Source of the DNA: Pseudobdellovibrionaceae bacterium
GTDB taxonomy: Bacteria > Bdellovibrionota > Bdellovibrionia > Bdellovibrionales > Bdellovibrionaceae
Direction: 5' to 3'
DNA: 58,584 nucleotides
NCBI GenBank assembly: GCA_021731025.1
Contig: JAKFYD010000050.1
Coordinates: 1-58,584 of the forward strand
Position 1 is the stretch's first letter. Every line of letters begins with the position of its first letter. The notes beneath the pieces are model-generated. The model searched no databases and was not told the origin of the DNA. It saw nothing but the letters and a program-made list of their open reading frames with translations. Positions 1 to 58,584 of the stretch are shown here, piece after piece. A program made the position numbers and the translations under genes.

Positions 1-1482
1 ATTGAATTTTAAAATTGCCTTGTTGTCGAGGAGCTTAACTGAGGAAATGGAAAAGGAATTTTCTCCCAGAACTAAACTCATCTTATGGCTTCTTAGGCCG
101 TCCAAAGAGATTTTCTTATCAAAAAAGACCAAGACATTGTTAACCACAGGCGCTACGAGCTCGATTCGCTCTTCACCGGTAACTCCGTCAACAACCTGTT
201 GAAGGACTGCGCCGGATTCGTAATGCTTTTTTTCGCCAATCACTAAGGTCTTGGGAGTAGAACTGAACCACTCTCGTCGATTGGAATCGATAATGCGATT
301 AACAAAATTAAAGAGTGTTGAACGATTATTTGCAATTCGGTATTTCCAAATTTCAGTAAAGAACTGAATAAAGTACCTTGTTCCTCTCATCAGTGTTGTC
401 ATTTTTTTATTTCGTATTTCTACGGCCGAAGACTGATATTTTTTAAAGGCGTACTTCCCATAGCCAGAATTTAAGGCAACCTCTGTTAAAACTAACTGAA
501 ATTTGGAAAATGACTTTAAAATTTTATTTCTCATCTTTTCATCAGGAATTTCTTCGTTTAAAGAAGATAAGAAATCTTTTTCGCTGGCCTGGGAATCAAG
601 AACCAGATTTTTCATAATGTTGCGGACATTGTAAGTTCCTGGATCTTTTCCAACTTTAAACCGAACGTTGACGAGGTTATCGTTACCTTGCTTAGCCAGA
701 TCCCATAGATGTTTGGCAAAAACTTGGGATTCACTTCTTTCCCAAACTTGATCTAAAATTTCTCGGGGTGTTCCAACAAACCAAAGAAATTCTTTTTTTA
801 CATTTTCTTCAAAAACAGAATTGATAATTGAACCGACTGCACGGCGGCTTAAAACGGACTTTTTCAAAGGCTCTGGCATTGTTTGTTTTAGATCATCAAA
901 AAATTCAAACAAAATAGTTTCTTTAATGTTCCGAGTGTCGCCATTAGGATAATCATCAGCAAAGAGTGCTTGTTCAAAACCACTCAGAGCTGTCATTGGC
1001 CCTAAATCAAGAGCAGTTCCTCTTAGATCTATATTTGAAGGGCTTGTTGAGCCATGGAAGACACTGTGAGTGTATTCTGCCGCAAATTTCTGAGTGATCC
1101 GATGAACTAAAATCTTTTGACCAAGAACAAATCGCTCGGACTCTGTGCCGTATTCTTCGGGAATAAAACTAAGGACAAATTTTCGTAACTTCGTAGTTAA
1201 TTTTGTAATTCGCCTGTCTTCTCGTGCCGGAAAGAAGTCTTTACCTTTTTCGGTTCGAATAAAATGCGCTGGCCGCAAAGAGTTCTCTCGAACAATTAAG
1301 GCTCTTGATTCGCCGAAGGCACCAATAGAAAGATCAGTCATAATTACTGCTAGAACACGATTCGATCCAAAAGGCAGTTCGCGTTGTAAAACCTCGCCCC
1401 AAATAGCCTCTGCTAAACCTTCTCGCAATGTAGCTCCGCCATGACTGTGATGAATCTCACTAAGTTCAGCTTTAATACGTCT
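1..1482 (-). pseudogene. C-terminal part of a SelO-like pseudokinase, downstream of an in-frame stop, truncated by the window edge
   Basis: On the minus strand the frame of the gene at 1483-2094 stays open for 494 codons after its TAA, down to base 1, with no further stop. The translation carries on the same family pattern. HSHGGATLREGLAEAIWGE corresponds to the GRAVLR...E region of SelO/YdiU. Further on, HGSTSPSNIDLRGTALDLGP corresponds to the SelO HGVxNTDN...DYGP active-site segment. The final Asn and the DxGP Asp are kept, while the NTD part reads SPS. SelO proteins are pseudokinase-fold enzymes that transfer AMP to proteins. That this is one gene split by a nonsense codon is inferred from the uninterrupted frame. 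A separately translated fragment from an internal start cannot be excluded. Confidence 0.7.
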
Positions 1483-2094
1483 TTAGATTTCCAGAGGGCT
1501 CCAGCTTTTGGGATTCCAAGTAATAAGTGGTATTTTTTCTTTTTTGAGCTCTTCGGCTAAACGAGTCCGGCCAATGCCTTTTATCTGAAACATTCCAGCC
1601 GCTGCGGCACGCCCGCTTCCTTCAGCATAACCTGTCCCACTGCCACCATAACGATCAGCATAGAAAGTCTTTTTTGTCGGCAAAAATTTATCTGAGGAAA
1701 TACGTTCATTGGGAACAACGTAGGCAAAAGCATCAAGGAGTGCGTTCTCTAATTCAGGAGTCAAGCCTTCCGGTGGAACTTGAAATCCTAAGTCACGAAG
1801 CAAGTCGTAGTTCAGCCATGCAATGCGTGCGTTTTTTAAACGTTGTGTTTCGATAGGGGAAAAACTTTCAGAATTAAGAAACTCAAGTTCAGTGAGTGAG
1901 GGACCGCTAGAAAATTGATTAATTAAAAGCGCACTTCCTTTAGATCCCGGAAGAACGGACTGTTTATCAAGAACTTCTGCAGCTCTATTAAGAAGACGAG
2001 AATCAAGTGCAGAAGCGTTGTTTGATGACCATTGCCCAAAAGCAATGGACGTCGAAATCAAAAATAAAAACGGTATAAAAAATCTAAACTTCAT
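1483..2094 (-). CDS. Secreted SelO-like protein, N-terminal fragment ending at an in-frame TAA
   Basis: This is a 203-residue ORF starting with a clear signal peptide (hydrophobic residues 5-19, AFGQ cleavage region), so the product is probably exported. Residues NARIAWLNYDLLRDLG match the start of the SelO/YdiU fold. YGGSGTGYAEGSGRAAAAG followed by QIKGIGRTRLAEEL matches its YSGHQFG...GQLGDGR...KGAGRT stretch, and the Lys of KGIGRT is the expected nucleotide-binding residue. The ORF stops at TAA 1483-1485, but the same frame continues with the remaining SelO motifs. A full-length product would exceed 697 residues. SelO is normally cytoplasmic in bacteria, so an exported form is unusual. As it stands the fragment has only part of the N-lobe. 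Confidence 0.65.
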   Translation of the reverse strand: MKFRFFIPFLFLISTSIAFGQWSSNNASALDSRLLNRAAEVLDKQSVLPGSKGSALLINQFSSGPSLTELEFLNSESFSPIETQRLKNARIAWLNYDLLRDLGFQVPPEGLTPELENALLDAFAYVVPNERISSDKFLPTKKTFYADRYGGSGTGYAEGSGRAAAAGMFQIKGIGRTRLAEELKKEKIPLITWNPKSWSPLEI

Positions 2095-2128
2095 AGACGT
2101 GCCTCGTGTAGTAGGCTCAGTCTTACAA

Positions 2129-2160
2129 AGCTCATACCGATAAAGTTTGATCCATGAGCT
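2129..2160. promoter_or_regulatory. Inverted repeat upstream of the SelO-like gene
   Basis: A perfect 7-base inverted repeat (AGCTCAT at 2129-2135, ATGAGCT at 2154-2160) with an 18-base spacer lies between the start of the SelO-like gene and the end of the phosphohexomutase gene. It could be an operator or an RNA hairpin in the 5' leader. No clear sigma-70 promoter was recognised in this 150-base gap. Confidence 0.25.
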
Positions 2161-2244
2161 GTTTACAAGCCCATTAAATTAAACCCCTGTTGAAGTTTTC
2201 ATCAGATGACACAATTTATGACAACTATGAAAAAGTTCGACACT

Positions 2245-3609
2245 TTAAAGTAGTGGATTGACCACACTTTCAACTTTAGCTTTGATTTCGTTCATACCCT
2301 GTAGGCTATCCGATTCATAGCGAAGAACTAACACGGGTTGAGTGTTTGAAGCGCGACAAAGCGCCCAGCCGTTAGGAAAACTAATGCGGATCCCATCAAT
2401 AAGATTCACTTTATAATCGCTGCTCTCTTTGAAGGCCGATTTCATCTTCTCGACGATCATTATTTTTTTCTCTTCGGTGGTATCAATACGTATTTCAGGA
2501 GTATTGAAAACTTTTGGTAGGCCAGCCAGCAACTCAGGAATAGTTTTTCCTGTTTTAGCTAAAATTTCGACCAAACGAAGACCCGCGTAGGGAGCATCGT
2601 CATAACCGTAGTTACGATCAGCAAAGAAGATATGCCCGCTCATTTCACCACCGAAGGGGGCTTTCTCTTCCTTGATCTTTTCTTTAATAAGACTATGTCC
2701 CGTTTTCCACATGATAGGATTGCCGCCAGCGCGACGAATATCTGCATACATTCTGTCGGAGCATTTAACATCACCAATAATTTTAGCGCCGGGATTTGTT
2801 TTTAAAATATCTCGCGCAACCAAAGTCATAAGCTCGTCGCCATAAAGCATATTTCCTTCATGATCGACGACACCAATACGGTCTGCATCTCCATCAAAAC
2901 CAATTCCACAAACGGCACCTTCGTTGATAACAGCTTTCTTTAAATCCACCAAATTTTTTTCAACCGTAGGATCGGGATGATGATTTGGAAAGCGACCGTC
3001 TGGTTCTTCAAATAAAATGGTTGGAGTTAAGCCGACAGCGCCGTAAAGCCGACGAACTATTGAACCCGCAGTTCCATTGCCACAATCCAAAACAACTTTT
3101 ACATTTTTAATAGTTCCAAATTCTTTTTTGTATCTCTCAATGTATTTGGGCAGAATATCGTGACTAGACTCTTGGCCCTTTCCTGAAATAAAATTTCCAG
3201 CCTCAATAATTTTTCTGAGCTTCTGAATCTCTGCGCCGAAAATAGTTGAACGGCCCGAAGAAACTTTGAATCCATTGTATTCCGGAGGATTATGACTGCC
3301 CGTAACCTGAATAGCGCCATGAACTCCTTCCAACTCGAAAGTTGAAAAATAACAAACCGGTGTAGTGACCAAACCAATGTGGACAACGTCTGCTCCTGAG
3401 CTGGTCATACCCGAAGCGAGTGATTTAACAATATTAGGACAGGATAAACGCGCATCATGTCCAATCACAATTTTAGGATTAGAAACGGAACGCTCATTTT
3501 TTAAGTAAACGACGAAAGCTTGTCCCAATTGATGAGCAAACTGATCATCAAAATGTTCATTGTAAACGCCGCGAATGTCATATTCTCTGAAAATTACTGA
3601 ATCGTACAT
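2245..3609 (-). CDS. Phosphomannomutase/phosphoglucomutase
   Basis: This 454-residue enzyme belongs to the alpha-D-phosphohexomutase superfamily, which interconverts hexose 1- and 6-phosphates for LPS, exopolysaccharide and nucleotide-sugar synthesis in the cytoplasm. The phosphoserine loop TGSHNPPEYNGFK has its serine near residue 105. The Mg-binding loop DGDADRIG is near 240 and the sugar-binding GEMSGH near 320. Length fits the ManB/AlgC group. The start is set by GAGGATGT just upstream of the ATG. It begins 6 bases after pdxA and is probably the last gene of the foldase-pdxA operon. Substrate preference (mannose or glucose) cannot be read from the sequence. Confidence 0.93.
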   Translation of the reverse strand: MYDSVIFREYDIRGVYNEHFDDQFAHQLGQAFVVYLKNERSVSNPKIVIGHDARLSCPNIVKSLASGMTSSGADVVHIGLVTTPVCYFSTFELEGVHGAIQVTGSHNPPEYNGFKVSSGRSTIFGAEIQKLRKIIEAGNFISGKGQESSHDILPKYIERYKKEFGTIKNVKVVLDCGNGTAGSIVRRLYGAVGLTPTILFEEPDGRFPNHHPDPTVEKNLVDLKKAVINEGAVCGIGFDGDADRIGVVDHEGNMLYGDELMTLVARDILKTNPGAKIIGDVKCSDRMYADIRRAGGNPIMWKTGHSLIKEKIKEEKAPFGGEMSGHIFFADRNYGYDDAPYAGLRLVEILAKTGKTIPELLAGLPKVFNTPEIRIDTTEEKKIMIVEKMKSAFKESSDYKVNLIDGIRISFPNGWALCRASNTQPVLVLRYESDSLQGMNEIKAKVESVVNPLL

Positions 3610-3615
3610 ACATCC

Positions 3616-4569
3616 TCATTTTCTAGCCATGCGAAGTGCGAGCTGAAGGGCTTCAAACATCGAATTCGCATTCGCTTTATTTTTTCCAAAAATATCTTTC
3701 GCTGTTCCATGGTCGACGCTGGTTCGGGGGAAAGATAAACCAAGTGAAACCTGCACGCCACTATTTTGTCCATGAACAACCTTAAAAGGAATTAAACCCT
3801 GATCATGGTAACAAGCAATATACACGGAAAATTTTTCCCAATTTTTTTCCAAGAATGCGGCATCTGGCGACAGTGGCCCTTGGAGGTGATGGCTCAGACA
3901 GAAGGGCACTAGTAGGCCCTGCTCTTCATTTCCCAAAAGGCCAGCTTCACCAGCATGGGGATTAAGTCCCAAAAGGGCTATGGGTTTCTGACCGCGTTTT
4001 TTAGACAAAAGAGTTTGTAATTCTTGGGCGGCTTGCAAAGAGGAAGAAAGACGACTTTGACTCAAGCTCCCCGCGACATTTTTGAGAGGCATATGGGAAG
4101 TGGCTAGAACAACATTGAAGTATTTTCCGACGAAGCCTTGGTGAATGAAGGGCACCTTTGTGATACGTTGAAGAATTTCCGTATGCCCCCGATCCTTCCA
4201 CCCCAGCGAGGCAATGAGTTCTTTGGATAAGGGAGCAGTCACTAAGCCTTGGAACTTTTTTTGGTGACACAATCTTGCGGCTGTTTGAACCCACTCTGGA
4301 GGAGACTCCAAAGAGTTAATATCGAATAACTCTCGAATCGTGGCCTTTTTCTGTAGAGATTTTGAAAAAGTAAGGGCATCGAAAATGTTGTTGAAAGTGA
4401 TTCTTTTAAATTTTCTATCCAACAAAGAAAGATATTTTTTGGGAGCCGAGGAGGCTCTAAAAAGGAAAAACAAGGTGTCCTTCTGAGGGCCCAAGCGCGC
4501 GAGAGATTTTACGGAAACTTCAAAACCAATTCCATCAGTATCCCCGGTCGTGATGGCTAGAAGTTTCAT
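3616..4569 (-). CDS. pdxA: 4-hydroxythreonine-4-phosphate dehydrogenase
   Basis: This is the NAD-dependent enzyme of the DXP-dependent pyridoxal phosphate pathway, oxidising 4-phosphohydroxythreonine. The protein starts MKLLAITTGDTDGIGFE, matching the PdxA N-terminus. It carries GHTEILQ and CYHDQGLIPFKV with the metal-binding histidines, and DHGTAKDIFGKNKAN near the C-terminus. The start at 4569 (317 residues) is preferred over an upstream one at 4623, because it forms an ATGA overlap with the preceding surA-like gene and gives the usual N-terminus. A surA-pdxA pairing also occurs in Escherichia coli. GDTDGIG replaces the more common GDPAGIG. Confidence 0.93.
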   Translation of the reverse strand: MKLLAITTGDTDGIGFEVSVKSLARLGPQKDTLFFLFRASSAPKKYLSLLDRKFKRITFNNIFDALTFSKSLQKKATIRELFDINSLESPPEWVQTAARLCHQKKFQGLVTAPLSKELIASLGWKDRGHTEILQRITKVPFIHQGFVGKYFNVVLATSHMPLKNVAGSLSQSRLSSSLQAAQELQTLLSKKRGQKPIALLGLNPHAGEAGLLGNEEQGLLVPFCLSHHLQGPLSPDAAFLEKNWEKFSVYIACYHDQGLIPFKVVHGQNSGVQVSLGLSFPRTSVDHGTAKDIFGKNKANANSMFEALQLALRMARK

Positions 4570-5531
4570 TTTTGAGGTGAATTGATACGAATGAAAGCTT
4601 CGTCCCTTTTTGATTGTAACCAAATTTTAAGCTGACGACGAAAACTTGATTCCATAAGCTCTGCAACAATTTTCGCTTTTACTTTTTCAAAATGTGCATC
4701 TGTAGTTACTTTTTTACTGATCAGTTTGACGATGTGAAATCCCATTTTTGACTTAATTATAGGAGTCGTGTCACCGGGATTTAAGTTTTGGATTGAATTC
4801 TCAATTTCCTTCATGAATTCACCCGATTTAAATGTACCCAGAAAACCGCCCGCTGTAAAATTAGGGTCTTCACTGTACTTTTCGGCGAGTTCATCGAACT
4901 TTCCACCACTTTGAAGCAATTGCAGAGTTTTTTTCGCCCGAGATAAAGCTTCTTCTGGACTGCCTTTTTTGGGATTGAAGAAGATATGCGCAACACTAAA
5001 TTCATTCACTGAGCTGCGAGTCCCTGGATTCCGTTTGATGTATTCGGCCAAAGCGTCATCATCGGTGATCCTTAGCTTAGAAACGATTTCGGTTTCAACC
5101 AAACCTTGGCGCTCAATTTTGGTTTTTAAAAATTCCTGGTATTCAGCTGTAGAAATTCCTTGAGCTTTGACCGCACTCAAAACATCTTGTGCGCTCATGC
5201 CATTTCTTTTACCCATATCCTTGATTTCTTGCTGCACTCTTTCCGCGGTGACAGATAAATTTAATCTTTTAACTTCCGCATCCATCAACTTTTCATTGAT
5301 CAGATATTCCAGCTGAAGTTTACGATCTTTTTTTAAAGAATTAATATCTCCACGCGGCAGCAGGGACTCATCGACCATGGTTGCGTTTTTAGTTTTCTGG
5401 ACAAGGCTATTAAAATCAGATTCCAAAATAATTTCTGAATTCACGATGGCAACAATTTTATCCACAACTTCGGCCGCGGAAGCAAAGTTTCCAAACATTA
5501 TAAGCAAAACAAAAAAGACCTTCTTAATCAT
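4566..5531 (-). CDS. SurA-like periplasmic peptidyl-prolyl isomerase
   Basis: This is a periplasmic chaperone/foldase of the SurA-parvulin family for outer-membrane proteins. From the preferred start at 5531 (MIKKVFFVLL) it has a signal peptide ending near ASAAEV. A SurA-type N-terminal helical domain follows (VDKIVAIVNSEIILESDFN), then one rotamase domain roughly at 175-270 (AHIFFNP, YSEDPNFTAGGFLG, GFHIVKLISK). E. coli SurA has two parvulin domains; this one has one. GAGAGGAAGTA precedes this ATG, which overlaps the upstream gene by 8 bases. A start at 5549 is possible but extends further into that gene. It is the third of three consecutive parvulin genes and directly precedes pdxA, as surA does in enterobacteria. 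Confidence 0.88.
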   Translation of the reverse strand: MIKKVFFVLLIMFGNFASAAEVVDKIVAIVNSEIILESDFNSLVQKTKNATMVDESLLPRGDINSLKKDRKLQLEYLINEKLMDAEVKRLNLSVTAERVQQEIKDMGKRNGMSAQDVLSAVKAQGISTAEYQEFLKTKIERQGLVETEIVSKLRITDDDALAEYIKRNPGTRSSVNEFSVAHIFFNPKKGSPEEALSRAKKTLQLLQSGGKFDELAEKYSEDPNFTAGGFLGTFKSGEFMKEIENSIQNLNPGDTTPIIKSKMGFHIVKLISKKVTTDAHFEKVKAKIVAELMESSFRRQLKIWLQSKRDEAFIRINSPQK

Positions 5532-6477
5532 TACTTCCTCTCGTATCAACTCGGATGGCGTTGATCAAGTCATTGTCCCTTTGCACCTTAGCACTGCGTA
5601 ACTGTAAATCCAACCATGAAACAAATTCAGCTTGCTCTTTCATCGCCTTCAAAGTCTGTAGGATGCGGGGTTTCACCTCCTCAGTGGAAAGAATAAGAGG
5701 CGGCGATTTTTTCTCGATTTTGGCAATGTGATACCCAAAAGGTGATTTGAAGATGACGCTGACCGACCCGACAGAAAGACTGAAAAGGGGATCAAAAAAA
5801 TCGACAGTTCCCTTTTCAATCCAGCCAACCAGACCCCCATTCTTAGCTTCTGGGGCGATAGAATATTTTTGAGCTAAAGCCGCAAAATCTTTCTTTTTTA
5901 ACTCTGTCTTCAGAAGCTCAGCCTTAGCCTCTTCGTCGACAACGATCTGACGAAGAAAGATTCGCTCTTTACGACGAAAGTTTTCTTTATTTTCATTGTA
6001 GTAACTTTTGATTTCTTCTTCGGAAGGGCTTCTCACCTTTTCACCCAATTTTTTAAAGACAGCTTTTTCAATCAGACTGTATCTCAGCTGATCGCGCCAT
6101 TCGGAAAAGGACATTTTCTCTTGGGACAGTATTCGTCGAAACGATAAATCGTCAGGATAGCCCGAGCGGATTTTGTCCACTTCCTTATCGAGTTCATCTT
6201 CGGAAACCACGATCTTTTGGAAGCGGGCCCAGTCGAGAGTTAAGCTTTGCACGATGAAGGCTTTTAGAATTTCTTCTTTAGCACGCTGATTGGTGGCTGG
6301 ATCTTTAGCGGCTAAGGCGTCAAGATCTTTTAGCCTTCGCGCAAGTTTGTTTGAAAATTCTTTTGCTGTCATGCTGTGCTCATTCACTTCCAGCACAGGC
6401 TTCAAGGAAAATTTTTGAGTGTGACTTGTACACCCTACTGCTAACAGAAAAGCGAAGGTGACAACAAGCTGAATCAT
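5524..6477 (-). CDS. Parvulin-type peptidyl-prolyl isomerase lipoprotein
   Basis: This 317-residue protein begins with a lipoprotein signal (lipobox LAVGC, Cys16), followed by a SurA-like helical region and a rotamase domain around 160-260. The domain shows IFLRQIVVDEEA, YSIAPEAKNGGLVGWIEKG and FGYHIAKIEKK. It probably acts as a membrane-anchored foldase like Bacillus PrsA, here in an envelope with an outer membrane. Residue 2 after the Cys is Thr, with no inner-membrane retention Asp, so outer-membrane sorting is plausible. It overlaps the gene before it by 4 bases (6474-6477) and the surA-like gene after it by 8, so the three are almost certainly cotranscribed and translationally coupled. 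Confidence 0.87.
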   Translation of the reverse strand: MIQLVVTFAFLLAVGCTSHTQKFSLKPVLEVNEHSMTAKEFSNKLARRLKDLDALAAKDPATNQRAKEEILKAFIVQSLTLDWARFQKIVVSEDELDKEVDKIRSGYPDDLSFRRILSQEKMSFSEWRDQLRYSLIEKAVFKKLGEKVRSPSEEEIKSYYNENKENFRRKERIFLRQIVVDEEAKAELLKTELKKKDFAALAQKYSIAPEAKNGGLVGWIEKGTVDFFDPLFSLSVGSVSVIFKSPFGYHIAKIEKKSPPLILSTEEVKPRILQTLKAMKEQAEFVSWLDLQLRSAKVQRDNDLINAIRVDTRGSND

Positions 6478-7307
6478 TCTATCAATGTGGGATTAGTTTT
6501 AATGGGATAATTCTTTTTCAACTTATCAAAATAAGAATCAAAAATTTGTTTCCTTTTTTCTTCGAAAACAGCCAAACGAATTTGTCGTTTATTCGCATTC
6601 TCGTAACTGCGACGACCCGTAACTTTGATTACGTGAAAGCCAAATTGAGTTTCAACTAAACCTTTTACTTCGCCAACTTTACTGTTAACTACCGCTTCGT
6701 AAACATTAGGCATGATCGTCATTGGACCTTGCCATCCAACATCTCCACCTGTTGATTTCGAGAGTGGATCATCGCTATAAATTTTAACGAGCTCTTCGAA
6801 GCCTCTTTTTGATTTTTTAACTTCATCCAAAATTTCGTTGGCACGTTTTAAAGCCTCGGCTCTTTGTTCAGCTGTCGCTGCAGGTTTAAGTTCAACCAGA
6901 ATATGGCTGAAACGCACCTCAGGATGTTTTTTATACCATTCGACCATCTCTTTTTCAGAAACCTGGGCTGTTTGTACTTTTTGTCCAAGTTCTTTTTCAA
7001 GAAGTGCTTTGTAGAGTTCTTGTCGGAGACGCTCTTGAACGATGGGATCTTTCTCTAAATTCCTTTTTTCAGCTTCCTGCGCGCCAACTTCATAGCGCAC
7101 AAGTTCTTCCAGGAATTGTTTTTTGGTAGGAGTGTTGATCGGAGCCTTTGCTCGTACATCGTTGTATTTTGCATTGAAATCTTGCAGGGTTATTTTTTTA
7201 TTTCCAACGACCGCAATAACTTCGTCGGACTTTTTTTGAGCAAAACCTGTTGAGGTCAAAAACGGAAACGAAACTAGAACAAAAAATGAAGTGAAAAATC
7301 GATTCAT
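6474..7307 (-). CDS. Periplasmic parvulin (PpiC-type) peptidyl-prolyl isomerase
   Basis: This 277-residue exported protein has a signal peptide ending near TGFAQKK. A short SurA-like N-terminal segment (VIAVVGNKKITLQDFN) follows, then a parvulin domain about 130-230 with FSHILVEL, YSDDPLSKSTGGDVGWQGP and FGFHVIKVTGRR. It is the first of three tandem parvulin genes and lies 50 bases after the DUF374 acyltransferase gene. The three differ in sequence and anchoring (soluble, lipoprotein, soluble), so this is diversification rather than recent duplication. Together they suggest a heavy load of outer-membrane or secreted protein folding. Confidence 0.88.
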   Translation of the reverse strand: MNRFFTSFFVLVSFPFLTSTGFAQKKSDEVIAVVGNKKITLQDFNAKYNDVRAKAPINTPTKKQFLEELVRYEVGAQEAEKRNLEKDPIVQERLRQELYKALLEKELGQKVQTAQVSEKEMVEWYKKHPEVRFSHILVELKPAATAEQRAEALKRANEILDEVKKSKRGFEELVKIYSDDPLSKSTGGDVGWQGPMTIMPNVYEAVVNSKVGEVKGLVETQFGFHVIKVTGRRSYENANKRQIRLAVFEEKRKQIFDSYFDKLKKNYPIKTNPTLIE

Positions 7308-7357
7308 AAAAGGTCAATCCTTTGTTGAAAATCTTAAGGCTTCCATATCCTTATCTC

Positions 7358-8032
7358 TTAATTAAAACCCGAGATGCTTAAAGGGGGCAACCCAATTGAA
7401 GCCCGCGCTTCTTGCCCCGCATCAAAGAGGGCTTTTTCGAGCGCAAGGGCTAGTTGTGGATCGCGTGGATCTTGATCTCTACTTAGGGCTGGAAAGGGTC
7501 CTCTCCAGATAACATGAACTCTAGAAAAAATTTTCGGAAGAAAAGTTTTGTTCCAGGATTTTTCAAAACTAATTTGGCGGTCACAAGCAACACCAGCAAC
7601 AAAAATGGGGGCATTGATCACTCGAGAAGTTTCAAAAACACCCGCCTTTGCTTTGTGCAAAGGTCCTTTCGGGCCATCAACGGCATAGCTGCAATTGTAA
7701 CCTTTCTTAGCGTGTTGGATAAGTCCCTTCAGTGCACCAACAGCACCTCGAGTGGAAGAACCTCTCGAGGTTTTCGTGCCTTGAAGTCGCAGCATAAGAT
7801 CCATCATCGAGCCATCTTTACTTTGAGATGTGATTGTCGCCAGACGGTAACGAGGAACAAGCCCAAACAAAGCAATTTCATCTCCGTGCCAGTGGGCCAA
7901 GATGAAAGGCTTTTTTTCTTTTATTAATTGTTGAAGTTCAGGAGGCTCTTCGACTTTCAGGCGCCAAGTTGCAAACATAATTCGGTAAACAACCCAGCCT
8001 AGGATACCAAGAAAGTAAGTTCTAAAAATCAC
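7358..8032 (-). CDS. DUF374 lysophospholipid acyltransferase-like membrane protein
   Basis: This 224-residue protein has an N-terminal membrane-associated segment (residues 4-22). The DUF374 acyltransferase block AHWHGDEIALFGL contains an HxxxxD-type catalytic pair. TITSQSKDGSMM, RGAVGAL and YAVDGPKGPLHKAKAGV are also typical of DUF374/LPLAT proteins. The family is thought to acylate lipid A or related lipids at the inner membrane; the substrate here is unknown. The GTG start overlaps the etfA stop by 4 bases (GTGA), so it is translated as the third gene of an etfB-etfA operon. Confidence 0.85.
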   Translation of the reverse strand: MIFRTYFLGILGWVVYRIMFATWRLKVEEPPELQQLIKEKKPFILAHWHGDEIALFGLVPRYRLATITSQSKDGSMMDLMLRLQGTKTSRGSSTRGAVGALKGLIQHAKKGYNCSYAVDGPKGPLHKAKAGVFETSRVINAPIFVAGVACDRQISFEKSWNKTFLPKIFSRVHVIWRGPFPALSRDQDPRDPQLALALEKALFDAGQEARASIGLPPLSISGFN

Positions 8033-8997
8033 TTGTGTAAAACTTTTTTAAATTCTTCAGTGAGTTTTGGTAAGACATCGAAAAGATCTCCAACAATGCC
8101 GTAAGTGGCTTTCTGGAAAATAGGAGCATTCGGATCGCTATTAATCGCCACGATAACTTTGCTTCCACTCATTCCAGCTAAATGTTGAATGGCCCCAGAA
8201 ATGCCTACCGCTATGTACAGAGTTGGAGCGACTGTTTTCCCAGTTTGCCCGACCTGCATTCCATGAGAAACCCACCCAGCATCAACAACTGCTCGCGAAG
8301 CACCGACCGTCGCTCCCAGAACCTCAGCAAGATTTTCTAAAAGTTTAAAATTGCCAGCTTCCTTTAAGCCCCGGCCTCCACTCACAATAACATTAGCTTC
8401 GGAAAGATCTAATTTTTCACTGGCGCCACGAACGACCTGTTGAACGATTGTTTTCAGTGAAGGTTTTGTGAAAGCTTGTTCTTGAACAGAAACTTTTTTA
8501 CTGGTGTCTGGTTCAGAAACGGGAAGTTGATTTGCCCGCATCAAAATAATTTTTACCGGACTGTTTGCAAAATTAACCGTAGCGAAACATTTTCCTGAGT
8601 ACAGCGGTTTTTTAGCTGTGACTGTATCTCCCTGAATAGAAAGATCAACACAATCACTAGCAAGACCACTTTTCAAACGTGCAGCAACGCGAGGAAAAAG
8701 ATCTCGTCCTGAAGAGGAAGCTGAGGCCAAAATAATTTGCGGTTGAACTTTTTCGCAAATTTGAGTGACTGCTGCCAAATGATTTTCTGAATTGTACTGA
8801 TCCAGAGAAGCATCATTGATAAGGTGCACTTCTTGTGCGCCATAACTTCCGGCTTGTTCTGCTGCTGCTTTAGCTTGTGAGCCTAAAAACAGAGCGACCA
8901 CAGACTGACCTGATTTTTGAGCCGCTTGCAAAAGCTCTTGTGAGCTTCTTTTGATTTGATCTTTATGATGTTCAACGTAAACAAGAATTTTACCCAT
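8029..8997 (-). CDS. etfA: Electron transfer flavoprotein alpha subunit
   Basis: This 322-residue, FAD-binding large subunit of the ETF heterodimer accepts electrons from acyl-CoA dehydrogenases and passes them to the quinone pool. The C-terminal FAD domain has GGRGLKEAGNFKLLENLAE, GASRAVVDAGW, LYIAVGISGAIQHLAGM and INSDPNAPIF, all diagnostic. The N-terminal domain is the usual ETF fold. GAGGTAATT precedes the ATG at 8997. It is 7 bases downstream of etfB, matching the standard etfBA order. Confidence 0.96.
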   Translation of the reverse strand: MGKILVYVEHHKDQIKRSSQELLQAAQKSGQSVVALFLGSQAKAAAEQAGSYGAQEVHLINDASLDQYNSENHLAAVTQICEKVQPQIILASASSSGRDLFPRVAARLKSGLASDCVDLSIQGDTVTAKKPLYSGKCFATVNFANSPVKIILMRANQLPVSEPDTSKKVSVQEQAFTKPSLKTIVQQVVRGASEKLDLSEANVIVSGGRGLKEAGNFKLLENLAEVLGATVGASRAVVDAGWVSHGMQVGQTGKTVAPTLYIAVGISGAIQHLAGMSGSKVIVAINSDPNAPIFQKATYGIVGDLFDVLPKLTEEFKKVLHK

Positions 8998-9004
8998 AAT
9001 TACC

Positions 9005-9781
9005 TCAAAGAACTTTGGCTTCGTCGCGAAGCAGTTGAACTAAAGTCGCCACTTGTGTTAATGAATCCCCGGAAATTAGCTTTGCAGGCGGCTTTTCGGG
9101 GGGCAAAGTAAAGCCCGAAAATTTTGTTTTTTGCTCTTCAGGTGAAATGCCTAAAGTTGAAAACTCGAATTCTTTCAAAGTTTTCTTTTTAGCTTTCATT
9201 ATGCCTGGAAGACTTGCATAGCGGGGCATATTTAAGCCTTTGTTCGCAGCAATCACGGCAGCGCCAGAAAGTTGAATCACTTCCTTTGCTCCGCCCTCGA
9301 TGTCTCTTTCCACAACAAAACCATCTGCAGATTTTGAAAATTTGCTGACAACAGTTGCATGAGGCATTGATAAAAAATCAGCGATCATCTGACTGACAGA
9401 CGACGAGTTGTCATCAATAGCGACTTTACCGGTGAAGATCACATGCGCGCCACCTTCTTGCTTGATAACTTCAGCCAGGGCATGAGCCGTTGAAAAATTA
9501 TCTGTATTTTCCGGTGCATTAATTAATAAGCCTTCGTCAGCCCCCATCGCAAGGGCCGTACGCAAGACTTCAGTCGCGCGAGCCTTTGGGCCAAGAGTTA
9601 CAACAAAAACCTGTGCGCCAGGATTAGCTTCGCGAAATTTGATGGCTTCCTCGACCGCAAATTCATCATAGGGGTTCATAACCCATTTTACGCCGGCGCC
9701 ATCAACCCCAGACTGGTCAGGGAGAATCTTGATTTTAGTTTCAGTGTCAGGCACTTGTTTGATACAGACGAAAATTTTCAT
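9005..9781 (-). CDS. etfB: Electron transfer flavoprotein beta subunit
   Basis: This 258-residue small ETF subunit starts MKIFVCIKQVPDTETKIKI. It contains NPYDEFAVEEAIKFRE and ALAMGADEGLLI, with the AMP-binding region VIFTGKVAIDDNSSSV and the signature RDIEGGAKEVIQL. AGGAG lies 7 bases before the ATG. It is the first gene of the etfB-etfA-DUF374 operon and is divergent from sdhC across a 186-base gap, so fatty-acid oxidation and succinate oxidation genes sit back to back. Confidence 0.96.
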   Translation of the reverse strand: MKIFVCIKQVPDTETKIKILPDQSGVDGAGVKWVMNPYDEFAVEEAIKFREANPGAQVFVVTLGPKARATEVLRTALAMGADEGLLINAPENTDNFSTAHALAEVIKQEGGAHVIFTGKVAIDDNSSSVSQMIADFLSMPHATVVSKFSKSADGFVVERDIEGGAKEVIQLSGAAVIAANKGLNMPRYASLPGIMKAKKKTLKEFEFSTLGISPEEQKTKFSGFTLPPEKPPAKLISGDSLTQVATLVQLLRDEAKVL

Positions 9782-9967
9782 ATTGAGCTCCTGATTGTGT
9801 GGCCTAACTTATAACAAGGACCAAAAGATCTAAACACAAAAGCACCGCCTAACATGTTGCAAAACGAAAGTGGTTCCATGGACAAGACTTTGGAAAAACT
9901 GTAAAAATTAGAATGGATTCGACAACCAGCAATTTGAAAATGCTCCACGGGAACAAGGAAAACTGAC

Positions 9968-10627
9968 ATGCTTAATTTCGTTCGCTCGACTGTAGGAAAA
10001 AAGTATCTTATGGGATTGACCGGTTTGATATGGGCTGGCTTCGTTCTCACGCACATGGCGGGAAACATGCTTATCCTTGTCGATCCTAGCGCTTACAATG
10101 CGTACGGACACGGAATTGTCAGCAATAAAGCTCTTCTTTACGGAGCCGAAATTCTATTAGCCTTAGCTTTAATTATTCACGTCAGTTGTGCAGTTATACT
10201 GACTCTACAAAACAGAGCTTCTCGAGGGCGTTCTTACCGCATTGGTCCGAATGGGAATAAAGCACCCAATGTGGGTTCAAACTGGATGTTGATTCAGGGA
10301 AGCGTAATTCTTGTGTTTATTATTCTCCATTTAATTACCTTTAAGTACGGAACTTACTATGAAACCACCGTCAATGGGGTTGTGATGAGAGACCTTTCCA
10401 GACTAATTGTCGAAGTCTTTCATCAGCCTGGCTATGTGGTTTGGTACATAGTTGCTTTGGTGCTTCTTGGTTTCCATCTCACTCAAGGTGTGCGGTCCGT
10501 TTTTCAAAGTCTCGGTTTATTACATCCTGGATATCAAAATTTGATTCGCGTGGCGGGGCTTAGTTATGCCCTTATCGTTGCTGGCGGATTTATTTCTCAA
10601 CCCATTTACGTTTATTTGATTCAATAA
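9968..10627 (+). CDS. sdhC: Succinate dehydrogenase cytochrome b subunit (B-type, single membrane anchor)
   Basis: This 219-residue inner-membrane protein has five hydrophobic segments (about 12-38, 55-80, 110-135, 155-180, 190-215). That is typical of the fused SdhC anchor of type-B succinate dehydrogenases, which bind two hemes and need no SdhD. Histidines in the membrane segments (LTHMAGN, IIHVSC, ILHLITF, GFHLTQG) are candidate heme ligands. AAGGA lies 8 bases before the ATG. sdhA starts 12 bases after it. No separate sdhD is present, consistent with the B type. Confidence 0.93.
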   Translation: MLNFVRSTVGKKYLMGLTGLIWAGFVLTHMAGNMLILVDPSAYNAYGHGIVSNKALLYGAEILLALALIIHVSCAVILTLQNRASRGRSYRIGPNGNKAPNVGSNWMLIQGSVILVFIILHLITFKYGTYYETTVNGVVMRDLSRLIVEVFHQPGYVVWYIVALVLLGFHLTQGVRSVFQSLGLLHPGYQNLIRVAGLSYALIVAGGFISQPIYVYLIQ

Positions 10628-10639
10628 GGAATTCTCAAT

Positions 10640-12556
10640 ATGGCATCGATTTTAGACAGCAAGACTCCGAGTGGACCCATTGATAGCAAGTGGACGAACC
10701 ATAAGTTCAATATGAAACTGGTGAACCCAGCGAATAAAAGAAAGCACTCTGTGATCATCGTGGGAACGGGCTTAGCAGGAGCAAGTGCTGCGGCCTCGAT
10801 GGGTGAATTGGGCTACAATGTGAAATCATTCTGTGTGCAGGATTCACCTCGACGAGCCCATTCAGTGGCTGCTCAAGGTGGAATTAATGCAGCGAAAAAT
10901 TATCAGAATGATGGAGATTCTGTTTTCCGTCTTTTTTACGACACTGTGAAGGGCGGTGACTTCCGCGCTCGTGAAGCCAATGTTTATCGTTTAGCAGAAG
11001 TTTCGACTCAAATCATCGATCAATGCGTGGCTCAAGGTGTTCCCTTTGCTCGAGACTATGGTGGATTGTTGGACAATCGCTCCTTCGGTGGAGCTCAAGT
11101 CTCACGCACTTTCTATGCCCGTGGTCAAACGGGACAACAGCTTTTGTTGGGCGCTTATTCCTCGATGATGAGGCAGGTAGATCTCGGAAAAGTTAAACTC
11201 TTCCCTCGTCGGGAAATGTTAGATCTGATCATTGTCGAGGGTAAGGCTCGCGGAATTATCGTTAGAAATCTAATAACAGGTGAGATCGAAAGCCATGAAG
11301 CTGATGCGGTGATCATCGCTAGTGGCGGTTACTCGAATGTCTTTTATCTTTCAACAAATGCGATGGCCTGCGCGGTAACGGCCGCATGGAAGGCTCATAG
11401 ACGAGGAGCTTTTTTCGCTAATCCTTGTTACACACAAATTCACCCAACTTGCATTCCCGTGCATGGAGAGAGTCAGTCGAAATTAACTTTGATGTCAGAG
11501 TCCCTTCGTAATGACGGTCGAGTGTGGGTACCAAAGAAAAAAGGAGATCATCGTCCTGCCTTTGAAATCCCAGAAAGCGAAAGAGATTATTTTTTAGAGC
11601 GAATTTATCCTAGCTTTGGAAATTTGGCACCACGGGATGTTTCTTCACGACAAGCAAAATTTTTGTGCGACCAAGGTTACAGCGTAATTTCAGGGGGCGA
11701 TGCCGTTTATCTGGATTTTGCCGAAAGCATTAATCGTCTTGGTGATGACAAAATCGCCGAGCGTTATGGAAATCTCTTCCAAATGTACGAAAAAATCACG
11801 GGCGAAAATCCTTATAAGCGTCCTATGAAAATTTATCCCGCACCTCACTACACCATGGGCGGTTTGTGGGTTGATTACAATTTGATGAGCACGATTCCTG
11901 GTCTATTTGTTGGCGGTGAAGCGAACTTCTCTGATCACGGAGCAAATCGTCTTGGTGCTTCGGCTCTGATGCAAGGTTTAGCTGACGGCTATTTTGTTTT
12001 ACCAAATACAGTCAGTGATTATATCGCACAAACAAAAATGGAACCGGTGACGAAAGATCACGACGCATTTAAATCCGGCGTTGATTCTATTCAAAAAGAA
12101 ATTTCTAAACTGCTGAACATTAAAGGTTCTAGAACAGTCGAAAGCTTTCACAAAGAGCTGGGCCGAATTATGTGGAACAATTGCGGGATGTCCCGCAATG
12201 AAAAAGGTTTGAAAGAAGCCTTAGAGAAAATCCCGAAGCTTCGCGAAGAATTTTGGAACGATGTTCGTGTTCCAGGACAAGCCAATGAAATTAATCTTGA
12301 GCTGGAAAAGGCAGGACGAGTTGCTGACTTTATAGAACTGGGTGAGTTGATGTGTCGTGATGCTCTGGAAAGAAAAGAATCTTGCGGAGGACACTACCGT
12401 GAAGAGTACCAAGCTGACGGAGAAACAAAACGAGACGATGAAAAGTTTTGTCACGTAGCTGCTTGGGAGTGGAATGGCGAGAAAAAAGCCCAAACTCGAC
12501 ATACCGAAGAATTAAAATTTGAAAATATTAAATTAGCCACAAGAAGTTACAAGTAG
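10640..12556 (+). CDS. sdhA: Succinate dehydrogenase flavoprotein subunit
   Basis: This 638-residue catalytic subunit of complex II oxidises succinate to fumarate with covalently bound FAD. The dinucleotide-binding motif is [34 protein letters not shown] contains the FAD-linking histidine, and later [17 protein letters not shown] and [14 protein letters not shown] form the active site. Length and sequence style fit the long SdhA of B-type enzymes. The gene is followed by sdhB 7 bases later. Confidence 0.96.
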
Positions 12557-12563
12557 GTGTTGC

Positions 12564-13355
12564 ATGTCGGATTCAAAAAAAATTAATTTAAAGCTTCGTG
12601 TTTGGAGACAAAAAAACTCTAACGTCTCTGGAAACTTCGAAGAGTACGATGCAAAAAATGTTTCGACTGACGCATCTTTTCTAGAAATGATTGATCAGGT
12701 AAATGAAGCCTTAATCTCATCAGGCAAAGATCCCATTGCCTTTGATCATGATTGCCGAGAAGGAATTTGCGGCAGCTGTGGTTTTATGATCAATGGAAAT
12801 GCTCATGGACCTTTAAGATCAACTACTGTTTGCCAACTTCACATGCGACACTTTGAAGACGGTCAGGCGATCACTTTAGAACCCTGGCGTGCCCACGCAT
12901 TTCCTGTCATCAAAGATTTGATGGTGGATCGCGGTGCCTTTGATCGCATCATCGCTAAAGGCGGATATGTCTCTGCAAATACCGGAGGGGCTCCAGATGG
13001 AAATGCGATTCTTGTTCCTAAACCTAACGCGGATCAAGCTTTTGCATCAGCTGCCTGTATCGCCTGTGGTGCCTGTGTAGCTTCCTGTAAAAATGCCTCG
13101 TCCGCTCTTTTTACTTCAGCAAAGATCACTCACCTTTTATCATTACCGCAAGGACAAGCCGAGAGAGAAAAACGCGTTTTGAATATGGTCGATCAGATGG
13201 ATGCGGAAGGCTTCGGAGCTTGCTCCACAACAGGAGCCTGCGCTGTGGCTTGTCCGAAGGATATAAGCCTTGTGAACATTTCAAACATGAATCGCGAATA
13301 TCTTAAAGCGAGTCTTAATAAAAAACCAGAATCTCACGCCGAAGGCGAGGCTTAA
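12564..13355 (+). CDS. sdhB: Succinate dehydrogenase iron-sulfur subunit
   Basis: This 263-residue subunit wires FAD to the heme/quinone site. It binds a [2Fe-2S] cluster through [20 protein letters not shown], with a downstream Cys in TVCQLH. The [4Fe-4S] and [3Fe-4S] clusters use [13 protein letters not shown] and [15 protein letters not shown]. SdhB usually carries a final cluster Cys followed by Pro, as seen here. It closes the sdhCAB set, and a small coiled-coil gene follows after 2 bases. Confidence 0.96.
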
Positions 13356-13357
13356 GC

Positions 13358-13639
13358 ATGAGCAACGTCAATCGCAATGGAGATGCGAACCGCATAAAAG
13401 AGTACTACACCCAACGTGAAAATGATCTTCAAACGAAGCATAAGCAAAGCATTGAACAAACTCAGAAAGCTCATGAAGAAGAAGTCGGCCGTATTAAAGA
13501 AGAATCAAAAAATGAAGTTGATACGACTCTGAGCCGCATGAAAGAAAAACTTTCAGAAAAAGATCTTAAACATCAACAAGAAATTGAAGCCTTGCGCGCC
13601 ATGTATCAAAGAAAATTAGAAGACGCAAAAAAGAGCTAA
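13358..13639 (+). CDS. Small coiled-coil protein of unknown function, downstream of sdhB
   Basis: This 93-residue, highly charged protein (Glu/Lys/Gln-rich) is predicted by eye to be one long coiled coil from about residue 12 to the end. It has no signal peptide or membrane segment. The ATG is 2 bases after the sdhB stop, and GAGG at the end of sdhB can serve as its ribosome-binding site, so it is probably cotranscribed with sdhCAB. I do not recognise a family. Whether it has a role in complex II or is merely carried along is unknown. Confidence 0.7.
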   Translation: MSNVNRNGDANRIKEYYTQRENDLQTKHKQSIEQTQKAHEEEVGRIKEESKNEVDTTLSRMKEKLSEKDLKHQQEIEALRAMYQRKLEDAKKS

Positions 13640-13671
13640 AACCCTTAGTGTGCGTAATTCCTTGAATCTCC

Positions 13672-13696
13672 TAAAACCCGCGTCCACAGCGGTTTT
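13672..13696 (+). terminator. Possible weak terminator after the sdh operon
   Basis: AAAACC...GCGGTTTT forms a short stem (one bulged C) over a 7-base loop, with only four Ts at its 3' side. The position, about 35 bases after the last gene of the sdh cluster, is suitable, but the T tract is poor. Confidence 0.3.
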
Positions 13697-13834
13697 CATG
13701 CGTGCTGCAGCGACAAAATTTATTTTATTTCACTAACCTCATTTTGGTGGCGGACCATCTTAGTCAACAAGGTCTCATCTTCGTCGGGATTCTGAGAATC
13801 ATCATCAGACTTAAAGACCAAACTGGGGGGGAGA

Positions 13835-14086
13835 ATGAAAAAAATTGGCGAGCTGATGACGGATCTGGGATTCCGGGAAAATGCATCCCAGGGAACTAAG
13901 GAGGCTTTTATCAAACATCTAATTCGTGCGGCCGAAGATGTTTACGTCACAACTCCCAGTGAAAAAAGTGAAATCGAAAAAAATCAACTGACACAAATCG
14001 CTGAATCTTTAGTGAAACCAAATGATGAAAAAAAATCTTCTGTGGGTGAAGTGCAACTGAGTTTTAACTTCAATGACGTCGGTTAG
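13835..14086 (+). CDS. Small conserved-looking protein of unknown function
   Basis: This 83-residue, cytoplasmic-looking protein (MKKIGELMTDLGFREN...) has a helical N-terminal half and an acidic, polar C-terminal half ending LSFNFNDVG. A very strong GGGGGGGAGA sits directly before the ATG, which supports real translation. There is no signal peptide and no recognised domain. It stands alone between the sdh cluster and the subtilase gene. Confidence 0.6.
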   Translation: MKKIGELMTDLGFRENASQGTKEAFIKHLIRAAEDVYVTTPSEKSEIEKNQLTQIAESLVKPNDEKKSSVGEVQLSFNFNDVG

Positions 14087-14156
14087 TGGTTCCATTTTTC
14101 CCCTTATTCTCGACCGACAAAAGGCCTGATCTCAATTTAAATTCATAGGCAAAAGT

Positions 14157-14176
14157 CTAAATAAGGTCTTATTTAG
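14157..14176. promoter_or_regulatory. Perfect 20-base palindrome upstream of the subtilase gene
   Basis: CTAAATAAG (14157-14165), GT, CTTATTTAG (14168-14176) is a perfect inverted repeat with a 2-base centre, about 77 bases before the subtilase start. Size and symmetry fit an operator for a dimeric repressor or activator. With a 2-base loop it is a poor RNA hairpin. Confidence 0.45.
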
Positions 14177-14252
14177 TTCCCTGAAAATGAATTCACAGTG
14201 AGTACGCCCATTATCGCGCAGTACCATTTTGGAACTAGGGGAGAAAAACCAC

Positions 14253-15902
14253 ATGTTTCAATTTTTAAACAAATTTCTTGTTTTAGGCGTTCTTGCGATC
14301 AGCACAACAACTCAAGCATCCACAAAAGATATTGCAAAAGAACCCGAGGCCGTGCCCGGAGAATATCTGGTTAAACTTTCAGATCATATTAATCTCAAGG
14401 GTGTTTCTGTTGAATCACTCTCTGAAGATTTACACTCCTCTATTAAAACTCGAATCGAAGATCAAAATATAGTTGTCATCAAAAGACCTGTTATTGAAAA
14501 ACAAAGTTCGGTGATGAAATCTCTAAAAAATAATTCTTTGGTTAAAACGATTGAACCTAATTACATCTATCGAATTAATGCTGTAACAGCGAATGATCCC
14601 CTTCTTTCAAAACTTTGGGGAATAAAAAATCTGGGACAACAAGATGCCGAGGGACAAGCGGGTCTTACGGGAATTGATATTGGTGCAACTGAGGCTTGGA
14701 ACATCCAAACAGGCTCTGAGAATGTGGTTGTTGCCGTTATCGATACGGGAGTAAAACACAATCACGAAGATCTTTCAGCCAACATGTGGACCAACGAAGC
14801 CGAGCTTACTGGTGAAACCGGAGTCGATGATGATGGCAATGGCTATATCGATGACATTCATGGATACAATGCCATTACTAATAAAGGTGATCCAATGGAT
14901 GATCACGGCCATGGAACTCACTGTGCGGGAACTATCGGAGCGCGCGGAAATGACGGTAAAGGAATCGTCGGCGTAAACTGGAATGTAAAAATCATGGGTG
15001 TAAAATTCCTTAATAAAGACGGTTCAGGAGCTCTTGAAGACGCCATCAAGGCCATTGATTACGCCACTAAAAATGGCGCAAAAATTATGAATAACTCTTG
15101 GGGCGGCGGTGCTTATTCGGAGCTTCTCGAAGAGGCCATTCAAAGAGCAAACAGCGCAGGTGCACTTTTTGTCGCTGCGGCTGGAAATGAAGCCAATAAC
15201 AATGATAGTAAACCTTCTTATCCAGCAACTTATAAAACCGACAATGTGATTTCCGTCGCAGCCATTGATAATCGCGGTCAAATAGCGACCTTCTCTAATT
15301 ACGGTAAAAAAACAGTTCACGTTGCTGCCCCTGGAGTCAATATCTACAGCACAACTTTAAAAGGTTACGAGTCTTGGTCAGGAACTTCTATGGCTGCTCC
15401 TCATGTATCTGGCGTAGCTGCTCTGCTCGCGGCTGAATTTCCTGACATGAGCCAGGTGGAAATCAAAAAGCGAATTATGGAAACCGCAAAACCTGTAGCT
15501 GGCTTGCGAAATAAAACCAGCACAAGAGCTATTGCTAATGCCTACAGTGCACTTCGAAATGAAAGAGCCCCTGCTGATTTAGATGACCCTTCCCGATGGG
15601 CGAATAAGGAATTTAAGGTCTCTAGCCCTCATCCCTATCGAGAAAGCTTTAAACAAAGTTACACGATTAAAGTTGATGGCGCTAAAGAGATCGCTGTTTA
15701 TTTTGAAAAATTTAAAACTGAAAATAAATTTGATACGGTGACTTTATCGGACAGCAATGGTAAACAGTTTGAAGTTTATAGCGGAAATAATGACGATATG
15801 ATTTCAAGCGCAGTTCCCGGTGACAGCGTAACGATCACTATCAAATCGGATTCTAGCGAATCCGATTATGGCTTTGATGTAACGAAAGTTTATTACCGAT
15901 AG
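14253..15902 (+). CDS. Secreted subtilisin-like serine protease (S8) with C-terminal CUB-like domain
   Basis: From the ATG at 14253 (549 residues) it has a signal peptide (FLVLGVLAISTTTQAS) and an I9-type inhibitor propeptide of about 90 residues. The S8 domain follows, with all three catalytic motifs: VIDTGVKHNHEDL (Asp near 162), HGHGTHCAGTIG (His near 219) and GTSMAAPHVSGVAALLA (Ser near 378). The oxyanion Asn is in AAGNEANNND. The last 90 residues (RESFKQSYTIKVDGAKEI...FDVTKVYYR) look like a beta-sandwich CUB-like domain common in exported proteases. AGGGGAG lies about 8 bases before this ATG, preferred over an upstream start at 14229. It is probably an extracellular or prey-directed protease. 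Confidence 0.93.
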   Translation: MFQFLNKFLVLGVLAISTTTQASTKDIAKEPEAVPGEYLVKLSDHINLKGVSVESLSEDLHSSIKTRIEDQNIVVIKRPVIEKQSSVMKSLKNNSLVKTIEPNYIYRINAVTANDPLLSKLWGIKNLGQQDAEGQAGLTGIDIGATEAWNIQTGSENVVVAVIDTGVKHNHEDLSANMWTNEAELTGETGVDDDGNGYIDDIHGYNAITNKGDPMDDHGHGTHCAGTIGARGNDGKGIVGVNWNVKIMGVKFLNKDGSGALEDAIKAIDYATKNGAKIMNNSWGGGAYSELLEEAIQRANSAGALFVAAAGNEANNNDSKPSYPATYKTDNVISVAAIDNRGQIATFSNYGKKTVHVAAPGVNIYSTTLKGYESWSGTSMAAPHVSGVAALLAAEFPDMSQVEIKKRIMETAKPVAGLRNKTSTRAIANAYSALRNERAPADLDDPSRWANKEFKVSSPHPYRESFKQSYTIKVDGAKEIAVYFEKFKTENKFDTVTLSDSNGKQFEVYSGNNDDMISSAVPGDSVTITIKSDSSESDYGFDVTKVYYR

Positions 15903-15904
15903 TT

Positions 15905-16573
15905 TTACTGAACTGGAGCGCAAATTTCACTGAGCTTCTGTCCATCGGGGCCTTCTTGAGCAGGCTCCGAGGTCAACACCGTGATTTTTTTGTTCAATCG
16001 ACTCTGTTGGGCTAAAGAAGAAATCATAAGCTCAACCTTATCAACAAATTTAGGGGCAATCTTTTCATCTTTCGTTTCATTCTCTTTGGCTTCAGAGTTG
16101 GGCACGGCTTGCTTCACTTTTCGAATTTTACCCAAACCAACGAGCTCTAAAAGAGCCTTCTTTTCTATCCAAATCCCCTTCAAGCTTTGAACCTTAGCTT
16201 CCCGAACCGGAGAGTTTGATGCTGTTTCGAACGTCTTAGTTGTCACACTTCCCGAATAAGTTTTATCAGGTAAAAGATAAATTTTGAGCACGTAACTGGT
16301 GTAAAAAGATTTATCGAGGGAATCAATTTTCAAGGGATTTTTGATATTAGTTAAAACGGTATAGGTTTGTGAATTATCAGTGCAGACGGCCTTCGAAAGA
16401 AGCTCTCCTTTTTCAAGCTCGATACGCTGAATATCCGCGTCTCTAAATTCGGTACTATCTTCTACCGCCTTCTTTACACTGTCCTGGCAAGCCACCAGCC
16501 CAAGCGCAAGAACAATTACACCTGTCAAAAGGATAGACATAAAAACGGTCTGTAAGTCTTCTTTATTGAACAT
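15905..16573 (-). CDS. Putative lipoprotein of unknown function
   Basis: This 222-residue protein has a long N-terminal region, a hydrophobic stretch (about 12-28) and a lipobox-like LVAC (Cys29), so it is probably a lipoprotein. The mature part is Lys/Glu-rich and mostly polar, with a low-complexity stretch NSEAKENETKDEKIAPK. No known domain was recognised. It is convergent with the subtilase gene (2 bases apart). The striking feature is upstream: its AGGAG ribosome-binding site is fully inside a perfect 11-bp hairpin (16576-16606). Confidence 0.7.
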   Translation of the reverse strand: MFNKEDLQTVFMSILLTGVIVLALGLVACQDSVKKAVEDSTEFRDADIQRIELEKGELLSKAVCTDNSQTYTVLTNIKNPLKIDSLDKSFYTSYVLKIYLLPDKTYSGSVTTKTFETASNSPVREAKVQSLKGIWIEKKALLELVGLGKIRKVKQAVPNSEAKENETKDEKIAPKFVDKVELMISSLAQQSRLNKKITVLTSEPAQEGPDGQKLSEICAPVQ

Positions 16574-16575
16574 AA

Positions 16576-16606
16576 AAACTCCTTAAATCTAATACTTAAG
16601 GAGTTT
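16576..16606 (-). promoter_or_regulatory. Hairpin sequestering the ribosome-binding site of the 15905-16573 lipoprotein gene
   Basis: Read on the minus strand, AAACTCCTTAA pairs perfectly with TTAAGGAGTTT (11 bp, 9-base loop). The 3' arm contains AGGAG, five bases before the ATG at 16573. In the mRNA this would bury the ribosome-binding site, so translation would need the hairpin to open by heat, a protein, a small RNA or ligand binding elsewhere. The pairing is read directly; the regulatory role is inferred. Confidence 0.6.
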
Positions 16607-16771
16607 CAAGTTCGGGACCAAGATTCAAATTTCTACAAGGATCGGCATAATAATGGTGCTCGTAGATTTGTCCTTCGGCTATTTAGAATGGAAAATTAAT
16701 TTTTGAGATAGATATTTCCAATAACATACTGAAAATACTAATATTTATATTATATATAAAGTTAATTTAAT

Positions 16772-16806
16772 TTTTAAAGTTAATTAACAAATAATTAACT
16801 TTAAAA
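16772..16806. promoter_or_regulatory. Perfect 15-base inverted repeat upstream of the metalloprotease gene
   Basis: TTTTAAAGTTAATTA (16772-16786) and TAATTAACTTTAAAA (16792-16806) are exact reverse complements separated by ACAAA. They lie in a very AT-rich 294-base gap, and a related AAAGTTAATTT copy occurs just upstream at about 16758. This could be an operator or a leader hairpin. A nine-codon ORF (16815-16844) with AGGGA before its ATG follows immediately, so a leader-peptide arrangement is conceivable. Confidence 0.45.
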
Positions 16807-16867
16807 GGGAAATAATGATTACTGAATCAAGTGAAAAAGCATAAGAAATGGAAACGGAGCATCCCTC

Positions 16868-18073
16868 ATGAAGAACTTTATTTTAATAATGCGTATTTTA
16901 ATTATCGTTTTTTACTTTATGTCCTTCAATGCTACTGCAGGCGAAGGTTGGGTCAGTGGTGGCGGTGAGCTTATACAAGATGCGCAAAATCCGTGGTTCA
17001 TCAAAAACACGAAGCAAGTAAAATATTGCCTTATTATTGACGAGAAAAATTTTGGACAACAACTAGAAGAAGTTCGGCCAAGAATCATAAAGGCTTTTAG
17101 CTTTTGGAAAACTCAATTCACGCAATCAGCTTATTACTTTGCTTACCCAGAGATTCGTCTCGGAGAACAAAGTTTCCAGGAAGTTAAATGTGATGAATCT
17201 CCCGACATTGTTTTTCAATTTGGGACTCTTACAGTCGAGCAAATTAAAAAAATAGAAAATCCAAATCGACATGTCGGGATCACCGTTAGAACAAGTTATG
17301 ATCGAATTAATTTGAAGGGAAAAGGATTCGTTTACATCTCCCCTCAAGAGGGGCCACTTAAGGTGGATCTTCACAGTATTAAAGATAAAAACTGGAAGCC
17401 TTGGACAGCGGCAAAAGGAGCATACCTTCTCCCGGTGCTTATCCATGAAATAGGGCATATTTTTGGAATACCTCATGACGAAGATCTTTTTCTAATGGGG
17501 CAACGAAGCGTAGAACGCATATTTTCCCTTGCAACAAATGAATCCACATCAAAATCTACGGAAGAGTACTGGCATAATTTAAACCGAAGTAATCAATTAA
17601 ATACTTACAGAATATTTTATGCAGATGGTGTTCCTCGAGATGGTTATACTTGTTATGAACCCAAGCTCCCAATTATCATCAGCCAGTTCTTTAATTTAAA
17701 TAATGATGAAAAATGTGTGTTCTTGGATGTTATTGATAAAAACTTTTCACTAAAGGTTAGCACAGGTGGATCTAAAATCACAAGACAGGTTGGTACGGCT
17801 AAGTTTAAAAATAAACGGATTCGCAGTATGCGAATTGTTGTAAAGATGTGGCTTACGAATGAACAAGTTGTTCTTAATTTACCAGTTGCTGGTATCCAAC
17901 CGACCGGCGTCGCTATGCGAGAAGATCAAGTTCTATTTCAAGGGCATTTTAATTTTGATGATGGAAAACCGGGAAAACAAATTTTTATTAATGGCGGAAT
18001 GTTGAACTCCTTAACCATTGGTGGTGAGTATGGCGGTCAAATTGTACCGGATCTGTTCGGTTACGAACCTTAG
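16868..18073 (+). CDS. Secreted metzincin-like zinc metalloprotease
   Basis: This 401-residue protein has a signal peptide (about 1-23, FNATAGEG). The zinc-binding motif HEIGHIFGIPHDED near residue 193 follows the HExxHxxGxxH pattern of metzincins. About 200 residues lie before the motif and 200 after it. The C-terminal half looks beta-rich and has no recognised domain. GGAG lies about 8 bases before the ATG. It is likely an extracellular or periplasmic protease, which suits a predatory or degradative lifestyle; the substrate is unknown. I saw no Met-turn that I could assign with certainty. Confidence 0.8.
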   Translation: MKNFILIMRILIIVFYFMSFNATAGEGWVSGGGELIQDAQNPWFIKNTKQVKYCLIIDEKNFGQQLEEVRPRIIKAFSFWKTQFTQSAYYFAYPEIRLGEQSFQEVKCDESPDIVFQFGTLTVEQIKKIENPNRHVGITVRTSYDRINLKGKGFVYISPQEGPLKVDLHSIKDKNWKPWTAAKGAYLLPVLIHEIGHIFGIPHDEDLFLMGQRSVERIFSLATNESTSKSTEEYWHNLNRSNQLNTYRIFYADGVPRDGYTCYEPKLPIIISQFFNLNNDEKCVFLDVIDKNFSLKVSTGGSKITRQVGTAKFKNKRIRSMRIVVKMWLTNEQVVLNLPVAGIQPTGVAMREDQVLFQGHFNFDDGKPGKQIFINGGMLNSLTIGGEYGGQIVPDLFGYEP

Positions 18074-18076
18074 TGC

Positions 18077-18949
18077 CTAATTCTTTCCTCGAAAGAACTT
18101 TTCCAATTTCAAATTAATGTAATCAGGGAAATCAAGTTGAGTGCAATGAGAGCCATAAGGGACCTCAATGTACTCACTGCCCTTAATGGAATTTCGCAGT
18201 TCATATTGAAATTTTTTAGGAGTGACGTGATCGTTCTCGCCGCTAATGATTAAGGTAGGTACTTCAATTTTTTTACAGATTTCTTCGCCATTGAAGCTCA
18301 TAAGCTCTTCGAATAAGGGGAAGAAAACTCGAAGATCCATTTGGGCAACTCCGCGCGCGTAAACTTCGATGTCTTTAAAGTGGGTCAGTTTCATATTAAA
18401 TCCACCGGCCAGCGCGGCTAATCTCATCGAAACGGGATTGTAAACTAGCATCTTCCACAGCTGCGACCAAATTTCGGGTGCATTTTCATACTGCCCTTTA
18501 ATGTAATAAAAGAAGGGCTCAACAACATCCAAACCAAACATTCCTTTGATGGGATTTTTTGCGAAGCCATTGATAAAAACCATACCTTTAAAAAGATCGG
18601 GCGCCAGATCATAGGATTTCAAAATAATGGGCACACCAAAGCTGTGGCCTAAGAACCAAGCTTTTTTTAAACCAAGATGATCCATTAATCCCTGGACATC
18701 TTTAGCCATGGATTCAAGATTTAAATTCGCTGCCGAGGAAACTCCTGAGCTTTTGTGATGACCACGCAAATCAAAAATAATGGTCTGATAATTTTTCGAG
18801 AAGTGATCAATTTGATAATGCCAATGATTGGCCAAACAAGCGATTCCGTAAATAAAAACTAAAGGTTCGCCTTCGCCCCGCACTTCATAATAAATGGGCG
18901 TGCCATCAAAGCTTTTAAAAGTCCCGGATTGTTTCGCAATAGATTCCAT
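18077..18949 (-). CDS. Alpha/beta hydrolase
   Basis: This protein of about 290 residues belongs to the alpha/beta hydrolase superfamily. FDGTPIYYEVRGEGEPLVFI leads the fold, the nucleophile elbow is GHSFGVP, the acid is in SGENDHVTP and the histidine in YGSHCTQLD. No signal peptide is seen, so it is cytoplasmic. The start at 18949 is preferred, with TAGGTG before it; a GTG at 18955 is the alternative. Either way it abuts the stop of the FHA gene upstream, so the two are translationally coupled. The substrate is unknown; esterase or haloperoxidase-like families are all possible. Confidence 0.85.
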   Translation of the reverse strand: MESIAKQSGTFKSFDGTPIYYEVRGEGEPLVFIYGIACLANHWHYQIDHFSKNYQTIIFDLRGHHKSSGVSSAANLNLESMAKDVQGLMDHLGLKKAWFLGHSFGVPIILKSYDLAPDLFKGMVFINGFAKNPIKGMFGLDVVEPFFYYIKGQYENAPEIWSQLWKMLVYNPVSMRLAALAGGFNMKLTHFKDIEVYARGVAQMDLRVFFPLFEELMSFNGEEICKKIEVPTLIISGENDHVTPKKFQYELRNSIKGSEYIEVPYGSHCTQLDFPDYINLKLEKFFRGKN

Positions 18950-18955
18950 GTTCAC

Positions 18956-19648
18956 CTAAACAAAATTCACTTTAATAACCGATTGACCAATTTGAATCAA
19001 ATCGCCCTCTTTAAGCACGGCCCGATCGACCGGAGATTTATTCAGGGAAACCTTAAAACCAGACTTATTGATCAGTAAAGCTCCAACGGGCTCCTGAGGT
19101 TGAATCTCGAAAGCAAGGTGGGGTGCTGAGCTTTCTTCTAAATCAATATCTAAGTGGCCAAAGCCGGCTTGTCTGGGGCCAAAAGCTAAAACTCTTTTCT
19201 GCTCAGCTTGAATGCCCACCAAAAACTCGAGCTCAACAGCAGGATTAAAAACTTTAAGTGCCACGGGAGCTGGAGTTTTTGAAGGAGAATTTAATTTAAA
19301 AAAACTTCGTAAAAATCCACGCCAACTTTTTTTAGCAAAAAGGGCTTCAACTTCTTTGTCACTGATCTCTTTGATCCGTACAGTTGTGTCCCCAACAACA
19401 AAGCTAACTCCTTGAATAAGAAGAACTTTTTTAACTTGCTGGGAATTAACCAAAAGACCATTCGAAGAGTCCAAGTCGATCAGAGAAAACTGCCCGCGTT
19501 CATCGCGAACAATTCGGCAGTGAGTGGAAGAAACATTGTCATCCTTCAAAAGGTAATCAGCCTTTATGCGCCCAAAAGTACGGCCTTCAACTAATTGAAA
19601 CATTTGACCTTTTTGTAATCCATCGACAATTTCTGCAACCAAAGCCAT
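18956..19648 (-). CDS. Protein with two FHA-like domains
   Basis: This 230-residue soluble protein has a canonical FHA domain at about 20-90 (GRTFGRIKADYLLKDDNVSS, HCRIVRD, LIDLDSSNGLLVNSQQV), which binds phosphothreonine peptides. A second FHA-like half (about 150-230) includes SAPHLAFEIQ, LINKSGFKVSLNKSPV and LKEGDLIQIGQSVIKV, with weaker motifs. The linker is basic and Pro-rich. It is transcribed away from rpsF and followed immediately by the alpha/beta hydrolase. A partner Ser/Thr kinase is expected but is not in this window. Confidence 0.85.
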   Translation of the reverse strand: MALVAEIVDGLQKGQMFQLVEGRTFGRIKADYLLKDDNVSSTHCRIVRDERGQFSLIDLDSSNGLLVNSQQVKKVLLIQGVSFVVGDTTVRIKEISDKEVEALFAKKSWRGFLRSFFKLNSPSKTPAPVALKVFNPAVELEFLVGIQAEQKRVLAFGPRQAGFGHLDIDLEESSAPHLAFEIQPQEPVGALLINKSGFKVSLNKSPVDRAVLKEGDLIQIGQSVIKVNFV

Positions 19649-19702
19649 ATCCTATCTTAGGCTTTTTTGAAGATTCAGACAACAGAACTCCAAGAACTCT
19701 CC

Positions 19703-19731
19703 TTGTCCTTCGACGAAAGGCATGCTACAGG
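19703..19731 (+). promoter_or_regulatory. Candidate sigma-70 promoter for rpsF
   Basis: TTGTCC (19703-19708), a 17-base spacer and TACAGG (19726-19731), with TGC directly before the -10 box (extended -10). It would give a leader of roughly 60 bases before rpsF, containing a GGAGGAGG stretch and CCGAAAGG. The -10 is a modest match. Confidence 0.35.
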
Positions 19732-19799
19732 CTTAGGCACACACCTTGTTCCTTCTTGATTTAGTTATCGGAGGAGGAGCTTTAACCGAAAGGAAAGTC

Positions 19800-20255
19800 A
19801 TGCAGTTGTCTAAAAACGACCTGAAAAGGCCGTATGAAGTCGTGGTTCTTGTTCACCCCGACGCCAGTCTGGAAGAGCAAAAAGAATTATTCAGAAAAAA
19901 TAAAGCAACAATTACTACTTACAAAGGTGCAATCCACTCTTTGGAAACTTGGGGAAAACGTAACTTAGGTTCTCCTATTGGCAAATTGAAAAAGGCTATT
20001 TACTTCCACTCTATATTTGAAGCTGATCCTCAAGCGGTTGCCGAGATTGAGCGTACAATGAGAATCAATGATCGCGTTTTGCGATTCATGCATGCTCGAC
20101 TTGATGAAAGAACTGCAGTGAATAAACATTTAGAAGCTTTCAAAAAAGGTCTCAGTGAATCAGCGGCTCGTGAAAAAGAACGCGAAGCTAAGATGCAAGC
20201 TCGTAAAGCAGCTTTCGCAGCAGCACGTGCAGACAGATCTGATTCTCGAGAATAA
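19800..20255 (+). CDS. rpsF: 30S ribosomal protein S6 (bS6)
   Basis: From the ATG at 19800 this is a 151-residue bS6: RPYEVVVLVHPDASLEEQKE, LETWGKRNLGSPIGKLKKAI and MRINDRVLRFMHARLDE are typical. It is longer than the usual 100-130 residues because of a Lys/Arg/Ala-rich C-terminal tail. GGAAAG precedes this ATG, whereas a start at 19746 would add non-homologous residues. In most bacteria rpsF is followed by rpsR. Here rpsR is absent, and a DUF2232 gene begins in a TAATG overlap, followed by rplI. Confidence 0.94.
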   Translation: MQLSKNDLKRPYEVVVLVHPDASLEEQKELFRKNKATITTYKGAIHSLETWGKRNLGSPIGKLKKAIYFHSIFEADPQAVAEIERTMRINDRVLRFMHARLDERTAVNKHLEAFKKGLSESAAREKEREAKMQARKAAFAAARADRSDSRE

Positions 20256-21157
20256 TGAAAAACTTAAAGGCAACTCCCCAAAAGTTCCTTTATCTGAGTT
20301 CACTTTCGATTTTAGTAACGATTATGACTCTGATTTTTGGAACACCATTCTTGCGCGCCGTTAGAAGAACTTATGGTTCTTTGGCGTATTGGGGATTGGG
20401 CCTTTTTGTTTCATTTATTTTTTGGCAGCTAAAGGCTCCACTTCTCCTGGTATTTTTAACTTCATTGTGGATTGCCCTCGGAGTTCAGATGAACGGAGAA
20501 AAACGAGGGTTTCGCTGGTGGAATTCAGCTTTTCTCGGTTTGGGTGTTGGTGCTTTAGTTGGATTCGCAAGCGCTTACGGAATACTTGTTAGCTACGAAT
20601 TGACGACGGAAGAAAGCCAGCTGAGCTTGTTGCAAGAGTTTTTAGCTAAACTGCAAACAAACCAAATGAAGCTAAATCCAAAAGAAATGCTTCAGCTTAT
20701 GCCGGGCCTATTTGTTGTCGCTTTAGAATTGGCACTAGGAATAGGCCTTGTTTTCGAAAAGCAGGTTTTTCGTTGGTTTGATTTGCCTCGGGAGAGATTT
20801 GTTTCACAGGGGAACCTGTTGGAGTATCGACTGCCCGACGCACTGATCTGGTTCAGTTTAACAATGTTGTTGGTTGCATTTGTTGATTTTGGTTCGCGAC
20901 CGCTGACAGTGCTGGGTTTGAACTTTGTTTATGTGGTGACCATTCTTTATTTTTTTCAAGGATTGGCCATCATCGAAGTTTTTTTAAGGACAATTAAGTC
21001 CGGGTTTTTTGGTCGTTTTATTGTTTATTTTTTAATGGTTGGACAACTCTTACCAATCGTTGCGTTTCTCGGTTTTGCTGATTTTTGGCTCGATTTTCGA
21101 AGACGCCTTCGAATTGTTGAAACAAAAACAAAAAATACCGAAAACAAAGCGGATTGA
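20255..21157 (+). CDS. DUF2232-like integral membrane protein
   Basis: This 300-residue protein has about seven or eight hydrophobic segments (near 10-30, 40-75, 88-110, 148-165, 195-215, 220-245, 255-285). Between rpsF and rplI this matches the position of DUF2232 membrane proteins in several bacteria; I call the family from context and topology, not from a strong motif. It overlaps the rpsF stop by one base (TAATG). The function is unknown, although similar proteins are sometimes compared with S-components of transporters. Confidence 0.7.
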   Translation: MKNLKATPQKFLYLSSLSILVTIMTLIFGTPFLRAVRRTYGSLAYWGLGLFVSFIFWQLKAPLLLVFLTSLWIALGVQMNGEKRGFRWWNSAFLGLGVGALVGFASAYGILVSYELTTEESQLSLLQEFLAKLQTNQMKLNPKEMLQLMPGLFVVALELALGIGLVFEKQVFRWFDLPRERFVSQGNLLEYRLPDALIWFSLTMLLVAFVDFGSRPLTVLGLNFVYVVTILYFFQGLAIIEVFLRTIKSGFFGRFIVYFLMVGQLLPIVAFLGFADFWLDFRRRLRIVETKTKNTENKAD

Positions 21158-21187
21158 TCGAGTGAACTTCCTCAACAGGAGAAAGAT

Positions 21188-21631
21188 ATGAAAGTTATTC
21201 TTCAAAAAGATGTCAAAGATGTGGGTAAAGTCGGTGACCTAGTTAATGTTTCCGAAGGTTTTGCACGGAATTTTTTATTTCCACGCAAATTAGCTTCTGA
21301 AGCTACAGAACATAAAGTTAAAGAGTGGGAACACTTAAAACGTGTCGCAGAAGCCAAGAAGAAAAAAGCTGTGACCGAACGTCAAGCGATCTTGGATAAA
21401 ATCAAAGGAATTACTTTGAATTTTAAAGCGCCTGCCGGCGAGACCGATAAACTTTTTGGGACTATCACGACAACTGAAATTTCTCGTGAATTGCAAAAAC
21501 AAGGTTTTTCAATTGATCGACGTGATATTCATCTCGAAGAGCCTATTAAAATTCTAGGCCAGCACAAAGCTATCGTTAGATACGGCGAAGGACTTGAAGC
21601 TCATTTGAGCATTGCTGTCGAGCGCACTTAG
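21188..21631 (+). CDS. rplI: 50S ribosomal protein L9 (bL9)
   Basis: This 147-residue bL9 starts [20 protein letters not shown] and contains the N-domain signature [13 protein letters not shown]. The long connecting helix and the C-domain ([26 protein letters not shown]) follow. Length is typical. AGGAGAAAGAT precedes the ATG. It is the third gene of the rpsF-DUF2232-rplI cluster and convergent with the small gene at 21634. Confidence 0.96.
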
Positions 21632-21633
21632 TC

Positions 21634-21873
21634 TTAATTCGTTTTGCAAATATCAATCGGTCGAGGATCTTCATCAGAATGCTCTTCGACCGTTTTTTTT
21701 AGCTCGACAAATACATCTTGAATTTCTTGAGCTAGAACTTCTCTTAAGGTTGCTAAATTAATTTCCTGAGAAGAAATTCCATACTTCTTAAGTAGCTCAT
21801 CGAGTTCACGAACAAAAACTTGTTCGTCGAGTCCAGAGTACAATGATAAATTTTCGATCAGTTTCTTTTCCAT
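21634..21873 (-). CDS. Small acidic protein of unknown function
   Basis: This 79-residue acidic protein (MEKKLIENLSLYSGLDEQ...) is probably all-helical, with no signal peptide. GGAGGCGAAC lies directly before this ATG, so the start at 21873 is preferred over 21894. It lies between dnaB (same strand) and rplI (opposite strand, 2 bases away). I recognise no family. Confidence 0.6.
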   Translation of the reverse strand: MEKKLIENLSLYSGLDEQVFVRELDELLKKYGISSQEINLATLREVLAQEIQDVFVELKKTVEEHSDEDPRPIDICKTN

Positions 21874-21997
21874 GTTCGCCTCCGTGCGAGACAAGGGCCT
21901 TTGTCTTTTGACAAAATCATTCCATCAAGAGGTTAATCGAGGTGCAAGTTGATAGAAAAATATTTGGAACTTCTAGACCAAAACTAAATAAAGCCCT

Positions 21998-23398
21998 TTA
22001 GGCATTCCCACCTGGGGCAAAATTTCGTGGTTTTCCAACATGGGGCGGTGCTTGCGGAGGGGGAAGTGGGCTAACAACGTGAGGATCGGCATCGCGGAAC
22101 TTATTGTATTTCGCATCGAATCTCAGTTTTACGGTGCCTGTAGGTCCATTCCTTTGTTTACCGACAATGACTTCAGCATGACCCTGTTTTTCTGGATCTT
22201 CTTTATCGTAATAATCATCGCGATAAAGCATCATGATCACATCGGCATCTTGCTCGATAGAACCTGATTCCCGCAAATCTGAAAGCATGGGACGACGATC
22301 TGAACGCCCCTCAACACTTCGATTCAGCTGCGCTAAAGCAACAACAGGAACATTTAATTCTTTGGCGATCATTTTTAAACTTTTTGAAATTTCTGAAACG
22401 GCACGCTCACGACTTTCTACTTTTTGCTTTAAGTCCATCAACTGAAGGTAGTCGATCAGGATGAGATCAAGATTGTGTTGAGCTTTTAAACGCCGGCAAC
22501 GGGCGCGAATTTCAAAAGGACTAATGGAAGAGGTGTCGTCAATGTACATGGGAGCTTCGCTAAGCGTAGAGGCGGCTGAAATGAGCTTTGGCCAAGACGA
22601 ATCTTGCACCCGACCCGTACGGACCTCTGACATACCCACTTTAGCTTCAGCAGCCAGAAGACGCATCATTACGGATTCTTTACTCATCTCTAAAGAAAAG
22701 AAGGCCACAGATTTTTTTTGTCGAAGAGCTGCGGCGCTCGCGAGATTAAGACCAAATGCTGTCTTTCCCATGGAAGGACGAGCCGCTACGATGAGAAGCT
22801 CACCACCATGCAGACCTGCAGTCATCTTATCAAGCTCAGCAAATCCCGTAGAAAGGCCTGTGACATCTTCCTGGCGCTGATAAAGTTGTTCAATTTTTTT
22901 AATGCTATCTTTAACAATTTCCATTGAGCCAACAAGGCCCTGTGTTGATTTTTTTTCACTCACTTTAAAGATGTCGGCTTCCGCACGATCTAAAAGAACT
23001 TCAACATCTTGATCACTGGTGTAGGCCTTTTCGATGATCTCACCACTGGTGTGGATCAGGCGACGCAAGAGAGATTTATCTTTAACGATTTGGGCATAGG
23101 TGGCGATATGAGCTGCCGAAATTGTTTTTTCCAAGAGACTAGCTAAATAAACATAACCGCCAATTGCATCGAACTCTTGGCGCGACTGTAAAATATCAGT
23201 CGCGGTGACAAGATCAATCGGCATATTTTTAGAATGAAGATCGCGAATAGCTTGGTAAATTTTTTGATTGGCTGGACTGTAAAAATCATCGGGCTCAATC
23301 ACGTCAGCAACTTGGTCAAAAGCTTCTCGCTCTAAAAGAAGTCCCCCAAGTATTGACTGCTCGGCCTCGAGATTTTGTGGTGGTACACGAGTACCCAT
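21998..23398 (-). CDS. dnaB: Replicative DNA helicase
   Basis: This 466-residue hexameric helicase unwinds DNA ahead of the replication fork. The N-terminal domain (PPQNLEAEQSILGGLLLE) is followed by a RecA-like motor with Walker A ARPSMGKTAFGLN near 205. FFSLEMSKESVMMRLL, Walker B LILIDYLQLM and LSDLRESGSIEQDADVIMML also match. The tail is Pro/Gly-rich. GAGGGGG precedes the ATG. In many bacteria dnaB follows rplI; here it faces rplI convergently. Confidence 0.96.
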   Translation of the reverse strand: MGTRVPPQNLEAEQSILGGLLLEREAFDQVADVIEPDDFYSPANQKIYQAIRDLHSKNMPIDLVTATDILQSRQEFDAIGGYVYLASLLEKTISAAHIATYAQIVKDKSLLRRLIHTSGEIIEKAYTSDQDVEVLLDRAEADIFKVSEKKSTQGLVGSMEIVKDSIKKIEQLYQRQEDVTGLSTGFAELDKMTAGLHGGELLIVAARPSMGKTAFGLNLASAAALRQKKSVAFFSLEMSKESVMMRLLAAEAKVGMSEVRTGRVQDSSWPKLISAASTLSEAPMYIDDTSSISPFEIRARCRRLKAQHNLDLILIDYLQLMDLKQKVESRERAVSEISKSLKMIAKELNVPVVALAQLNRSVEGRSDRRPMLSDLRESGSIEQDADVIMMLYRDDYYDKEDPEKQGHAEVIVGKQRNGPTGTVKLRFDAKYNKFRDADPHVVSPLPPPQAPPHVGKPRNFAPGGNA

Positions 23399-23445
23399 GG
23401 TCCCCCTCAGAACAAAGCTAAGAACACGCTTTTCAAGAACAAGTT

Positions 23446-23745
23446 CTAGTTATTTTTTTTAACTCGAATTTTATAATTGTCGATCTTTTTCTTAAGGGTG
23501 TTGCGATTAATACCCAGCATCTGAGCGGTTTTTACCTGATTGCCATTATAAGCACGAAGGGCAAGTTCAAGAAGTGGCTTTTCAACTTGTTCGATCACAA
23601 CATTGTAAAGACCATTCAATTCAACCTGAGCTTCTCGTTGTTGCTGGAAAAGCACTTCGAGTTTGCTTTTAACAAGCTTTTCGAGGCTAACGGACTGTAA
23701 ATTGGCAACAAAAAGATGATCAGAGTTGTTCAAGTTGGGCGTCAT
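23446..23745 (-). CDS. Fis-type DNA-binding protein
   Basis: This 99-residue protein has a Fis-type helix-turn-helix at its C-terminus: ALRAYNGNQVKTAQMLGINR, then NTLKKKIDNYKI. The layout of a helical dimerisation region followed by the HTH resembles Fis or the C-terminal domain of NtrC-type regulators, but there is no AAA+ domain. AGGAG sits five bases before the ATG. It is likely a nucleoid-associated or transcription factor. Its gene is downstream of queE and 47 bases upstream of dnaB. Confidence 0.85.
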   Translation of the reverse strand: MTPNLNNSDHLFVANLQSVSLEKLVKSKLEVLFQQQREAQVELNGLYNVVIEQVEKPLLELALRAYNGNQVKTAQMLGINRNTLKKKIDNYKIRVKKNN

Positions 23746-23787
23746 GGAACTCCTAAAAGTTTACAAAAAAAGTTAATTTTTTTATTT

Positions 23788-23816
23788 CTCGCAAAACCAT
23801 TTTCTGGCTTCGCGAG
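23788..23816 (-). terminator. Strong RNA hairpin between queE and the Fis-type gene
   Basis: On the minus strand, CTCGCGAAGCCA pairs over all 12 positions (two G-U) with TGGTTTTGCGAG around a GAAAA loop, 8 bases after the queE stop. The bases after it are AAATAAAAAAATT, not a clean T run, so it may be an imperfect terminator, an attenuator or an mRNA-stabilising stem in the leader of the Fis-type gene. Confidence 0.45.
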
Positions 23817-23823
23817 TAGATGA

Positions 23824-24462
23824 TCACACACCACGTGTTTCTGGAGACCAAATATACTTATGCAGCTGTAATTGCAACCTTGCAGTTGAATTTTTTTTCA
23901 AAATTTTTTCAGCCAGCCAACGTTCGCTAACTTGGCCATATGATGGACTGTATAAAACTGTAAAATTTTTTAATAAATCATGTTGACGGCAAAAATTTTC
24001 TGACCAGTCGAAGTCTTTTTCTGAACAGATTACAAATTTAAATTCAGTGTGCTTTTGCAAATGCTGTAGATTCTCGAGAAGAAAGCTGTCGGCGGCTCCA
24101 CTGTCTGGAGTTTTTACATCAAGAATTGTTTTTACTCTGGAGTCAACGGGAGCAATGCTTTTGGAGCCGCTGGTTTCCAACGAAACAATAAATCCGAGAT
24201 CACAAAGTTGGGACATCAAAGGAAAAATTTCTTTTTGTAAAAGGGGCTCACCACCGGTCAAACAGACATATTGGGCACCGAAGGATTGGATCTTCGTGAT
24301 AATGTCCTCTTGGCTTAAAAGTTCGCCGTCGTAATAGGAGTATTTTGTATCACAATAAGTGCAACGCAAATTGCAAGCAGTTGTGCGTACAAAAACCGTT
24401 GGATAGCCAACATACGAGGTTTCACCCTGAATACTGTGGAAAATTTCGTTGATTTTGATCAT
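23824..24462 (-). CDS. queE: 7-carboxy-7-deazaguanine synthase (radical SAM)
   Basis: This radical-SAM enzyme of queuosine biosynthesis converts 6-carboxytetrahydropterin to CDG. MIKINEIFHSIQGETSYVGY is the QueE substrate-binding start. CNLRCTYC supplies the three cluster cysteines, and CLTGGEPLLQ and SLETSGSK follow. The start at 24462 (212 residues) is preferred: the longer ORF to 24585 adds 41 unrelated residues overlapping ftsK on the other strand. No other queuosine genes are adjacent. It is divergent from ftsK across 93 bases. Confidence 0.92.
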   Translation of the reverse strand: MIKINEIFHSIQGETSYVGYPTVFVRTTACNLRCTYCDTKYSYYDGELLSQEDIITKIQSFGAQYVCLTGGEPLLQKEIFPLMSQLCDLGFIVSLETSGSKSIAPVDSRVKTILDVKTPDSGAADSFLLENLQHLQKHTEFKFVICSEKDFDWSENFCRQHDLLKNFTVLYSPSYGQVSERWLAEKILKKNSTARLQLQLHKYIWSPETRGV

Positions 24463-24555
24463 AGGCTCGACTGATGTCTTGCCGGGGGCCTCAGCTAAAG
24501 TCAAGTCTACGAATCCCCGCTTTCCACCTAGGGAAAGAAAGAGTAAATTTTCTAA

Positions 24556-26898
24556 ATGAATGTTTTTTTTAAAAAATTCCGTCAAGACTTGTCGGCTATA
24601 GGGTGGTTATTCCTTGCCCTGTTTATTGGCCTAGCTCTATTCACTTTTAACCCTCGAGACCCCTCGATCAATTCGATTGGTCGCGGTCTGGCAGTCATGA
24701 ATGCCTGCGGGCCCGTTGGATCATTCCTTGCGGATGCCCTTTATCAGCTCTTTGGTATCGGCAGCTGGATTTTGCCCGTCAGTTTTTTAAGATTATCTTG
24801 GGCCGGCTTCTGGGGCGAAGACATGAGCATTAAGCGCATACGTTTTTTGTGGGCCTCACTTCTTCTCATTACATTTTCATGTTTAGTTTGCCTTTATTGG
24901 CCAAGCACTAAAATTTTTTCCGAGCAAATTTACTTGGGAGGATTAATTGGGCTTAGTTTTTCAAAGGTGCTGTTAAAAACCTTTAACTCTTTAGGCTTGC
25001 AGGTTCTCTTGTGGTCCATTGCTTTGGTTTTAGTGGTTTTTTATTCTGAAAAAAGTTTACGTGAGTTGGCACGAGCGCCCCGATCTTTATGGGCTGCACT
25101 CATGAAAATGAAGTGGGTTAAACAAATTAAAATTCAAGCGCGTGAGAAGAAACAAACTGTTGCGCCTAAAAAGAATTTGATTTTGTTAAAAAGTGAAAAT
25201 GACCGCGAAGAAAAAAAACCTGTCGCCAAAGAAGAGTCTGAGACTAAATTTCAATTGCCCTTGAAAAATTTTGAAAACCAAGACGATGAAGAAGACAACA
25301 TCGCTGATGAACCCGAGGAAAAACCAATTCCTTTAAATACCAAACGCAAAGTTGTCTTAAAAGCGAAACCTCCCCGCCGTATTGAAAACTGGGAGATGCC
25401 TAAAATTTCTTTGTTGGATGACCCTCCAGCGGGACGTGTCCGTATTGATGAACGAGAAATTAAAAGGAAAGCGGAAGTGCTCGTTGATAAGCTGAAACAT
25501 TTCAACATCGAAGGGCAAATCGTTGATGCGAAACCAGGCCCTCTGGTGACGATGTTTGAATTTAAACCTAACGCTGACGTTAAGCTCAGTAAAATTACCG
25601 AGCTCCAAGATGATTTGTCCCTTGCACTGAGCAGTGAATCTCTTCGCGTGATCGCGCCGATTCCAGGTCGTGACGTGGTGGGATTCGAGACTTCAAATGC
25701 GAAGCGGGAAACTGTTTACTACAAAGATCTGTTGGCGGAAGATATTTTCTGGAGCGAAGACTATCGCTTACCTATCGCTTTAGGTCGACAAGTGAATGGC
25801 GATCCAAAAATTGTAGATCTGCGGAAAATGCCTCATCTTCTTGTTGCTGGAACAACAGGGTCAGGAAAATCGGTGCTGATTACGTCAATCATCACGGGTT
25901 TGCTATTTAAGCATTCGCCAAAAACGTTAAGACTTATATTGATTGATCCTAAACAAGTGGACTTGGCGGCCTTTGGCGATGTTCCTCATCTAATTATGCC
26001 TCCTGTAACCGATCCGAAAAAAGCAGTTTCTGCTTTGAGATGGGCTATCAAAGAAATGGAAAAACGCTACAAATCGATGAGCAAATTTGGAGCGCGTGGT
26101 TTAGAAACCTATAACGAAATGGTCGGAGCCCTTACTCCTGAGCAGGTCAGCGAACATGAAAAGATCAATGCTTCCTATGAAGGGCCAATGAAACTCGAGC
26201 AATATTACTACACTCCGCAGCCTTATATTGTGATCGTCGTTGAAGAGTTTGGCGACTTGATGGCCGTCGATAAACAAAATGTCGAACAAGGCGTTGTGCG
26301 TTTGGCACAAATGGCTCGAGCTTGCGGATTACATTTAATTCTAGCGATGCAATCGCCGCGTAAAGAAGTGGTTACGGGTCTGATCAAAACTAATATTCCT
26401 GGAAGAATTGGATTAAAAGTAGCTAGTAAAATGGACTCACGAATTATCCTTGATGAGGGAGGAGCCGAACGCCTCTTGCCAAATGGGGATATGTTGTTCT
26501 TGGCCCCTGGAATTTCTAAACCTATGCGCCATCATGGACCTTATCTCAGCGAAAAAGAAATTAACAGCGTCGCCGCTTTCTGGGCCGAGCAGTCGGAGCC
26601 CGAGTTTGATACTCTTGCCATGAAAATTCTCGAAGGCTTTAGCTCTGAGCCGGGAGCTGAAGGTGGTGGTGCCGGAGCCTCCTTTGAAGAAAATGAATAT
26701 GATGAAATGTATGACCAGATTTTATCATGGGCCTCTGAGCAAAAAGAAGTAAGTGCTTCACTTTTACAGAGAAGATTCCGCTTAGGATATCCTCGAGCGG
26801 CCCGAATCATTGAGATCATGGAAAAAGAAGGCGTTGTTGGCCCAGCAAACGGAAGCAAGGCGCGTCAAGTCCTGGTGAATTCCTATAAGGAAGGCTAA
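24556..26898 (+). CDS. ftsK: DNA translocase FtsK/SpoIIIE
   Basis: This 780-residue membrane-anchored ATPase pumps the chromosome terminus through the division septum. Four to five hydrophobic segments occupy about residues 14-170. A charged linker (about 200-270) follows, then the alpha/beta motor with Walker A AGTTGSGKSVLITS near 433, Walker B VIVVEEFGDLM and PSRKEV-type MQSPRKEVVTGLIK. A C-terminal winged-helix gamma domain (about 715-775, LLQRRFRLGYPRAARIIEIM) should read orienting DNA sequences. The linker is short compared with E. coli FtsK. No clear ribosome-binding site precedes the ATG. Confidence 0.95.
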   Translation: MNVFFKKFRQDLSAIGWLFLALFIGLALFTFNPRDPSINSIGRGLAVMNACGPVGSFLADALYQLFGIGSWILPVSFLRLSWAGFWGEDMSIKRIRFLWASLLLITFSCLVCLYWPSTKIFSEQIYLGGLIGLSFSKVLLKTFNSLGLQVLLWSIALVLVVFYSEKSLRELARAPRSLWAALMKMKWVKQIKIQAREKKQTVAPKKNLILLKSENDREEKKPVAKEESETKFQLPLKNFENQDDEEDNIADEPEEKPIPLNTKRKVVLKAKPPRRIENWEMPKISLLDDPPAGRVRIDEREIKRKAEVLVDKLKHFNIEGQIVDAKPGPLVTMFEFKPNADVKLSKITELQDDLSLALSSESLRVIAPIPGRDVVGFETSNAKRETVYYKDLLAEDIFWSEDYRLPIALGRQVNGDPKIVDLRKMPHLLVAGTTGSGKSVLITSIITGLLFKHSPKTLRLILIDPKQVDLAAFGDVPHLIMPPVTDPKKAVSALRWAIKEMEKRYKSMSKFGARGLETYNEMVGALTPEQVSEHEKINASYEGPMKLEQYYYTPQPYIVIVVEEFGDLMAVDKQNVEQGVVRLAQMARACGLHLILAMQSPRKEVVTGLIKTNIPGRIGLKVASKMDSRIILDEGGAERLLPNGDMLFLAPGISKPMRHHGPYLSEKEINSVAAFWAEQSEPEFDTLAMKILEGFSSEPGAEGGGAGASFEENEYDEMYDQILSWASEQKEVSASLLQRRFRLGYPRAARIIEIMEKEGVVGPANGSKARQVLVNSYKEG

Positions 26899-26941
26899 GC
26901 TGTCTTGACTGAATCTGCCCCCCTAAGAGAAGACTAAAGGT

Positions 26942-27769
26942 ATGAAACGTTTAGTTTGTTTATTTGTCTTTTTTTCTTTATTGAGCCGTGCCAGCACGGA
27001 AACGGAATCTTACAATGATATTATTGAAAAAGCGCAAAACCTAATTTTACAAAAAGACCGACAACAGGCGGTTAACGTTTTGTTAGCGGGCTTAAAACAA
27101 GAACACAAAAATAAAATTGCGACCAGTGAGCTGAAAAAAAAACTTGAAGAGCTTGGTTCTTTGTTTCTCAGTGATAAAGCTCAACAGTCGTACGAAATCT
27201 CTCTTTCGTTTAAAAGAAAAGATGTATCTCAAGCCCTCGCTAAAATTAACGATGCTCTCCGGATTGAACCCGACAACGTACAAATTCTTACAGAAAGTGC
27301 CCGCCTTTTAATGGTGAAGGGTGACTGCAATGGGGCCCTCGATCAAATTTTAAAAACCTATAAGAAAAATATTTATGACGAACATATTTTACTTACAATG
27401 GGCCAAGTGCAAATTTGTTTAGGGGCTATGGACCAATATTTTTCAATTCGCTCTCAGGAAGATCCCAAAAAAGTCAGTGAGAACTCGGATTGGATCGCGC
27501 TTGAGTTGCAAAGAACTCTTTTTGAAAAAGATAAATTAAAAGCTAAAGAACTCTTTCAACGGCTGCAGAAAAAAGATTCTAAAAATCCACAGATCTATTA
27601 TTGGCAATGGAAATTAAGTAAACTTGAAGGAAATGAAGATGCAGCTTTGGTTGAAAAGTATAAACTGGTTTGTAACAACGTGAGCGCAAGAGTTTTTCGA
27701 ACTTACCAACGAGACCCTTATTTTTGCAGTAAGCAGTTAGAAATGGAAAACGAAAGTGCTAAAAAATAA
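26942..27769 (+). CDS. Exported TPR-like protein
   Basis: This 275-residue protein has a signal peptide (KRLVCLFVFFSLLSRASTET) and is otherwise helical. TPR-like repeats are around 85-165 (ALAKINDALRIEPDNVQILT, then ESARLLMVKGDCNGALDQIL) and 195-240. It probably serves as a periplasmic protein-protein scaffold; the role is unknown. The following lipoprotein gene starts 14 bases inside its 3' end, suggesting translational coupling into the dap cluster. Confidence 0.7.
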   Translation: MKRLVCLFVFFSLLSRASTETESYNDIIEKAQNLILQKDRQQAVNVLLAGLKQEHKNKIATSELKKKLEELGSLFLSDKAQQSYEISLSFKRKDVSQALAKINDALRIEPDNVQILTESARLLMVKGDCNGALDQILKTYKKNIYDEHILLTMGQVQICLGAMDQYFSIRSQEDPKKVSENSDWIALELQRTLFEKDKLKAKELFQRLQKKDSKNPQIYYWQWKLSKLEGNEDAALVEKYKLVCNNVSARVFRTYQRDPYFCSKQLEMENESAKK

Positions 27770-27959
27770 TTTAAATTCTCTTTTGGGAATTTTTTTAATT
27801 TGTGGATTTGGGTGTGGGGTTAAAGGTCGACCAACATCCCCCGATGAGCCGCCAGCTTGGGGGAGCGGGGAAAGTCTTTATGAAAAGCAAAAACAGAAGA
27901 ACGATTCCAAGCTGAAGAGCAAAAGCAAGACCGCCAGGGACTCAGTAAATTCCCAATGA
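27756..27959 (+). CDS. Small LptM/YifL-like lipoprotein upstream of dapF
   Basis: This 67-residue lipoprotein has the lipobox GFGC and then CGVKGRPTSPDEPP. It resembles the CGxKGPL..P start of LptM (YifL), the small lipoprotein that assists assembly of the LptD/E LPS translocon in E. coli. The tail is Lys/Ser-rich and disordered. In enterobacteria yifL also lies directly upstream of dapF, as here, where the stop overlaps the dapF ATG by 4 bases. The GTG start overlaps the previous gene. The assignment rests on a short motif plus synteny, so it is moderate. Confidence 0.62.
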   Translation: MLKNNLNSLLGIFLICGFGCGVKGRPTSPDEPPAWGSGESLYEKQKQKNDSKLKSKSKTARDSVNSQ

Positions 27960-28771
27960 ATCAACAAAAAGCCATTAAATATTCTGGCGCAGGAAATCTC
28001 ATTATCTTGGTTCTTGAAGAAAAAAGAAATCCGGATGAAAAACAAGCTCTCGCAAAAAAACTTTGTCATTTGCAAACTGGGCTTGGGGCCGACGGTGTTT
28101 TGTATCTTAAGGAAAATAAAAGCCCAGCTGCAGATTATCTTTGGGACTTTTACAATACTGATGGTTCAACGGCAGAAATGTGTGGCAATGCTGCTCGCTG
28201 TGCTGGGCAATTTTGTTTCGAAGAGCTTGGCTTCGTGAAAAATAAAATTATTTTTCAGACTTTAGCCGGCTCGGTTTCTTGCGAAAAAAAATCCCAAAAT
28301 CAATTTGAAGTCGAAATGTCTGCCGCAAAGATTATTAACCCGCAAATGGAATTAGAAGCTGCAGGGAAAACCGAAACCTTCTTTTTTGTCGATACCGGGG
28401 TGCCACACCTTGTTTTTGAAATGCCCGAGAACGTTTTTGATTTTCGTGACAGTGTTCCTATGAAGGCATGGGCAAAAAGTTTTCGGGATCATCCCAATTC
28501 CGGTGCCAATGGGACTAATGTCACCCTAGTGAATTCTGCGGAAGGAATAAAAAAGGCCATAACTTTCGAGCGCGGTGTGGAAAATTTTACCTCCGCTTGT
28601 GGAACTGGGGCTGTAGCAGCTGCAATGTATTTTGAAAATAAAATGCCTTTAGGTTTTCACAAAATTTCGATGCCGGGCGGAGTGCTTGAAGTTGATTTGA
28701 AAACTTATTCGCAACCGCACTTGATTGGACCCAGCGAAAAAATCAGTGAAATGTATATTGAGGAAATGTAA
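27956..28771 (+). CDS. dapF: Diaminopimelate epimerase
   Basis: This 271-residue, cofactor-independent racemase converts LL- to meso-diaminopimelate for peptidoglycan and lysine. The two catalytic cysteines are in MCGNAARC (Cys near 74) and TSACGTGAVAAA (near 215). KYSGAGNLIILV, with GAGN, matches the usual KM.G.GNDF start with substitutions. TGVPHLVF and NGTNVTLV are also present. It overlaps the LptM-like gene and is followed 2 bases later by dapA. Confidence 0.93.
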   Translation: MNQQKAIKYSGAGNLIILVLEEKRNPDEKQALAKKLCHLQTGLGADGVLYLKENKSPAADYLWDFYNTDGSTAEMCGNAARCAGQFCFEELGFVKNKIIFQTLAGSVSCEKKSQNQFEVEMSAAKIINPQMELEAAGKTETFFFVDTGVPHLVFEMPENVFDFRDSVPMKAWAKSFRDHPNSGANGTNVTLVNSAEGIKKAITFERGVENFTSACGTGAVAAAMYFENKMPLGFHKISMPGGVLEVDLKTYSQPHLIGPSEKISEMYIEEM

Positions 28772-28773
28772 CA

Positions 28774-29658
28774 ATGAATCGACTTCAAGGCGTATTTACG
28801 GCTCTCGTGACTCCATTTAAAGACAATCAAATTGATTTTGATTCCCTGGAAAAACTTTTACGTTGGCAGTTGGATCAAGGAATTCAGGGCTTCGTTCTTC
28901 ATGGAACAACTGGAGAATCACCAACACTGACTCAATCAGAAAAACAAAAAGTTTTTCAGTTTGTACAAAGTTACGTTTCGGGCCAGGTGCCCTTGATTGT
29001 AGGAACTGGGACCAATAACACTTTCGAGACCATCGAAGCCACCCGCAAGGCTCGAAGCTGGGGCGCCAACGCTGCGCTCGTGGTTGTTCCCTATTACAAT
29101 AAGCCTCCACAAAGAGGGCTGTACCAACACTTTCGCGAGGTTGCTGAAAAAAGCGATTTTGAAATTTTAGTTTACAACGTTCCTGGCAGGACCATCACCA
29201 GCATTAGTGTTGAAACTCTGGAGCAGCTCAGTGCCATCCCACAGATTATTGGAATCAAGGAAGCTACGGGAGATATCGAGCTGATGAAAAGCATGAAAGA
29301 AAAAACGCGGAGAAACTTTATTTTTCTTTCAGGAGATGATGGAACCTATGGTGAATTTTTAAAGGCCGGTGGACATGGAGTGATTTCTGTAGCTTCACAT
29401 ATTTTACCTCGAGCCATGGTTGAATGGACCAACTGGGCCCACCGAAGCGAATGGCATAAAATCGACGAAGCGACCCCCCAGTTTAAAAAAATCATTGATC
29501 AACTTTTTGTTGAAGCGAATCCTATCCCTGTAAAAATGGCCTTGTTTAAAATGGGAATTCTTTCGTCACCAGAATTACGTCTTCCTTTGATTGAATTGAA
29601 AAGTGAACTTTTACCAGAGCTGATAAAAGAAATGAAAAGCAGCGGGGTCCTTAAGTGA
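28774..29658 (+). CDS. dapA: 4-hydroxy-tetrahydrodipicolinate synthase
   Basis: This 294-residue TIM-barrel lyase condenses pyruvate with aspartate semialdehyde. Motifs are GTTGESPTLTQSEK, the catalytic Tyr in VYNVPGRT (near 134) and the Schiff-base Lys in IIGIKEATGD (near 162). FLSGDDGTYGEFLKAGGHGV follows. It lies between dapF and dapB, with the dapB GTG overlapping its stop by 4 bases (GTGA). Confidence 0.96.
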   Translation: MNRLQGVFTALVTPFKDNQIDFDSLEKLLRWQLDQGIQGFVLHGTTGESPTLTQSEKQKVFQFVQSYVSGQVPLIVGTGTNNTFETIEATRKARSWGANAALVVVPYYNKPPQRGLYQHFREVAEKSDFEILVYNVPGRTITSISVETLEQLSAIPQIIGIKEATGDIELMKSMKEKTRRNFIFLSGDDGTYGEFLKAGGHGVISVASHILPRAMVEWTNWAHRSEWHKIDEATPQFKKIIDQLFVEANPIPVKMALFKMGILSSPELRLPLIELKSELLPELIKEMKSSGVLK

Positions 29659-30359
29659 AAAAAAATAAACTCGGAGTGCTTGGCGCTTCAGGCCGGATGG
29701 GTCAAGAAATTTTGCGCTGTTTAGAAGGACAAACAAAATTTGAAGCTTTTCTTGGTTGGTCTGAACGCGAAAAAGAAACAGGCTACAAGCACAGCGTGAC
29801 CCGCCTGGATCCAGAACTCGTTGATAAAGTGGATGTGTGGATTGATTTTTCTTCACCAGATGCATTAACGGCAGCCATTCCTAAAATCAGTCGTTCAAAG
29901 AAGCCCATTATCTCTGGCACCACCGGATTAAGCGATGTGCAGATGAAAAAATTAAAGTCTTTAGCAACAAATTGTGCAGTCATGTGGTCTTCAAACATGA
30001 GCTTAGGTATCGCCGTGTTAATGAAAACCCTCGAACATTTGCAAATGATTTCAGATTTTGATTTTCAAATTGAAGAGTTCCATCACAAGCACAAAAAAGA
30101 TGCTCCCAGCGGGACGGCTTTATCTTTACAAAAAAAATTAGAAAAAGTGACTCAAACCACTTTGCCAGCTCCGCTTTCCCTGCGTGGAGGCGGTGTGATT
30201 GGTATCCATAAGGTTTGGGCTTTTGGGGAAGAAGAAACGCTTTGCTTTGAACATATGGCTCTGCAGAGAAGAGTATTTGCTCGTGGCGCCTTGTGGGCCG
30301 CGGAAAGACTTCTTAAAAAGCCTAAGGGATTTTATGAATTCGGAGATCTTCTGAAGTGA
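29655..30359 (+). CDS. dapB: 4-hydroxy-tetrahydrodipicolinate reductase
   Basis: This 234-residue NAD(P)H-dependent reductase of the DAP pathway has the nucleotide-binding GVLGASGRMGQEI, SGTTGLSDVQMKKL and the substrate motif EEFHHKHKKDAPSGTAL. It is a little shorter than the 265-275 typical, mainly in the N-terminal half. GTG start, overlapping dapA by 4 bases. The next gene overlaps its stop by 4 bases (GTGA). Confidence 0.95.
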   Translation: MKKNKLGVLGASGRMGQEILRCLEGQTKFEAFLGWSEREKETGYKHSVTRLDPELVDKVDVWIDFSSPDALTAAIPKISRSKKPIISGTTGLSDVQMKKLKSLATNCAVMWSSNMSLGIAVLMKTLEHLQMISDFDFQIEEFHHKHKKDAPSGTALSLQKKLEKVTQTTLPAPLSLRGGGVIGIHKVWAFGEEETLCFEHMALQRRVFARGALWAAERLLKKPKGFYEFGDLLK

Positions 30360-30841
30360 ATCGATTTCTTGTGCACATCTCTATGAATGTCACTCGCGGC
30401 ACGGCCGGCCTGGTCGATATTTTAGGTGAACTCTTACAGAAAAATAAAATTCTTTCAATTTCCTCGGTGTACAAACGAAAAGAAATCTTCCAAGCCGAAC
30501 TTGAAGCTCAGTACATCGTGGTTATCTGTTGTGAACAGGAAGGTCCTTGGCCTGAAGCAAAGAAGAATCTAGTTACAACTTCTCGACGAGGACAGGTGCA
30601 TCTTCTTGTCTTCGAAAAAGAAGTGATCATGACTCCCGAAATGACTTTGCCCTCGCCTTACCTTCAAGGCGATCCCATCGCGATCTTAGCCGCTGCCGAA
30701 GTTTGGCCTGGATATGTTCATCCAATCTATAAAAAGCCTCTCTCGTCTTTAATAGGTCATGGACAAAGATCTGAACGTGGAGAGTTTTTATTTCAAGGTC
30801 GTCAGCTTTTGGAAGAAGCTCGCAAATTAGCTGGACTATAG
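30356..30841 (+). CDS. Degenerate HPPK (FolK)-like protein
   Basis: This 161-residue protein follows the layout of 6-hydroxymethyl-7,8-dihydropterin pyrophosphokinase: SISSVYKRK (like SSVYETEP), then VHLLVFEKEVIMTPEMTLPS (like DLDLLLYG..V..TP.LTLPHP). AILAAAEVWPGYVHPIYKKP matches the family's C-terminal PLAEIAPD.VHP. The paired Asp of the R..DxD motif that binds Mg-ATP is missing (QVHLL in its place), and the N-terminal GSNLGD loop is altered to ISMNVTRG. It is therefore probably not a working pyrophosphokinase. It is coupled to dapB by a 4-base overlap with a GTG start. Confidence 0.65.
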   Translation: MNRFLVHISMNVTRGTAGLVDILGELLQKNKILSISSVYKRKEIFQAELEAQYIVVICCEQEGPWPEAKKNLVTTSRRGQVHLLVFEKEVIMTPEMTLPSPYLQGDPIAILAAAEVWPGYVHPIYKKPLSSLIGHGQRSERGEFLFQGRQLLEEARKLAGL

Positions 30842-30893
30842 CCTGTGCAGAGTATTGCTTCGAAGGACGGCGTAGTCTCTAATGAGAAGAGAC

Positions 30894-31331
30894 ATGAAAC
30901 TTCTAAAATTCTTCCCTATTTTATTTTTTATTTCCAATCTTGTGGCTTGTGTAACAGATGGAATTTACCGCCGAGAAATGCCAGGAAGCGCTTCAGATCT
31001 TCGTAAAGCCATTGTGTCCGTCATAGGAGACCCTCAAACGACAAGTCCTAGTGGGCGAGAATTGGTCAGTCGATTCCATGATAAAAGTGGGAGTTACGAA
31101 GACGTTAAAATTACAAAGGAACGCCGTTTCACAAGAGTATCCATTCTTGGGGATCGCCGCCCCTTTGATATTCAGGTCGAGGTCATAATTGAACGCAAGT
31201 CCCCCGAGGGTGAGTTTGAACCCTATGCTGTCGACGACACCTTAGCGAACGACCTCGCTGATCGAATTAAGAAGGCGCTTCACCAAAGTCTCGAGAAGCG
31301 CAACATTCTTGACGATTTCCGCGCGTTCTAA
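30894..31331 (+). CDS. Small lipoprotein of unknown function
   Basis: From the ATG at 30894 this is a 145-residue lipoprotein (signal FFPILFFISNLVAC, lipobox LVAC). The mature part includes TDGIYRREMPGSASDLRKAI, VSILGDRRPFDIQVEVIIER and ends with a helix. It is basic and soluble-looking, with no known domain. GAGAAGAGAC precedes this ATG; an in-frame start lies 12 bases earlier. The mature protein would sit on the periplasmic side of a membrane. Confidence 0.7.
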   Translation: MKLLKFFPILFFISNLVACVTDGIYRREMPGSASDLRKAIVSVIGDPQTTSPSGRELVSRFHDKSGSYEDVKITKERRFTRVSILGDRRPFDIQVEVIIERKSPEGEFEPYAVDDTLANDLADRIKKALHQSLEKRNILDDFRAF

Positions 31332-31357
31332 CTACCATAAGGAATGAACGTTTTGGG

Positions 31358-33463
31358 GTGAACTTGTATATTCCTTCGATCCTCCTTATTTTGGCTTTTA
31401 CTTTTTTGACTATGGGTCCTTCGCCCTTGTCACAAAAAACTTTTTTGCCAATTCACAAAACGCTCACCATAAAAACAAATAAAAATTTGCCGCCTTACAT
31501 TGCCTACGAGTCGACTCAAGATAAAAATTTATTTGAAAAATCAGAATGGGATTTGCTAGAAGCAAAACCGGCGCAGGTTTTAACTTTGAACAAGCAGCTG
31601 GGGCAAGATCCTCGGCCCTTTGCTCAAAAAATTGTTTTGCATGAAGTTGTGATCCAAAAACAAGTTCAAAGTATTCGACCTGTTCAGTTTGAATCACCAA
31701 CTTCCAACATTGAGAATCCGTCAGTTCCGATTGTTCGTGAAGATGACAGTTGGAAAGACCAGCTAACTCCTGAACAAAAAGCACGTATTGAACACGCGGG
31801 TCGAGCGGTCACTCAGTTCAATGCAAGTTCTTACCAAGCGAATCTCCCTGCACAACTTGCGCAAAAAGCGCGAACGGCATCAGCTTTGGTGCAAGGAATG
31901 ACTCAACCTCGTCCCCGTTCTCATGAAATTGTTGAAAAAGCGTTTAGTCCTGAAAATGCTCAACACGGTCTCATCGCGAGTCGTCCTGAGTTCAATACAA
32001 AATCATTGGCTCGTGAAATTCAAGTCGTGGGTCATATTGAAATTCATCGCGGACTTGCGATCACCAATGAACATCACATCGAACTTCGCCGTAAGGAAGA
32101 AGGCGTCCTGCAAGAGCGGGGAGAAATCGATATTCAAAAAGGAACATATGCAATTCGTATCCCTGAATTGACCGGATCTTTAGTTGCTCATTTAGTTACA
32201 AAATCAGGACAAGTCATCGGCGAAGGGACAGTGCGAGTTTCTCAATCCTTGGTTCAAGAAGAAAAATTCGTGCAAGGTCCAACGATGAGAGTGTTTCCAA
32301 AATCAGAAATGTCTGGAACCGTTGTGAGTGCTTATCGTGCGGAAAGCAGTGAGCCAGCACCTGCGAACACTTCGATTAAGTTTCTGAATGGCGGAGCTGA
32401 ACTGGATATTAAAAAGGACGGCAAAATTCAATACGATGCCCTAACGCGGGGCTCTTCGACTTTGCTGAGGGCCGAGGCTCCCGGGTTTGCATCAACACAA
32501 CAAATTGTATTGGCGGGAACCGAGTTTCAAAGCGTCCTCTTTCCCGAGAGCATGATTTCTTCTTTTAAAAATATTCTTAGTGAACAAAGACAGTATAACT
32601 ACAACGATCCGAAAATTCCGGTGATTTGGGGGCAAGTCCTACAGGACGGCAAGCCCATTGCGGGTTTGCAAGTAACCCTTGAAGGTTATGATTCGATCGA
32701 CGTCATCTACTTCAATGAGTTCAATCTTCCAGATCCAAATCTGAAAGCCACCTCGACCCAAGGTGGCTTTGCCATTTTAGATCCTCCTTTGGGATTCCAA
32801 TCCATCTTAGTGAATCGCAGCGGTCTTTATTACGCTCACCAAAACACCGTGGTTGATGAAGGTGTTGTTTCTTTTATCAGAGTCGAAAGCAGCCTTAAAA
32901 CTGAAAACACCAGCATCAAAGTCTACGATGCATTTACGGGACAATCAGAAATGGCCGAACTGTCTATTCAAGGACAACCAGAAAAGATTTTTGTTGAAGA
33001 TGGGTATTATAAACTCCTTTTGCCTCAAGTCGCTCAAATGAGTTTGCTGGAAGTAGCACCTCGAGCTGGCTATCTCAGTGCAACTTATTTGTACAATGAA
33101 GCCCAAGGGTATATCCACGTGCCCTTAATATCACAAAGCTGGTTGGAGTGGATCTCAACTCAGATTCGTATCAATCAGAATCCCGGGCAAAGTTTAATTA
33201 TTGGCTTTGTTCCTGATGAAGATTACCAGGTGACGACTTTAAGCACTGAAGATCAATCTCAACAAAATATTGTTTATTTCGATTCTCAAGGTCAAATTTT
33301 AAAATCTAAAGCTGGTTCTGCCGGTGGTGGTTTTATTATCTTTAACGCTCCAACGGATGCCGTGGAAGTTTCTGTTCAATTGACTAAATCTCAAAAAACC
33401 ATGTCACGCCTGATTCCTTCAAAGCCCCGACAAGTTTCGGTGGTTAATTACCGCCTGGAATAG
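31358..33463 (+). CDS. Large exported protein with a carboxypeptidase-regulatory-like domain
   Basis: This 701-residue protein starts at GTG with an N-terminal hydrophobic segment (about 4-22), then a Gln/Pro-rich region to about 180. Several beta-sandwich-like segments follow. The clearest (about 420-510, IWGQVLQDGKPIAGLQVTLE ... STQGGFAILD) resembles a CarboxypepD_reg-like domain. There are no cysteines in the whole protein. No catalytic motif is visible; an envelope structural or adhesin-like role is possible. Its last 16 bases overlap the 3' end of murD on the other strand. Confidence 0.65.
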   Translation: MNLYIPSILLILAFTFLTMGPSPLSQKTFLPIHKTLTIKTNKNLPPYIAYESTQDKNLFEKSEWDLLEAKPAQVLTLNKQLGQDPRPFAQKIVLHEVVIQKQVQSIRPVQFESPTSNIENPSVPIVREDDSWKDQLTPEQKARIEHAGRAVTQFNASSYQANLPAQLAQKARTASALVQGMTQPRPRSHEIVEKAFSPENAQHGLIASRPEFNTKSLAREIQVVGHIEIHRGLAITNEHHIELRRKEEGVLQERGEIDIQKGTYAIRIPELTGSLVAHLVTKSGQVIGEGTVRVSQSLVQEEKFVQGPTMRVFPKSEMSGTVVSAYRAESSEPAPANTSIKFLNGGAELDIKKDGKIQYDALTRGSSTLLRAEAPGFASTQQIVLAGTEFQSVLFPESMISSFKNILSEQRQYNYNDPKIPVIWGQVLQDGKPIAGLQVTLEGYDSIDVIYFNEFNLPDPNLKATSTQGGFAILDPPLGFQSILVNRSGLYYAHQNTVVDEGVVSFIRVESSLKTENTSIKVYDAFTGQSEMAELSIQGQPEKIFVEDGYYKLLLPQVAQMSLLEVAPRAGYLSATYLYNEAQGYIHVPLISQSWLEWISTQIRINQNPGQSLIIGFVPDEDYQVTTLSTEDQSQQNIVYFDSQGQILKSKAGSAGGGFIIFNAPTDAVEVSVQLTKSQKTMSRLIPSKPRQVSVVNYRLE

Positions 33464-34746
33464 TAATTCTGAACTAAATTTTTAAAGTAATGACCCCGAT
33501 CTTCAAAATTCTTAAACTGATCTAAGCTGGTTCCACCCGGCGAAAATAGAACAATATCTCCTGGTTTGGTGGACTTCATTAAAGATGAAAAGCCAGTTTC
33601 AAGGGACTCAAAGACAAGACCCGAGAGACCTGATTTCCGAGGAATCAGGTCTTTGGATTCCCCAAAAAAGTAGAAATAGATATTTTTGTTTTCCTGCAAA
33701 TGAGTCAGTTGTTCCCAAGGTAATTTTTTATCTCGCCCCCCAAGCAACAGATGAAGTTTAGCCTGTGGTTTCATTAAAGGGAGACAGGCTTCGACGGCCA
33801 TTAAGACACTTTCGACTGAGGTTGCTTTACTGTCGTTGATGAAAGTGATTTGATCCCACTCGCCAAAAAATTCAGTGCGATGTGGTAAGCCCGAAAATTC
33901 TTTTAAATTTTCAATCTGTTCTTTGGGAATATTTAACTGAGTGAGAACCTCAGCCGCCATGGCTAAATTTTGTCGATTGTGTTGGCCGATCAGTTTAGTC
34001 TGCGAAAAATCGAAGGAAGTCTTTCGTGAAGAAGACCATATTATTTTTTTATTTGGGTAAGCTTGGTGAATTCGTGGTTCTCGCACTTTTAAATCCTGAC
34101 TGTCTTGGTTCAGAATCACGGGCCCTCTACAAATATCGATAATATGAAATTTTCTATCGTAGTAGGCCTCTAAAGAATCATAACGCTCGAGATGATTGGG
34201 CGTCAGCGAGGCGATCGCCGCAACGGATAAATGCAAGTTTTCACAATTTTCCAATTGATAACTGGAAAGTTCCAGAACAACCCAAGGGGCTGGCGATCGG
34301 CGTTTTTCGTGAACTTCACGGGCATAGTCGCAGAAGGCCGTTCCCAAATTTCCACCAACAAAAGTATTTTTATCGGCCTGCGAAAGCACGCTTCCAATTA
34401 AAGAAGTGACAGTGCTTTTACCCACAGAGCCTGTAATCCCGATAAGGACTTCATTCTTGATCACTGAGCAGGCTAAATTAACTTCACTGGTTATTTTTAC
34501 TCCTTGCTGTGCTGCTGCAACTATCCAAGGTTTCTGCAAAGATACCCCAGGAGAAACTACTAAGGTTGCTGGTTTATGTTGTGAAAATAATATTTTGGGG
34601 TCGCTCACCTCGGCAGCAAGCGATTTTTCGTCAAAGGTAATGATTTGATTTCGTGGAAAACCAAGACTTAATAAAAAGGAAAGGACGGATTCGCCACTGA
34701 TTCCTAAACCCACAATGGCAATAGGGGTTTTAAGCGAAATATTCAT
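33448..34746 (-). CDS. murD: UDP-N-acetylmuramoylalanine-D-glutamate ligase
   Basis: This 432-residue, cytoplasmic Mur ligase adds D-Glu to UDP-MurNAc-L-Ala. Features are VGLGISGESV, the ATP loop GITGSVGKSTVTSL, VLELSSYQLE, LTPNHLERYDSLE, INDSKATS and LLLGGRDKKLPW, then FSPGGTSLDQFKNFEDRG. The start at 34746 (MNISLKTPIAIVG) is preferred over one 36 bases upstream, which would run into the divergent gene's 5' end. No other mur genes adjoin it; murA is in this window at 50870. Confidence 0.94.
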   Translation of the reverse strand: MNISLKTPIAIVGLGISGESVLSFLLSLGFPRNQIITFDEKSLAAEVSDPKILFSQHKPATLVVSPGVSLQKPWIVAAAQQGVKITSEVNLACSVIKNEVLIGITGSVGKSTVTSLIGSVLSQADKNTFVGGNLGTAFCDYAREVHEKRRSPAPWVVLELSSYQLENCENLHLSVAAIASLTPNHLERYDSLEAYYDRKFHIIDICRGPVILNQDSQDLKVREPRIHQAYPNKKIIWSSSRKTSFDFSQTKLIGQHNRQNLAMAAEVLTQLNIPKEQIENLKEFSGLPHRTEFFGEWDQITFINDSKATSVESVLMAVEACLPLMKPQAKLHLLLGGRDKKLPWEQLTHLQENKNIYFYFFGESKDLIPRKSGLSGLVFESLETGFSSLMKSTKPGDIVLFSPGGTSLDQFKNFEDRGHYFKNLVQNYYSRR

Positions 34747-34811
34747 GGCCCCCAGTCTCAATGAAAAAGAGATCTTTGCCAAGGTCTTTATTTTTAGAGA
34801 AGATAGAGAGG

Positions 34812-36254
34812 ATGGAAAACGCGGATCTTAAAACCTCTTCCTGTACAGCCATTATCAGTGATCTTCACTTGTGTGAAGCTGAACCCGTTAATCCTAAGTT
34901 TCCGCTTTGGAAAAAGTATAAAACTCGAGAGTTCTTTTTTGATAATGTGATCAAAGATTTTTTATCCCACATTGAAGGCATGGCGGATGGGAAAAAAGTA
35001 GAACTGATTCTGAATGGAGATATCTTTGATTTTGATAGCGTAACTTCTATTCCCACGGATCCGATATTCCGTGTGCATTGGGTAGAAAAAAAACGCGGCC
35101 TGTTTCCTCGAGAAGAGCGAGCGCTTTACAAAATGAAATGCATCATCAAAGATCACCCTGAATTTTTCGAGGCTCTGCGTGAATTTTTGTTGCGGGGCCA
35201 TCGGGTGATTTTAATTTTCGGTAACCATGACGTTGAACTTCATTATCAGGCTATTCAAAAAGAAATTCTAAGAACTTTGAATCTTCCCGAAGAAGTAAAA
35301 AAATCATTTCGTTTTGTTGAATGGTTTTACGTGAGCAATCAAGATACGCTGATTGAGCATGGGAACCAGTACGATGCCTACTGCGTTTTTGAAGATCCCA
35401 TTAATCCCTTTATGCGAAGCTACAACTACATCACTATGAAACTGCCTTTTGGGAATTTAGCTTGTCGTTATATCATGAATGGAATGGGATTTTTTAATCC
35501 TCATGTTGATACAAATTACATTATGAGTTTAAGAGAGTACGTTTCGACTTTTCTTCGCTACATGGCTCGGGCGCAACCTTTTCTGATTCTTACTTGGTTT
35601 TCGGGCGCGCTGATGACTTTGTATTATTCAGTAAGAGATCGAATTTTAGCGCCATTGCGAAATCCATTGAAAATTGAAGACCGAGTTCAACAAATTGCTG
35701 ATCGCTCGAATGTTGAACCGCGAGTTGTGCGTGAAATGAAAGAGTTGTTTGCAACTTCAGCGACCCGCAATCCTCTGTTGATTATGAAAGAGTTATGGCT
35801 GGATCGAGCCTTCCTTATGCTCGTAGCTTTCGTGGGAATTTTTCAACTTTTCACCGTGATGAAAGCGGCCTTTGGTGTTTCTTTATTTTGGGGATTCATT
35901 CCCTTATTTCTGATGGTTCCCTTTTTTCTTTTTTACTCGAAGTCGATTATTTCGAATGTTTCAAGTTACAAAGAGCCTGACGAAAGAATTTTATCGATTG
36001 CGAGCTCAATCACTTCTGTAAAACGCATTATTTATGGGCATACTCATCAAGCTCGTCATGAAATTATCGGTCCGGTGGAACATTTAAATTCAGGATGCTG
36101 GTCCCCAGCATTTTTAGACATCGAGTGTACGAAACCCATCGATCAAAAGACATTTGTTTGGATTTATCCTTCTGAAAACCAGCAAAGAAAGGCCGAACTC
36201 CGCAAATTTGTTGGCGGAGATTCCGAAATTTTTCGCAATCCTCGCAGTAAATAA
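34812..36254 (+). CDS. Membrane-associated metallophosphoesterase
   Basis: From the ATG at 34812 this is a calcineurin-like metallophosphoesterase of about 480 residues. Metal-binding motifs are ISDLHLCEAE (D-x-H), LNGDIFDFD (GD), FGNHDVELH (GNHD) and YGHTHQARHE (GHTH). Two hydrophobic segments at about 345-385 suggest membrane association before the last motif. An upstream ATG at 34761 would extend the protein by 17 residues but has no ribosome-binding site; GAGAAGATAGAGAGG precedes 34812. The substrate is unknown; UDP-diacylglucosamine hydrolase-type enzymes are smaller and lack this insertion. Confidence 0.85.
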   Translation: MENADLKTSSCTAIISDLHLCEAEPVNPKFPLWKKYKTREFFFDNVIKDFLSHIEGMADGKKVELILNGDIFDFDSVTSIPTDPIFRVHWVEKKRGLFPREERALYKMKCIIKDHPEFFEALREFLLRGHRVILIFGNHDVELHYQAIQKEILRTLNLPEEVKKSFRFVEWFYVSNQDTLIEHGNQYDAYCVFEDPINPFMRSYNYITMKLPFGNLACRYIMNGMGFFNPHVDTNYIMSLREYVSTFLRYMARAQPFLILTWFSGALMTLYYSVRDRILAPLRNPLKIEDRVQQIADRSNVEPRVVREMKELFATSATRNPLLIMKELWLDRAFLMLVAFVGIFQLFTVMKAAFGVSLFWGFIPLFLMVPFFLFYSKSIISNVSSYKEPDERILSIASSITSVKRIIYGHTHQARHEIIGPVEHLNSGCWSPAFLDIECTKPIDQKTFVWIYPSENQQRKAELRKFVGGDSEIFRNPRSK

Positions 36255-36355
36255 CGCAAAGCAACTAAACCCAATTTAATAGAACTTGAAGAATGTCATT
36301 GTCATAAAACTGGGCCTATGTCAGTCTAAAGCGACCAATACGCATTGGAGGCAAA

Positions 36356-38574
<2,219 letters not shown>

Positions 38575-38646
38575 TTAGTCTTTCGAGCAATAGTCTAAAC
38601 ACAAAGAACATTTGAAAATGAGGATTAATAACTTCAGTATAGATTC

Positions 38647-39612
38647 ATGAAGCGAAATAAAATTTTTATGACGACACTTATAGTGGCAATACTGGCCCTG
38701 ATGACACTGATTTTTGGGCTACTGGCTGTGCCAGCGCCCAATCCTCAAAGGATTCAACGAGGTCAAAATTTTCAGACATTAGCCGATGCTAAAAACACGA
38801 TCGAAAAAAATGAAAAATCTTTCTTGGAAATGCGTCCTGAAAATGAAAAAAAATTCTTTCTGCAGCCAATGAATAAAATAACAGAAACAGGGATAGTCTA
38901 CATCCCTGGTTTTTCAGCGACTCGACGTGAACTCAGTCCCGTGGTTGAAAATTTAGCTCAACAGTTGAATGCCAATCTCTTTATGTCGCGATTGACAGGC
39001 CATGGGCAGTCCGCTGAAGAATTCGCTTTCATCCATGCGGAAGATTTTATATCTGACGGCTTTGAAGCTGTGTCGGTTTCTCGGGTTTTAGCCAAGAAGA
39101 AAATTTGGATAGCCACATCCACCGGCGCTTTGGTGGCTTTATGGATGGCTCAACATTATCCTTCCGAAATTTCGGCCTTGATCTTAGTTTCTCCAGCATT
39201 TGATCTGCATTCTCCACAGAGTCGGCTACTCGCAGGATATTTCGGGCCCCTGGTCAGAAAATTTCTGGTTGGTCCTTATCGTGAATGGAAGCCCTTAAAT
39301 TCAGAGCAGGAAAAGTATTGGCACATTCGATATCGCTCCGAATCCCTGACCGCTTTGACCCGATTGATTGCGTGGACCAAAAATATCAATAAAAAAGAAA
39401 TCAAAATCCCAACGCTGATCCTTTATACTCCCCAAGATCAAATAGTCAGCCTTAAAGCCATCCACGAGGTTTTTGAGCAGCTGGGAAGTTCCGAGAAGAA
39501 ACTGATTCGTGTTGATGCTGAAGATCATGTTTTAACCGGAGACATCGCTTCACCAAAAACGACGGCCTTAGTAACTCAAGAAATGTTAAATTGGCTGAAT
39601 AGTCTCAAATAA
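38647..39612 (+). CDS. Membrane-anchored alpha/beta hydrolase (lipase-like)
   Basis: This 321-residue protein has an N-terminal signal or anchor helix (about 8-30), then a lipase-like alpha/beta hydrolase. GIVYIPGFSATRRELSPVVE is the oxyanion region, TSTGALVALW is the nucleophile elbow (GxSxG with the first Gly changed to Thr), LYTPQDQIV holds the acid and AEDHVLTGD the histidine. It resembles monoacylglycerol lipases or carboxylesterases; the substrate is unknown. It is divergent from ligA across 90 bases. Confidence 0.8.
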   Translation: MKRNKIFMTTLIVAILALMTLIFGLLAVPAPNPQRIQRGQNFQTLADAKNTIEKNEKSFLEMRPENEKKFFLQPMNKITETGIVYIPGFSATRRELSPVVENLAQQLNANLFMSRLTGHGQSAEEFAFIHAEDFISDGFEAVSVSRVLAKKKIWIATSTGALVALWMAQHYPSEISALILVSPAFDLHSPQSRLLAGYFGPLVRKFLVGPYREWKPLNSEQEKYWHIRYRSESLTALTRLIAWTKNINKKEIKIPTLILYTPQDQIVSLKAIHEVFEQLGSSEKKLIRVDAEDHVLTGDIASPKTTALVTQEMLNWLNSLK

Positions 39613-39647
39613 TTCGAGTACAAGCTTTAAATAGGCCTTACATTTTC

Positions 39648-39676
39648 TTGTCGAAAGAGAAGCTCTGAGATAAGAA
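39648..39676 (+). promoter_or_regulatory. Candidate promoter for the gatCAB cluster
   Basis: TTGTCG (39648-39653), a 17-base spacer, then TAAGAA (39671-39676), about 30 bases before the gatC ATG. The -35 is fair and the -10 is weak. Spacing and position are what make it plausible. Confidence 0.3.
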
Positions 39677-39705
39677 AGAAGCTCTTTGTAAAGACGAGGT
39701 TATTT

Positions 39706-40011
39706 ATGTCGATGCCAAAAACTGACACAAAAGTTGATACCAAAACCATTGAGCACATCGCCAAGCTCGCACGGTTGGAAGTGAGCGCTAGCCAAGCTCA
39801 ACAGTACAGTCAGCAGCTTTCGCAGATACTCAATTATTTTGAACAGATTTCAAAAGTAGAGACAAAGGGCATTGAGCCTTTGATAACACCTTCTGAAATT
39901 GAAAATTTTTGGCGCGATGATGTGATTAATAAAGAAAATAATGCCGAGGAAATGACAGCCAATGCGCCTTCTCGCGCTGGTAATCTCTTTAAAGTTCCAC
40001 CTGTTGTTTAA
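39706..40011 (+). CDS. gatC: Asp/Glu-tRNA amidotransferase subunit C
   Basis: This 101-residue small subunit of the GatCAB amidotransferase stabilises A and B. DTKTIEHIAKLARLEVSASQ and QQLSQILNYFEQIS are typical, as is the C-terminal RAGNLFKVPPVV. It is the first gene of gatC-gatA-gatB and ends 9 bases before gatA. The complex makes Gln-tRNA and/or Asn-tRNA from mischarged precursors, implying that GlnRS or AsnRS is missing from the genome. Confidence 0.93.
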   Translation: MSMPKTDTKVDTKTIEHIAKLARLEVSASQAQQYSQQLSQILNYFEQISKVETKGIEPLITPSEIENFWRDDVINKENNAEEMTANAPSRAGNLFKVPPVV

Positions 40012-40020
40012 AGGAAAAAT

Positions 40021-41490
40021 ATGGATTTATTAAAAAGTTCATTCACAGAAATAAAAAATGCTGTTGTCAGTAAAAAAGTCAGCGCACAAGAGGTCACTCA
40101 ATTTTTTCTATCGCGGATTCAAACGCACGATAAAAAATTGAACAGTTACATCACCATCAACGAAAAAGCAGTTGATGAAGCTCAGGCTATCGATAAAAAA
40201 ATCTCCAAAGGGGAAGAGCTCGGCTTATTAGCTGGAGTTCCTTTCGGAATTAAAGACATGCTTTGTACGAAGGGTCTTAAGACGACGGCGGGATCAAAAA
40301 TTCTGAGCAATTTTACTCCGCCTTACGATTCAACTGTTGTTGAGCGCTTAAAAGCTGCTGGTGTCGTTGTACTTGGAAAAACCAATCAAGACGAATTTGC
40401 CATGGGCTCATCGAATGAAACTTCCTTTTATGGAGTAACTAAAAATCCTTGGAAAACTGATTGTGTTCCTGGGGGATCCAGCGGTGGTTCTGCGTCTGCC
40501 CAAGCGGCAAGACTAGCTGCGGGGACTATTGGCACAGACACTGGGGGATCCATTCGGCAGCCTGCAAATTTTTGCGGAATTGTTGGGGTTAAACCCACTT
40601 ATGGGCGAGTCAGTCGTTACGGAATTGTGGCTTATGCTTCAAGTTTAGATCAAGCGGGTCCTATGGTTACAACTGTTGAAGACGCCGCTCTTACCCTTGA
40701 AGTTATTTGTGGGCAGGATCCACGCGATGCTACGACGTCTTCGCAGAAAGTTCCTCAGTTCAGCAAAAACTTAAAACAAAATCTTCAAGGAATGCGCATC
40801 GGCTTGGTTAAAGAATTTATGACTGACGCTTTAGATAAAGAAACTCAGTCTGTTGTGGAAAAATCCGTAGAAGCCGCGAAAAAGCTTGGGGCCAAAATTG
40901 TTGAGGTTTCGCTTCCGCTGACGTCTCAAGCGGTCCCGATGTATTATTTGATTGCGGCCAGTGAAGCTTCTTCGAACTTAGCCCGCTACGATGGAGTTAA
41001 GTATGGTCACCGTGCCGAGTTTGCTGACTTATCACGAATCGACTTAGATCAGTTTTATGCAAAAACTCGCGGAGAAGGTTTTGGTTCGGAAGTTCAAAGA
41101 CGGATAATGCTGGGAACTTATTGTTTATCAGCAGGATACTACGATGCTTACTACAACAAAGCTTGTCAGGTTCGACGCTTATTGAAAAACCAATATGATG
41201 AGGCTTTTAAGAGTTGTGATGTGATGTTGTCTCCTGTGACGACTCATCCTGCGTTTAAAATTGGCGATCGAATTTCTGATCCATTAGCCATGTACATGAA
41301 CGATATTTTTACAGTATCGACAAATCTAGCGGGCCTTCCAGGAATGAGTTTGCCTTTTGGACAAGCCTCTTCAGGTTTACCGATAGGTATCCAACTAACG
41401 GCAGGCCATTTTGAAGAACAAAAAATGTTGGATGTCGCCTACGCCCTTGAAAGTGTCTCTTCTGTGAAAGGAGCCTTACCCAATGTCTAG
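40021..41490 (+). CDS. gatA: Asp/Glu-tRNA amidotransferase subunit A
   Basis: This 489-residue amidase releases ammonia from glutamine for tRNA amidation. The Ser-cisSer-Lys triad lies in GVPFGIKDMLC (Lys near 78), PGGSSGGSASAQAA and GTDTGGSIRQPANFCGIVG. C-terminal SLPFGQASSGLPIGIQL is typical. Its stop overlaps the start of gatB by 8 bases (41483-41490), so the pair is tightly coupled. Confidence 0.97.
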   Translation: MDLLKSSFTEIKNAVVSKKVSAQEVTQFFLSRIQTHDKKLNSYITINEKAVDEAQAIDKKISKGEELGLLAGVPFGIKDMLCTKGLKTTAGSKILSNFTPPYDSTVVERLKAAGVVVLGKTNQDEFAMGSSNETSFYGVTKNPWKTDCVPGGSSGGSASAQAARLAAGTIGTDTGGSIRQPANFCGIVGVKPTYGRVSRYGIVAYASSLDQAGPMVTTVEDAALTLEVICGQDPRDATTSSQKVPQFSKNLKQNLQGMRIGLVKEFMTDALDKETQSVVEKSVEAAKKLGAKIVEVSLPLTSQAVPMYYLIAASEASSNLARYDGVKYGHRAEFADLSRIDLDQFYAKTRGEGFGSEVQRRIMLGTYCLSAGYYDAYYNKACQVRRLLKNQYDEAFKSCDVMLSPVTTHPAFKIGDRISDPLAMYMNDIFTVSTNLAGLPGMSLPFGQASSGLPIGIQLTAGHFEEQKMLDVAYALESVSSVKGALPNV

Positions 41491-42925
41491 TATGCAAGAT
41501 CGTGGCTACGAAGCCGTCATTGGTATTGAAGTTCACGTGCAATTAAAAACAAAAAGTAAAATGTTCTGTGCCGATTCAACGATATTCGATTCAGGTGACA
41601 ATGAAAATACATCGCCCGTCAGTATCGGCATGCCAGGAACCCTTCCCGTCATTAATAAAACGGCTGTTGAATACTCGATCAAAACAGGATTGGCCTTGGG
41701 ATGTCAGATTCGCGAGAAATCCGTTTTCTCTAGAAAAAATTATTTTTATCCGGATTTGCCGAAGGGCTATCAAATTTCTCAGTATGATTTACCCCTCTGT
41801 GAAAAAGGTTCCATTACGTTCAAGGTCGATGGCAAAGATAAAACAGTGGGTATCACCCGTGCTCATATGGAAGAAGATGCTGGTAAGTCGAATCATCATG
41901 GTGATTACACTTTGATTAACTACAACCGCGCCGGAATTCCATTGTTAGAGATTGTCTCTGAACCTGATATTCGCACGCCTCAAGAAGCCGCTGAATATGG
42001 GCGCACCATACGTCAGGTTGTTCGTTATCTCGATGTTTGTGATGGAAATTTGGAAGAAGGCTCTTTGCGCTGTGATTGCAACGTCAGCGTTCGGAAAATT
42101 GGTGCCGAGAAATTTGGAACTAAAGTTGAAATCAAAAATATCAATTCGTTCCGATTTGTTGAAAAGGCCATTGAATATGAAATTGATCGTCAGATAGATC
42201 TGGTCGATCGCGGAGAAAAAATTATTCAAGAGACTCGATTGTACGATCCCGATAAAAATCGCACCTTTTCAATGCGCACAAAAGAAGATGCTCAGGACTA
42301 TCGCTACTTTCCTGATCCTGATCTTTTGCCAGTGATCGTGCCGAAGCAGTTGATTGAAAAGTTAAGATCAGAATTGCCCGAACTGCCAAGGGACCGAGCC
42401 CTTCGTTTTCAAAACGATCAAGGTTTGCCCGAATACGATGCCCTTGTTCTGACAACAGAAAGAGAACTTGCAGACTATTACGAAGAGACCGCTAAAACTT
42501 GCAAAAATTTTAAGGCCTCCTCCAACTGGGTTATGACGGAAGTTTTGCGTGAATTGAATCAAGCTAATAAGGATATCACTCAGTGCCCAATTAAACCGGC
42601 TCAATTGGGAAAGATGATTCAGCTCATTGAAAGCGGAGCGATTTCTGGAAAAATTGCGAAAACTGTTTTTACAGAAATGTGGCAATCAGGAAAAGAGCCT
42701 GAAGTGATCGTTAAAGAAAAAGGTCTGGTGCAAATTTCTGACACTTCTGCTATTGAAAAAATTATCGATGAAGTGCTTTCTGCGAATACGGCTCAGGTAG
42801 CTGACTATCGCGGTGGAAGAACGAAACTTTTTGGATTCTTTGTTGGTGCTGTAATGAAGGCTTCAAAAGGACAAGCGAACCCAGATTTGGTGAATAAGAT
42901 TCTGCTGGAAAAATTAAAAGGCTAG
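41483..42925 (+). CDS. gatB: Asp/Glu-tRNA amidotransferase subunit B
   Basis: This 480-residue subunit binds the mischarged tRNA and activates the acyl group with ATP. Motifs are GIEVHVQLKTKSKMFC, GMPGTLPVINK, RKNYFYPDLPKGYQISQYD, HMEEDAGKS, NYNRAGIPLLEIVSEPDI and RCDCNVSV. A C-terminal YqeY-like domain is present. It is the last gat gene; a phosphatase gene starts 6 bases after it. Confidence 0.97.
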   Translation: MSSMQDRGYEAVIGIEVHVQLKTKSKMFCADSTIFDSGDNENTSPVSIGMPGTLPVINKTAVEYSIKTGLALGCQIREKSVFSRKNYFYPDLPKGYQISQYDLPLCEKGSITFKVDGKDKTVGITRAHMEEDAGKSNHHGDYTLINYNRAGIPLLEIVSEPDIRTPQEAAEYGRTIRQVVRYLDVCDGNLEEGSLRCDCNVSVRKIGAEKFGTKVEIKNINSFRFVEKAIEYEIDRQIDLVDRGEKIIQETRLYDPDKNRTFSMRTKEDAQDYRYFPDPDLLPVIVPKQLIEKLRSELPELPRDRALRFQNDQGLPEYDALVLTTERELADYYEETAKTCKNFKASSNWVMTEVLRELNQANKDITQCPIKPAQLGKMIQLIESGAISGKIAKTVFTEMWQSGKEPEVIVKEKGLVQISDTSAIEKIIDEVLSANTAQVADYRGGRTKLFGFFVGAVMKASKGQANPDLVNKILLEKLKG

Positions 42926-42931
42926 ATTTCC

Positions 42932-43858
42932 ATGCAAAGAATTGCTGCCTTAGATTTAGGGACAAATACTTTTTTATGTTTGATTGCTGAAGGCGACAAA
43001 AGTGGCCTGAAAAAAATCTTGCATGATTCCGCAAAAGTGATTCGTCTTGGTCAGGATGTTAATAAGAACAAGTTCTTTCACCCGGACGCTTTAAATCGCG
43101 CCGACCAGTGTTTGCGAGAATTCAAAAACATCATCGATTCATTTGCTGTCAGTAAAATTTTAGCAATGGCCACTTCGGCAGCCCGAGATGTAAAGAATCA
43201 AGAGCAATTTTTTTCAATCTGCAAGAAATATAATATCCCAGTAAAAATTATCTCAGGCGATGATGAAGCACGTATTACCTACTGCGGAGCTACAGCGAAG
43301 TTAGGTCTCCAAAATTCCGCCACCGAAGAAAATTGTTTGGTTGTTGATATCGGCGGAGGCTCGACAGAACTGATTCTGGGAAAATCTCAAAATATTCTTC
43401 ATGCTCAAAGCTTGAATATTGGCTGTGTCAGGCTGACGGAAGAATTGGTCCCGCAGCAACCTGTCACTGATCAAGATCATCAATTTCTTGCCGATCGTAT
43501 TGAAAGTGAATTAAAGCCGGTATTGGAAAAAATTCGCTCCCATTCAGTCCAGAAAATTATTGCTGTTGCGGGAACACCAACAGCCTTGGCGGCATCGATG
43601 TTGGGGCATTTTGAACCTGAATCTGTTGATGGCTTCATTCTTAAAACAGAAGTTCTTCAGAGTTGGGTTGAAAGACTCAAAGCGACAAGTGTTGAAGAAA
43701 AAATTTCTCAATTTAATATCGAAGCAGGTCGAGCCGATGTCATTTATGTTGGAGCCCTTATTTTGTGGTCAATCGCTCGTTGCCTAGCTCTTCCATCGGT
43801 TCAAGTTTCTATCAAGGGCGTTCGCTATGGAGTGGCGCTCGAGTTATTGGAAAGCTGA
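42932..43858 (+). CDS. Ppx/GppA family phosphatase
   Basis: This 308-residue protein corresponds to the actin-like N-terminal module of exopolyphosphatase and guanosine pentaphosphatase. AALDLGTNTFLCLIAE is the first phosphate loop and CLVVDIGGGSTELILG the second. ATSAARDVKN and ISGDDEARITYCG also match. It lacks the C-terminal HD-like domain of long Ppx. It is probably involved in polyphosphate or (p)ppGpp metabolism. It is directly downstream of gatB and 17 bases upstream of the DUF192 gene. Confidence 0.87.
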   Translation: MQRIAALDLGTNTFLCLIAEGDKSGLKKILHDSAKVIRLGQDVNKNKFFHPDALNRADQCLREFKNIIDSFAVSKILAMATSAARDVKNQEQFFSICKKYNIPVKIISGDDEARITYCGATAKLGLQNSATEENCLVVDIGGGSTELILGKSQNILHAQSLNIGCVRLTEELVPQQPVTDQDHQFLADRIESELKPVLEKIRSHSVQKIIAVAGTPTALAASMLGHFEPESVDGFILKTEVLQSWVERLKATSVEEKISQFNIEAGRADVIYVGALILWSIARCLALPSVQVSIKGVRYGVALELLES

Positions 43859-43875
43859 AAGATGGATAAATAAGA

Positions 43876-44379
43876 ATGAAATTGAAAACAAAAGCCAAAC
43901 TTAAGCTGCTCCTCAATTTTTTATTTTTTACGGCGATCGCTCTTTTTGTTGAAGCTAAGGTGAGCTTTGAAAAAGCAGACATTCAAATTGGAAAGAAACC
44001 TCTTGCCGTCGAAGTGGCCTCATCGCGCGAGCAACTTTCTTACGGCTTAATGAACCGTACGAGCTTACCGGAAAACTACGGTATGCTTTTTATTTTTCCC
44101 AATGAAGAAGTTCGAACTTTTTGGATGAAAGACACCTTCGTTGATCTATCGATTGGTTTTTTTGATAAGCAAAAAAAGCTTGTCGATATTCAGGATATGA
44201 CAGCCGTAAAATCTGTTATGGAAGAGCCCCAAACTTACTCGAGCAAAAAACCAGCGATGTATGCTCTCGAAGTTCCTCGAGGGTGGTTCAAAAAAAATAA
44301 CATAAATCCTGGAGAGGTTCTCAAATTTTCGAAGCCCTTATCCTCGACGAATGTAAAAAATAAAGCTGTAAATCAATGA
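43876..44379 (+). CDS. Exported DUF192 protein
   Basis: This 167-residue protein has an N-terminal signal (LLLNFLFFTAIALFVEAK) and a DUF192 domain. The domain includes ASSREQLSYGLMNRTSLPEN, GMLFIFPNEEVRTFWMKDT, SIGFFDKQKKLVDIQDM and ALEVPRGWFKKNNINPGEVL. DUF192 proteins are small envelope or periplasmic proteins of unclear function in bacteria. It follows the Ppx-like gene and precedes the LysM lipoprotein. Confidence 0.87.
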   Translation: MKLKTKAKLKLLLNFLFFTAIALFVEAKVSFEKADIQIGKKPLAVEVASSREQLSYGLMNRTSLPENYGMLFIFPNEEVRTFWMKDTFVDLSIGFFDKQKKLVDIQDMTAVKSVMEEPQTYSSKKPAMYALEVPRGWFKKNNINPGEVLKFSKPLSSTNVKNKAVNQ

Positions 44380-44468
44380 CATTAGTCCAGGAGACTGGCC
44401 ATAGGACAGGCTTAAACAAGACATTTCCATTGCCTATCTGAAATCTTGTGATTTAATCATTAAAGGAA

Positions 44469-44489
44469 ATTGAAACGATAGATTTCAAT
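44469..44489. promoter_or_regulatory. Inverted repeat before the LysM lipoprotein gene
   Basis: ATTGAAA (44469-44475) and TTTCAAT (44483-44489) are exact reverse complements with a 7-base spacer, about 20 bases before the ATG at 44510. It could be an operator or a small leader hairpin. Confidence 0.25.
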
Positions 44490-44509
44490 GACACATCAAG
44501 GATGAGTGT

Positions 44510-45880
44510 ATGATTAAAAAAATTTTAGTTCTCTCGGCAATGTTGGGAATGATGATCACGACTGGTTGTACATCCCAAAATGCAAAAGACGAATCCGGCG
44601 ATCAAGTGGTCACAGAAGGTGGCGAACTTGAAAATGTCGGTGGTGACGCTGCAGCTCCAGCTGATGGGCTCGATGCTTCGGCAACAGGAAGCGCTGACGG
44701 TGAATTGTCTGCTGATCCCGCACTGGACGCAGGAGCGGATGCAGGTGCACAAGCAAATACCAGCGATCAGTTAACAGAAGACGCACTTGGAGAAGTCCCT
44801 GCAGCTCCGAATGAAGTGATAGCAGATGCTCCCGCAGCAACAGATCCAGGAGCAACTCCCCCAGCTGATAATTTGTCACCGACAGATACTTTATCTGGCA
44901 CTCCCCCTCCTGCTTTAGATACTCCTCCCCCTCTCGAAACTTCATCTGGATTAACTGAGTCTGTTCCTCCTGTAGCATCAACTGAAGACAAACCAAAACC
45001 TTCGTTGAAAAAAATTGCTCCAGAACCTTGGAAAGTCGGAAAAACTTTGTTCAATACGGTTTATTTTGCTCGCCCCGGAGATTCACTCAGTAAGATCAGT
45101 CAAAAAATCTACGGTGATGAATCTCGTGTTAAAGAATTGAAAAAAGGGAACCCTACCCTTGCAAATGATGTTAAGCCTGGATCCAAAGTTTATTACAACT
45201 CTCCAAACAGACCTGATGACTCTACAAAAGTAATCACCTTCTTCGAAGATAATGGTATTCCACCGAAGACTTATATTGCTAAAAAGGGCGACAATATCCG
45301 CTCAGTTTCGAAAGAACTTTTAGGTTACAAAAATGCGTGGCAAGAAGTTTGGGCTTCAAACGCTGTTGAATCAAAAGCGGAACTTGATGAAGGTACGGAA
45401 TTAAAATACTGGAGTGAAGAACCAATGGCGGCCGTTGCGAAAACTGAGGCTCCATCGACAGAAATTCCTCCGGCACCACCTGCAGACGGAGCTATGAATA
45501 ATGCTGCTGGCGATCCCAACATGGTTCCTCCTGCTCCACCGATTGAACCACCGCCTCCACCAGATATGGCTCAACAACCTCCGCCTCCGCCAGACATGGC
45601 GATGCAACCACCACCGCCGCCTCCAGAAGCGGTTGCTCCACCGCCGCCTCCACCACCAGATGTAGCAATGGCACCGCCTCCTCCACCGCCGCCAGCTGCA
45701 CAGCCACAAAACGATGCTTTGGCTGGATCACCACTGGAAGGAATGGATCAAGATACAATGATGATTATTGGTCTTGTCGGTGTGGGTTTGATACTGATGG
45801 TTTCGATGTTCATTAGAAATAAAAAACGTCGACAACGAGAATTTGAACAAGCAATGAATGAAACACAGGTCGGGACTTAA
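44510..45880 (+). CDS. LysM and proline-rich lipoprotein with a C-terminal membrane segment
   Basis: This 456-residue protein has a lipobox (MITTGC), a long Ala/Asp/Pro low-complexity region (about 25-160), and a LysM domain at about 181-232 (YFARPGDSLSKISQKIYGDE). A second LysM-like segment lies at about 253-305 (YIAKKGDNIRSVSKELLGYK). A polyproline region made of PPPPPDMA-type units (about 330-405) and a hydrophobic helix with basic tail (MMIIGLVGVGLILMVSMFIR, then NKKRRQRE) follow. LysM binds peptidoglycan, so it may tether outer and inner membranes across the wall. AAGGA precedes the ATG. It is convergent with the PilZ gene. Confidence 0.85.
   Translation: MIKKILVLSAMLGMMITTGCTSQNAKDESGDQVVTEGGELENVGGDAAAPADGLDASATGSADGELSADPALDAGADAGAQANTSDQLTEDALGEVPAAPNEVIADAPAATDPGATPPADNLSPTDTLSGTPPPALDTPPPLETSSGLTESVPPVASTEDKPKPSLKKIAPEPWKVGKTLFNTVYFARPGDSLSKISQKIYGDESRVKELKKGNPTLANDVKPGSKVYYNSPNRPDDSTKVITFFEDNGIPPKTYIAKKGDNIRSVSKELLGYKNAWQEVWASNAVESKAELDEGTELKYWSEEPMAAVAKTEAPSTEIPPAPPADGAMNNAAGDPNMVPPAPPIEPPPPPDMAQQPPPPPDMAMQPPPPPPEAVAPPPPPPPDVAMAPPPPPPPAAQPQNDALAGSPLEGMDQDTMMIIGLVGVGLILMVSMFIRNKKRRQREFEQAMNETQVGT
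45530..45700 (+). repeat. Proline-codon tandem repeat within the LysM lipoprotein gene
   Basis: Imperfect repeats of CCACCGCCTCCACCAGA-like units encode PPPPPDMA/PPPPPEAV blocks. The units differ at third positions, so this is a coding repeat rather than a mobile element. It may vary in copy number between strains. Confidence 0.55.
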
Positions 45881-46242
45881 CCGACCTTTTTAAAGATTTT
45901 ATCCAGAACGCTTCGTCGGTCTGTTCGACTGGATTCGACGAAGTAAATCAGATCATCAACAATTTGCACATCACGATTATTGGCTGGAATAAATTTGACA
46001 CCAGCACCGCGAGAGTTTGCCCAAACAACAACAGCTGGAACTTTGCGCTTTCGACCGCTGACCATGAAACTCAATTGAAGCTTTTCATTCACACGTAAAC
46101 TTTCACCGTGAGATTCTAAAAAAGCACCACTAATACTGATGTTTTTAAGTGTTCCAGCAGATTCATCACGAGCGTAACTTTTCCTGAAACTTACGTCTAA
46201 AAGTAAGGGAGTGCGAGGCGAGGGTATTTTAGTTTGATCCAC
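45877..46242 (-). CDS. PilZ-domain protein
   Basis: This 121-residue protein fits a single PilZ domain: RKSYARDESAG then LKNISISGAFLES (N-x-S-x-x-G), LQLSFMVSGRKRKVPAVVVW and GAGVKFI. Canonical c-di-GMP binding uses RxxxR plus D/NxSxxG; here the arginines are spaced as R-x4-R, so binding is likely but not certain. It ends inside the last bases of the LysM gene (4-base overlap of stops). c-di-GMP is central to life-cycle switching in Bdellovibrio. Confidence 0.8.
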   Translation of the reverse strand: MDQTKIPSPRTPLLLDVSFRKSYARDESAGTLKNISISGAFLESHGESLRVNEKLQLSFMVSGRKRKVPAVVVWANSRGAGVKFIPANNRDVQIVDDLIYFVESSRTDRRSVLDKIFKKVG

Positions 46243-46547
46243 AAAAGTCTCCTTGAGAACGGTGGTTCCTTATTATCTCATTCGGGTTATTGTGATGAAA
46301 ACTTAATAACTTCTAAACACACAAAACTGTTTCAAAGTGATACGTTTTTAAAGAAAATTCTGGGTAATTCTGTGCATTTAGGAATAGAATTAAGGAAATC
46401 AAAAGCCTAAAGCAATAGAAGAGCCTTTAAGGAAAAGCTTTTCAGTTGACTTTTTTTCCGGGGATGACATAAATCAACCTTAATCATCCCATCAAAGTCC
46501 ATTATTTTTCCCCATTTATTTCTATATGATCCACAAGGAGAAAGTGT
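46243..46547. other. Intergenic region between the PilZ gene and rho
   Basis: This 305-base divergent gap holds the rho promoter candidate (46446-46474) and a perfect 12-base palindrome GAAAAGCTTTTC (46432-46443) directly before its -35 box. The remainder is AT-rich without a recognisable gene. The PilZ promoter was not identified. Confidence 0.6.
46446..46474 (+). promoter_or_regulatory. Candidate sigma-70 promoter for rho
   Basis: TTGACT (46446-46451), a spacer of exactly 17 bases, and ATAAAT (46469-46474) lie about 75 bases before the rho start. The 12-base palindrome just upstream could be a regulator site. Rho is autoregulated in several bacteria, but no leader attenuator was recognised here. 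Confidence 0.45.
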
Positions 46548-48368
46548 TTGCCAGAATCTAAGAATCAACCCGGTGCAGAGGTTACAAAGAAAAGAACTCG
46601 CTCTAAATCTGCCGCAGCTTCTGAAGAAACTAAAGCCGCCAGTGAAGGCAAAGAAAATTCCACCAAAGCTACTGCGACAGAATCCGCTCCCCCAGCTTCT
46701 AAAGAAGTAAAAGATGCTTCAGCAGGCCCAACGGTTTCTTCGGTTCCCGCTCCTATGGAAGGGCAAACTGGAACGGCCGATCCTTCAACTTTACCCGAAC
46801 GACCTAATGGCGCCGATGCTCCCCAACAGCACCGACGTCACGAGGGCGGTGGCTACAAAAAATTCGATAACAATAAGCGCGGTGGCGGTTACAACAAATA
46901 TCAAAATAACAATAATCAACGACGTGAATACCGCAATGATCGACAAGATCGTAACGGGGGCGGGGATCGAGATCGATTTTACAATCGCAATCAAAATAAT
47001 CCACAACCTGCCGATGACCATCATCACCACCATCAAGGGGCTGATGAAGGCCACCAAAGTCCAACAGCAGATATCGATATTTCGGATATTCAGCTGACCG
47101 ACGAAGAAAAAAGTTGGCTGAGCTCTAAAGATTTAAAATCGAAGAGCATCACTCAGCTGACAGAATTAGCTTTAAAATTAAAAATCGAAAATGCAGCGGG
47201 ATTACGTCGTCAAGATATGATCTTCGAAATCCTGAAGCGCGCCGCTCGATTGGGAACTGATATTTACGGTTCGGGTGTTCTCGAAATTCTACCTGATGGT
47301 TATGGATTCTTGAGATCTCCTGATTACAATTATCTTCCAGGTCCCGATGATATTTACGTGAGTCCTTCGCAAATTCGTCGATTTGGACTCAGAACCGGTG
47401 ACACCGTCACGGGAACAGTAAGACCGCCTAAAGATGGTGAAAGATATTTTGCTCTTCTTAAAGTAGACTCTTTGAATTTTGAAAGTACCGAAAATGGTAA
47501 AGACAAAATTCTGTTTGATAACTTAACTCCGCTTTATCCTGATGAAAGATTAAAACTAGAACACAACCCTGGAGAATACACGACTCGTGTTGTGGATCTC
47601 ATGGCTCCGCTGGGTAAAGGGCAGCGCGCTCTTATCGTTGCTCCTCCGCGCACGGGAAAAACAGTTCTCTTGCAAAATATTGCGAACGCGATCACCTCCA
47701 ACCATCCTGAAGTGAAATTGATTGTCCTGTTGATTGATGAACGCCCCGAGGAAGTCACTGATATGCAACGAACCGTAAAAGGTGAAGTCATCAGTTCAAC
47801 TTTCGATGAGCCACCAACTCGACACGTTCAAGTGGCCGAGATGGTCTTAGAAAAGGCAAAACGTTTAGTGGAGCACAAACACGACGTGGTGATCTTGCTC
47901 GACTCGATCACGCGTTTAGCTCGTGCTTACAATACGGTAGTTCCTCCATCAGGAAAAATTCTTTCGGGGGGTGTGGATTCGAATGCCCTTCACAAACCAA
48001 AACGCTTTTTTGGTGCAGCTCGAAATATCGAAGAGGGTGGTTCATTAACCATCATCGCGACAGCACTGATCGACACAGGTTCTCGTATGGATGAAGTTAT
48101 CTTTGAAGAGTTCAAAGGAACGGGTAACTCGGAAATCCACTTGGATCGTAAGCTTATGGAAAAACGTATTTTCCCTTGCATGGACATTAACAAATCGGGA
48201 ACTCGTAAAGAGGACTTGCTTGTTGATAAAACGGATTTAAACCGTTTGTGGATTTTGCGTAAAGTTTTAGCTCCAATGAACGTCATCGACGCGATGGAAT
48301 TTTTGTTGGATAAAATCGACAAAACAAAAACGAATACTCAATTTCTTGGCAGCATGGGCGGGAACTAG
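46548..48368 (+). CDS. rho: Transcription termination factor Rho with long disordered N-terminal extension
   Basis: This 606-residue Rho starts at TTG, with AGGAG 7 bases upstream. Residues 1-155 are low complexity: Ala/Ser/Lys/Glu, then Asn/Arg/Gly/Tyr-rich ([20 protein letters not shown]) and a HHHHH run. A Rho N-domain follows (about 180-225), then the cold-shock-like RNA-binding domain ([16 protein letters not shown]). The ATPase has P-loop [18 protein letters not shown] near 365, [15 protein letters not shown] and [14 protein letters not shown]. coli Rho has 419 residues, so about 185 are extra. Such insertions are known in some bacteria and can alter RNA binding or promote condensates. 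Confidence 0.95.
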
Positions 48369-48384
48369 CGAAAGTTTTTTCTTC

Positions 48385-48424
48385 CTCACAAGTTTTACAG
48401 CCTGTAGGCTTTAAAACTCGTGAG
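48385..48424 (+). terminator. Long hairpin between rho and rpmE
   Basis: An 18-base left arm (48385-48402) pairs with 48407-48424 around a TGTA loop, with one mismatch and one G-U pair. It lies 17 bases after the rho stop. It is not followed by a T run, so it may act as a 3'-end stabiliser, a Rho-independent terminator of weak type, or part of the rpmE leader. Confidence 0.5.
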
Positions 48425-48589
48425 TACTGAAAAAGTACAGCTGTAGTCGAAGGTAAAAAGGGTGTAACTTACTAGAATTACTTTGTTTTTGCGAGGCCCC
48501 TTTTAGGATGCCGGCTTTTAAATTTTTCTCGACAGTTGGGTTCGGTCCATGATACACCGACCCATCAGATTGATAAAAAGGATTTAGCT

Positions 48590-48835
48590 ATGAAAAAAGA
48601 CATGCACCCGCAAGTTCGAGAAGTTGTTTTTAAAGACATTTCTTGTGACTTTTCGTTCTTAGGAACATCAACTTTAGACTCGAAAGAGACCACGAAATGG
48701 GAAGACGGAAAGTCTTATCCATTAATTAAAGTGGAAATCTCTTCAGCATCTCACCCATTTTTTACTGGTAAACAAAGGGTATTGGATACTGAAGGACGTA
48801 TTGATCGTTTCAAGAAAAAATACGGCAAAAAATAA
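48590..48835 (+). CDS. rpmE2: 50S ribosomal protein L31, type B
   Basis: From the ATG at 48590 this is an 81-residue bL31 of type [61 protein letters not shown]. There is no CxxC zinc motif, so this is the zinc-independent form. An upstream start at 48536 would add 18 unrelated residues; AAGGA precedes 48590. Other L31 copies are not in this window. A strong terminator follows. Confidence 0.93.
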
Positions 48836-48862
48836 CTCGTCGAAATTTCGAATTTGGAATCA

Positions 48863-48892
48863 ATGCGGTCTTATCTGGACCGCATTTTTTTT
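48863..48892 (+). terminator. Intrinsic terminator after rpmE
   Basis: ATGCGGTC (48863-48870), loop TTATCTG, GACCGCAT (48878-48885) and then a run of Ts to 48892. A perfect 8-bp GC-rich stem with a T tract is a textbook Rho-independent terminator. It ends about 30 bases before the prfA start, so prfA probably has its own promoter or relies on readthrough. Confidence 0.85.
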
Positions 48893-48922
48893 GGACCTTA
48901 CATTTTTTTGGAAACCACGGAT

Positions 48923-49999
48923 ATGTTTTCTAAACTTAACGAAGTTGAATCTCGATACGAACAAGTCAATTTAGCTCTTCAGAGGCCCGATGTAGCTTCT
49001 GATCAAAAACAATATCGCAAATTGATGAAAGAACTCTCAGACCTGGAAAAGGTCGTCGTCGTTTATCGTGAATTCAAGGCGAAGCAAAAAAGCCTGAAAG
49101 AAAATAAAGAGCTTCTCGCTTCTGAGTCCGACAATGAAATGCGAGAGATGATCAAGGAAGAAATCCGAGAGTTTGAAAAAGACCTTCCTGAAATCGAACA
49201 AAGATTAAAAATTCTGCTTATTCCTAAAGATCCCAACGACGATAAAAATATCATCCTCGAAATTCGCGCTGGTGCGGGTGGAGATGAAGCCTCACTCTTT
49301 GCTGAAGAGATGTTTCGCGGCTACGGCCATTATGCGACAGCGCAAGGCTGGAAGGTCGAAATGGTATCCTGGTCTGATGGAAACGTCGGCGGAGCCAAAG
49401 AGATCATTGCGAATATCTCGGGAGAATCCGTCTACAGTAAGCTCAAATATGAAAGCGGAGTGCACCGGGTGCAGCGGGTTCCTAAAACGGAATCAGCCGG
49501 TCGAGTGCACACTTCAACGATCACTGTGGCTGTGATTCCCGAAGCTGACGAGAACGAAGTTAAAATCGACATGAAGGACATACGCATCGATGTGATGAGA
49601 TCCAGTGGAGCTGGTGGACAATCGGTGAATCGGACTGAATCTGCTGTGAGGGTGACGCATTACCCTTCGGGAATTGCTGTTCATTGCCAAGAAGGTAAGT
49701 CCCAAACAATGAATAAAGAAACGGCCTTTAAAATTTTGTACGCGAAGCTTCAAAGACTCGAGGAAGAAAGAGTTTTAAAAGAAGCATCGGATGCCCGCCT
49801 CGAGCAAATCGGTACAGGTGATCGATCAGAACGCATTCGTACCTATAATTTTCCACAAACTCGCATCACTGATCATCGTATTGGTTTAACGATTCATCAA
49901 TTGAACGAAGTTATGAATGGAAAATTCGAAAATTTAATTGACCCTTTGATAGCTCACTTTCAAGCTGAAGCTTTGAAGAAACAAACAGGAGCTTCATGA
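48923..49999 (+). CDS. prfA: Peptide chain release factor 1
   Basis: From the ATG at 48923 this is a 358-residue RF1. [20 protein letters not shown] contains the PxT tripeptide used to read [26 protein letters not shown] contains the catalytic GGQ (the usual GGQHVN reads GGQSVN). There is no programmed frameshift, as expected for RF1. The earlier start at 48854 would place the terminator inside the coding region and is rejected. It overlaps the prmC ATG by 4 bases; PrmC methylates the GGQ glutamine, so the pair is functionally linked. Confidence 0.95.
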
Positions 50000-50877
50000 A
50001 TATAAAAGAGATTTTAGATCGGACCACGGGATTTTTTCGCGAAAAAAAATTAGATTCGCCCCGTTTGGATGCCGAGCTTTTATTATCCCATGGATTGGGT
50101 CTCAGTCGAATTGATCTCTACCTGAAATTTGAACAACCTCTTAGAGAGGAAGAACTCCAAAAACTGCGAAATTTAGTGAAACGAAGATCTTTGGGTGAAC
50201 CTATCGCCTACATTCTGGGTGAAAAAGATTTTTACGGAGAAAGCTTTAAGGTTAACGAAAATGTTCTTATTCCCCGGCCTGAAACGGAAAGCTTGGTTGA
50301 AGAAGCTTTAAAGTGGCACGGGGTTCTTGGAATTAATAATTTAAAAATTTTAGATTTAGGCAGTGGCTCGGGCTGCATCGGGCTTACCCTTCTTAAGAAA
50401 ATACCTGATGCGAAACTTTTAGCCGTGGATATTTCTGCTCAGGCTATTGAAGTTGCGAAAAGCAATGCCGAAAAATTAGGTGTTCAAGATCGCGTGATAT
50501 GGGTCTGTGAGGATGCTTTTAATTTTTCAAAAGTTAAAGAGACCATCGACAGCTATTTTTCAGGTGAGATTAACTTGCTTGTCGCAAACCCTCCTTACAT
50601 TGATAAATCTGATCTTGAAGTCGAAGAAAACGTTAAAAAGTTTGAACCTGCATCGGCTCTTTTCTCGGAAGAAAATGGTTTGAAACACTTGAAAAAATGG
50701 ACATCCGATTATTCGAAAATTTTAAGTGCACCCGGTTTAATGCTTATGGAAATGGGTTACCTGCAGGCGAGCGAAGTTCAAAAACACGTTCTTAGTCTTA
50801 GAGAATTTGATAAAGTTGAAGTGCAAAAAGATTTAGCCGGTAAAGATCGATTTATAAGAGGTGAATGCCATGGATAA
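49996..50877 (+). CDS. prmC: Release factor glutamine methyltransferase
   Basis: This 293-residue SAM-dependent methyltransferase modifies the GGQ glutamine of RF1/RF2. It has the helical N-domain ([20 protein letters not shown]), the SAM loop [18 protein letters not shown] and the catalytic [22 protein letters not shown] is also typical. It is coupled to prfA by a 4-base overlap, and murA starts inside its 3' end. Confidence 0.95.
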
Positions 50878-52123
50878 AATGATAGTGCAAGGTGGCCAGC
50901 AACTGAATGGTAAAGTTAAAACGAGTGGAGCTAAAAATTCAGCTCTGAAAGTTTTATTTGCAACGATATTGGCTGAAGGAAAGCATGTTTTTAAAAATGT
51001 ACCTCGCTTGAAAGACGTTGAATCAACAGCAAATCTTTTACAAAGCTTAGGCCTAGAAACCGAATGGAACAGTGACGAGTTAATTGTTCATTCTAAAAAG
51101 TTAACTTCAGTTGAAGCTCACTATGATTTAGTTCGGAAAATGCGCGCCAGTATTTTGTGTTTAGGCCCTATGCTCGCAAAATACGGTGAAGCTGTGGTTT
51201 CTTTACCTGGTGGCTGCGCTATTGGCAGCCGTCCCATTGATCTACATTTGGAAGCGATGAAAGCTCTTGGAGCCGAAGTTATTCTTAAGGACGGTTACGT
51301 GCACGCTAAAGCTAAGAAGCTTAAGGGTGCGCATTTTCTTTTCGAGAATGTGACCGTTGGCGGAACTGAAAATATGATGATGGCCGCAAGTTTAGCTGAA
51401 GGAACAACGGTTTTAGAAAATGTAGCGAAGGAACCTGAAATTGTTGATCTGGCGGAATATCTCAATCGCATGGGTGCAAAAATTTCTGGCTTCGGCACCA
51501 GCGTGATGAAAATCGAAGGTGTTGAAAAATTAAAGGCTGCCGAACACAGCGTGATGCCTGATCGTATCGAGGCAGGAACCCTGTTGATTGCTGGTGCTAT
51601 CACCGGCGGTGAAGTGACGGTTGAAAGCTGCAATCCTGTTCATCTTGAATCTCTCATTTTGAAATTGCGAGAGAGTGGTTTCCGTGTCGAAACAGATAAA
51701 ACTTCAGTGACAGTTTTCCCATTGAAAGAATGGGAAGCGGTCGATATCACGACAGCGCCATATCCTTTATTTCCTACAGATCTGCAGGCCCAATTTATGG
51801 CCTTGATGTCTTTAGCCCAAGGAACCAGCGTGATTTCGGAAACTGTCTTTGAAAATCGATTTATGCACGTTCAAGAATTAATGCGCTTAGGAGCAGATAT
51901 CACTCCGAAGAGTCGTGTTGCTGTTGTTCGCGGTAAACCTAAAGGCCTTAGTGGAGCTCCCGTGATGGCCACAGATCTCCGTGCAAGCGCTTCGCTTGTG
52001 CTCGCAGGACTAACGGCAAAAGGTGAAACTCAAGTCAGCCGTATTTATCATTTGGATCGCGGCTACGAAAAGCTAGAGAATAAACTTTCTGCTTTAGGTG
52101 CGAAAATCAGTCGTAAGGAATAA
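50870..52123 (+). CDS. murA: UDP-N-acetylglucosamine 1-carboxyvinyltransferase
   Basis: This 417-residue enzyme performs the first committed step of peptidoglycan synthesis, transferring enolpyruvate from PEP to UDP-GlcNAc. KTSGAKNSALKVLFATILAE is the N-terminus and PGGCAIGSRPIDLHLEAMK carries the catalytic Cys (near 115), the fosfomycin target. TDLQAQFMALMS and NRFMHVQELMRLGADI follow. The start at 50870 is preferred because AGAGGT lies about 8 bases upstream. It overlaps prmC by 8 bases. Confidence 0.96.
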   Translation: MDKMIVQGGQQLNGKVKTSGAKNSALKVLFATILAEGKHVFKNVPRLKDVESTANLLQSLGLETEWNSDELIVHSKKLTSVEAHYDLVRKMRASILCLGPMLAKYGEAVVSLPGGCAIGSRPIDLHLEAMKALGAEVILKDGYVHAKAKKLKGAHFLFENVTVGGTENMMMAASLAEGTTVLENVAKEPEIVDLAEYLNRMGAKISGFGTSVMKIEGVEKLKAAEHSVMPDRIEAGTLLIAGAITGGEVTVESCNPVHLESLILKLRESGFRVETDKTSVTVFPLKEWEAVDITTAPYPLFPTDLQAQFMALMSLAQGTSVISETVFENRFMHVQELMRLGADITPKSRVAVVRGKPKGLSGAPVMATDLRASASLVLAGLTAKGETQVSRIYHLDRGYEKLENKLSALGAKISRKE

Positions 52124-52125
52124 GA

Positions 52126-53139
52126 ATGAACTTAAAATATCTTTGCATATTCTTTATTGGATGTAGCTTTACGCTTTTTCATGGATGTCGCCCGATACGG
52201 GAAAAAAAACAAAATGTTCGAATAACCCAGGGCGAACCTTTATCAAAAGATGTCGTTGATAAAAGTATTCTGTACGTTGCGCTTGATGAAAAAGGGACTA
52301 AGAATCTATACGCTTATGACATGATAAAGCATCAACAGACTTTATTGCTCAAAGATTTTCCGAATGTTTCCGAGCGCAGCGATTTACAATTAATTCCAGA
52401 AAAGAAGATGGGTTTGGTTGTTTTCAATCAGTCTCGCGTAAGAGTGTTTTCAACTTCAGGTGAAAAAGTTATTTTTGATAAGACATTCTCCAGAAGAGTT
52501 GGTAATGCAAGCCTTTCCCCCAACGGAAAATGGTTTTCGTTTTTTAAAAGATCTGACGGTTCCAGTAAAGTTTCTGATGAACTTACAATTGCCAATGTGA
52601 GCACAGGTGAAGTGCAAATCGCGCCAGCTGTTCATCAACAGGAATGTAATGGTTTATTTTGGTCAGCTGATAGTTCAAAAATTATAACTACGACCAGTGT
52701 CCCAGAATCTAAAGGTGAACTCACAAATTGGACAATAACGGAAGCTCAGTCTTTAGAAAGAAAAACTCAACAATCAGAACCATTTTTGTATACGAATACT
52801 AGAATCCGTTCTTACGTTACGAAAAAAGGTAAAAAGTGTTCTGTTCCAACTCGCTACAGTTTCAAGCCTGATGATGAAGAAAAAAACTATCGAGAAGCAA
52901 CAGGAATAGAAATTTTTAAAAACAACACTTGGAAAAGTATTATGCAGTTCGAAACTGGTCCCGAAATTATCAGCACTGATGTTGAAATGGAGGTGGGTAC
53001 TCCATCACCAACCTGCGAAGTGATCTTCTACCCAATGGCGAATGAACTTTTCTTGATCGATTTAAAAACCAGTAAATTTATCAGGCTCTTTGATAAATCG
53101 CAAAAGCCTGAACTCATCCAGATTTCACAACCAATTTGA
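52126..53139 (+). CDS. Putative beta-propeller lipoprotein of unknown function
   Basis: This 337-residue lipoprotein (signal FFIGCSFTLFHGC) has a mature part with repeated beta-strand motifs such as ASLSPNGKWFSFFKR and CNGLFWSADSSKIITTT. These resemble TolB-like/WD40-like propeller blades. It starts 2 bases after murA. The function is unknown; the overall look suggests a scaffold rather than an enzyme. Confidence 0.65.
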   Translation: MNLKYLCIFFIGCSFTLFHGCRPIREKKQNVRITQGEPLSKDVVDKSILYVALDEKGTKNLYAYDMIKHQQTLLLKDFPNVSERSDLQLIPEKKMGLVVFNQSRVRVFSTSGEKVIFDKTFSRRVGNASLSPNGKWFSFFKRSDGSSKVSDELTIANVSTGEVQIAPAVHQQECNGLFWSADSSKIITTTSVPESKGELTNWTITEAQSLERKTQQSEPFLYTNTRIRSYVTKKGKKCSVPTRYSFKPDDEEKNYREATGIEIFKNNTWKSIMQFETGPEIISTDVEMEVGTPSPTCEVIFYPMANELFLIDLKTSKFIRLFDKSQKPELIQISQPI

Positions 53140-53161
53140 ATTTTCAGCTTTAGAAATAAAA

Positions 53162-53193
53162 AAAGCCTCTCAGGAGGGGGCCTTCGAGGCTTT
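53162..53193 (-). terminator. Intrinsic terminator, minus strand, after the 44-residue peptide gene
   Basis: AAAGCCTC and GAGGCTTT form a perfect 8-bp stem (53162-53169 with 53186-53193). On the minus strand it is followed by TTTTATTT, giving a run of about seven Ts. It lies about 100 bases beyond the stop at 53292. On the plus strand the T run is short, so it mainly serves minus-strand transcripts. Confidence 0.65.
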
Positions 53194-53200
53194 AAAGATT

Positions 53201-53233
53201 CCCGGATCTGAGGGGATCGGACCCGGGTTTTTT
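53201..53233 (+). terminator. Probable intrinsic terminator, plus strand, after the 52126-53139 gene
   Basis: CCCGG (53201-53205) pairs with CCGGG (53223-53227), with additional imperfect pairs inside, and is followed by six Ts (53228-53233). The position, about 60 bases after the stop of the lipoprotein gene, suits a plus-strand terminator. The inner pairing is imperfect. Confidence 0.55.
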
Positions 53234-53250
53234 GACTTTTATCATCACTT

Positions 53251-53305
53251 TCGACCTGAGCTTACTTCCGGGAGGGGGCCCAGTAAGCAAACTAGACCAG
53301 GTCGA
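53251..53305. repeat. Nested inverted repeats in the murA-TPR intergenic region
   Basis: TCGACCT (53251-53257) pairs with AGGTCGA (53299-53305) and, inside it, GCTTACT (53260-53266) with AGTAAGC (53282-53288), around a G-rich loop. Part of the right arm lies in the 3' end of the 53292-53426 coding sequence. It could be an RNA structure on either strand. Confidence 0.5.
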
Positions 53306-53426
53306 ACATGATGTTTTTAAACATCACATCATCAACTGATTTAACGGAAACAGTAGAAGCTCTAGCATTCGCACTCAAAACCAAGATGATCAAAATATAC
53401 AGTGCAATCAGGGTATTCTTTATCAC
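53292..53426 (-). CDS. Short exported peptide of 44 residues
   Basis: This minus-strand ORF has a GTG start preceded by GAGGGTGAA and encodes MIKNTLIALYILIILVLSAN, then a 24-residue polar tail ending NIMFDLV. Residues 4-20 form a signal-like hydrophobic core with an SANARAS cleavage region, so the mature peptide would be only about 20 residues. A minus-strand terminator lies downstream at 53162-53193. Start signal, signal peptide and terminator together support a real gene, although it is short. Whether it is a secreted peptide, a membrane peptide or a toxin-like element is unknown. Confidence 0.5.
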   Translation of the reverse strand: MIKNTLIALYILIILVLSANARASTVSVKSVDDVMFKNIMFDLV

Positions 53427-53661
53427 TTCACCCTCGTGAAACTCAGTTGTTGGAATTGGAGAAAAGCAAGCTCCGTGCCACGAATAATTCCGGCTGAAAC
53501 GAATAAAATTAATTTAAAAAACTTTTTTCAAAAAATTTCAATTCCAATTTGGGTTCTGATTCCAAACTGGAACCAATTTTTTTGACATTTTGAGACTCGC
53601 TTTGGACTAAAGAGCAGTTTCTTAATGGTTCTTAAACAAGGCTGCCTATCTTTATAAAATC
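53427..53661. other. Intergenic region before the GYF/TPR gene
   Basis: This 235-base AT-rich gap contains a terminator-like stem around 53544-53567 followed by seven Ts, and a perfect -35 TTGACA (53582-53587) with a weak -10 (GACTAA or ACTAAA, about 53605-53611). Otherwise nothing is recognised. Confidence 0.4.
53582..53611 (+). promoter_or_regulatory. Candidate promoter for the GYF/TPR gene
   Basis: TTGACA is a perfect -35 box; the -10 at a 17 or 18 base spacing (GACTAA or ACTAAA) is weak. It lies about 50 bases before the proposed start of the large TPR protein. Confidence 0.3.
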
Positions 53662-56544
53662 TTGAGTAAAATCAAAGGTATGAATTCTTCTCGAGGCAAA
53701 TCATCCTTTTCACAAAAGAGATGGATTGTTAAGAATATAAAAAATCAAACTCGTGGACCTTACACGACGGCTGAAGTGATGAATTACATCGGCGACGGTC
53801 TGCTCACGGGCGACGAATACATTGCCGAGTATCCCAACGGTCAGTGGTTAGTCATGTCTAACCTGCCCGAATTTTACGATAAAATTTTACAGTCGCTGGA
53901 AAAGCAAGCCACGAAAACTAAAATCACGAATAACGTCGCTAAAGAAACCATCATTATTCCACCGCCACCATCAGCTTACACTCCGAAACCTCAAGGACCA
54001 GGACCAACTCAAATTGGCGAAAAGACAGAAGTGACTGTAAAGAAAAGCGATGTGATTTCCTCGGCGAAATCCATAGTGAAAGACAAACTTGTTATTGATC
54101 TTAAAAAGTGGAATCCCGCAGACAAAGCGCAGATCATTGCTAAACTGAAGTTACCTATCTTAGCTTTTGTCGGCGTCTGTTTGGTTGTCGGCGCCCTTCT
54201 TTATTTTGAATCTCAGGACAACGAAGAAAAAATTCGCCTTCTTGCACCTTCCCTCAAAGGGGAGCCTTTGAATGAAAAGCAAGTGCGCGAGCGAGTTCAA
54301 TCAGCCGTGCGTGCGATTGAAAAAGACAGCTTCGAAAATTATTTGGAAGCCCAAAATTTATTAGTGTCTGCGGTCGAAGGATCACCTCGAAGTCTCGAGC
54401 CACGAAGTCTTCTGTGCTTTGTTTATAAAGAGCTTTGGCCTTTTGCTAAACAAGATGCTCAAGATATAAAGACCATCGACTACGTTGTACAAAGCACGAA
54501 GACGCTCAACTTAGTGGATCCTCACGGGATGTTGTGTGAAGTAGTAAAGATGCTCACCTCGGGACGAATAAAAGATGCTCGAGGACAAACTGATAGTCTG
54601 CTTGAGTTGGGAGAGCAATTCAGCCTTTATCCATTGTTGTTTGAGATCAAGGCCGAGATTCTCCACTCTGAAAAAGAATACACAAATTCGATTCCTTATT
54701 TTGAAAAAGCGACGCAACTTTGGGCTCCTTGGGTAAAGCCCAAAGCGATGTTGGGATGGGCCAGTTACAGTGCTGGAAATCCTTCAGTGGCGGCTCGTTA
54801 TTTTCAAACCGCTTTAAAATTACAACCTAAACACAAACTTTCTTTAATCGGATTGGGAATTGTCCAGGCAAAAGCTTACAACCAAAATGAAATAGCTTTT
54901 AATCTTTTGTCGGCTGGAATTGATAGCGAAGACAAAGTTCCACGCTATGTGGAAAGCGAAGGCCTAGAGACTTTAGCTGAACTCTATATTTTAAAAAATA
55001 AAAAATCGACAGCGCAGAAGATGGCCTGTCGAAGTCTTGAACTCAGTCCCGGGCGTAAAGAAGCGAAAGAGCTCTGTTCACGTTTGGGCGGAAAAATTGA
55101 ATCCAACAGAAAAAATCTTTACATCGAAAGAATTTTTTTAGGAGATCAGTACATGCGTTCGGGCAATTGTTTGACTGCGCAAGCTGAATACAAAGCTGCT
55201 TTTGAACTTCACCCCAGCAGCGCCGAAGCTGCAGTCAAAGCGGCAAAGTGTTTATGGACATTGAATCAAAGTTCAGAAGCTATCGAATGGCTGACAAAAG
55301 CGATTCGTGCCGATCCAAAAATGATTTCTTCTTACACATTGCAAGCGGATTATATGTCTCAGCGATACGACTTTGGCCATGCTGATCAAGCCTTAGCCGT
55401 AGCTGCGCGGCTTGCGCCTAATAATTATGAACTGTTTCGCACAATGGCCTTAGTTTCATTTCGAAAAAATGATTATCAGATGGCCTTGAACTACGGGCAG
55501 CGAGCATTAAAAGCTTACGATGGAGATGCAGCGACTTACATTGTTCTGTCAAATGCAAGCCGTGAACTTGCACTGCGTATGCGTTCGGCGACAGAGCAAA
55601 AGGACCGGGATAAAAGAGATGCCCTCGTTAAGGATTCGATGCGATTTGCGACGAAAGCCGTCGAGCTGGATGCAACCAATCCGGAAGCTCAAGGGACTTT
55701 TGCGAAAATGTTAGCGAGCACAGCCGGAGTTGAATCAGGAATTAATTACGCGAACGAACTGATTAAACGTTATGCCTATTCATCAGAGTACCGTATAACC
55801 TTGGCCGAACTTTTAATGAACGAGGAAAGGTATCGTCAAGCGACTGAAGCTCTTGAGCAAATCATTACCTTTGAAGCAAAAAATAAAAAAGCTTTGTCCT
55901 TGCTTGGACTCTGTTACAAAGCCACGGGACAATTCGACCGCGCACTTTCAACTTTTCTAAAGGCCGCGGTTATCGACCCGACCGATGCAGAGCCTATTTT
56001 TCAGGCCGGGCGAATCTATTTAGAGTCTGGAAAATATGACGAAGCTCTTCAACAGTTTCAACGAGTTTTAAAAGTTAATCCCAGTTTCCCAAGAACTTAT
56101 TTTTATTTAGCGAAGACAGCCTTTGCCAGTGGCAATCTCAATGAAGCTCTCGAAAATGCAAATCAAGAAAAGAAAATCTATCCTCGCTTGTCTGATGCTT
56201 ACTTGCTGTCAGCAGAAATTCATTCGGCGCGCATGAAATACAGCGATTGTGCGGCTGAATACACGAAAGCGATTGGACTCAGTCGGCCCGGAGCCGATGT
56301 TTTTGTCAAAGCGGCTCGGTGCTATAGATTATCTGGCTCTTTGGATTTAGCCGAGGATATGCTAAGCTCAGCAGCAGAGCAGGAAAGTGGTTATGCCGAT
56401 ATTTTTCGGGAACAAGGGGCCATTTTCCAATCTCGAGGCAAGAATGCCGAGGCTGTGCGTGCTTACGAAATGTATTTGGAGCTTTCTCCGAATGCACCAG
56501 ATAAGACTGAAATTCGTGGCCAAATATCAAAACTAGGAGGGTAA
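53662..56544 (+). CDS. Large GYF-2 and TPR membrane protein
   Basis: This 960-residue protein has a GYF-2-like domain at about 18-75 (WIVKNIKNQTRGPYTTAEVM ... NGQWLVMSNLPEFY), a Pro-rich segment, then one membrane helix (about 161-183, LAFVGVCLVVGALLYFESQ). A long array of TPR repeats occupies 200-950 (for example AEPIFQAGRIYLESGKYDEA, LQQFQRVLKVNPSF). The N-terminus is thus cytoplasmic and the TPR part probably periplasmic. The start is uncertain: TTG at 53662 or ATG at 53680; neither has a strong ribosome-binding site. A scaffold in a motility or envelope complex is possible; partners are unknown. Confidence 0.8.
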   Translation: MSKIKGMNSSRGKSSFSQKRWIVKNIKNQTRGPYTTAEVMNYIGDGLLTGDEYIAEYPNGQWLVMSNLPEFYDKILQSLEKQATKTKITNNVAKETIIIPPPPSAYTPKPQGPGPTQIGEKTEVTVKKSDVISSAKSIVKDKLVIDLKKWNPADKAQIIAKLKLPILAFVGVCLVVGALLYFESQDNEEKIRLLAPSLKGEPLNEKQVRERVQSAVRAIEKDSFENYLEAQNLLVSAVEGSPRSLEPRSLLCFVYKELWPFAKQDAQDIKTIDYVVQSTKTLNLVDPHGMLCEVVKMLTSGRIKDARGQTDSLLELGEQFSLYPLLFEIKAEILHSEKEYTNSIPYFEKATQLWAPWVKPKAMLGWASYSAGNPSVAARYFQTALKLQPKHKLSLIGLGIVQAKAYNQNEIAFNLLSAGIDSEDKVPRYVESEGLETLAELYILKNKKSTAQKMACRSLELSPGRKEAKELCSRLGGKIESNRKNLYIERIFLGDQYMRSGNCLTAQAEYKAAFELHPSSAEAAVKAAKCLWTLNQSSEAIEWLTKAIRADPKMISSYTLQADYMSQRYDFGHADQALAVAARLAPNNYELFRTMALVSFRKNDYQMALNYGQRALKAYDGDAATYIVLSNASRELALRMRSATEQKDRDKRDALVKDSMRFATKAVELDATNPEAQGTFAKMLASTAGVESGINYANELIKRYAYSSEYRITLAELLMNEERYRQATEALEQIITFEAKNKKALSLLGLCYKATGQFDRALSTFLKAAVIDPTDAEPIFQAGRIYLESGKYDEALQQFQRVLKVNPSFPRTYFYLAKTAFASGNLNEALENANQEKKIYPRLSDAYLLSAEIHSARMKYSDCAAEYTKAIGLSRPGADVFVKAARCYRLSGSLDLAEDMLSSAAEQESGYADIFREQGAIFQSRGKNAEAVRAYEMYLELSPNAPDKTEIRGQISKLGG

Positions 56545-56823
56545 GTGGAGGCAGTAAAACAAACAATGAAATCAGCAGGATATCGTTTTTTAGTGTTGGC
56601 GATTCGCTTGGTAACAGGCTTTTTCCTGGGCCTGACCCTAGCTTTTATCGCCCAAGAGCTCATACAATTTGGAATGACCAGCCTGATTTTCATCACGGCG
56701 GTTATTACGGCCAGTTTCTTAAAAGTCTCTTCTCAGTGGACAATAACTCGAATTTTAATCTTTGACCTCGTTTGTATTCTTGTCGGACAGATTTTGAAAA
56801 TGTATATACTTCTTGCTCCCTGA
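56545..56823 (+). CDS. Small integral membrane protein
   Basis: This 92-residue protein has three hydrophobic segments (about 14-36, 41-58, 67-90). It starts at GTG, immediately after the TPR stop, with GGAGGG just upstream, so it is coupled to that gene. It ends 14 bases before serS. No family was recognised. Confidence 0.65.
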
Positions 56824-56837
56824 GCGAAGGAAGTAAA

Positions 56838-58136
56838 ATGCTCGATATAAAACAACTTGAAAAAAAAGCTGAAAATGGAACCTCTTACTTTGATGAATAC
56901 CGACAAAGTCTAATTCATCGTGGGGGTTCACCTGAAATTCTGGAAGAAATTCTAGAGCTCAATAAAAAGCGTAAAGAATTAATTCATCAAGCTGAAACTT
57001 CAAAATCGCAACTGAACAAAGCCAGCGCGGAAATTGCGCAGATGAAACGCCAAGGTCAAGATGCGGCTCAAAGAATTGCCGAAATGGGGCAGCTGGGCAG
57101 TTCAGTTAAAGAAATGGAAACCAAAGCTCAGCAGATGGACGATAAAGTTCAACAGCTGTTGATGACGATTCCTAATAAACCTCATAGCAGTGTTCCTGTG
57201 GGAAGTTCAGCGGAACAAAATGTCGAAGTTAAAAAAGTTGGTGAGCCTAAAAAGTTTTCTTTCAAAGCCAAGGAGCACACGGATCTTGGCGAAGCTTTAG
57301 GAATTTTAGATTTTGAACGTGCAGGAAAAACAACGGGGGCGCGTTTTACTTTCTTAAAAGGTGCAGCGGCTCGGTTAGAACGAGCACTGATTCAATTTAT
57401 GATGGATTTGCACAGTGAAAAACATGGCTACACCGAGATGATTCCTCCATTCATTGTGAACAGCTCAAGTATGTTAGGTGTTGGCCAATTCCCAAAATTC
57501 AAAGAAGATGTTTTTCATTTGAGCGGGAGTGATTACTATTTAATCCCAACCGCAGAAGTTCCTGTAACAAATTATTTTGGAAACGAAATTTTGAATGAGA
57601 GTGATCTGCCGAAACGATTTTGCGCCTATTCACCTTGCTTTCGCTCTGAAGCTGGCAGTCACGGCCGTGATACTAAGGGTTTGATTCGTCAGCATCAGTT
57701 CAACAAAGTGGAGCTCATGGTTTTTTCGCTGCCTGAAAAATCTCATGAAGTTCACGAACAGCTGACTTCACATGCAGAGCAAGTGTTGATTCAGCTGGAA
57801 TTGCCTTTCCGTCGGATGCTGCTGTGTACGGGGGATATGGGTTTTGGATCAGCTAAAACTTTTGATTTAGAGGTTTGGCTACCCGGCCAAAATACTTATC
57901 GTGAGATTAGCTCCTGCTCGAACTTCGAGGACTTCCAAGCTCGCCGGGCTAACATTCGCTACCGTCCTAATGGGGGCAAGCCAGCCTTTGTGCATACTCT
58001 GAATGGCAGTGGATTAGCGGTAGGGAGAACTCTGATCGCGATTCTAGAAAATTATCAGCAGGAGGACGGAAGTGTTCTTGTTCCTAAAGCCTTGGCGAAA
58101 TACATGAATGGCCTTGAGAAGATCACAAAGATATAA
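56838..58136 (+). CDS. serS: Seryl-tRNA synthetase
   Basis: From the ATG at 56838 (GGAAG upstream) this is a 432-residue class II synthetase. The N-terminal coiled-coil arm (about 25-110) contacts the long variable arm of tRNA-Ser. [20 protein letters not shown] is motif 2, and [20 protein letters not shown] is motif 3. [10 protein letters not shown] and [12 protein letters not shown] are also typical. An upstream start at 56772 would overlap the small membrane protein and is rejected. tRNA-Ser lies 105 bases downstream. Confidence 0.96.
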
Positions 58137-58205
58137 TTACAGCAGTGCTTATTAATTAGGCATGATGATAATGCGCGGCAAATCTCTAAAAAGCTCTAAA
58201 ATTCA

Positions 58206-58234
58206 TTGAACCAACTCTTGAGTTCCAATAGAAC
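58206..58234 (+). promoter_or_regulatory. Candidate promoter for tRNA-Ser
   Basis: TTGAAC (58206-58211), a 17-base spacer and TAGAAC (58229-58234). The -10 ends 7 bases before the mature tRNA 5' end, so transcription could start at or very near it. It lies in the 105-base gap after serS. Confidence 0.4.
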
Positions 58235-58241
58235 GGTCAAC

Positions 58242-58331
58242 GGAGAGTTGGTAGAGTGGTTGAATACACCAGTCTTGAAAACTGGCAACCCCTCGCGGGG
58301 TTCGAGGGTTCGAATCCCTCACTCTCCGCCA
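58242..58331 (+). tRNA. tRNA-Ser (anticodon UGA), with encoded CCA
   Basis: The acceptor stem GGAGAGT pairs with ACTCTCC over 7 bp, followed by discriminator G and an encoded CCA (58329-58331). The anticodon stem CCAGT/ACTGG closes the loop CTTGAAA, with anticodon TGA, reading UCN codons. A long variable arm (CCCCTCGCGGGG) is characteristic of tRNA-Ser. The T arm GAGGGTTCGAATCCCTC is canonical. It follows serS, so the synthetase gene and a substrate tRNA are neighbours. Confidence 0.95.
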
Positions 58332-58351
58332 TTTTACTCTCTGGTAAAATG
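58330..58351. repeat. Perfect 8-base inverted repeat at the tRNA-Ser 3' end
   Basis: CATTTTAC (58330-58337), TCTCTG, GTAAAATG (58344-58351). It overlaps the CCA and could be a processing or termination hairpin, but there is no T run after it. The sequence from 58352 to the window end shows nothing coding. Confidence 0.45.
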
Positions 58352-58584
58352 AAAAAATGGATCAACCGCAAATGACTTCAGTTTCACCTTCCTAACTCCG
58401 CGAAAAGTAAAAAGAAAACAGCAATTGCAAAGAGATAAAGTTCAACGAGCGATTCGGTTCGATTTCGTCCATCGTCACGCGAGAATACGCCAAAATTCCT
58501 GAGTTATGCTATTTCAGTGCTACTTTTGTGCTACGGAAAAATAGAAAAATTCAGGAAGTTGGAAAGCTGGAAACCTCCAGCTAA
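58352..58584. other. Non-coding right end of the window
   Basis: This 233-base stretch after tRNA-Ser has no convincing gene. A short minus-strand frame with a hydrophobic segment (about 58390-58510) has no start codon with a ribosome-binding site and is discounted. TGCTAC occurs twice at about 58530-58546. tRNA-Ser genes are common integration sites, but no integrase or att repeat is visible here. Confidence 0.5.

Follow-up and report, generated by a model that had tools for sequence, protein, structure and literature searches.

A predicted hairpin over the Shine-Dalgarno sequence of a lipoprotein-like gene in a Pseudobdellovibrionaceae bacterium

Introduction

Does a perfect inverted repeat that lies exactly over the Shine-Dalgarno (SD) sequence of a gene control its translation, and how would a gene behind such a structure be expressed? 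This question is raised by a lipoprotein-like gene on the minus strand of the window, the whole stretch of 58,584 nucleotides analysed here, for which the initial annotation had described a hairpin burying the ribosome-binding site. The features of the leader and of the gene are as follows.

15905 to 16573, minus strand: predicted 222-aa lipoprotein with a lipobox-like LVAC at residues 26-29 (ORF and sequence reading)
16576 to 16606, minus strand: inverted repeat, forming in the mRNA a 14-bp stem with a 5-nt loop that holds the SD AAGGAG (sequence and folding)
16579 to 16584, minus strand: SD AAGGAG, within the 3' arm, 5 bases ahead of the ATG (sequence)
16598 to 16603, minus strand: anti-SD CTCCTT, within the 5' arm (sequence)

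Results

The hairpin and the gene behind it

The minus-strand sequence ahead of the lipoprotein-like gene is GAAACTCCTTAAGTATTAGATTTAAGGAGTTTTTATG. Two arms of 11 bases, AAACTCCTTAA (16606-16596) and TTAAGGAGTTT (16586-16576), are exact reverse complements separated by a 9-base loop, as the initial annotation had stated, except that it let the hairpin start at 16574, 2 bases too wide; its placement of AGGAG 5 bases before the ATG was also correct. In the minimum free energy (MFE) structure of the mRNA, the 11 perfect Watson-Crick pairs were lengthened inward and outward with G-U pairs, giving the 14-bp stem. The hairpin as a repeated element was ruled out, with a single copy in the genome, and the arm pair ACTCCTTAAN{3,15}TTAAGGAGT occurred once, at this place, in the 291 genomes sampled from the phylum.

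The gene starts with the ATG at 16573-16571 and contains 222 codons, with a stop codon ending at 15905. The N-terminus of the product, MFNKEDLQTVFMSILLTGVIVLALGLVACQ, resembles a signal peptide and ends in the lipobox-like LVAC, and the protein is therefore predicted to be a lipoprotein. No Pfam or NCBIfam family was matched, and the AlphaFold model, built on a two-row alignment, had low confidence (pLDDT 56.5). A second in-frame ATG is present at 16540 on the same strand, outside the stem and without an SD, and a start there would bring the length of the signal peptide nearer to that of the ortholog described below; which of the two ATG codons is the true start is not certain.

Burial of the SD compared with the genome background

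Folding and opening costs were computed with ViennaRNA under the nearest-neighbour model. The background consisted of 483 predicted genes with an SD, taken from the window and from 32 unbiased stretches, each of 20 kb, elsewhere in this genome, a set that leaves out stretches picked for known hits and in which gene and start calls are heuristic. At 30 °C, the predicted cost of freeing the SD was 16.0 kcal/mol compared to a background mean of 3.4 (sd 2.3), which is 5.4 sd above the mean and rank 1/483. The cost ranged from 13 to 19 kcal/mol across 20-37 °C, varying with the stretch folded, and the isolated hairpin had a predicted stability of -20.3 kcal/mol at 20 °C, -14.7 at 37 °C and -13.0 at 42 °C. 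The 11-bp stem was also the longest SD-covering stem among the 483 genes, the next ones being of 9, 8, 8 and 8 bp. The SD of a credible ORF thus lies inside a stem whose opening cost is clearly over the genome background, as is expected for an SD-occluding 5'-UTR hairpin, and the buried ribosome-binding site of the initial annotation is borne out by the folding prediction as an extreme case for this genome.

Conservation and genomic context

One ortholog was found (L003:1498-2112), in a genome of the same genus that is 81% complete (G001), with 21-24% identity. It occupies the corresponding position there, flanked by genes for an S8 protease and an alpha/beta hydrolase. Its leader is unrelated, carrying GGAGG without a comparable stem, with an opening cost of 5.0 kcal/mol at 30 °C. 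No further ortholog was found in 40 relatives, in the genus or in 66 genomes of the family, and when the lipoprotein and the adjacent hydrolase were each scanned against 84,980 species genomes, no useful relative was returned, the lipoprotein scan reaching close relatives only. Absence of the pairing in relatives had been named beforehand in the initial annotation as an observation that would refute its reading, and as far as this can be tested it is what we found, in a single distant ortholog from an 81% complete genome, which speaks against a conserved role. Because the ORF is intact and a syntenic ortholog exists at this low identity, the lipoprotein-like gene is probably maintained.

Between the lipoprotein and hydrolase genes, the window contains a gene for an M10-type metallopeptidase (16868-18073, plus strand) that is absent from this place in G001, and the region upstream of the lipoprotein gene therefore differs between the two genomes. 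Since this copy splits genes that adjoin in the genus-mate, it was either gained here or lost there. From this arrangement, the hairpin accompanies a rearranged leader and looks lineage-specific.

The metallopeptidase (matrixin-like) has a paralog elsewhere in the genome (G000:C3:20155-21396, minus strand), with 52% identity across the first 250 residues and a similar upstream stretch. Upstream of the window copy, a perfect 15-bp A+T-rich palindrome, TTTTAAAGTTAATTA-ACAAA-TAATTAACTTTAAAA, occupies positions 16772-16806 (plus strand). Its core, TTAATTAACAAWTAATTAA, had a single other site in the genome at up to 2 mismatches, before the paralog (G000:C3:21471-21489), and is a candidate for a shared operator or promoter element. 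The gene divergent from the paralog gave a weak match to the TIGR02147 family (E 1e-5, under the curated cut-off).

A chance origin as the main rival

The main rival to an occluding hairpin is an inverted repeat produced by chance or by mutation, without a regulatory role, and tolerated owing to low use of the gene or to a start that works otherwise. We regard this as a real possibility, if a doubtful one. The repeat in itself is unremarkable, as perfect inverted repeats with arms of at least 11 and loops of 3-30 show hardly any enrichment in the window (4, compared to 1-3 in five first-order Markov sequences). The lengths of the SD-covering stems in the background fall smoothly, with 7 genes at 7 bp, 3 at 8 bp, 1 at 9 bp and 1 at 11 bp (n=483). 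When the true SD context was retained and the 60 bases upstream were drawn from a Markov model of this region, 2/4000 leaders (about 5 of 10,000) had an 11-bp stem over the SD. This corresponds to about 0.03 such leaders per window (about 55 genes) and to one or two in the genome, whose gene number, estimated from its size, is about 3,300; the hairpin is notable at its place, yet at genome scale it is within chance. The absence of the stem from the ortholog also fits this reading, and so does the frequency of the motif CTCCTTN{3,20}AAGGAG, which has 4 occurrences in the genome vs 5 for the reversed control, without excess. What speaks against chance is that the repeat is placed precisely on a strong SD (TAAGGAG) and forms the most extreme case of the 483 genes, together with the low expectation for a single window.

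A looser motif, CTCCTN{3,25}AGGAGN{4,10}ATG, was found 15 times in the genome vs 5 for its control. This count is owed in part to CTCCT...AGGAG palindromes that lie ahead of an ATG on both strands, at G000:C9:47045-47092 and G000:C22:32096-32136, and that might originate from closely spaced divergent starts.

Extent of the transcript

Whether the hairpin is present in the mRNA depends on where transcription starts. A consensus scan gave promoter-like sites with predicted starts near 16640 and 16742, both upstream of the whole stem. The first corresponds to the following site.

16647 to 16674, minus strand: weak sigma-70-like promoter AGGACA-16-TATTAT, 9/12 (consensus match only)

A transcript from this site, starting near 16640, would include the whole hairpin, and for transcripts from the upstream consensus promoters the opening cost was 14-15 kcal/mol at 30 °C. 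Such consensus matches are weak evidence for a transcript that carries the whole structure. If transcription started within the repeat instead, which the initial annotation had named as its other refuting observation, the 5' arm would be promoter DNA and the SD of the mRNA would be free. Truncation to 16600 or beyond, by which the 5' arm is partly lost, lowers the predicted cost to 3.7-6.4 kcal/mol, an ordinary value for this genome, and such a start would explain how a maintained gene copes with this sequence; however, the scan, which covered sigma-70-type sites only, found no consensus promoter-like site suitably placed, and we consider an internal start unlikely. Short upstream frames with TTG starts at 16628, 16621 and 16609 enter the 5' arm; they lack an SD, begin with a rare start codon and may be due to chance.

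DNA operator and terminator readings

The perfect dyad symmetry, with 11-bp half-sites whose centres lie 20 bp apart (about two helical turns), would suit an operator that binds a dimeric regulator near the gene start, but no second copy was found in the genome or in the 290 others, and no regulator gene adjoins. Moreover, one arm is the usual SD context (TAAGGAG in 13/483 leaders, AAGGAG in 27/483), so that the other arm alone needs explaining, and we judge an operator quite improbable. An intrinsic terminator or attenuator, in which the stem followed by TTTTT would halt transcription ahead of the gene, is very improbable: the 3' arm does run on into a T tract (GGAGTTTTT), but the stem has just three G-C pairs and uses up most of this tract, which is a common SD-to-ATG spacer here (AAGGAGTTTTTATG is also found at L050 and L074), and a terminator scan made no call at the hairpin.

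Temperature behaviour

The location of the SD in an A+U-rich stem directly ahead of the start codon had suggested that the stem melts over moderate temperatures and acts as an RNA thermometer, warming freeing the SD. The nearest-neighbour model does not support this melting: with ViennaRNA, the probability of a free SD was 4e-13 at 20 °C, 7e-10 at 37 °C and 6e-9 at 42 °C, below 1e-8 throughout this range, and it reached 1e-5 at 60 °C and merely about 1e-2 at 80 °C. The stem is thus predicted to stay closed up to about 80 °C and not to open within physiological temperatures. The hairpins of known thermometers are imperfect and far less stable, with published values of -4 to -8 kcal/mol vs -14.7 at 37 °C for the present stem. 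The thermosensing hairpins of Pseudomonas ibpA have stabilities of -4.1 to -7.6 kcal/mol, and in ibpA variants with perfect SD pairing expression was lost at low and high temperature and the heat response was abolished (PMC3669281). Because the SD would remain paired at all plausible growth temperatures and the ibpA hairpins are far weaker, a thermometer is disfavoured to the point of being hardly credible. No known thermometer family was matched in the window, where one tRNA was the sole Rfam match; no riboswitch aptamer was found upstream by the same search, and the leader is not conserved in comparison with the ortholog.

Discussion

Strong occlusion of the SD is well supported in silico, with exact arms over AAGGAG, a 14-bp MFE stem, the first rank among 483 genes and no predicted melting at growth temperatures. 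Our leading explanation, held with moderate confidence, is that a cis-acting 5'-UTR hairpin occludes the SD of a lineage-specific lipoprotein gene and would hold its translation very low. By the relation between stability and translation cited in PMC3669281, every 1.4 kcal/mol alters translation about ten-fold, and the effect sets in at about -5 to -6 kcal/mol; a stem as strong as the one modelled here would, at equilibrium, nearly silence the gene. In the mechanism that we propose, the transcript would carry the whole hairpin, which would occlude the SD in cis and lower translation, and the stem might be opened, when the lipoprotein is needed, through co-transcriptional loading of ribosomes or by an sRNA, a protein or a translating ribosome.

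Several points weigh against occlusion. A hairpin that nearly silences it would be unexpected in a maintained gene; the structure appears not to be conserved, with the lone ortholog (81% complete genome) lacking the stem and the arm pair unique in the phylum sample; and chance is expected to give about one or two stems of this kind per genome. Given the intact ORF and the ortholog, either the hairpin is opened by something, or very low expression is intended, or the transcript begins within the repeat. A protein or small-RNA switch had also been thought plausible in the initial annotation; a translational switch that is tightly shut until a trans-acting factor (sRNA or RNA-binding protein) opens the perfect SD hairpin and turns on a surface lipoprotein seems to us to have a small probability.

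An SD-sequestering hairpin is an already known kind of structure. In the coat cistron of MS2, among other examples, a local stem includes the SD, and the access of ribosomes falls in proportion to how stable this stem is, as in the work by de Smit and van Duin on stability and translation discussed in PMC9894550. The value quoted there for the wild-type MS2 hairpin is -7.9 at 42 °C, compared to -13.0 for the stem predicted here, which differs also in that the start codon is just outside it. ROSE-like and fourU thermometers likewise pair the SD within a 5'-UTR stem, whereas the stem described here is perfect, without mismatches, and much stabler, is not predicted to melt in the growth range and precedes a gene that is not a heat-shock gene. 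A stem-sequestered SD is also found in mgtQ-mgtB, where it is coupled to a uORF and can be opened by a ribosome on this small upstream frame (PMC8092293); in contrast, the TTG frames that run into the present stem have the shortcomings noted above.

If functional, the occluding hairpin would add a further case of translational control through SD sequestration, from a lineage that has received little study, and a stem this stable would offer a clean way to test how expression of a maintained gene is achieved behind a nearly unopenable site.
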